From: a virus
Virus record (IMG/VR): IMGVR_UViG_3300045258_000075
Coordinates: 1-23,469 of that record
Direction: 5' to 3' (one strand)
Length of the DNA stretch: 23,469 bases
The translations under genes and the position numbers were made by a program. The notes beneath the pieces are model-generated. The model did no database searches, had not been told where the DNA came from, and worked only from the letters and a program-made list of their open reading frames with translations. Shown here one piece after another: positions 1 to 23,469 of the stretch. The stretch's first letter is position 1. Every line of letters starts with the position of its first letter.

Positions 1-95
1 TCGGCCCGGACCTGACATTCATATTCCAGCTTCAGGGCACCCCGACGACGCTGACCAACTGGTCGGCCTCCGTCACGTACGAGGAGGTCACTTGA
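1..95 (+). CDS. C-terminal end of an upstream structural protein (partial)
   Basis: An open frame enters the window and ends at TGA 93-95, giving 30 readable residues that finish in SASVTYEEVT. The residues are hydrophobic/Thr-rich and alternate like beta strands, as in the last strands of a virion beta-sandwich domain. The stop overlaps the next start (TGATG), so the two genes are translationally coupled. Its place directly before a fibre gene suggests another fibre or baseplate protein, but too little is visible to assign a family. Confidence 0.6.
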   Translation, partial: GPDLTFIFQLQGTPTTLTNWSASVTYEEVT

Positions 96-355
96 TGCCA
101 GCCTCCTTCAAAACCAGGGACGGGACCAAGGTTGCAGATGGGGACGAGGTGACGCTCGTGCTCATGTACGACTACGAAGAGGTCGAGGCGACCGGTACCG
201 TCCGCCAGTTCGAGCATGTCGAGCGCAAGTACGACGCTGAAGGCATCGCCGTCGGGAAGACCAGCGAGAATCGTTGGGAACTCGTGACCGACGACGCCCA
301 TCATCCAGCCATCGGGTTCGTGCCGGAGAACGTCAAGACCAAGATCGGGAAGTAA
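95..355 (+). CDS. Small hypothetical protein in the fibre block
   Basis: This encodes 86 residues from ATG 95. The site GAGGAGGT at 81-88 lies 6 bases upstream, which favours this ATG over the TTG at 92. The protein is acidic and rich in Val, Thr and Glu. Its sequence (VADGDEVTLVLMYDYEE, then a charged loop and RWELVTDD) looks like a small all-beta fold, perhaps an SH3-like barrel; that is inference only. There is no signal peptide or membrane segment. The start overlaps the upstream stop, and the stop lies 3 bases before the GTG of the giant fibre gene, so it is co-translated with fibre genes. I do not recognise a family; a structural accessory or fibre-assembly role is possible. Confidence 0.65.
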   Translation: MPASFKTRDGTKVADGDEVTLVLMYDYEEVEATGTVRQFEHVERKYDAEGIAVGKTSENRWELVTDDAHHPAIGFVPENVKTKIGK

Positions 356-358
356 GTC

Positions 359-3300
359 GTGGCGGGCCGCGGCCTTTTTCGTCGTCAGCCACAACCGCAA
401 CAGCCGCCGACCCGCCTTGTCCCCAGCGGCGCGGCGCCCATCTCTGTCACAGTCGCAGACAGCCTCTCGTCCATCACGGAAGCCGCCATTCGTACGAATG
501 GCGGCTATTACAACATCGTCAAGAACGACCTGCCGCTTGCCTACTGGCGTCTTGGCGATGTATCGGGTAATGCGCTAGACAGTAGCGGCAACGGTCACAC
601 CATGACCGCCAACGGCTCCATCACCCACGGCGTGACCGGCGCGCTGTCAGGCGACACCAACACGGCCATGACGTTCAATGGCGTCGATCAGTGGCTTCAG
701 GTCGCCTATGGCTCATGGGCCGACGTTGGCGACTCGTTCACACTGGAGTGTTGGTACAAGCGCGGGGCGAGTTCCAACGATTTCGAGACGCTCATGGTCA
801 TCACGACCGGGCCGAACCTGGAGGTCCGCTTCGGGGTCGTATATCTCCGCCAAGGTGACGGCGGTACGCCGGGCACATTCCTGCGCCATTCGTCGCTCGA
901 CCTGACCGGCGACACGAACTATCACCACATCGTCGGGACCAAGCGCGGCAGCGATGTCCACGTCTACATCGACGGGGTGGATGTCACCGTCTTCGACGGC
1001 GACTTCACGATGCCGAATGGCACCTACTCAGTCGATATCGGCTCGGGCGCGGACAACTACAACTACGCGCTCAAAGGCACAGTCGATGAAGCGGCGATCT
1101 ACAGCTACGCGCTGACCCCGACTCAGGTCGCCCGTCACTACGCCTCTCGGGTCAATAACCCGTGGTGGCCGAGGGCTGTCGCCGATTCAATCGCGACCCT
1201 GACAGAGGCGGTCGTCCGCACGGCAGGTGGTTACTACAAGGTCGTTCGCACGGATGGTCCGGTCGCCTACTGGCGCCTCGGAGAACTGACCGGCTCGACC
1301 GCCGACGATGACATCGGCTCCAACGATGGGACTTATGTCGCATCCCCGACCTTGGGGACGACTGGCGCTTTGTCGGGCGATACGAACACGGCGGTCACGT
1401 TCAACGGTTCGACTCAGTGGGTCACGATCAACGACAACAATGCTCTCGATGTCGGCGACAGGTTCAGCATCGAGGGATGGGCCTATCGTCCTGCGGCGTC
1501 TCTCGGGCAGGTCGGGGTCGTGGCGACCAAGGGCTTCGGCTCGTTCAGCATCGAGTGGGCCGACGACGAGAAAATCTACTTTCAGAAGTCAGGCGATAGC
1601 GAGATCGCCCAGTCTCTCGGGACGCTGTCAGTCGATACTTGGCATCACATCGTCTGCACCAAGAACGGGTCGGATTACCACGTCTACGTCGATGGCGTCG
1701 ATGTCACCAATCCTATCGGGAACCTCACCTTCACCAACAACGCCGAAGAGTTCATCATCGGGCGTCGTCGTCTTGCGGCCTCTCCGGGGTTCCCGTTTCC
1801 CGGTCGCCTCGATGAGATCGCGCTCTACGACTACGCGCTCAATGCGCGTCAGGTCGCTCGTCATTACGCAGCGAGGACCCTCAACCCGTGGTGGCCGCGG
1901 ACGGTCGCGGACTCGATCTCGACCCTCACTGAGGCGGTCGTGCGAGTCCTTATCTTTGGTCGCACGGTCACCGATTCTCTTGCAACCCTGACAGAGTCCG
2001 TCGTCCGGGGCCCGTTGACCATAGCGCGAACTGTCGCAGACTCCATCTCGTCCATCACGGCCACGGTGGCTCGTGTCCTGACGGCAAGCAGGACGGTCAC
2101 CGACAGCATCAGCACCCTGACCGAAGCCATCGTTCGTGGTCCTCTCACCATAGCAAGGGCCGCTGCCGATTCGATCAGTTCGATCACCGCCACGGTCGCC
2201 CGAGTCTTTACGGGAACCAGGACGGCCGCCGACTCACTGAGCGCCATCACCGAAGCCGTCGTTCGAGTCGTGACCTATGGCCGAACGGTCGCCGACTCCA
2301 TTGCCACCCTGACGGCGACAGTCGCTCGTGTCCTCACTGGTAGTCGGACGGCCGCCGATTCGGTCGCAACTCTCACTGACGCCGTGACTCGCGCCCTGGC
2401 ACTCGTTCGGACCGTCGCCGACAGGATCGAGGGCGCGTTCTACTACGCCGGGTTCTACATCTCGGGTTTCTACGACGGGACCATCTCTGACGCCATCACC
2501 CGCGTGGTGACGTTCGGTCGAACGACGGCCGACACACTGGCCGGTGACCCCGGCTTCCAGGTCGATTCCTTCCAGACGGGGACGTTCCAAGAGGGCGACG
2601 GCATCACCGAGTCGGTCAGCCGGGTCGGGACGTTCCTGCGCACCGGGGCTGACAGCCTCTCGACATTGACCGAGTCCGTCATCCGGGTCTTCGCGGGCTC
2701 GCGGACGGTCTCTGCGACCATCAGTGCCATCACCGAGGCAGTGTCGGCAGTCAAGACGTTCCCGCGGACGGTGGCCGACAGCCTGTCAAGCATCACCGAA
2801 TCGCCGACCCGTGTCGGTACCTTCATTCGGTCGGTGCCCCAGACGCTGGGCAGCATCGCCGAGGCGGTCACTCGAACCCTGTCCGGCGCCCGCAGCGTCG
2901 CCGATTCCCTGCCGACACTCACAGAGGCTGTGACTCGGATCGGGACGTTCACACGGACGGTCGCCCAGAGCTTGGGTTCCATCACAGAGGCCGTCACGAA
3001 GGTCGTCACGTTCGCTCGAACGACGAGCGATTCTCTTCCGACCTTGACTGAGGCGGTCAATCGAGTCGGGACATTCGCTCGAACGGTGGCCGATTCCATC
3101 GGGTCGATCAGCGAGACGGTCGCCGCAGCGACGAACGCACTGGTCCGAAGCGTCTCGGACAGCATCAGCAGCATCACTGAGACCGTCTCCCGTGCGGGCA
3201 CGTTCACGCGAACGGTCGCTGACAGCCTCGCGTCAATCACCGAGGCCGTCGTTGCGAGCATCACGACCATCATCCGCACGGTCTCGGACTCGATCAGTTC

Positions 3301-4282
3301 GATCACCGACTCGGCTAGCCGGACCCTGTCCGCCAGCCGCACGATCTCGGACACAGTTGCAGCCATCACCGAGGCCGTCACCCAGGTCACGGCATTCGGG
3401 CGAGCCGTCGCTGACTCTCTCTCATCCGTCACCGACAGCGTCAGCCGGGCGTGGACAGGTGCTCGAACCGCCACCGACACGGTCGGCTCCATCACCGAAG
3501 CCGTCTCGCGGGCGCTGGCATCCGTTCGGTCCGCCGCAGATTCCATCGTCAGCATCACCGAAGCGGTGGTGGCCGAGACCTTCTCGTCCATCGTCAGGAC
3601 CGTGGCCGACTCGGTCGCCTCCATCAGCGAGTCCGTGAGCCGCGTGCTGGTCATCAACCGGCTCATCAGTGACAGTCTCGGCGCCGTCTCAGAGGCCGTC
3701 ACTCGGGTCGGCACGTTCGTCCGCTCGGCTGCCGATAGCATCCCGTCCATCTCGGAGATGGTCGCGGCCGCCATCAAGACCATCCACGAGATCGCAGCGA
3801 CCATCACCATCGCGACGACTGCGGCGGCGTTGTCCATCCGCCAGACAGCGGCATCGATCAGCATCGACACAATCGCCGCAGCCATCACCGTCGTCGCACG
3901 CCGACTCATCGCGGCGGTTACGATTTCGTCCATCAGCGCCCACATCACAGTGAATGGGGAGGCCGTGACAGACATCCTTGTCGAGGGCGACACCGCCCCG
4001 CTCATCCAGGCCGTGTTGACCGATACCGTGACCGGCGACCCGGTGCCGGGTCTGGCGTCGGCCACCGTCTACTTCCAGCTTCGGCTCATCAGCGACCGGC
4101 GCTTCCGCATCAATGCCGAGTGCGACATCATCGACCCGGCCGCAGGGACGGTGAGCTATGAACTCCAGCCCGAAGACCTCGACTTCGACGGCGAGTGCCA
4201 GGCCCAGTTCCTCGTCGTCTTCGCGGACCAGACCCGCCAGACCACGGCAGTGCCGATCCCGGTCACCGTGAGGAACCGCTAG
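359..4282 (+). CDS. Giant tail fibre/adhesin: two LamG-like domains, about 30 repeats, BppU-like C-terminus
   Basis: This is a 1307-residue protein from GTG 359. Residues 1-28 are Pro/Gln/Arg-rich. LamG/concanavalin A-like lectin domains lie at about 55-263 and 296-506; both carry AYWRLG, GALSGDTNTA, HHIV and a YVDGVDVT-type strand, marking an internal duplication. From residue 514 to about 1142 come roughly 28 tandem units of consensus RTVADSISSITEAVVR plus a 5-6-residue spacer. Single units also precede each LamG domain (from about 31 and 272). Units 9 and 10 carry Gly/aromatic insertions (AFYYAGFYISGFYDG; PGFQVDSFQTGTFQEG). Degenerate repeats run to about 1200. The C-terminal 100 residues resemble the N-terminal domain of the BppU family of phage baseplate proteins (VEGDTAP, DPAAGTVSYELQPEDLDFDG). 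I infer a surface-binding fibre with a long repetitive shaft. There is no signal peptide. An alternative is a head fibre, given its position before the capsid genes. Confidence 0.85.
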   Translation: MAGRGLFRRQPQPQQPPTRLVPSGAAPISVTVADSLSSITEAAIRTNGGYYNIVKNDLPLAYWRLGDVSGNALDSSGNGHTMTANGSITHGVTGALSGDTNTAMTFNGVDQWLQVAYGSWADVGDSFTLECWYKRGASSNDFETLMVITTGPNLEVRFGVVYLRQGDGGTPGTFLRHSSLDLTGDTNYHHIVGTKRGSDVHVYIDGVDVTVFDGDFTMPNGTYSVDIGSGADNYNYALKGTVDEAAIYSYALTPTQVARHYASRVNNPWWPRAVADSIATLTEAVVRTAGGYYKVVRTDGPVAYWRLGELTGSTADDDIGSNDGTYVASPTLGTTGALSGDTNTAVTFNGSTQWVTINDNNALDVGDRFSIEGWAYRPAASLGQVGVVATKGFGSFSIEWADDEKIYFQKSGDSEIAQSLGTLSVDTWHHIVCTKNGSDYHVYVDGVDVTNPIGNLTFTNNAEEFIIGRRRLAASPGFPFPGRLDEIALYDYALNARQVARHYAARTLNPWWPRTVADSISTLTEAVVRVLIFGRTVTDSLATLTESVVRGPLTIARTVADSISSITATVARVLTASRTVTDSISTLTEAIVRGPLTIARAAADSISSITATVARVFTGTRTAADSLSAITEAVVRVVTYGRTVADSIATLTATVARVLTGSRTAADSVATLTDAVTRALALVRTVADRIEGAFYYAGFYISGFYDGTISDAITRVVTFGRTTADTLAGDPGFQVDSFQTGTFQEGDGITESVSRVGTFLRTGADSLSTLTESVIRVFAGSRTVSATISAITEAVSAVKTFPRTVADSLSSITESPTRVGTFIRSVPQTLGSIAEAVTRTLSGARSVADSLPTLTEAVTRIGTFTRTVAQSLGSITEAVTKVVTFARTTSDSLPTLTEAVNRVGTFARTVADSIGSISETVAAATNALVRSVSDSISSITETVSRAGTFTRTVADSLASITEAVVASITTIIRTVSDSISSITDSASRTLSASRTISDTVAAITEAVTQVTAFGRAVADSLSSVTDSVSRAWTGARTATDTVGSITEAVSRALASVRSAADSIVSITEAVVAETFSSIVRTVADSVASISESVSRVLVINRLISDSLGAVSEAVTRVGTFVRSAADSIPSISEMVAAAIKTIHEIAATITIATTAAALSIRQTAASISIDTIAAAITVVARRLIAAVTISSISAHITVNGEAVTDILVEGDTAPLIQAVLTDTVTGDPVPGLASATVYFQLRLISDRRFRINAECDIIDPAAGTVSYELQPEDLDFDGECQAQFLVVFADQTRQTTAVPIPVTVRNR
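521..1876 (+). repeat. Duplicated LamG-like domain coding segments
   Basis: Two segments of the fibre gene (about 521-1147 and 1244-1876) encode the same lectin-like fold in the same order. Each is preceded by a YY-x-VV segment and followed by QVARHYA, then NPWWPR and a VADS repeat. The matched flanks show that the duplicated unit was lectin plus linker plus one shaft repeat, not the lectin alone. Confidence 0.8.
1898..3784 (+). repeat. Shaft repeat array, about 28 units of 63-66 bp
   Basis: In-frame tandem repeats begin at CGG 1898 (Arg514 of the fibre). Each unit encodes Arg at position 1, Asp-Ser at 5-6, Ile/Leu at 7, Ile/Leu at 10, Thr-Glu at 11-12, Val at 14 and usually Arg at 16. Most units are 21 residues and a few are 22 or 23. 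Protein identity is well kept while the DNA has drifted, so most of the array is old. Units 2-3 and 4-5 form a closer pair (43-residue super-repeat with GPLTIA). Confidence 0.9.
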
Positions 4283-4993
4283 ATGGGCATCACCCACGCC
4301 AAGGTCAGCGCCAAGTCAGACGGCGGGGATTCGAGTCTTGTCCGTCCGTCGGATTGGAATGCTCCTCATGTCGTTGACCTCAACTTGGCTGTGGACCTCA
4401 TCAAGCTCTACACCCAGGACGCGCAGAACACGGCATCGTGGTCGAAGTCCATCACCGCCCTGAGCACTGGTGAACGGATCATCGTCTGCATCACCTCGTG
4501 GGGTCGCGACGTGAACACCCCGACTCTGACCAACGTCACGTTCACCGAAGTCCTCGCCGTCAACTTCTCCACGACCATCTACACCTCGGCCTATGTTGGA
4601 GTGGCATCGGGCACATCGGGGACGACGCTCGGCATCACGGCGACCGGCTCCAACTGGATCATCGGCGATGTCTACGTCGTGGCCGACACACTCACCCCGA
4701 CGGCGGGCACGAGTTCGACCCTGAGTAATACGGATGTCACATCCATCAGCGGGACGCCGATGCGGGTCATCGGCTCGGTCGGATCGTTCTTCATCATGGC
4801 GATCTCGCAGGACAACGGCACGACCTCTCTCGGTGCGCCGACCGGTAATGGGTTCATCACGCATGCGACGCAGTTGGCCAACTCCACCCTGTCGTCCGGT
4901 ATCGGTAGGACGCTGGCGCCGTCATTCAGCGGCTCATTCAGTGGTGGCACTGGTGGGGCCGACGGTTCGGCCGGGGTCGTTCTGGTCACGTAG
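4283..4993 (+). CDS. Virion-associated protein with MGITHAKVSA leader
   Basis: This encodes 236 residues. ATG 4283 follows the fibre stop (TAG 4280-4282) with no gap. The N-terminus MGITHAKVSAKSDGGDSS followed by VRPSDWNAPHV is a signature I associate with phage tail-fibre and minor structural proteins, and it recurs in the next gene. The rest is rich in Thr, Ser, Gly and Val with alternating hydrophobics, as in a beta-sandwich virion domain, and the C-terminus is Gly/Ser-rich (SGSFSGGTGGADGSAG). There are no membrane segments, catalytic motifs or signal peptide. I infer an adhesin-like accessory subunit sharing an attachment peptide with its neighbour; the ligand is unknown. Confidence 0.7.
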   Translation: MGITHAKVSAKSDGGDSSLVRPSDWNAPHVVDLNLAVDLIKLYTQDAQNTASWSKSITALSTGERIIVCITSWGRDVNTPTLTNVTFTEVLAVNFSTTIYTSAYVGVASGTSGTTLGITATGSNWIIGDVYVVADTLTPTAGTSSTLSNTDVTSISGTPMRVIGSVGSFFIMAISQDNGTTSLGAPTGNGFITHATQLANSTLSSGIGRTLAPSFSGSFSGGTGGADGSAGVVLVT

Positions 4994-5005
4994 GAGGCAC
5001 TGAAC

Positions 5006-5590
5006 TTGGGCATCACACACGCGAAGGTCAGCGCCGTCCCAGATGGAACGAATGCCGGGCAAGTCCAGCCGACTGATTGGAATGCCGACCATGTTGGCGG
5101 ACTCAGCCAGTCCTATGTCGGCTACAACACGATTGGTGGGGCGTGGACCGCGACGGTCGGTGGGCGGATGTATGCCAAGAAGGTAACGCTCGCGAGTGCT
5201 GCCATCCTGCTCGCCATCGAGATTCATGTTCGTCCGAACGCCGACAACTTCTCGGATATCGAAGGTCTGGTGGCAGAGGACTCGGCATCCACGGTCGGTC
5301 TCATCATCGGCGGCGCGAGCGTCGGCGCGGTCCTGATGTCGGCAGCGACATCCGGCTTCCCCGGTACGGGACGGTGGTTCTCGATCCCCATCGGGAAGTA
5401 CCTGACAGCCGCGTCCTACTGGATCGGCTTCCGCACGGGGGCTGCCATCCTTGACATCGCCAATGACGCGAGCGGGTCAGACCGCTACTGGACGAACACA
5501 GGCGGCAACTACATCTCGGGCAATCACGCGTCCTTGACGCAAACCGACTCGACGCTCAAATACAGCATCCGCGCAAGCATCCTGTCCTAA
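5006..5590 (+). CDS. Virion-associated beta-sandwich protein, paired with upstream gene
   Basis: This encodes 194 residues from TTG 5006. TTG is chosen because GGAGG at 4993-4997 is 8 bases upstream, and because the resulting N-terminus (MGITHAKVSA, then QPTDWNADHV) matches the preceding protein. After residue 35 the sequence QSYVGYNTIGGAWTAT and a series of strands ending in LKYSIRASILS resemble small jelly-roll domains of phage tails or carbohydrate-binding folds (a DUF4082-like fold is a guess). The two proteins share only the first 30 or so residues, so a common docking peptide carries different C-terminal heads. No enzyme motif is seen. Confidence 0.65.
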   Translation: MGITHAKVSAVPDGTNAGQVQPTDWNADHVGGLSQSYVGYNTIGGAWTATVGGRMYAKKVTLASAAILLAIEIHVRPNADNFSDIEGLVAEDSASTVGLIIGGASVGAVLMSAATSGFPGTGRWFSIPIGKYLTAASYWIGFRTGAAILDIANDASGSDRYWTNTGGNYISGNHASLTQTDSTLKYSIRASILS

Positions 5591-5615
5591 GCCAGCACCA
5601 CAGAGAGGGAGACTC

Positions 5616-6812
5616 GTGGCAAGGATTTTGCTCATAGCAGACGCGGGCGTTCCGTCGGGGTTCGGGACCGTCTCGCACGCCATCTTCGAGAGGCTGGTCC
5701 GTGATTACCATCACGAGGTCCATGTCCTCGCGATCAACTGGCAGGGCGACGTGCCGGACACGCCGATGCGGCTGTATCTGCCGACCCAGAAGGACTCGCA
5801 GGACTACATGGGCATGAGCCGCTACGTCGAACTCGTGGCCAAGCTCCTGCCCGACCTCATCTTCTTCATCAACGACCCGGCGGCAGTGCTGAACTCGTTG
5901 ACCAACAATCGTTTCGATGCCGAGGGCGCTCTGTGGCGCGGCATCCAGACCGGCGACACCCCGTACAAGCCGCCGATCCTCGCCTACATGCCCATCGACG
6001 GCTACGACTCGCCCAAGAGTTGGGACCTGCTGGTGCCAAGGGTGAAGCGCATCGCGATGACCCACTTCGGCCAGCAGGCGATGCCCGAGGCGCCGGTCAT
6101 CTGGCACGGCGTCGATCACAGCATCTTCAAGCCGCAAAACAAGAAGGACGCCAAGAAAGCGCTGGGCTTTGACCCCGACCGCTTCCTCGTGCTTCGAGTG
6201 GACAAGAACTCGACCCGCAAGAACTATCCCGACACGTGGCGCGCCTTGCGCCCGCTCATGCATAAGTACCCAGATATGGATGCCCACTTTCACTGTCTTC
6301 CGCGAGCAGCCGACGGCAACGACCTGATGGCTTTCGCGTGGAACGACGAGGACATCCGAGACCGCCTGACGTTCTCGCCGAGCCTGACCGGCCACACCGG
6401 CTGGGATGTGAAGCATCTGGCCACCCTGTACGCGGCCGCGGACCTGTTCGTCAGTACCTCATGGGGCGAGGGCTTCGGCCTGACCCTCCTTGAAGCCATG
6501 GCCTGCGGCACGCCGGTCATCGCCACCGACTGCTCGGCCATCACCGAAGTCGTCGGCGACGGCGGCATCCTCATCCCGCCGAAGGGCCGTATCGCAACCC
6601 CGATGGGGCAGGACCAATGCCTGCCCGATGTCGAGGCATTCACCGCCGCCATCGATCACTTCCGGCAGAGCAGCGGTCTCCGAAAGACCCTGCGGGCAAA
6701 CACACTCGTCCAAGCTGCCAAGTTCTCCTGGGACGAAGCCGCGCGGCGGATGAATGTGGAGATCACCAAAGCACTCGAACCAGTCAACGAAATCCCAGCC
6801 TTAGTCACCTAG
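5616..6812 (+). CDS. GT-B glycosyltransferase (GT4-like)
   Basis: This encodes 398 residues from GTG 5616, with GAGGGAG just upstream. The N-terminus MARILLIADAGVPSGFGTVS is the first Rossmann strand and glycine-rich loop of GT-B enzymes of the GT4 type. Residues 190-204 (RFLVLRVDKNSTRKN) fit the start of the C-terminal, nucleotide-sugar-binding domain. Glu285 and Glu293 form the EX7E motif (GEGFGLTLLEAMACGTPVI), the donor-sugar site of retaining GT4 enzymes. Length and both lobes are complete and there is no membrane anchor, so it should act in the cytoplasm. It lies between fibre and capsid genes in the same transcription direction, so a virion protein is a plausible acceptor; the Ser/Thr-rich fibre repeats next door are attractive but unproven. 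Altering host surface glycans is the alternative. Confidence 0.9.
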   Translation: MARILLIADAGVPSGFGTVSHAIFERLVRDYHHEVHVLAINWQGDVPDTPMRLYLPTQKDSQDYMGMSRYVELVAKLLPDLIFFINDPAAVLNSLTNNRFDAEGALWRGIQTGDTPYKPPILAYMPIDGYDSPKSWDLLVPRVKRIAMTHFGQQAMPEAPVIWHGVDHSIFKPQNKKDAKKALGFDPDRFLVLRVDKNSTRKNYPDTWRALRPLMHKYPDMDAHFHCLPRAADGNDLMAFAWNDEDIRDRLTFSPSLTGHTGWDVKHLATLYAAADLFVSTSWGEGFGLTLLEAMACGTPVIATDCSAITEVVGDGGILIPPKGRIATPMGQDQCLPDVEAFTAAIDHFRQSSGLRKTLRANTLVQAAKFSWDEAARRMNVEITKALEPVNEIPALVT

Positions 6813-6842
6813 CAGACGCACCGTCGTCAGAGGAGGAAGTCC

Positions 6843-8051
6843 ATGCCACCGACCCTGACGACGAAGTCGTCAATCGACACCATCAACAGGCCGCGCTTCG
6901 CCATCGTCACCAAGGCCCTCGCCGGAGAGGCCGATCCCGAGGGCAAGCCGCGGTTCAAGGCGGTTGCCTCGTCAACCATCACTGACCGTGACGGCGACGA
7001 GATCAGCCTGAAGGCGCTCCAGCAGATGCGCGACAAGTTCCGTGACGGCATCACCATCTTCACGGACCACGAGAACAAGGTCGCCAACGCCTACGGAACC
7101 ACGGACAGTGCGGAGATCGTCCAAGCCGGGTCAGATGCCAAGGGCAACACTGTCTGGGACCTGCATATCTCCGGCCCCGTCAACGAGCCGAGCCCGACCG
7201 CGATGCAACTGCATCAGTCCATCTCGGGTGGCTACGTGAAGCTCGGCTGCTCCATCGATGCGTTCGTCATGGAGCACGAGCGAAAGAAGTCAGGCGGCCT
7301 GTCCATCGACGGGCTCGATGTGTTCGCCGCGTCCATCGTCGGCGTCCCTGCCAATCAGCGGTCGTGGGCTCAGAAGGCAGTCCGGGCCATCAAGAGTTTC
7401 CGACCCGATGAGGAGGATGAGCCTGTGCCGCCTGAGACCGAAGACGAGAAGGTCCCCGAGAAGGACACGACAGAAGGCGTCGCTGCCGATCCGGCGACCC
7501 CCACCACCCCGGACGAGTCCGAGGCCGGTGAGGCGACCGAAGAGGCCAAGGCCGAGTCACCGGAGGTCGAGAAGTCCATCGAGGTTTGCCCCGACTGCGG
7601 ACAGAGCGCAGAGACGACGGGGTGTGATAATGGTTTCCATGCAGTTGCTTCGGCAACTGATGAAGACGCCACGGGTGGTCAGGCATCTGCCGAAGAGGTA
7701 GAAACCCCTGAGACAGCACCCAGCGCCGAGGACGAGGCCGACCCTGCCATCGAGCAGAAGGCTGCCGCTCTGGCGCCGGAGGTTGCCGAACTCCTGGGTC
7801 ACGTCGAGAAGCTGGTCAAGGAGATCAAGCACCTGCGCGATGAGAACGCAGCCTTGATCGCCGCGAACGCCACGCTGAAGGCGGAGAACCAGACAGTGTT
7901 CGGCGAGGTCGAACTGGCGAAGGCGGTCATCGAGAAGGTCATGGAGCAGCCGCTTCGAGCGAAGACGGCGGGCTACGTGAGCAGCTTCACCGATGTCCAC
8001 AAGCTGTTCGATCCCGAAATCGCAGAATACCTGGCCAAACGAGGAGACTAG
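6843..8051 (+). CDS. Prohead protease fused to scaffold-like C-terminal region
   Basis: This encodes 402 residues from ATG 6843 with AGAGGAGG upstream. Residues 15-185 match the caudovirus prohead serine protease family (HK97 gp4-like): VASSTITDRDGDEIS, then FTDHENKVANAYG with candidate catalytic His76, then GYVKLGCSIDAF with Ser137, then FAASIVGVPAN. Residues 186-310 are very acidic and Pro/Thr-rich, probably disordered, except for a Cys2-Cys-His cluster at 249-266. Residues 312-365 are strongly helical/coiled-coil (VEKLVKEIKHLRDENAALIAA), typical of a scaffold (delta-like) region. The enzyme should mature the prohead by cleaving the scaffold and capsid termini. The stop abuts the capsid ATG. 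An internal start that might release the scaffold alone is listed separately. Confidence 0.9.
   Translation: MPPTLTTKSSIDTINRPRFAIVTKALAGEADPEGKPRFKAVASSTITDRDGDEISLKALQQMRDKFRDGITIFTDHENKVANAYGTTDSAEIVQAGSDAKGNTVWDLHISGPVNEPSPTAMQLHQSISGGYVKLGCSIDAFVMEHERKKSGGLSIDGLDVFAASIVGVPANQRSWAQKAVRAIKSFRPDEEDEPVPPETEDEKVPEKDTTEGVAADPATPTTPDESEAGEATEEAKAESPEVEKSIEVCPDCGQSAETTGCDNGFHAVASATDEDATGGQASAEEVETPETAPSAEDEADPAIEQKAAALAPEVAELLGHVEKLVKEIKHLRDENAALIAANATLKAENQTVFGEVELAKAVIEKVMEQPLRAKTAGYVSSFTDVHKLFDPEIAEYLAKRGD
7411..7427 (+). promoter_or_regulatory. Possible internal ribosome binding site and GTG start for a free scaffold
   Basis: AGGAGG at 7411-7416 stands 8 bases before GTG 7425-7427, which is in frame with the protease at codon 195, exactly where the protease domain ends. 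Translation here would give a 208-residue protein with only the acidic linker, Cys cluster and coiled coil, analogous to lambda Nu3 made from inside gene C. The caveat is that GAG-GAG codons of an acidic linker create such motifs by chance. Confidence 0.4.
7642..7659 (+). other. Perfect 7-bp hairpin with cUUCGg tetraloop inside the protease gene
   Basis: CAGTTGC (7642-7648), TTCG, GCAACTG (7653-7659) forms a perfect stem closed by the exceptionally stable C(UUCG)G tetraloop. It lies in the linker coding region just after the Cys/His cluster. No T-run follows, so it is not a standard terminator. It could pause ribosomes or be chance. Confidence 0.5.
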
Positions 8052-9335
8052 ATGCCTGAAACCGGATTGGAGAACGTCCTCGCGGCGCTCTCCGAGTTCG
8101 GGGGCTCGTTCGATAAGGCGAACGACACCCACGAGCCGATCCTGAAGTCCACTGGCGACGATGTCAGTGGCTCGATGCCCTCGATGCGCAAGGTGCTGTC
8201 CAACGGGGACCGCATCCTGATGCAGCGGGAACTCATGAAGCTGAACTCGAACGAACTCACCGAGTTGTTCTACATCCAGCTTTCCAAGCAGCAGGGCGTT
8301 CCGCTCGGGAACGACTATCTGCTTTCGCAGGCGATGGGGAACGACCCGCTCATCAGCAAGGTGCTTGACACCACTGGTGGCGCGGCGCTCCAGCGCATCG
8401 ACCTCGAACCGATCCTGTACACGATGTTCGTCAAGGCTTTCCCGGCCTACGAGCGGATGCGCAAGGTCCCGGCCAACGGTCTGATCCACTCGTGGAACCA
8501 GATCACCGCCTATGGCGACGCGGAGTTCATGACCGAACTCGGCACCGTCACGGACGACAACGCGACCTACGTCCGCCAGAACACGAACATCGCCCAGCTT
8601 GCCACCCGGCGTGGCGTCACCTTCCGCGAGCAGCTTGCTGTTCCGGCGGGCGGCATGCCGTGGAACCCCCAGCAGATCGAAATCCAGCAGGGCCTCACCG
8701 CGATGGCCCACAAGATGCAGAAGACGATTTTCCAGGGGCAGGCATCCAACTCGGGCGGCACCGCGTCGAACGAGCTTGGACTCTACGATCCCAACGGGTT
8801 CACCGGCCTTCGGTCGATCCTGAACACGGCGGACGCCGTCAACTTCAGCCCGTATCTCACGTCGAACCCCGACACCTTCGCTGCGGCAATCGGCGCCACC
8901 ATGGTTCCGATCACCAACGCAGGCGGCGGCGTGCCGAACGTGGTCTACATGCGGGCACAGGAGCAGCAGCGCCTGACGGATAGCCTCACCTCTATCCAGC
9001 GGTCTGTTGATCGGACCGAGTTCGTTCCGGGTCTCACGGTCCCGGCCATCGCCACAGGTGTCGGCCTCGTGCCGGTCTTCGGTGTCCCCGGAGACTCCAT
9101 CGGGACCTACACGGCGACCACGTTCTCGGGCAAGACGGTCGCGGACGTTTACGTCCTCGATGACAACAGCATCGTGCTGCCGTACCTCGGTTCGCCGGGG
9201 CCGTCCGTCCTGGAAATCCCGCCGGGTGTGAGCGGCCAGCTTACGCGGCTGTTCATCATCTACCTGTTCAACGGCCTTGCGGTGCTCACCCTGACGCACA
9301 ACAACAAGGCTCGCGCGAACCTCGCGACCTCGTAG
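8052..9335 (+). CDS. Major capsid protein, HK97-fold type
   Basis: This encodes 427 residues. ATG 8052 directly follows the protease stop, with GAGGAG in the end of the protease gene as ribosome site. The identity rests on position directly after the protease/scaffold, on size, and on sequence pattern: a helical N-terminal region (about 1-95), then GGAALQRIDLEPILYTMF, a stretch typical of the start of the HK97-fold core, with the E-loop region expected around 150-200 and A-domain strands towards the C-terminus (SVLEIPPGVSGQ). No long separate delta domain is evident, which fits scaffolding being carried by the protease gene. It is followed by hairpins and a terminator, consistent with the capsid message being the end of a highly expressed unit. 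A different HK97-fold virion protein is unlikely. Confidence 0.85.
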   Translation: MPETGLENVLAALSEFGGSFDKANDTHEPILKSTGDDVSGSMPSMRKVLSNGDRILMQRELMKLNSNELTELFYIQLSKQQGVPLGNDYLLSQAMGNDPLISKVLDTTGGAALQRIDLEPILYTMFVKAFPAYERMRKVPANGLIHSWNQITAYGDAEFMTELGTVTDDNATYVRQNTNIAQLATRRGVTFREQLAVPAGGMPWNPQQIEIQQGLTAMAHKMQKTIFQGQASNSGGTASNELGLYDPNGFTGLRSILNTADAVNFSPYLTSNPDTFAAAIGATMVPITNAGGGVPNVVYMRAQEQQRLTDSLTSIQRSVDRTEFVPGLTVPAIATGVGLVPVFGVPGDSIGTYTATTFSGKTVADVYVLDDNSIVLPYLGSPGPSVLEIPPGVSGQLTRLFIIYLFNGLAVLTLTHNNKARANLATS

Positions 9336-9346
9336 TCATCGGGGCG

Positions 9347-9372
9347 CTCGGCGGCGTCCCCGGCCCGCCGAG
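9347..9372 (+). other. GC-rich hairpin just after the capsid gene
   Basis: CTCGGCGG (9347-9354) and CCGCCGAG (9365-9372) form a perfect 8-bp stem with a 10-base loop, starting 12 bases after the capsid stop. There is no T-run, so it is not a classical intrinsic terminator; an mRNA 3'-end stabiliser or weak pause is possible. Confidence 0.5.
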
Positions 9373-9428
9373 AGCCCTACCCCACCCAGCACGCTCCATA
9401 CGGTGCCCGGACCCCCGCCGGGCTCCAC

Positions 9429-9480
9429 GGCGCGGGGCTGGTGTGGTGGACTCCCTCCCACTGAGTACCAGCCCCGCGCC
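9429..9480 (+). other. Long 14-bp inverted repeat
   Basis: GGCGCGGGGCTGGT (9429-9442) pairs perfectly with ACCAGCCCCGCGCC (9467-9480); inside the loop GTGG (9443-9446) can also pair with CCAC (9458-9461). This is the strongest hairpin I see in the window. It lies in non-coding DNA between the capsid gene and the convergent terminator. With no T-run it may protect the mRNA, bind a protein, or be part of a small structured RNA. Confidence 0.75.
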
Positions 9481-9490
9481 ACACATATAG

Positions 9491-9522
9491 AAAGACCCCG
9501 CCACGAATGGACGGGGTCTTTT
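9491..9522. terminator. Bidirectional intrinsic terminator
   Basis: AAAGACCCCG (9491-9500) and CGGGGTCTTT (9512-9521) form a perfect 10-bp stem with an 11-base loop. TTTT (9519-9522) closes it on the plus strand, and the minus strand reads CTTTCTATAT after the stem. It ends the capsid transcript from the left and the leftward small-gene cassette, whose last stop is at 9535, from the right. Confidence 0.85.
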
Positions 9523-9534
9523 GCTGAGAGGGGG

Positions 9535-9771
9535 TTACTGGCCGGAGTTGTACGCCTCGCTCGGCGCGGCGGGTCCGGCAGGATGCTCTTCGGCCCAATC
9601 GGTCGTAGTCGGGGTATCCGACCCCTGCTGGTTGCGCTGCGGAACGTCAGAGACCTCGGATCGACCGGGGGACTCAGCCATCCGGTCCATCGCGGCCTTG
9701 TCATTGGCCTGCGTCTTTGCGTTGGCCTTTTCCTTCTTCGGGGCGACTCCGCCCTTCGTGGTCTGAACCAT
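9535..9771 (-). CDS. Leftward small disordered protein (third cassette gene)
   Basis: This encodes 78 residues from ATG 9771-9769 on the minus strand. The start overlaps the stop of the previous leftward gene (TGATG), with AGGAGG 7 bases upstream inside that gene. The protein is Lys-rich at the N-terminus (KKEKANAKTQANDKAAMDR) and acidic/Pro/Gly/Ser/Gln-rich later, with almost no bulky hydrophobics, so it is probably disordered. There is no signal peptide, membrane segment or Cys. It ends 13 bases before the bidirectional terminator. The function is not recognised; small highly charged phage proteins next to capsid genes may be decoration, internal or host-interaction proteins, and none of these can be chosen here. 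Confidence 0.7.
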   Translation of the reverse strand: MVQTTKGGVAPKKEKANAKTQANDKAAMDRMAESPGRSEVSDVPQRNQQGSDTPTTTDWAEEHPAGPAAPSEAYNSGQ

Positions 9772-9941
9772 CACTTGTCCTCCTTCTTGGGCTCCTCGGT
9801 GGGCTCGTCAACGACTTTGCCGTCGGTCACGCCGCCGGGGCGATTGCCGACCATTCCGTCTTCGCGGGCGAGTTCAACAACGCTCGTTCGCTGTCGGCGC
9901 TGCTCCTCGGCGATGTCATCCAGTTCCTTCTTGGTGGGCAC
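9771..9941 (-). CDS. Leftward small charged protein (second cassette gene)
   Basis: This encodes 56 residues from GTG 9941-9939 on the minus strand, with a perfect AGGAGG (complement of 9948-9953) 6 bases upstream and overlapping the stop of the preceding leftward gene. The sequence runs MPTKKELDDIAEEQRRQRTS, a helical charged start, then VELAREDGMVGNRPGGV and an acidic/Lys tail (EEPKKEDK). The motif LARE-x-G-x-V and a nearby PGG recur in the first cassette gene, so the two may be diverged copies. It has no Cys and no membrane segment. Coding status rests on ribosome site, coupling and the shared motif, not on a recognised family. Confidence 0.7.
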   Translation of the reverse strand: MPTKKELDDIAEEQRRQRTSVVELAREDGMVGNRPGGVTDGKVVDEPTEEPKKEDK

Positions 9942-9951
9942 TGTGAACCTC

Positions 9952-10128
9952 CTAAGACTTGGTCTCGGGCGCCGGGTGGCGCTCGATGGTCACAGGCGCA
10001 CCGCGGGTGTCGCGGTTCTGGTTGCCGTGAGCAGGGACATCCTGCGCCGGGCCGCCCGGCTTCGCAACGTTTCCGGCCTCGCGGGCCAGGTCTTTCTCGG
10101 GAACCGTCTTGGTCTGATCCTGTGCCAT
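9952..10128 (-). CDS. Leftward small charged protein (first cassette gene)
   Basis: This encodes 58 residues from ATG 10128-10126 on the minus strand, preceded by AAGGAGG with a normal spacing. The sequence starts MAQDQTKTVPEKDLAREAGN and continues through PGG, a HGNQNRDTRG segment and a Pro/Glu end; it is hydrophilic and probably disordered. It shares LARE-x-G-x-V...PGG with the next leftward gene. It is first in a three-gene leftward unit that ends at the terminator near 9500. Its transcription must start in the 77 bases shared with the rightward connector gene. Function is unknown. Confidence 0.7.
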   Translation of the reverse strand: MAQDQTKTVPEKDLAREAGNVAKPGGPAQDVPAHGNQNRDTRGAPVTIERHPAPETKS

Positions 10129-10195
10129 GGTGACCTCCTTATCGTTCCCTCATGGCGTTACCCTAGAGCCGCCTGCATTACAGCGACACACACAC
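10129..10195. promoter_or_regulatory. Divergent intergenic region, candidate promoters
   Basis: The terminator at 9491-9522 should stop capsid transcription, and the cassette runs leftward, so starts for both directions are expected here. Overlapping -10-like hexamers occur: TACCCT (plus, 10159-10164) and TAGGGT (minus, 10165-10160). No convincing -35 boxes are seen, so the assignment rests mainly on gene layout. Confidence 0.25.
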
Positions 10196-10205
10196 GGGAG
10201 GACTG

Positions 10206-11108
10206 ATGGCAAACGTCTCGTATCTCTCGGTCAATCGCTATCTCCGCGGCGGCTTCGGCATCGACGTTCCGGCTGACTACAGTCGCGCGACCCTGCGCAA
10301 CAAACTCGTGCAGGCGACGACCGTGGTCAACAGCTACTGCGGTGCCCCATCACAGCCGCAGGCGTTCGACTTCCGTGGCGGAGTGGTGACCGGCGAGCAG
10401 CACCAGTGGCCGTACATCGATCCCTTGCTCGTGAAGTCGGGCTCGCGCCGGGTCTTCCTCAACCAGCGGCCGCTCGTCAGCGTCGAGTCATTCGTGCTCC
10501 AACTGGCCGAGAACTATACGGTCACCCTCAACCCGGCGACCAATGTCGTCGTGAACAAGATGGAGGGCTATGCAGAGGTCGTCGCACTGACTCCGGTCAT
10601 CTCGGGCTACTTCCCGGTCGGATGGAACTTCGGCCTGTGGAACCCGTTGGCCGTCGTGGACTACACCTATGGCTGGACCTTTGGGGTGGTGGGTGATGAA
10701 TGCGAGGCGGAGTCTCCGACAATCTTCACTGCGAGTCACGGCAACTGGACTGTCGCGTCCGCGGTCTATATCGATGGGGTGGAGCAGGACCCCGATGACT
10801 ACACCATCAAGCTCGATGACGGCTCCATCACCTTCGACACAGAGCCCGACATCGACTCCGTCGTCACCTGCGACTACACCTACAACCTCCCCGACGCCAT
10901 CAGCCAAGCCACCGGCATCGTGACGACCGGCCTGATCGCCAGCGCCCGCATGGCGTCGCGCGGCATGCTGGGCATGCAATCCATCCGCGTCGCCGAGGTC
11001 GCCCTGACCGCACTCCAGCCGAGCCAGATGGTCAACAAGAACGGCGTCTCCATCCCGTCCGAGGCGGCGGACCTGCTTGGCCGCTACACCATCGGCTCGG
11101 CGGCTTAG
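10206..11108 (+). CDS. Head-tail connector (adaptor) with inserted beta-module
   Basis: This encodes 300 residues from ATG 10206, with GGGAGG (10196-10201) upstream. Position after the capsid gene and helices at 24-46 (ADYSRATLRNKLVQATTVVN) and about 228-265 (DAISQATGIVTTGLIASARM) suggest a gp6/gp15-like adaptor that docks on the portal. The protein is about twice the usual size. The extra part is largely a beta-module at 171-226 (SAVYIDGVEQDPDDYTIKLD, then GSITFDTEPDIDSVVTCDYT). That module resembles the ends of the two tail-tip proteins downstream. It may face outwards at the neck as a decoration or whisker anchor. No catalytic motif is seen. The family call is from context and fold pattern. 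Confidence 0.65.
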   Translation: MANVSYLSVNRYLRGGFGIDVPADYSRATLRNKLVQATTVVNSYCGAPSQPQAFDFRGGVVTGEQHQWPYIDPLLVKSGSRRVFLNQRPLVSVESFVLQLAENYTVTLNPATNVVVNKMEGYAEVVALTPVISGYFPVGWNFGLWNPLAVVDYTYGWTFGVVGDECEAESPTIFTASHGNWTVASAVYIDGVEQDPDDYTIKLDDGSITFDTEPDIDSVVTCDYTYNLPDAISQATGIVTTGLIASARMASRGMLGMQSIRVAEVALTALQPSQMVNKNGVSIPSEAADLLGRYTIGSAA

Positions 11109-11112
11109 AAAA

Positions 11113-11147
11113 CCCGGCTGGTCAAAGGGAGGCAGTCACCAACCGGG
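11113..11147 (+). other. Hairpin between connector and Cys-containing small gene
   Basis: CCCGGCTGGT (11113-11122) pairs with ACCAACCGGG (11138-11147) with a single C-A mismatch and a 15-base loop. No T-run follows. A second small stem, CTCTT (11159-11163) with AAGAG (11171-11175), touches the GGGAGG ribosome site (11175-11180) of the next gene and could tune its translation. Confidence 0.45.
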
Positions 11148-11186
11148 CTGCCCATTATCTCTTCTCAGTCAAGAGGGAGGAATATC

Positions 11187-11393
11187 ATGGCAGCCATGCA
11201 AATCGGTAGCTGGGTCCGCCGCAGCGGCAAGAACACCAAGTGGCATCTCGTGGAGAGCATCGTCGCGGGCGACGCCTTCACCCGGTGCGGTCGGCGCCTG
11301 CGCGATCCCGATCTCGATGTCTCTGGGTTCGAGGTTCTGACCCGTGCTATCGGTCAGCCTCAGAACTGCCGATACTGCGATCCCCTGAAATGA
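11187..11393 (+). CDS. Small basic Cys-containing protein of unknown function
   Basis: This encodes 68 residues from ATG 11187, with GGGAGG 6 bases upstream. The sequence has a compact beta-like start (IGSWVRRSGKNTKWHLVESI), one Cys in FTRCGRRLRD and a terminal C-x2-C (NCRYCDPLK). Three Cys and one His could bind zinc, though the spacing (C-x(n)-C-x2-C) is not one I recognise as diagnostic. It sits between the connector and head-closure genes, with an ATGA overlap to the latter, so it is translated with them. The role could be neck structural or regulatory; I do not recognise the family. Confidence 0.7.
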   Translation: MAAMQIGSWVRRSGKNTKWHLVESIVAGDAFTRCGRRLRDPDLDVSGFEVLTRAIGQPQNCRYCDPLK

Positions 11394-11749
11394 CACTTGT
11401 CAGCGCCCAGGAACTCGGTGCCCTACGGGCCGTCGCCGAGTCGGGCATGACGACCCCGGCCTCTGTGTATCGACGTTCCGTCGTCACCGATGCGAACGGC
11501 CAACACAGCACGTGGGCGCTACAGGGGACCATCCTCGGCTGGATGTTCAGCGAGCCGACGCCGGTCATCACCCTCAATGCGGGCGAACAGGCGCTGGTCA
11601 ACACCTATCGCTGGTTCTGCCCGGTCGGCACCGACATCATCTCGGGCGACAAGCTCCTCGTCGGCGCCGCCGAGTTCACGGTCTCTGACACCAACACCGA
11701 GTCCACCTACCTGCCGCTGCTCCGCTGTAGCCTTCGTCGCGCCGAATAG
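11390..11749 (+). CDS. Head-closure (stopper) protein candidate
   Basis: This encodes 119 residues. I start at ATG 11390, which overlaps the upstream stop (ATGA), rather than at further-upstream in-frame starts whose residues are arginine-rich frame-shadow of the 68-residue gene. The fold pattern is a small beta barrel (ASVYRRSVVTDANGQHSTWA ... INLAGEQ-type strand ... DIISGDKLLVGAAEFTVSDT), as in phage head-closure proteins of the SPP1 gp16/HK97 gp7 kind. Its position between adaptor and tail-completion genes fits that role: sealing the portal channel and presenting the tail interface. There are no Cys-rich or catalytic motifs. The assignment is from context and pattern. Confidence 0.65.
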   Translation: MTLVSAQELGALRAVAESGMTTPASVYRRSVVTDANGQHSTWALQGTILGWMFSEPTPVITLNAGEQALVNTYRWFCPVGTDIISGDKLLVGAAEFTVSDTNTESTYLPLLRCSLRRAE

Positions 11750-11758
11750 GAGGTTCCA

Positions 11759-12277
11759 GTGCCCATCGATTACACCCACCAGCATTTCGCCGCCGACATC
11801 ATGCAGAGCGGCGAGGAGCCACATACGCCCATCGCACCGGGTGAGGCGCAGGCGTTCACCCGCATCGGCCCGTATCGCCTTGACTTTGATACGGACGGTT
11901 TTGTGGACCCCGCAGATGCCGGTCCCATCGTCTTTAGTGTCGATGCAGGGTCGTTGTTCTGTGTCATCCCGGTCAATGTCACGGTCTTCGACCAGCCGGG
12001 TCAGGTTCTTGTCCAAGGGGGTGAGGCCAGTGCGTCCCCGACGCCGGGTTATATCGGCCGGTACACGGGCGGTGCGTTGTTCAACGCGGACGACTATCTC
12101 CAGATGGCAATGGTCGAATATGTGGGCAGTAACTCCGCATCGACCCTCTCATTCGCCTCATCTCGATGGGTACTGGCAGTCCAGAACTCGGTCGTATGCG
12201 TTGCGTTCTTTACTGATGACCAAGCCCCGACGGCTGGTGCGATTGATGTCTACGCCCTGATCGCAACACCCGCATGA
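11759..12277 (+). CDS. Hypothetical beta-rich protein among neck genes
   Basis: This encodes 172 residues from GTG 11759, with AGGAGG at 11748-11753 overlapping the previous stop. The sequence is beta-rich and Asp/Gly/Ala/Val-rich (FVDPADAGPIVFSVDAGSLF, later WVLAVQNSVVCVAFF), with no signal peptide or enzyme motif. It interrupts the usual closure, tail-completion, tail-terminator order. Parts of the gene use more T-ending codons than its neighbours (for example around 11880-11960), so it may be a later insertion. A head or neck decoration is possible but unproven. Confidence 0.6.
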   Translation: MPIDYTHQHFAADIMQSGEEPHTPIAPGEAQAFTRIGPYRLDFDTDGFVDPADAGPIVFSVDAGSLFCVIPVNVTVFDQPGQVLVQGGEASASPTPGYIGRYTGGALFNADDYLQMAMVEYVGSNSASTLSFASSRWVLAVQNSVVCVAFFTDDQAPTAGAIDVYALIATPA

Positions 12278-12321
12278 CCGAGACCCGTCGTCGCTACACC
12301 CGCTGCCAGAAGGCCAGTTAG
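12274..12321 (+). CDS. Possible 15-codon coupling mini-ORF
   Basis: ATG 12274 overlaps the previous stop (ATGA) and reads MTETRRRYTRCQKAS to TAG 12319-12321, two bases before the GTG of the next gene. It fills an otherwise unexplained 46-base gap and may carry ribosomes to the weakly signalled GTG. It is too short for composition to prove coding. Confidence 0.25.
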   Translation: MTETRRRYTRCQKAS

Positions 12322-12323
12322 AG

Positions 12324-13067
12324 GTGCCTGCCTTCAACATCCCGGCGATCATGGCGTCGGTCCGCCAGGCCGAGGCGTCGGCACTGGAGATCGTCGGCGC
12401 ACAGGTCGTGGCGGAGGCTCGCCGACGGGCGCCCATCCGCAAGGTGTTCAAGGAGCCCAAGGGCTTCAAGCGAAAGTTCCGCCCACTCACCTCGGCCGAG
12501 AAGGTGCTTGCCATCAAGCGCGCCAACGCCTACTACGGCGAAGGTTCGTTCAACGCCCGTCGCGCCACTGCCCACATCCGCAACTACGCCAAGGTCCAGC
12601 TTCCGCGGCGGGGCTCGAACAATGCCCTGAGCCGCTCCAGGAAGGCCCGAGTGCTGGGCGTAGAGCGTGGACGCCAGTTCATCCCTCGAACGGACGCAAC
12701 GAGGGTTGTGAGCCGTCGTACGGGCGCACAGGGCTTCGACAGCCCGTCACTCAACAAACAACTGACAGCGCGGGGGCGCTTCGAGGTCCGCACAGGACGA
12801 GCGATCCATCGGGAAGCGTTGCCCGGAGGAGGGAGCCGTGTCCACATCGGCGGCGCATTGAAGGCATCCATCGAGTCAGAGGGTGTCGTCCAGACTGGGG
12901 AAGGCGCAGAGAACCGGGTCACCGCGGGCATTCGCTATGCGAAGTTCGTGGAGTTCCCGACCATCCGCACCCATGCCCAGCCATTCCTCCTACCGGCCCT
13001 GCATGACAATCGTCAACGACTCGTGAAGACGATGGCGGCAGAGGTCAAGAAAGCACTCGGAGGCTAG
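12324..13067 (+). CDS. Tail-completion/neck protein, HK97 gp10-like
   Basis: This encodes 247 residues from GTG 12324; AGAAGG at 12308-12313 is a modest ribosome site. The C-terminal third carries the family pattern: GALKASIESEGVV, then IRYAKFVEFPTIRTHAQPFLLPALHD, a Y-x3-VEF-x-T...PF-x2-PA signature of HK97 gp10-type proteins that join tail to head. The middle (about 40-160) is a long, very basic insertion (RKVFKEPKGFKRKFR, RRATAHIRN, SRSRKARVLGVERGR), making it longer than typical 110-150-residue members; it could contact DNA or the tail terminator. It is followed within 4 bases by the tail-terminator gene. Confidence 0.75.
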   Translation: MPAFNIPAIMASVRQAEASALEIVGAQVVAEARRRAPIRKVFKEPKGFKRKFRPLTSAEKVLAIKRANAYYGEGSFNARRATAHIRNYAKVQLPRRGSNNALSRSRKARVLGVERGRQFIPRTDATRVVSRRTGAQGFDSPSLNKQLTARGRFEVRTGRAIHREALPGGGSRVHIGGALKASIESEGVVQTGEGAENRVTAGIRYAKFVEFPTIRTHAQPFLLPALHDNRQRLVKTMAAEVKKALGG

Positions 13068-13071
13068 ACCT

Positions 13072-13539
13072 ATGGCTCTGGTCACTCCGTGGCCTAGTTA
13101 CCGGCAGGCCCTCATCCAACGTCTCCGTTCCAACTTGGTCCTCTCAGACCAACTGTCGGGAGACTGGTCGGAAGGGTTCGCCCCGCAGGGGACGACATAT
13201 CCGCTCGGCATCATCGCTCTCCACTACGCGCCAGACGAATACGACTGGACGGGCGTGGTGACGGTGATCGGGTTCGATGTGTTCGTCATCTCGAAGTCGG
13301 ATGTGGGTGAGGCAGACCGTCTCAACCAGCTTGTGTTCGGAACGCTTCAAGACGCGAGGCTGTATCCGACCGGGCAAACCAGCCTGAAGTGCCGTCGAAC
13401 CAGCAGCATCTCGCTGACTGACGAAGACGCTCAGGGCGTCGCCGTCTGGCAAGCCGGTGGGACATGGGAAGGGATCACGGCGCAGAGCAATCCAGCCCTG
13501 CATTCCCTCTCGTTCACCATCGACTCGTCCATCGCATAA
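13072..13539 (+). CDS. Tail terminator protein
   Basis: This encodes 155 residues from ATG 13072, with GGAGG 8 bases upstream in the end of the previous gene. The pattern of helix (YRQALIQRLRSNLVLSDQL), central strands (VVTVIGFDVFVISKSD), helix (EADRLNQLVFGTLQDARLY) and later strands fits the alpha/beta fold of tail terminators (lambda gpU/HK97 gp11-type). Its place, after the gp10-like gene and immediately before the tail tube gene, is the standard one. It would cap the tail tube at the head-proximal end. No unusual residues are seen. Confidence 0.75.
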   Translation: MALVTPWPSYRQALIQRLRSNLVLSDQLSGDWSEGFAPQGTTYPLGIIALHYAPDEYDWTGVVTVIGFDVFVISKSDVGEADRLNQLVFGTLQDARLYPTGQTSLKCRRTSSISLTDEDAQGVAVWQAGGTWEGITAQSNPALHSLSFTIDSSIA

Positions 13540-13551
13540 GAAAGGAACGAC

Positions 13552-13983
13552 ATGGCTGCAAACGCAGACGACCGAAGGTCTGGCATCAATGGCGCTATCG
13601 TCATTGGCGCCGCCCTCCCCGGTGGCACCGTTGTCGCCGCGAAGACGGGTTGGACCTTCTCCAACTCGCGTGACTTCTTCGACGGCTCCGCGTTCGCCGA
13701 CACCAACAAGCGTTGGTTCCCCGGCCTGCGCGACGCACAGGGCACCTACGAAGGCATCTTCGATAACTCGGGTGACCTTCTGTTCAATGCTGCCGCCCTC
13801 GGCGCGCAGCTTCTCCGGCTCTATTCCGACTCCAACCTCGGGGCATCCTCGATCTCGCTTGTCGAAGTCGCGCACGGGTCGGGTTTCCTCGATGCTACAG
13901 TCAACACGAGCCTCAACGACATGGTCAAGGTTTCAGGCCAGTTCCGCGCCGCGGCCAACTGGACGATCTTCACCGGCAGCTAA
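13552..13983 (+). CDS. Major tail (tube) protein
   Basis: This encodes 143 residues from ATG 13552 with AAAGGA upstream. Features seen in tube proteins: an early GTVVAAKTGWTFSNSRDFFD strand-loop region, TNKRWFPGLRDAQGTYEGIF (like the change-marking Trp and G-T-x-E-G strands of lambda gpV-like subunits), and a final strand region VKVSGQFRAAANWTIF. Size and position before the chaperone and tape-measure genes support the call. No extra Ig-like C-terminal domain is present, so the tube would be plain. Many copies should stack as hexameric rings around the tape measure. Confidence 0.8.
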   Translation: MAANADDRRSGINGAIVIGAALPGGTVVAAKTGWTFSNSRDFFDGSAFADTNKRWFPGLRDAQGTYEGIFDNSGDLLFNAAALGAQLLRLYSDSNLGASSISLVEVAHGSGFLDATVNTSLNDMVKVSGQFRAAANWTIFTGS

Positions 13984-14003
13984 TCGAGCATGAGGGAGTA
14001 GTA

Positions 14004-14327
14004 GTGTTCGAGATCATCAAGGGCGATGCGGGGACGGTGACAGTCGCAGCGGGGGCTACGGCTGGCATCATCAGCGCCTGGAACGTGAAGCGGACGGGGC
14101 TAAGGCCAGATGGCACGCCCCGTCTGCGCTTCAAGGCGCAGTTCAGTTACTTCAACGACGTGCTGATGAACATGAAGGGGATGAAGAAGCGCGTCCGCGT
14201 GCAGATGCGTACCAGCCTTGGGGTCGAGACCATCGACATCGTGGACTGGGCGGAGGCACGTTTCGAGGACAACATCCTGACCCTTGAAGACATCATGTAC
14301 TTCGAGACATCACCGATCAAAGGCTGA
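14004..14327 (+). CDS. Hypothetical tail-region protein
   Basis: This encodes 107 residues from GTG 14004, with GGGAG 5 bases upstream. The sequence starts MFEIIKGDAGTVTVAAGATA, continues with a basic Met-rich segment (LMNMKGMKKRVRVQMR) and ends acidic (ARFEDNILTLEDIMYFETS). The beta-like alternation suggests a small sandwich fold. It sits between the tube gene and the tail chaperone, where many siphoviruses have no gene or a minor tail protein. It could be a second tube component, a tape-measure cofactor or an assembly factor. I do not recognise its family. Confidence 0.65.
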   Translation: MFEIIKGDAGTVTVAAGATAGIISAWNVKRTGLRPDGTPRLRFKAQFSYFNDVLMNMKGMKKRVRVQMRTSLGVETIDIVDWAEARFEDNILTLEDIMYFETSPIKG

Positions 14328-14338
14328 GAGGGAGAACC

Positions 14339-14671
14339 ATGACGGAGAAGAAGGCGCCGGAGCCGAAGAAGACCTTTGTCACCATCGATGGTGAGGAATA
14401 CGAGACCGTCGAGGTCCCGTACGGCGGCAAGACCTACACGATCCGCGAGTTGTCGGTCGATGAGAACGACGACATCGAAACCGCCGCGACGGACAAGGAC
14501 AACGTGCTCAACGGGCGCCTGAACCTGCGTATGAGTCTCATGAAGGCCATCGTCTCACCGCCGACCGGCATGGACGACATCGGCAAGTGGGGCGGCCGCA
14601 AGTACCTCGTCATGTCTCGTGCGTTCAACAAGATCAACAGCCTCCAGGAAGACGCCGCGGGAAACTCCTGA
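14339..14671 (+). CDS. Tail assembly chaperone, unshifted product (gpG-like)
   Basis: This encodes 110 residues from ATG 14339 with GAGGGAG upstream. It is acidic at the N-terminus (TEKKAPEPKKTFVTIDGEEY), with YGGKTYTIRELSVDENDDIE and a helical part (LNLRMSLMKAIV) as in tail chaperones. Position before the tape measure and a canonical slippery heptamer nine bases before its stop identify it as the short G-type product. It should coat the tape measure during tail assembly and leave before virion completion. Confidence 0.85.
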   Translation: MTEKKAPEPKKTFVTIDGEEYETVEVPYGGKTYTIRELSVDENDDIETAATDKDNVLNGRLNLRMSLMKAIVSPPTGMDDIGKWGGRKYLVMSRAFNKINSLQEDAAGNS

Positions 14672-14838
14672 GCCCGGACTTCATACGCCGGGCGAACGTG
14701 GCCCACTTCTGGGGCAAGCTGCCCCATGAACTCGACGGACTGACACTCCGCCAATACAGACGGCTCGAACTGTTCGCAGCGGAAGCCATCAGGCGCCTTG
14801 ACGCGCCGCCCACCGAGGAAGGAGGGATCGATGGCTGA
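14339..14838 (+). CDS. Tail assembly chaperone, -1 frameshift fusion (gpGT-like)
   Basis: A -1 slip on GGGAAAC (14659-14665) would continue in the overlapping frame to TGA 14836-14838, giving a 166-residue fusion. The extension reads LLSPDFIRRANVAHFWGKLP and ends LDAPPTEEGGIDG. It has no credible start of its own and overlaps the tape-measure ATG at 14831, so frameshifting is the natural way to make it. The T-type extension is thought to recruit tail-tube subunits to the chaperone-tape measure complex in lambda. Confidence 0.85.
14659..14693 (+). promoter_or_regulatory. Programmed -1 ribosomal frameshift signal
   Basis: The heptamer G GGA AAC is in the right phase (codons GCG-GGA-AAC). After a 6-base spacer, GCCCGG (14672-14677) pairs perfectly with CCGGGC (14688-14693) to form a 6-bp stem with a 10-base loop. 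Heptamer, spacing and stem match the accepted architecture; lambda uses GGGAAAG at the same place. Confidence 0.9.
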
Positions 14839-17800
14839 AGACAGCGAACTCATCGGCGGTATCTCGGTATCCCTCGGTGCGAACGACTCTCGCCTCCAGG
14901 CCGACTTGGCCGAGGCCGAGCGCCTTGCCCAGCAGTGGGCGAAGCAGCACTTCGAGGTCACGGTCGGCGCCCGCTTCACGGGGGGAACCGGCGGTGCAGC
15001 GGGCGGTGGTGGCCAAGACCTCACGTCGCTGACCCATGCCATCGAACAGGGCTTCGCCAATCTCTCGACCCGTGCCCCGGCGCGACAGCAGCCCCCTGCT
15101 CGACCCGTCTTCGGTCAGGGCGCAGGGACTGCCGCCATCTCGCAGCAGGGCCAGTCTTCGCTGACCGCGAAGATCAACGAGGAACTCGCCAAGCAGGGCG
15201 AGGTCTACAACGAACTGACCGGCGAGGTCGAGAAGGTCGGGCAGGCTCACCGTGCCCAGCGCACCGCTCTCGAAGCCTCGACGCGCTCCATCCAGACCAA
15301 CACGCAGGCCGAAGTCGCCGCGCCGTCTGTCGATACCGGCGCCCTTCAGGGCGAGATCAAGTCTCTCGTCACGGCCCTTGCCGAGTTCCGCGCCGCGCTC
15401 GCAACCGCCACGGAGAATGCCGCCAACGCTCCTGCCCCTGCTGCCGCCACCTCTGGTCGAGGTGTGCCGCGCAGGGGCTCTTCGCGTGCCCGGACCGCGG
15501 CACCCGAGGAGGAGGAGGACAGCCAGTACAACATCCAGTTGCGGCCGCAGCCTCGCGCTGCGACAGGTGGGGCGTATGCCCAGATGGCCCGCGAGGAGGA
15601 TGCCATCCAGCGGCGTCGGGCCTCTGCTGGGCAGGTCGCATTCAGGGAGCAGGAGCGCCAGCGTATCCGCGAAGTCGCCGCAACGCGGGACCAGTACGAC
15701 GAACTGGCCGATCTCGCCGACAGGTATTTCTCCGACCAAGAGGAGCGCATCGGCAGGCAGCAGGAGCCACTGGCAGCCCAAGCTGCCTTGGCCGCACACA
15801 ACGCTCAGCCCGCTGCCCCTCGGCCTGCTCCGACCCCGCCGAGGACGCCGGATAACGAGACACTTCAGGAGCGGCAGGCGCGTGAACGAAACCGGCGAGA
15901 TCAGGAGTTCGCTGACCGCGCAAACGCTCCGCGCCCGCGCCGTGTCGTAGCGCCAGAGGCGGCCTCTATCCGCGCCGCCCAGCAGCGGCAGGAGCAGTTG
16001 TTCGCGTCTCGCGCCGCGGGCATCATCACACCCGAGGAGCGCGAGCAGCGCATCCAGGAGGACATCGAGAAGCAGCGCGCCAACGTCGCGGCGGCCACTT
16101 CGACTGGCCGCACGTCTGCATCCCGTATCGGCTCGACCTTGCTGGGCACAGGCGGGCGACGCTTGGAGGCGGATGTTCGGGCGGCCGCCGCTCGGCGTGA
16201 ACTGAACGCAGCCAATCGCGCCGCGCTGCCGTACGAGCGTGAACTGGCGACGCTGAATGAGGACATCGCAACCGCAACCCCAAGGGTTGCGGTCGGCCTG
16301 CGCGCATCACGGGATGCTTTCAGGGCTGACCCGCAGGTCGTCTCTGTCTTCAAGCGACAGGAAGATGCGATCAAGGGTGTCGCCGCGGCGACCAAGGAAT
16401 ACGAGAAACTCCAGGGTGGCGGCAACATCGCCCGGAACCTGACCGCTATCGCCGCTGGCTCGTTCGCCTTCTCAGCGGCCCTGAAGGCGGTTGACCTTGG
16501 CGTGGCGGCGCTTGGTGCCGCGGCTGGGCCGACATTCGAGCGGTTCAGTGGCTACCGCGCCACGACCGCAGCCTTCACCGACAGCCTCGCCGACGCCACG
16601 CGCGCCGCCAGCGGCAATGCGCAGGCGGTCACGGCGCTGAAGTTGGCTGGCACAGGCATCGCCGCCTCGACCGCCGCAACCATCCAGCCACTCATCCAGC
16701 AGCGCGCCGAGGTCGAGGCAGGCAACAAGGCACTGACCGATCAGATCGAGGCCCTGCACGTCTTCGAGAACCTGCGCCGTTCTTCAGGGAATGCGGGTCT
16801 GACCTCGAACACGGGCGGCTTCGGGCCACTCGGTGGCATCCCCGGCACTGGGGAGCAGATCGGCAACCTGCTTGACCAGCAGGGTGGTGCCCTCCGTTCC
16901 GCACGAGCCTCGGCCAACAGCCCGCTGACGGGGACGAACTTCGACCCGAACGCTGCGTTCAATCCGCTTGGGTCATTTACTCCGAAGGTCCAGACCAAGA
17001 CCCAGTCTCAGGCCGAAGTGGACAAGGCGGCGGCGGACTTTGCGTCGAGCCTCGAACTGGTCAACGGCCAGTTGGACAAGGGCGGTGACGCCGCTGCGAA
17101 GTTCAATCAGGACATCAGCGGCATGGACCCGCGTATCGAGGCGACGGCCAAGGCGTTCGACAGCCTGAGCCCGGCCATGGCCAAGGCCATCCGCGACAAC
17201 GGCCTGTACTCGAAGACCATCGAGACAACGTCCGATGCCCTGAAGGCCCTGAAGGCGATCAACGCTGGTGCTACAGCGCCGGACCCTGAACTCCTCCAGC
17301 AGCAGTTCAATCGCAACCGACAGGCCACCATCGCCGCCGCCGAGCGCCAGCAGCAGTACAGCCTGAACACCCAACTCCCGGCACAGCAGGCGCTCCAGAA
17401 CCTTGCCAATCCGCTCCAGCCGGTCGGCACCGGCGTCGTGGCCGCAAACGCCAAGGAGCAGGGGCAGATCACCGCCGGACAGCAGCGGTCGGTCGAACTC
17501 CAGAAGGAACTGAACTCCTACTACGAGCAGGGCAAGCAAATCCTCATCGACACGTACCACGTGCCGCAGTCGCTCATCGCGTCGGTGCAGGCCATCGGCA
17601 ACGAGATCGCCAGCACGCAGGCGGGCATCCGCAACGAGCAGGCTGCCTACGCGGTCGCGCAGTACAACTTCCAGTTGCGTATCGCCAAGCGGACACTGAC
17701 CGACATCAGCGGCCTGACCGGCAGGAACTTCGGTGGGGGCGGACAGTCATACCTTGGCCAGTTGGAGAAAGAGAACCTCGCCCTCTCCCGGCAGGCCCAG

Positions 17801-18613
17801 CTTCTCCAGTTCGCTATGTCGCAGCGGCAGATCAACTTCCAGACCGCGCTGGCCGGTATCCAGGCTCCGGGCGTCACGCCAGAGGAGCGGCAGGCCCGCG
17901 TCAAGGAAGCGCAGATCGAGGCCAGCTTCGCCCAGAAGCAGCTTGACATCAGCAAGCAGATATTCGGCAATCAGGTCCAGATCGTGGACATCCAGAACCT
18001 TCGCCAAGGCGCCGACCTCGCTGCTCAGATCGGCCTGCTCCTTCAGGGCCGCAAGGTCACCATCGACACGGCGCAGGCCGAGGAGCGCCTGCTCAGGCTT
18101 CAGGCGGTGCAGGCGAAGCAGGTCGCGGCAGTCGGCACGTATCTGACCAAGGTGGACAACCTCGCAGCCGCGGCCATGAGTGAAATCCAGCAGTTGGAAC
18201 TGGCCGCGGGTCACGCCATGGCCAGCGTCGCCCAGCAGGTACTGACTGCATATGGTGTCGTCATCCGCGGGCTGACCAGCCAGTTGGGCGGCTACGTCAA
18301 TACCGGCTTCGGCGGCCAGCCCGGCAAGCGGGAGGACGACAAGGTCCAGCATGCGTCGGGTGCCGTCGGCTTCACGAATGGCGCGATGAGGTCGCCTGAT
18401 GGTGGCGTGATGGGCGAGGCGGGGTCCGAGACCTACGCCATCCTCCGCAACCCGCGGGCATTCACCGGCTCGCTGGGTGGTGGAGTGACCATCGGCTCCA
18501 TCTTCAGCGGGCCTGTCACCGTGCGGTCGGACGCGGACATCGATGAGATCGCTCGCAAGGTGACGAGGGTCATGGGCCGCGACGCCGCGCTGAAGGGCCT
18601 GCGGAGTAGCTGA
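14831..18613 (+). CDS. Tape measure protein
   Basis: This encodes 1260 residues. ATG 14831 is chosen because AGGAGGG lies just upstream and the product begins MAEDSELIGGISVSLGANDS, a usual tape-measure start; a further-upstream in-frame ATG would add only frame-shadow residues. The protein is Ala/Gln-rich and mostly helical. Residues about 200-340 are Pro/Arg/Gln-rich and probably flexible. A hydrophobic stretch at about 535-568 (AIAAGSFAFSAALKAVDLGV) is the kind thought to insert into the host membrane. Long coiled-coil follows (RQARVKEAQIEASFAQKQLD). The C-terminus GGVMGEAGSETYAILRNPRA is typical of the family. No lysozyme or peptidase motif was found. By the usual 1.5 angstrom per residue, the tail would be near 190 nm. 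It overlaps the next gene by TGATG. Confidence 0.9.
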   Translation: MAEDSELIGGISVSLGANDSRLQADLAEAERLAQQWAKQHFEVTVGARFTGGTGGAAGGGGQDLTSLTHAIEQGFANLSTRAPARQQPPARPVFGQGAGTAAISQQGQSSLTAKINEELAKQGEVYNELTGEVEKVGQAHRAQRTALEASTRSIQTNTQAEVAAPSVDTGALQGEIKSLVTALAEFRAALATATENAANAPAPAAATSGRGVPRRGSSRARTAAPEEEEDSQYNIQLRPQPRAATGGAYAQMAREEDAIQRRRASAGQVAFREQERQRIREVAATRDQYDELADLADRYFSDQEERIGRQQEPLAAQAALAAHNAQPAAPRPAPTPPRTPDNETLQERQARERNRRDQEFADRANAPRPRRVVAPEAASIRAAQQRQEQLFASRAAGIITPEEREQRIQEDIEKQRANVAAATSTGRTSASRIGSTLLGTGGRRLEADVRAAAARRELNAANRAALPYERELATLNEDIATATPRVAVGLRASRDAFRADPQVVSVFKRQEDAIKGVAAATKEYEKLQGGGNIARNLTAIAAGSFAFSAALKAVDLGVAALGAAAGPTFERFSGYRATTAAFTDSLADATRAASGNAQAVTALKLAGTGIAASTAATIQPLIQQRAEVEAGNKALTDQIEALHVFENLRRSSGNAGLTSNTGGFGPLGGIPGTGEQIGNLLDQQGGALRSARASANSPLTGTNFDPNAAFNPLGSFTPKVQTKTQSQAEVDKAAADFASSLELVNGQLDKGGDAAAKFNQDISGMDPRIEATAKAFDSLSPAMAKAIRDNGLYSKTIETTSDALKALKAINAGATAPDPELLQQQFNRNRQATIAAAERQQQYSLNTQLPAQQALQNLANPLQPVGTGVVAANAKEQGQITAGQQRSVELQKELNSYYEQGKQILIDTYHVPQSLIASVQAIGNEIASTQAGIRNEQAAYAVAQYNFQLRIAKRTLTDISGLTGRNFGGGGQSYLGQLEKENLALSRQAQLLQFAMSQRQINFQTALAGIQAPGVTPEERQARVKEAQIEASFAQKQLDISKQIFGNQVQIVDIQNLRQGADLAAQIGLLLQGRKVTIDTAQAEERLLRLQAVQAKQVAAVGTYLTKVDNLAAAAMSEIQQLELAAGHAMASVAQQVLTAYGVVIRGLTSQLGGYVNTGFGGQPGKREDDKVQHASGAVGFTNGAMRSPDGGVMGEAGSETYAILRNPRAFTGSLGGGVTIGSIFSGPVTVRSDADIDEIARKVTRVMGRDAALKGLRSS

Positions 18614-21402
18614 TGTCCACGGTCATCGTGACTCTCGACGGGGCAGACATCACCTCGATGGTGTTGTTCGAGAGCGCGCACTTCGAGTCACAGGTGAACG
18701 GCATCGCGGGGGAGGCGCGCTTCCGCGTGCGCGACCTGACCGGCACCTACTCGGTCAGCCTCGGCTCCGAGGTCACGCTGTCGGTCGATGGCAGCGTGGT
18801 CTGGCGCGGCTTCCTCATGCAGTGGATACGGATCTACGTCTTCCCGGCCCTCAACGTGACCGAGTTCGGGCTGGCGCGGTTCTTCGATGCCGTCTGCTCG
18901 GACATCAACCTCCTGTTCACCAAGCGGTTCGTCTACAACCAGAGCACGCCGACGAACGTTCTCGCGCCACTGTTGGCCGAGCACACCGCTGACACGACCG
19001 CCCTGACCGAACTGTTCGATGACTGGATCGACCTGACCGGCGACGGCATCGACACGACGAGCCTCGTGGAGAACGTCGGGGACACGACGTGGACCCAGGA
19101 GGGCCGTGCGTGGAGCGGTTCCGATAGTTGGGGGCAGGCTGTCTCGTCCATCGCCAACATGCCTGCCGCCATCTACTACATCGACCCGGACAAGAACTTC
19201 GTCTACACCGATGTCGATACGCCCAACGCTCCGTTCGGGTTGTCCGATCAGCCGAATGGCTCCACGACCAAGGGTTACAGCAGCATGGACATCCTGAAGG
19301 ACGGGACGGCACTCGCCAACGACGTGTTCGCGTGGGGCGCCGGGTACGGCTCGAACCAGCCCGTCTTCGTGCGTAACCAGGATGCGACCAGCCAGTCCGA
19401 GCACGGCGTCTGGCAGTCGGCCACGACGGTCTTCGGGGTGTTCAAGCAGGCGACCATCGAGCGCATCGCCGAATCCATCATCGACGGCTCACCGCAGAGC
19501 AAGCGCGGCGCCAAGGATGACAGGGTCGCCGTCACCTGTGTGACATACGAGCCCGGCCTGCGTGTGGCAGAGAAGGTCGATTTCACGAGCAACGTCTTCG
19601 GCTTCAACGATGTCATCCCGATCCGCAAGATGGCCATCGACTTCGAGGCCCCGACCAAGCCGAAGTACAGCCTGACCCTGAGCCATGAGATCGATACGCC
19701 GTTCAGTTTCTTCGACCCGTTCCTGTTCGACCTCAATATTCACATCAAGGAGCCGAAGATTTGCCCGCCGGGATTCCTGCCGGGTCCGCAGGGCAAGTGC
19801 ATCCCTATCATCATCCCCGGTCCGCAGGGCTGCTCCCCGTCTGTCTGTGGTATCACCGACTCGTTCACCCGAGAAGTCGAGGATGGCTGGGGGCAGAGCG
19901 ATTACGGGGCCACTTGGACATCGACCTACCTCAATGGCGGCGCGGCAGACGTGGGCGCGGGCACGCCGGGTACGGCCCGCTTGTATCTGTTCAACACCGT
20001 CCCGAATGACGTATACGCAGAGATGCAACTGGATTACGGGTCAAGTAACGGGACAGTCAACACCCTTCTGTCTGGCGTTCAGGCCACCTTTACTGGCACG
20101 CTCGGCTCTGCTGGCGTGTCCTACACTATTCACCCAAATAATGACTCCGCCTACGCGGTGTACTTCACATATAGCTCGGTGTCTGGGCAGTTTTTCGCTG
20201 CTACCGATGGTGCGGGAACGAACGGGTTTAGCACGCCGGGTGTCGATGGTTTGCAGCCCTGCAACATCAGGATCGAGCAGTCCCCCACAGTCTTCAGGAT
20301 CAAGGTCTGGCAGGTTGGCGACCCGGAGCCATCCTCGTGGTCGTTCACGTCTACCCATCTAGTCACGGTGAATACCGGAGGGCGGTTCTCGTTTCAGGGG
20401 AACAGCCTTAGTCTCGGGCTGTACACGGTGACTATCGACTCCATCGACATCGAGGGGGCCAACCGATGCACGGCTCCGCAGTTCGACGACTTCGAGCGAA
20501 CCGTGTCGGCTGCGGCCGGAACGGCCACACCATCAGGCTTGGTTTGGAATACCCACGCCTCTCCGGGCGGCTCTGACTATGGCGTGAACGGGTCCGATTT
20601 GTTCGTCGGCATGTCTGGTGGGACATTCGAGATCAGGACTGACCCTGGCGTCGAGCCGTGGTTGTCGAGTGACCTCATGACGTTCGAGACCCGGTTCTAC
20701 TTCTATCAAGACTTCGGCGTATTCGCCAACTTCGGTAGGTTCCAGATGGAGCTTCAGTACGACAACGGCGGTGGCGATAACGGCAGCGTCGGGTGGGTCT
20801 TCCAGATCAACAGCGTCTCGGGTGGTTTCAATCTGTACTCCTCGCCGTCGGGCGGCACCACGCCGTACGCACTCCCCAGTGCTTGGAGTACGTTCGATTA
20901 CTCGGATGACGATGAACTTATCTGGTTCCGGGTCAAGTGGCAGACCAGGCTTTCGACCGGAGATATCTCAGCGAAGGTCTGGTTGGAGACCGACGGCGAG
21001 CCAGCCGCATGGAGTGTGGTTGCGCCTCCTGGCTTCATCCATCCTCTTGACCCGGCATCGACGCGGTTCTTCACGAGCATCGGGTCGTCGTTCGCCAGTC
21101 GCGCCGAATACGTTGACTTCATCGAATGGGATTACGTGGGGAGGCCGTGCTATGTGGGCGGCCCTGACTCGACCGTGTTGCCGCCCGCCAACGTCTGGGC
21201 ATGTGAGTCGATCATCGCCTCTGGGTCGCCGTATTTCCCGCTCAGTCGTTCGTTCATACTGAACTCGCCGCAGGTCTGGGTCTCGGGCATCCTCCAGTCC
21301 CGAGCGTCCTACATCCAGGACGCGGTCGCAGGGACCATCGTGCTTGACTTCACGCCCGATCCCGGCTCGACGGTACGTATCTGCTATTGGAGCCTGCCGT
21401 GA
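18613..21402 (+). CDS. Tail-tip/baseplate protein with two C-terminal lectin-like domains
   Basis: This encodes 929 residues, with ATG 18613 overlapping the tape-measure stop. Residues 1-375 are a tail-tip (Tal/hub-like or distal minor tail) core: VTLDGADITSMVLFESAHFE, AIYYIDPDKNFVYTD, FGLSDQPNGS and NQDATSQSEHGVWQS. All of these align with the next protein, so the two are paralogs. Residues 383-412 form a Cys- and Gly-Pro-rich hinge (four Cys, two GPQG). Two concanavalin-like domains follow, at about 416-615 (DSFTREVEDGWGQSDYG) and 620-850 (DDFERTVSAAAGTATPSG), a type common in actinophage minor tail proteins. Residues 880-929 are a short beta-module. Base use in the first lectin-like domain (about 20000-20420) is more AT-rich than its surroundings, suggesting a swapped-in domain. 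It likely binds host surface sugar. Confidence 0.8.
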   Translation: MSTVIVTLDGADITSMVLFESAHFESQVNGIAGEARFRVRDLTGTYSVSLGSEVTLSVDGSVVWRGFLMQWIRIYVFPALNVTEFGLARFFDAVCSDINLLFTKRFVYNQSTPTNVLAPLLAEHTADTTALTELFDDWIDLTGDGIDTTSLVENVGDTTWTQEGRAWSGSDSWGQAVSSIANMPAAIYYIDPDKNFVYTDVDTPNAPFGLSDQPNGSTTKGYSSMDILKDGTALANDVFAWGAGYGSNQPVFVRNQDATSQSEHGVWQSATTVFGVFKQATIERIAESIIDGSPQSKRGAKDDRVAVTCVTYEPGLRVAEKVDFTSNVFGFNDVIPIRKMAIDFEAPTKPKYSLTLSHEIDTPFSFFDPFLFDLNIHIKEPKICPPGFLPGPQGKCIPIIIPGPQGCSPSVCGITDSFTREVEDGWGQSDYGATWTSTYLNGGAADVGAGTPGTARLYLFNTVPNDVYAEMQLDYGSSNGTVNTLLSGVQATFTGTLGSAGVSYTIHPNNDSAYAVYFTYSSVSGQFFAATDGAGTNGFSTPGVDGLQPCNIRIEQSPTVFRIKVWQVGDPEPSSWSFTSTHLVTVNTGGRFSFQGNSLSLGLYTVTIDSIDIEGANRCTAPQFDDFERTVSAAAGTATPSGLVWNTHASPGGSDYGVNGSDLFVGMSGGTFEIRTDPGVEPWLSSDLMTFETRFYFYQDFGVFANFGRFQMELQYDNGGGDNGSVGWVFQINSVSGGFNLYSSPSGGTTPYALPSAWSTFDYSDDDELIWFRVKWQTRLSTGDISAKVWLETDGEPAAWSVVAPPGFIHPLDPASTRFFTSIGSSFASRAEYVDFIEWDYVGRPCYVGGPDSTVLPPANVWACESIIASGSPYFPLSRSFILNSPQVWVSGILQSRASYIQDAVAGTIVLDFTPDPGSTVRICYWSLP

Positions 21403-22925
21403 GTGTCGTGGTCATCAAGGTCGATAACGTCGATATCACCAACTCGGTCATCTTCTCGTCGGCGTCGTTCGAGCAGCAGTTCGGCGCCGTGGCCGGGACG
21501 TTCTCCGTCACCGTGCGCGACCCCAATCGGACGCTCTCGTTCGCGACGGGCGTCGAAGTCAGTCTGGATATCGACGGCATCAGGATGTTCGGCGGCTACG
21601 CCCTGCAAGTGACCGAAGGGCACATGGCGCCCGCGGCCGACACCAACAACCTCAGTACGTACCAACTACGTACGTGGACCCTGCGTGGCCCGGACTACAA
21701 CATCATCTTCGACAAGCGCGTCTTCCGAAACACCGCGGACTACCTGTCGCAGATCACCGTCACGGACCCGTATGACGGCGCCATCCTGCGTGACCTGGTC
21801 GATAACTACTCCGACTGCTCGGACTTCGATACCAGTGGCATCGAGGACATCGTCGTCGTCCCCGGTGCTGGTGGTGACATCATCGCGCAGGGCACCAAGC
21901 TCCGTGACGAGTTCACGAACATGTCGCTGTTCGGCGGCGCGGTCTGGTACGTCGATGGAGCCAAGAACTTCGTCTATGTACCGTTCGAGGATGTCGAGAA
22001 GCGGTGGGGCTTCTCCGATCAGCCGAACAACGCTTCCATCACCGTCAGCCCGAACTCGTATCAGGGCGCGACCCATCGCTTCCGGCAGGTCGAGGCGACC
22101 GAGGACGCATCGTTCATCGTCAACGACGCCCTTATCTGGGGCGGCAGCCAGTTCGCCGGTCCGGGCGGTGCGACCGTCTTCGCTCGCGTGCAGGACGCCA
22201 CGAGCCAGTCAACCTACGGGCGCTGGCAGACGGCCGAGACGCACTTCGGCGAGCGCAACTACCAAATCCAGGACGGCGTCGATGCGCGGGCTGACGTGAT
22301 CGTCAACGGACCTCCGGGCGCTGACGTGTACGGTCAGCAGAAGGGTCTCCGCTACAGCCAGTGGCAGTTCACCTTCACGTGGTTCAGTGTTGATGTCCCG
22401 TTGCTGTCAGGCGTGCCGAACTACCTTGTGGCCGGTGATATCGTGACCATCGAGATGAACGTCTTTGGTGTCACGAAACTCCTTCCCCTGCGCAGCCTGC
22501 GGACGACCTTCCCCGATGCCTTGCCCGACGGGACCGAGAGCAGCCGTGTCGTGCAGTTCGATGGGACCTTCGGGCTTCAGCCCGGCGATCCATTCACCCT
22601 GTGGAAGTACATCCTCGACAATCAGGCTCGAACCTCATCGGCAAGCGCCAGCACCGCGGCGGCCGTCGATGACAGCAGCACGACGACGATCTATGGGGCC
22701 ATGGGCCAGTTCACGCCGTCCCCGGCGACCGACGGAGCGACGACCGTGTTCACGCTGCCGTTCGGATACGTGGCGGGGACGCTGGAGGTCTACTTGAACG
22801 GCCTCATCCAGCGACCCGGCACCGACTACACCGAGTCCGATAACGTCGCGGGGGAGTTCACCATGACGAGCGCGCCCGAGACGACCGACAACCTCATCGT
22901 CACCTGCCTGACGCTGGCCTCCTGA
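21399..22925 (+). CDS. Tail-tip/baseplate protein, paralog of preceding core
   Basis: This encodes 508 residues from GTG 21399, which overlaps the previous stop (GTGA); GGAG at 21389-21392 is 6 bases upstream and the N-terminus (MSVVVIKVDNVDITN) then aligns with MSTVIVTLDGADITS of its neighbour. A TTG 12 bases earlier is less likely. Residues 1-400 align throughout with the upstream core, including AVWYVDGAKNFVYV, WGFSDQPNN and VQDATSQSTYGRWQ. A Ser/Ala-rich linker (about 408-430) leads to a C-terminal beta-module (LEVYLNGLIQRPGTDYTESD). It lacks the lectin domains and Cys hinge. A hub built from two related subunits is the simplest reading. Confidence 0.8.
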   Translation: MSVVVIKVDNVDITNSVIFSSASFEQQFGAVAGTFSVTVRDPNRTLSFATGVEVSLDIDGIRMFGGYALQVTEGHMAPAADTNNLSTYQLRTWTLRGPDYNIIFDKRVFRNTADYLSQITVTDPYDGAILRDLVDNYSDCSDFDTSGIEDIVVVPGAGGDIIAQGTKLRDEFTNMSLFGGAVWYVDGAKNFVYVPFEDVEKRWGFSDQPNNASITVSPNSYQGATHRFRQVEATEDASFIVNDALIWGGSQFAGPGGATVFARVQDATSQSTYGRWQTAETHFGERNYQIQDGVDARADVIVNGPPGADVYGQQKGLRYSQWQFTFTWFSVDVPLLSGVPNYLVAGDIVTIEMNVFGVTKLLPLRSLRTTFPDALPDGTESSRVVQFDGTFGLQPGDPFTLWKYILDNQARTSSASASTAAAVDDSSTTTIYGAMGQFTPSPATDGATTVFTLPFGYVAGTLEVYLNGLIQRPGTDYTESDNVAGEFTMTSAPETTDNLIVTCLTLAS

Positions 22926-23469
22926 TGACCAGAAACACCCACGACATGGAGCTTGACCACTTCGGGGTAGCAACAGACGCGCAACTCGCGTCCGGCACTC
23001 CATCGACGGGCGACGCGCCGTTGTCTAATGGTGATGGCACGAGGACATGGGGCCCAGCGAGCGGGGGCGGTGGTATCACCCCGAACGTCATCTACGCCGA
23101 ATGCAACTCACCTAACCCGACTGGTGGCGACAACCCGATCCCGTGGGACACCTACTACGACCAAGACCAGAACGTGATCTCGGGCGGAACCCTGACCGCG
23201 GCCCTCGCGGCCATCGACCTGACCGTCTCGGGAAACCAGTTCAATGCGACGGCACCGGGGTTCTATGGTCTGGTGTTGTCGTTCGACCCGAGAACGGCGC
23301 CCGGTCCCCAACTGAACCGGGTCGGCTTCGTCACCTCTGGCTACCTCGCCGACCCGAAGGTCATCTGGGGATCGGGTTCGACCGAGCACAATCCGCCTGA
23401 GCGGTCGGTCCAGGAACTCTCGCTCATGGTCTACCTCAAGACTGGCAACGTGTTCCTCGGTGTCGCCGA
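22925..23469 (+). CDS. Tail fibre/receptor-binding type protein (3' end outside window)
   Basis: The gene starts at ATG 22925, overlapping the previous stop (TGATG), and stays open for 181 codons to the window end. The N-terminus MTRNTHDMELDHFGVATDAQ and a SNGDGTRTWGPASGGGG linker are typical of phage fibre adaptors. From about residue 95, NQFNATAPGFYGLVLSF and LMVYLKTGNVFLGV resemble the first and later strands of C1q/TNF-like trimeric jelly rolls, which are used in phage receptor-binding tips. The C-terminus is not visible, so total size and further domains are unknown. Confidence 0.75.
   Translation, partial: MTRNTHDMELDHFGVATDAQLASGTPSTGDAPLSNGDGTRTWGPASGGGGITPNVIYAECNSPNPTGGDNPIPWDTYYDQDQNVISGGTLTAALAAIDLTVSGNQFNATAPGFYGLVLSFDPRTAPGPQLNRVGFVTSGYLADPKVIWGSGSTEHNPPERSVQELSLMVYLKTGNVFLGVA

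Follow-up and report, generated by a model that had tools for sequence, protein, structure and literature searches.

Small genes that face leftward inside an otherwise rightward structural operon have been described in more than one group of phages. In the Cluster O mycobacteriophages (Corndog and its relatives), the rightward structural operon contains a handful of small leftward genes, most of them without a known function; at least one of them has its own predicted promoter, and Corndog PL2 is organised like promoters predicted to yield leaderless transcripts (PMC4351075). Microbacterium phages of Cluster EJ carry four leftward genes within the structural operon, and Cluster ED phages carry genes between capsid and connector (PMC7302621). 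Nucleases encoded close to essential genes of phages are likewise on record (PMC10448857), and so are HNH genes facing leftward at the capsid gene of phages and, in LittleE, an HNH homing-type endonuclease at the capsid intron (PMC3706429). Additionally, morons are reported to carry their own promoters (PMC6814406), and antisense placement to lytic genes is one of their characteristics (PMC7067206).

The locus considered here belongs to an uncultured phage and was analysed in a window corresponding to the full 23,469-base IMG/VR virus record IMGVR_UViG_3300045258_000075. A cassette of three small leftward genes lies between the SU10-type major capsid gene on its left (8052–9335, plus strand; SU10_MCP PF17236, phrog_752) and the head-tail adaptor gene on its right (10206–11108, plus strand; phrog_442). 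As in Cluster O, small leftward genes interrupt a rightward structural operon; the cassette also resembles Cluster EJ in being a leftward structural-operon insert and Cluster ED in its position between capsid and connector. A first-pass annotation of this DNA had considered reversed small genes at such a position unusual, a view that is too strong in the light of the precedents in Clusters O and EJ. On the other hand, no sequence relationship has been shown with Cluster O, where the leader organisation seems different from that of the cassette, with its strong ribosome site on each gene, and none was found with Clusters EJ and ED. The cassette also differs from free-standing HNH endonucleases: leftward HNH_3 or endonuclease VII genes occupy its site in seven related instances, whereas the cassette has no nuclease domain. 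The general kind of insert is thus already known; the cassette proteins match no known family, so that any function found for them would be new, and the phage records searched contain no relative of the capsid of this lineage.

Gene layout, coding signal and transcription signals

Gene 1 (9952–10128, minus strand; 58 codons), gene 2 (9771–9941, minus strand; 56 codons, GTG start) and gene 3 (9535–9771, minus strand; 78 codons) were found within the interval and with the lengths given by the first-pass annotation, and the leaders of all three agree with the AGGAGG-type sites and the linkage by stop/ribosome-site overlap or TGATG that it had described. Read on the minus strand, gene 1, the first of the cassette, follows an AAGGAGG ribosome site (AAGGAGGTCACC-ATG); in the gene 2 leader (TTAGGAGGTTCACA-GTG) the AGGAGG is overlapped by the TAG stop of gene 1, and in the gene 3 leader (AAGGAGGACAAG-TGATG) the ATG start is overlapped by the TGA of gene 2. 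This layout, in which stops overlap starts or ribosome sites, fits translational coupling.

The codon log-odds per codon of genes 1 to 3 in their own frames are 0.25, 0.28 and 0.27, whereas 70 shadow ORFs of similar size located within the other genes of the window have a median of -0.44 (one of the 70 scores higher); the codon model was trained on 14 rightward genes of the same window and its scores are heuristic, although both controls (shadow ORFs and ribosome sites) agree. Among the other minus-strand ORFs in the window that reach 50 codons or more, 2 of 81 have a comparable ribosome site, and a simple gene call across the whole window selected the three cassette genes as its only leftward genes. 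The three genes look protein-coding. It is highly improbable that they are chance open frames, or that the region specifies an antisense regulatory RNA without protein products: high GC does yield many shadow ORFs, and the cassette proteins have no matches in protein family libraries, but codon scores above those of 69 shadow ORFs, three strong ribosome sites in succession, and the presence in a related contig (L007, see below) of a comparable cassette at the equivalent site, one of whose genes is homologous, all speak against it.

The leftward unit is closed by a predicted intrinsic terminator (9491–9522; -20.5 kcal/mol in the leftward direction, z = -5.0), which can work both ways because its stem has A and T runs on opposite sides. 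The first-pass annotation had the cassette end at an intrinsic terminator; this part stands as a prediction, but the terminator lies outside the interval 9535–10128 to which the cassette had been assigned and is bidirectional. At the other end, the divergent intergenic region (10129–10205) contains the ribosome site of the adaptor gene and would also hold the leftward promoter; no sigma-70-like promoter for the cassette was recognised within it. Transcription from this region would produce one short leftward mRNA that does not enter the capsid gene, and the cassette could therefore be switched on separately from the late rightward transcript. In both the window (10129–10205) and L007 (6014–6095), the minus strand has the 7-mer GGCTCTA some 41–44 bases upstream of the first cassette gene; it could be part of a promoter or could be due to chance.

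A strong hairpin without a T tail (9429–9480, plus strand; -42.4 kcal/mol, z = -6.5) lies 3' of the capsid gene, and similar hairpins are found downstream of the capsid gene of relatives. In both the window and L007, the cassette is flanked by the post-capsid hairpin on one side and the adaptor gene on the other; in L001, an HNH gene is located 5' of the hairpin. Post-capsid hairpins lacking a T tail were observed at 9347–9372 and 9429–9480 in the window, 2330–2462 in L001, 1450–1620 in L006, 5285–5402 in L007 and 3909–3998 in L052; in the near clade the loop retains a TTCCCTCC/CTCCCTCC-like motif and the stems vary. Rfam matches in the cassette region were all far below gathering scores.

The capsid–adaptor gap in related phages

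A capsid profile search of viral contigs returned 46 loci and an adaptor profile added 5 more usable loci; the comparison covers 51 instances of the capsid–adaptor site, including the window, on 50 contigs (one contig has two), some of them near-identical and not independent. The gap is only 58–185 bases in 42 of the 51 instances. The remaining nine are occupied, and every insert is leftward. Seven of the nine inserts are endonucleases: five HNH_3 genes (L001, L002, L014, L025 and L026, the last assigned through near-identity to the L014 protein, the L026 protein itself being unscanned) and two endonuclease VII genes (identical ORFs in L028 and L045). The other two are the three-gene small-protein cassettes of the window and L007. 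The closest relative, L001 (capsid 85% identical), has its HNH gene at the site and no cassette, and since it is the nearest by capsid, the cassette must have been gained or lost in this phage group.

L007 is a 44.7 kb contig whose capsid is 64% identical to that of the window. Its site contains leftward genes of 58, 86 and 54 codons, which are the only leftward genes called within its rightward structural block. Gene 3 aligned locally to the 86-codon gene (5574–5834, minus strand) with a score of 53 against a shuffle mean of 27.7, none of 2000 shuffles equalling it, and the two proteins have in common an MVxTTxGxV start and a C-terminal PSxAxNSG. On this comparison of sequences, gene 3 and the L007 gene are homologues, with statistical support. 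The similarity of the positional counterparts of genes 1 and 2 in L007 is not significant, the second and third genes appear to be in a different order in the two cassettes, and L007 has no T-tailed terminator 3' of its last cassette gene. The first-pass annotation had pointed to related phages as the place to look for the cassette at the same site and had named broken frames in homologues as evidence against its reading; a comparable three-gene cassette is indeed present in L007, with intact frames, and most relatives lack one.

Wider searches added no further members. A tblastn search of the three cassette proteins against 50,697 phage records found nothing, peptide patterns of genes 1 and 2 gave no homologues in viral contigs, and a DNA pattern derived from the beginning of gene 3 together with that of its L007 homologue recovered the L007 contig alone, as it must by construction. 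The L007 86-codon protein used as a query matched only itself in one search; an Enterococcus phage match to it in another was weak (E = 0.05) and was rejected. Six related records were searched for gene 3 without a match, even in L007; since the known homologue was missed, this search leaves room for distant copies. The capsid had no relatives in phage records, nor among bacterial and archaeal genomes; for the terminase of the L007 contig, phage records contain only remote relatives, with less than 30% identity among the matches listed.

Because the site is mostly empty and otherwise holds endonucleases or the L007 cassette, and because L001 is without the cassette, the latter is read as accessory, moron-like cargo at an insertion hot spot. 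Like a moron, it is an extra unit that separates two genes which adjoin each other in relatives, it has its own predicted terminator and it is antisense to lytic genes; unlike a moron, it has no recognised promoter, no atypical base composition and no evidence for a prophage state. An atypical base composition relative to the phage as a whole, a common sign of recent acquisition that does not form part of the moron definitions used, is not seen: the cassette has a GC content of 0.65, no different from the 0.63 of the window, and thus shows no sign of recent foreign origin. The cassette is probably not a core head-assembly operon, and we consider it likely to be a self-contained leftward accessory unit of moron type at the capsid/adaptor hot spot, with products that act in the infected cell. 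Its absence from most relatives, its equivalent in L007 and the other leftward cargo at the site thus uphold the earlier proposal of a separate leftward cassette outside head assembly.

It is very unlikely that the cassette instead specifies leftward-transcribed accessory proteins of the virion or of head assembly (for example a minor head decoration, internal or chaperone protein). Its placement between the capsid and adaptor genes, repeated in L007, would suit such proteins, but it is missing from L001 and from the 42 instances in which the head genes stand side by side, its strand is opposite to that of every structural gene, it has its own terminator, and its proteins have a disordered-type composition. 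As an accessory unit, the cassette marks the capsid/head-tail adaptor gap of this uncultured phage group as a place where selfish nucleases or cassettes of small proteins repeatedly land, with all the inserts seen facing against the late operon, and comparison of this site across genomes offers a defined place to seek new accessory phage proteins.

Protein properties and possible roles

The cassette proteins have GRAVY values of -1.2 to -1.4, in agreement with the hydrophilic products noted in the first-pass annotation, and lie on the side of the charge-hydropathy line typical of disorder. The gene 1 product contains neither aromatic residues nor cysteine, 46% of the residues of the gene 2 product are charged, and the structure model of gene 3, made from a two-row alignment, is structureless. 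By these predictions, the proteins look largely disordered. Internal similarity between them (gene 1/gene 3, p = 0.016; gene 1/gene 2, p = 0.045) was unconvincing after 15 comparisons and in view of low complexity. The products had not been recognised at first pass, and Pfam, PHROGs, NCBIfam and PADLOC gave no meaningful match for any of the three; neither Pfam nor PHROGs detected a nuclease domain (HNH, GIY-YIG etc.) in them. PADLOC, which covers defence and not anti-defence, assigned 0 families to all six cassette proteins of the window and L007.

Small and largely disordered proteins of this type may serve as binding or regulatory factors in the infected cell rather than as virion parts, this being the weakest step of the proposed mechanism; candidate roles are host interaction, anti-defence or local regulation. 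A more specific reading, which we hold only tentatively, is that they are new, fast-evolving, disordered host-interaction or anti-defence factors carried by an exchangeable leftward cassette at a hot spot otherwise used by homing-type endonucleases. The anti-defence role suggested at first pass found no positive evidence. Its other suggestion, lysogenic conversion, is likewise without support, since a search of eight longer related contigs, some of them possibly incomplete, yielded no tyrosine integrase or resolvase family.

A small regulatory or toxin-antitoxin-like module, with products acting as repressors of the cassette's divergent promoter or of one nearby, appears unlikely. A segment of the L007 86-codon protein (NSIEVDDATWGRIIGQASIQQSSPADVVTRAIEMAY) resembles by eye a ribbon-helix-helix DNA-binding domain, with predicted helices at 36–44 and 53–64, and the divergent region of L007 (6014–6095) contains an inverted repeat, GTTAG-AGC-CTAAC, also seen by eye, as a possible operator; moreover, DNA binding is predicted for the product of one leftward structural-operon gene in Cluster O phages. 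However, searches of Pfam, NCBIfam and PDB matched the L007 protein to no ribbon-helix-helix family, its model is poor (pLDDT 62.5, pTM 0.21) and gave no Foldseek match, and gene 3 of the window lacks the segment altogether, its own model showing no structure.

Other features were observed in the window and its relatives. A glycosyltransferase gene (5616–6812; phrog_2170, of the moron category) lies directly 5' of the protease-like and capsid genes, and a gene similar in appearance is found in L065 (2443–3684). The contig with two site instances, L042 and L049 (IMGVR_UViG_3300028802_000007, 130,935 bases), has two separate capsid–adaptor modules, possibly as two joined phages or as a duplicated module. 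Finally, two neighbouring genes of the window (4283–4993 and 5006–5590) have a common N-terminal motif, GITHAKVSA...PxDWNAxHV, which suggests that they encode duplicated structural proteins; a gene of L065 (15289–16080) is listed with this pair, and a related start occurs in the L007 contig too.

Follow-up and report, generated by a model that had tools for sequence, protein, structure and literature searches.

A stretch of viral DNA of 23,469 bases (IMG/VR record IMGVR_UViG_3300045258_000075; hereafter the window), possibly a fragment of a tailed phage genome, probably carries a moron-like accessory cassette inserted at a hotspot between its major capsid and head-tail connector genes. The cassette consists of three short genes, denoted P1, P2 and P3. 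A simple gene call put these three on the minus strand and the other 18 of 21 genes on the plus strand. The cassette runs leftward, against the direction of the structural genes, in the slot between the capsid gene and the connector. The sequence-only reading already had viewed these proteins as members of a cassette and had placed them beside capsid genes. Both ideas were borne out: the locus is a reverse-oriented unit of three genes, P1-P2-P3, that directly adjoins the gene for the major capsid protein.

The surrounding genes were assigned by family matches. A glycosyltransferase gene (positions 5616-6812; phrog_2170, E = 8.1e-37) is followed by a protease-like gene (6843-8051) with a sub-threshold match to Peptidase_S78 and by the plus-strand major capsid gene (8052-9335; SU10_MCP, phrog_752). 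The plus-strand connector gene (10206-11108; phrog_442, E 6.8e-9) and, further downstream, a neck-type gene (12324-13067) lie beyond the cassette. The glycosyltransferase gene immediately precedes the protease-like and capsid genes, and a similar open reading frame was seen by eye at the same place in L011, a relative considered below. Elsewhere in the window, positions 359-4282 encode a protein of 1307 aa in whose translation many RTVADSISSITEAVVR-type repeats are visible by eye. A tRNA scan detected none, and Rfam gave two sub-threshold matches. The G+C content of the 9001-10000 bin (0.657) falls inside the range of the other window bins (0.581-0.688) and the cassette therefore shows no sign of foreign composition.

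P1 (58 aa; 9952-10128, minus strand) starts at the ATG of AAGGAGGTCACC-ATG and P2 (56 aa; 9771-9941, minus strand) at the GTG of AGGAGGTTCACA-GTG, whereas P3 (9535-9774, minus strand) comprises 79 aa if translated from a GTG at 9774 or 78 aa from an ATG at 9771. A ribosome-binding site precedes each of the three starts. The P2 stop codon overlaps the P3 ATG in the sequence TGATG, which suggests that translation of the two genes may be coupled. Codon log-odds were trained on nine long genes of the window, which themselves were scored without being held out and ranged from 0.217 to 0.443. The values for P1 (0.261), P2 (0.299) and P3 (0.266) lie inside this range, and those of four opposing or overlapping frames (138, 267, 122 and 81 aa) were negative. 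Judged by codon usage, ribosome-binding sites and the TGATG overlap, P1, P2 and P3 very probably are real coding genes that are translated. The opposite view, in which the three frames are not genes and the capsid-connector stretch is just hairpins and spacer, can draw on the small size of the frames, the existence of a single relative cassette and the long opposing frames of 138 and 267 aa. It is scarcely credible in the face of codon usage that favors P1-P3 and disfavors the opposing frames, the good ribosome-binding sites, the likeness between P3 and a protein of the relative cassette, and an AT skew in the 9001-10000 bin (-0.219) that is the lowest among the window bins. The residues VILMFWCY make up 12-20% of the three proteins and GRAVY values range from -1.18 to -1.36, figures which fit disorder. 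The proteins are hydrophilic and probably disordered.

The occupancy of the slot was surveyed at loci obtained from IMG/VR by scans for capsid genes, the last of which kept 80 of 116 relatives, and by a connector scan. The gap was measured from the capsid stop codon to the connector start. A copy of the window (L001) and a locus with the capsid end off the contig (L051) were left out of the 133 gap rows, and L005 and L063 had no row. Rows that were identical over the 150 nt before and the 60 nt after the capsid stop were merged to give 76 distinct sequences, one of them that of the window. For 74 of these the connector could be located, the exceptions being L144 and L145. Sixty-two of the 74 slots have a short gap of -4 to 178 nt, in contrast to about 870 nt in the window, and the other 12 contain an insert. 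The window cassette is an insertion between genes that are adjacent in related phages, which is a criterion for morons.

Every one of the 12 inserts is oriented opposite to the capsid gene. Eight encode HNH_3 proteins (L002, L003, L018, L029, L030, L084 with two genes, L097 and L120), two encode Endonuclease_7 proteins (L032 and L116) and two, those of the window and L011, comprise three small frames; these are counts of distinct sequences and not of independent events, the HNH proteins of L018 and L030 being nearly identical. The two genes of L084 are reversed HNH_3 genes arranged in tandem after the capsid gene (1006-2086). No nuclease domain was found in P1-P3: P1 and P2 had no Pfam match to E = 1, and P3 had only a sub-threshold match to DNA_pol3_tau_4. 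The longest two of the short gaps, in L010 and L079, both hold hairpins; a minus-strand frame of 60 aa in the L079 gap was taken for a chance occurrence.

In a capsid tree of 70 of the 76 sequences, the window is placed beside L002 (support 100/100) and L011 weakly beside L010 (89/66). L002, the 86% sister of the window, has an HNH gene in the slot and no cassette, and L010 has a short gap. Inserts come and go at the slot, as near-identical capsids differ in the presence of HNH_3: L018 and L097 have the HNH gene whereas their respective counterparts L027 and L099 have short gaps, with capsid end branches of 0-0.004. The tree is compatible either with one gain of the cassette followed by losses or with two gains. 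The sole capsid relative from one scan of GTDB genomes, L063 (PNKK01000002.1), is on a contig of an Anaerolinea metagenome-assembled genome and has 41% identity. This match provides a weak lead towards a Chloroflexota host for the phage group.

The orientation of the cassette, the sharing of its slot with nucleases and the empty state of that slot in most relatives examined argue for an accessory role and not a core structural one. The products of P1-P3 would then target the host or other phages, or regulate phage genes, and not build the particle.

The DNA that flanks the cassette contains several candidate transcription signals. Two inverted repeats that form hairpins follow the capsid gene, at 9342-9377 and, with a perfect 14-bp stem, at 9429-9480, and both have counterparts in L002. 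This two-hairpin element (9336-9480 in the window; 2314-2453 in L002) is kept despite the different genes inserted around it. All 65 of the capsid-connector stretches that were folded, without shuffled counterparts and some including the connector start, had energies of -16.8 kcal/mol or lower. A strong hairpin after the capsid gene seems common among the relatives and likely acts as a terminator or attenuator. The nuclease gene precedes the hairpin in L002 and L003 and the insert follows it in L018, L030, L029, the window and L011; the order was resolved in these seven of the 12 filled slots and not in the other five. A CCTCC loop in some of the capsid-connector hairpins was considered as an anti-Shine-Dalgarno element and was dropped, as this sequence is also present, with stems counted, in 21 of 54 other gap stretches. 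A terminator of its own is a feature of morons. A repeat search between the capsid gene and the end of P3 located a perfect 10-bp inverted repeat, AAAGACCCCG/CGGGGTCTTT, at 9491-9521, which is a candidate terminator for convergent transcripts; it was absent from the list produced by a consensus terminator scan. On the other side of the cassette, gene coordinates define a divergent intergenic stretch at 10129-10205 in which a leftward promoter of the cassette's own would lie. A search of 9300-10400 for the sigma-70 consensus, the only type sought, found none, and almost none are expected in shuffled sequences either.

The second cassette, in L011 (IMGVR_UViG_3300036851_000447; a 44.7-kb contig, G006), was reached through gene position and P3 and not through the peptide by which P1 and P2 had originally been linked. 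It comprises the minus-strand frames Q1 (5337-5513), Q2 (5074-5334) and Q3 (4899-5063), which are the sole minus-strand genes called before 42.2 kb of the contig (20,001-21,522 being unread); six more follow that point. The alignment of P3 with Q2 extends over most of both proteins, has a score of 58 and includes a common MVxTTxGxV start and PSxAxNSG end. This score was equalled by none of 2000 shuffles, by 0-2 of 1000 in four alignment settings and by none of 5000 real unrelated segments in each direction. As a larger test gave 5 of 20000 shuffles, P3 and Q2 are graded as very probably homologous. P3 in the window was not reported when Q2 was searched against 28 virus records at E up to 10, which returned its own contig alone, nor by tblastn with Q2 at E up to 1. 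Likeness between P1 and Q3 (17 of 2000 shuffles) is suggestive, and that between P2 and Q1 (241 of 2000) is not significant. P3-Q2 alone among the nine window-L011 protein pairs can be regarded as safe. Should the weak P1-Q3 and P2-Q1 likenesses prove genuine, the genes of L011 would be circularly permuted (P2-P3-P1) relative to those of the window. Overall, the two cassettes are alike in that each comprises three small reversed genes, occupies the capsid-connector slot and lies between the strong hairpin and the connector, and in the likeness of Q2 to P3. However, the L011 cassette lacks the peptide shared by P1 and P2, and its remaining genes cannot be aligned convincingly to P1 or P2.

A strand-helix-turn-helix pattern is a mark of ribbon-helix-helix proteins. 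Q2 displays such a pattern by eye, and single-sequence models place helices at residues 36-44 and 53-64 of Q2 and, for the trimmed core, at 13-23 and 30-42, which would be consistent with a cassette that is a regulatory DNA-binding unit with Q2 as its ribbon-helix-helix protein. This alternative nonetheless is unlikely. The Q2 models contain no strand and have pTM values of 0.21-0.30, no Pfam family matched Q2 up to E = 1, and the RHH_1 and RHH_3 profiles, these two being tested singly, had no match in its record at E up to 10. Foldseek gave no match below E = 6 and VIA none, and P3 is without the segment. The weak matches of Q2 are instead with proteins from phage tail regions (such as the tail-fiber family phrog_32894, E 0.0073); they carry no weight as evidence of function, but count against the ribbon-helix-helix assignment.

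Searches of Pfam, PHROGs, NCBIfam and PADLOC with P1-P3 and Q1-Q3 produced sub-threshold matches or none. Pattern scans of IMG/VR for close relatives yielded five stretches for P1 and 48 for P2, none of which was confirmed, and six for the N-terminal pattern of P3, one of which was the L011 contig and the other five unrelated frames. Among phage records, P1 had one match (E = 6), P3 matched 17 records, all at E of 3 or more, and P2, Q1 and Q3 had no match. Q2 matched three records: one at E = 0.05, within a long frame that follows a distal tail gene, and, at E = 2, two that belong to a single Erwinia phage and are annotated as hypothetical or tail fiber; it had no match among plasmids up to E = 1 or among PDB sequences up to E = 10. 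In the 28 virus records, P1 matched the window and, at E = 0.013, a part of the L011 contig; the latter match overlaps a gene of 488 aa in another frame and was judged to be due to chance. The six proteins appear to be new in sequence, within an arrangement of a known kind.

Attention had been drawn to the locus by a peptide, LARE-x-G-x-V followed by PGG, that the sequence-only reading described as common to two cassette proteins. Both copies are present as quoted, and alignment and a motif statistic identify DLAREAGNVAKPGG in P1 at 10051-10092 and ELAREDGMVGNRPGG in P2 at 9831-9875. The range given previously, 9852-10080, cuts into both peptides, and the description was silent on strand, which is minus for both P1 and P2. 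The two proteins have a BLOSUM62 local (Smith-Waterman) score of 36, a value that 240 of 5000 composition shuffles also attained; when gap penalties and alignment mode were varied in four settings, the P1-P2 score was reached by 36, 13, 65 and 32 of 1000 shuffles, the value of 13 being that for free-end global alignment. When unrelated real segments were drawn from the other proteins of the window, 28 of 5000 pairs reached a score of 36, and against such segments the score was attained in 100 of 3000 comparisons with P1 and 19 of 3000 with P2. P1 scores 38 and P2 36 against a low-complexity linker in the protease-like protein that the phage itself encodes, and thus a score of 36 is nothing special for sequences of this type. 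The motif statistic, which counts identities in an eight-residue window plus the following triplet and was defined after the motif had been seen, is 9 for P1-P2 and was matched by none of 2000 shuffles, even if any of the three protein pairs could count. Comparison with shuffled sequences, which had been named as a test that could refute the match, therefore was mixed, the motif statistic standing out and the alignment score being marginal. The peptide can fairly be called unusual, but it is short, and the statistic that favors it most was selected post hoc.

Similarity between P1 and P2 is restricted to about 15 residues and, in the DNA, to one stretch of 22 nt with 82% identity. The local score of P1 with P3 (45) exceeds that with P2, and was equalled by 93 of 5000 shuffles and by 0-31 of 1000 in the four settings; the three proteins may be alike through a common composition or because they are anciently related as a group. 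The proposal that P1 and P2 are tandem duplicates that have kept one functional peptide, as the first description had it, derives support from the nine identities of the post hoc motif statistic, the free-end global alignment (13 of 1000) and the adjacent positions of the two genes on one strand. Nevertheless, duplication of this kind is rather doubtful in view of the marginal alignment score, the absence of in-register DNA likeness beyond the 22 nt, the closer score of P1 with P3 and the lack of the motif in Q1-Q3.

A family defined by the peptide is not supported by the relatives found. LARE and PGG were absent by eye from the translations of Q1-Q3 of L011, the sole relative cassette found, and an IMG/VR scan for the motif with P1-type spacing, using a degenerate pattern that also admitted F for L and S for R, gave 10 stretches of which none was judged related. 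Nine of these carry FASEVGxVDWPGG in one recurring kind of frame, which we take to be a tail protein, and were judged unrelated; the tenth, a frame of 143 aa with LARESGYVVTPGG, was judged a chance match. The same observations bear on the suggestion of a shared binding peptide. P1 and P2 are hydrophilic, are encoded beside capsid genes and, apart from the peptide, are unlike each other; a short linear motif for the binding of a single partner, such as the capsid, the connector or a host protein, might account for its presence in both, but the peptide-free L011 cassette and the 10 stretches found in IMG/VR with P1-type spacing, none judged related, make this quite improbable. Either P1-P2 paralogy has left the peptide as a short remnant or the peptide arose by convergence in similar low-complexity sequence. 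The observation of the peptide is partly confirmed, and it is not the defining feature of the cassette.

The interpretation of P1-P2-P3 as a moron-like accessory cassette draws on two known cassettes and can be compared with established arrangements. Moron loci are characteristically antisense according to one published account (PMC7067206), and promoters of their own are noted as typical of morons in another (PMC6814406). Moron loci and P1-P3 share a location between genes that are adjacent in relatives, reversal relative to the structural genes and small products. They differ in that the promoter of the cassette is conjectural, the records searched contain no integrase or resolvase and the G+C content is not atypical. 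Neither enzyme was found in 11 records, possibly fragments, that included the window and the 44.7-kb L011 contig; lysogenic conversion therefore is unsupported, as is the classical lysogenic sense of the term moron. A role in lytic growth, exerted against the host or against rival phages, would be more likely.

A further parallel is segD of phage T4, a free-standing GIY-YIG endonuclease gene located between genes 23 (major capsid) and 24 in the opposite orientation, for which no promoter was found by that account (PMC2988022). As described there, segD resembles the cassette in occupying, in reverse, the slot directly after the major capsid gene, and resembles 10 of the 12 filled slots of this survey in being an endonuclease insert, here of HNH_3 or Endonuclease_7 type. 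In contrast to segD, P1-P3 have no endonuclease domain. A reversed nuclease gene after the capsid gene thus was already known from T4. No closer arrangement was found in a literature search that included PMC7260188 and covered few subscription papers. It is conceivable, albeit improbable, that P1-P3 typify a new, fast-diverging cassette of tiny disordered proteins that competes with homing endonucleases for the post-capsid slot, possibly sparing the phage from these enzymes or acting on rival phages.

A doubtful peptide match has in this way been turned into a testable locus: a reversed hotspot after the capsid gene that holds either nucleases or small proteins, the latter having no match among the families searched. 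A cassette that blocks homing or affects the host would add a class of small proteins to the genes with which phages compete; one that does neither would be a further accessory insertion.
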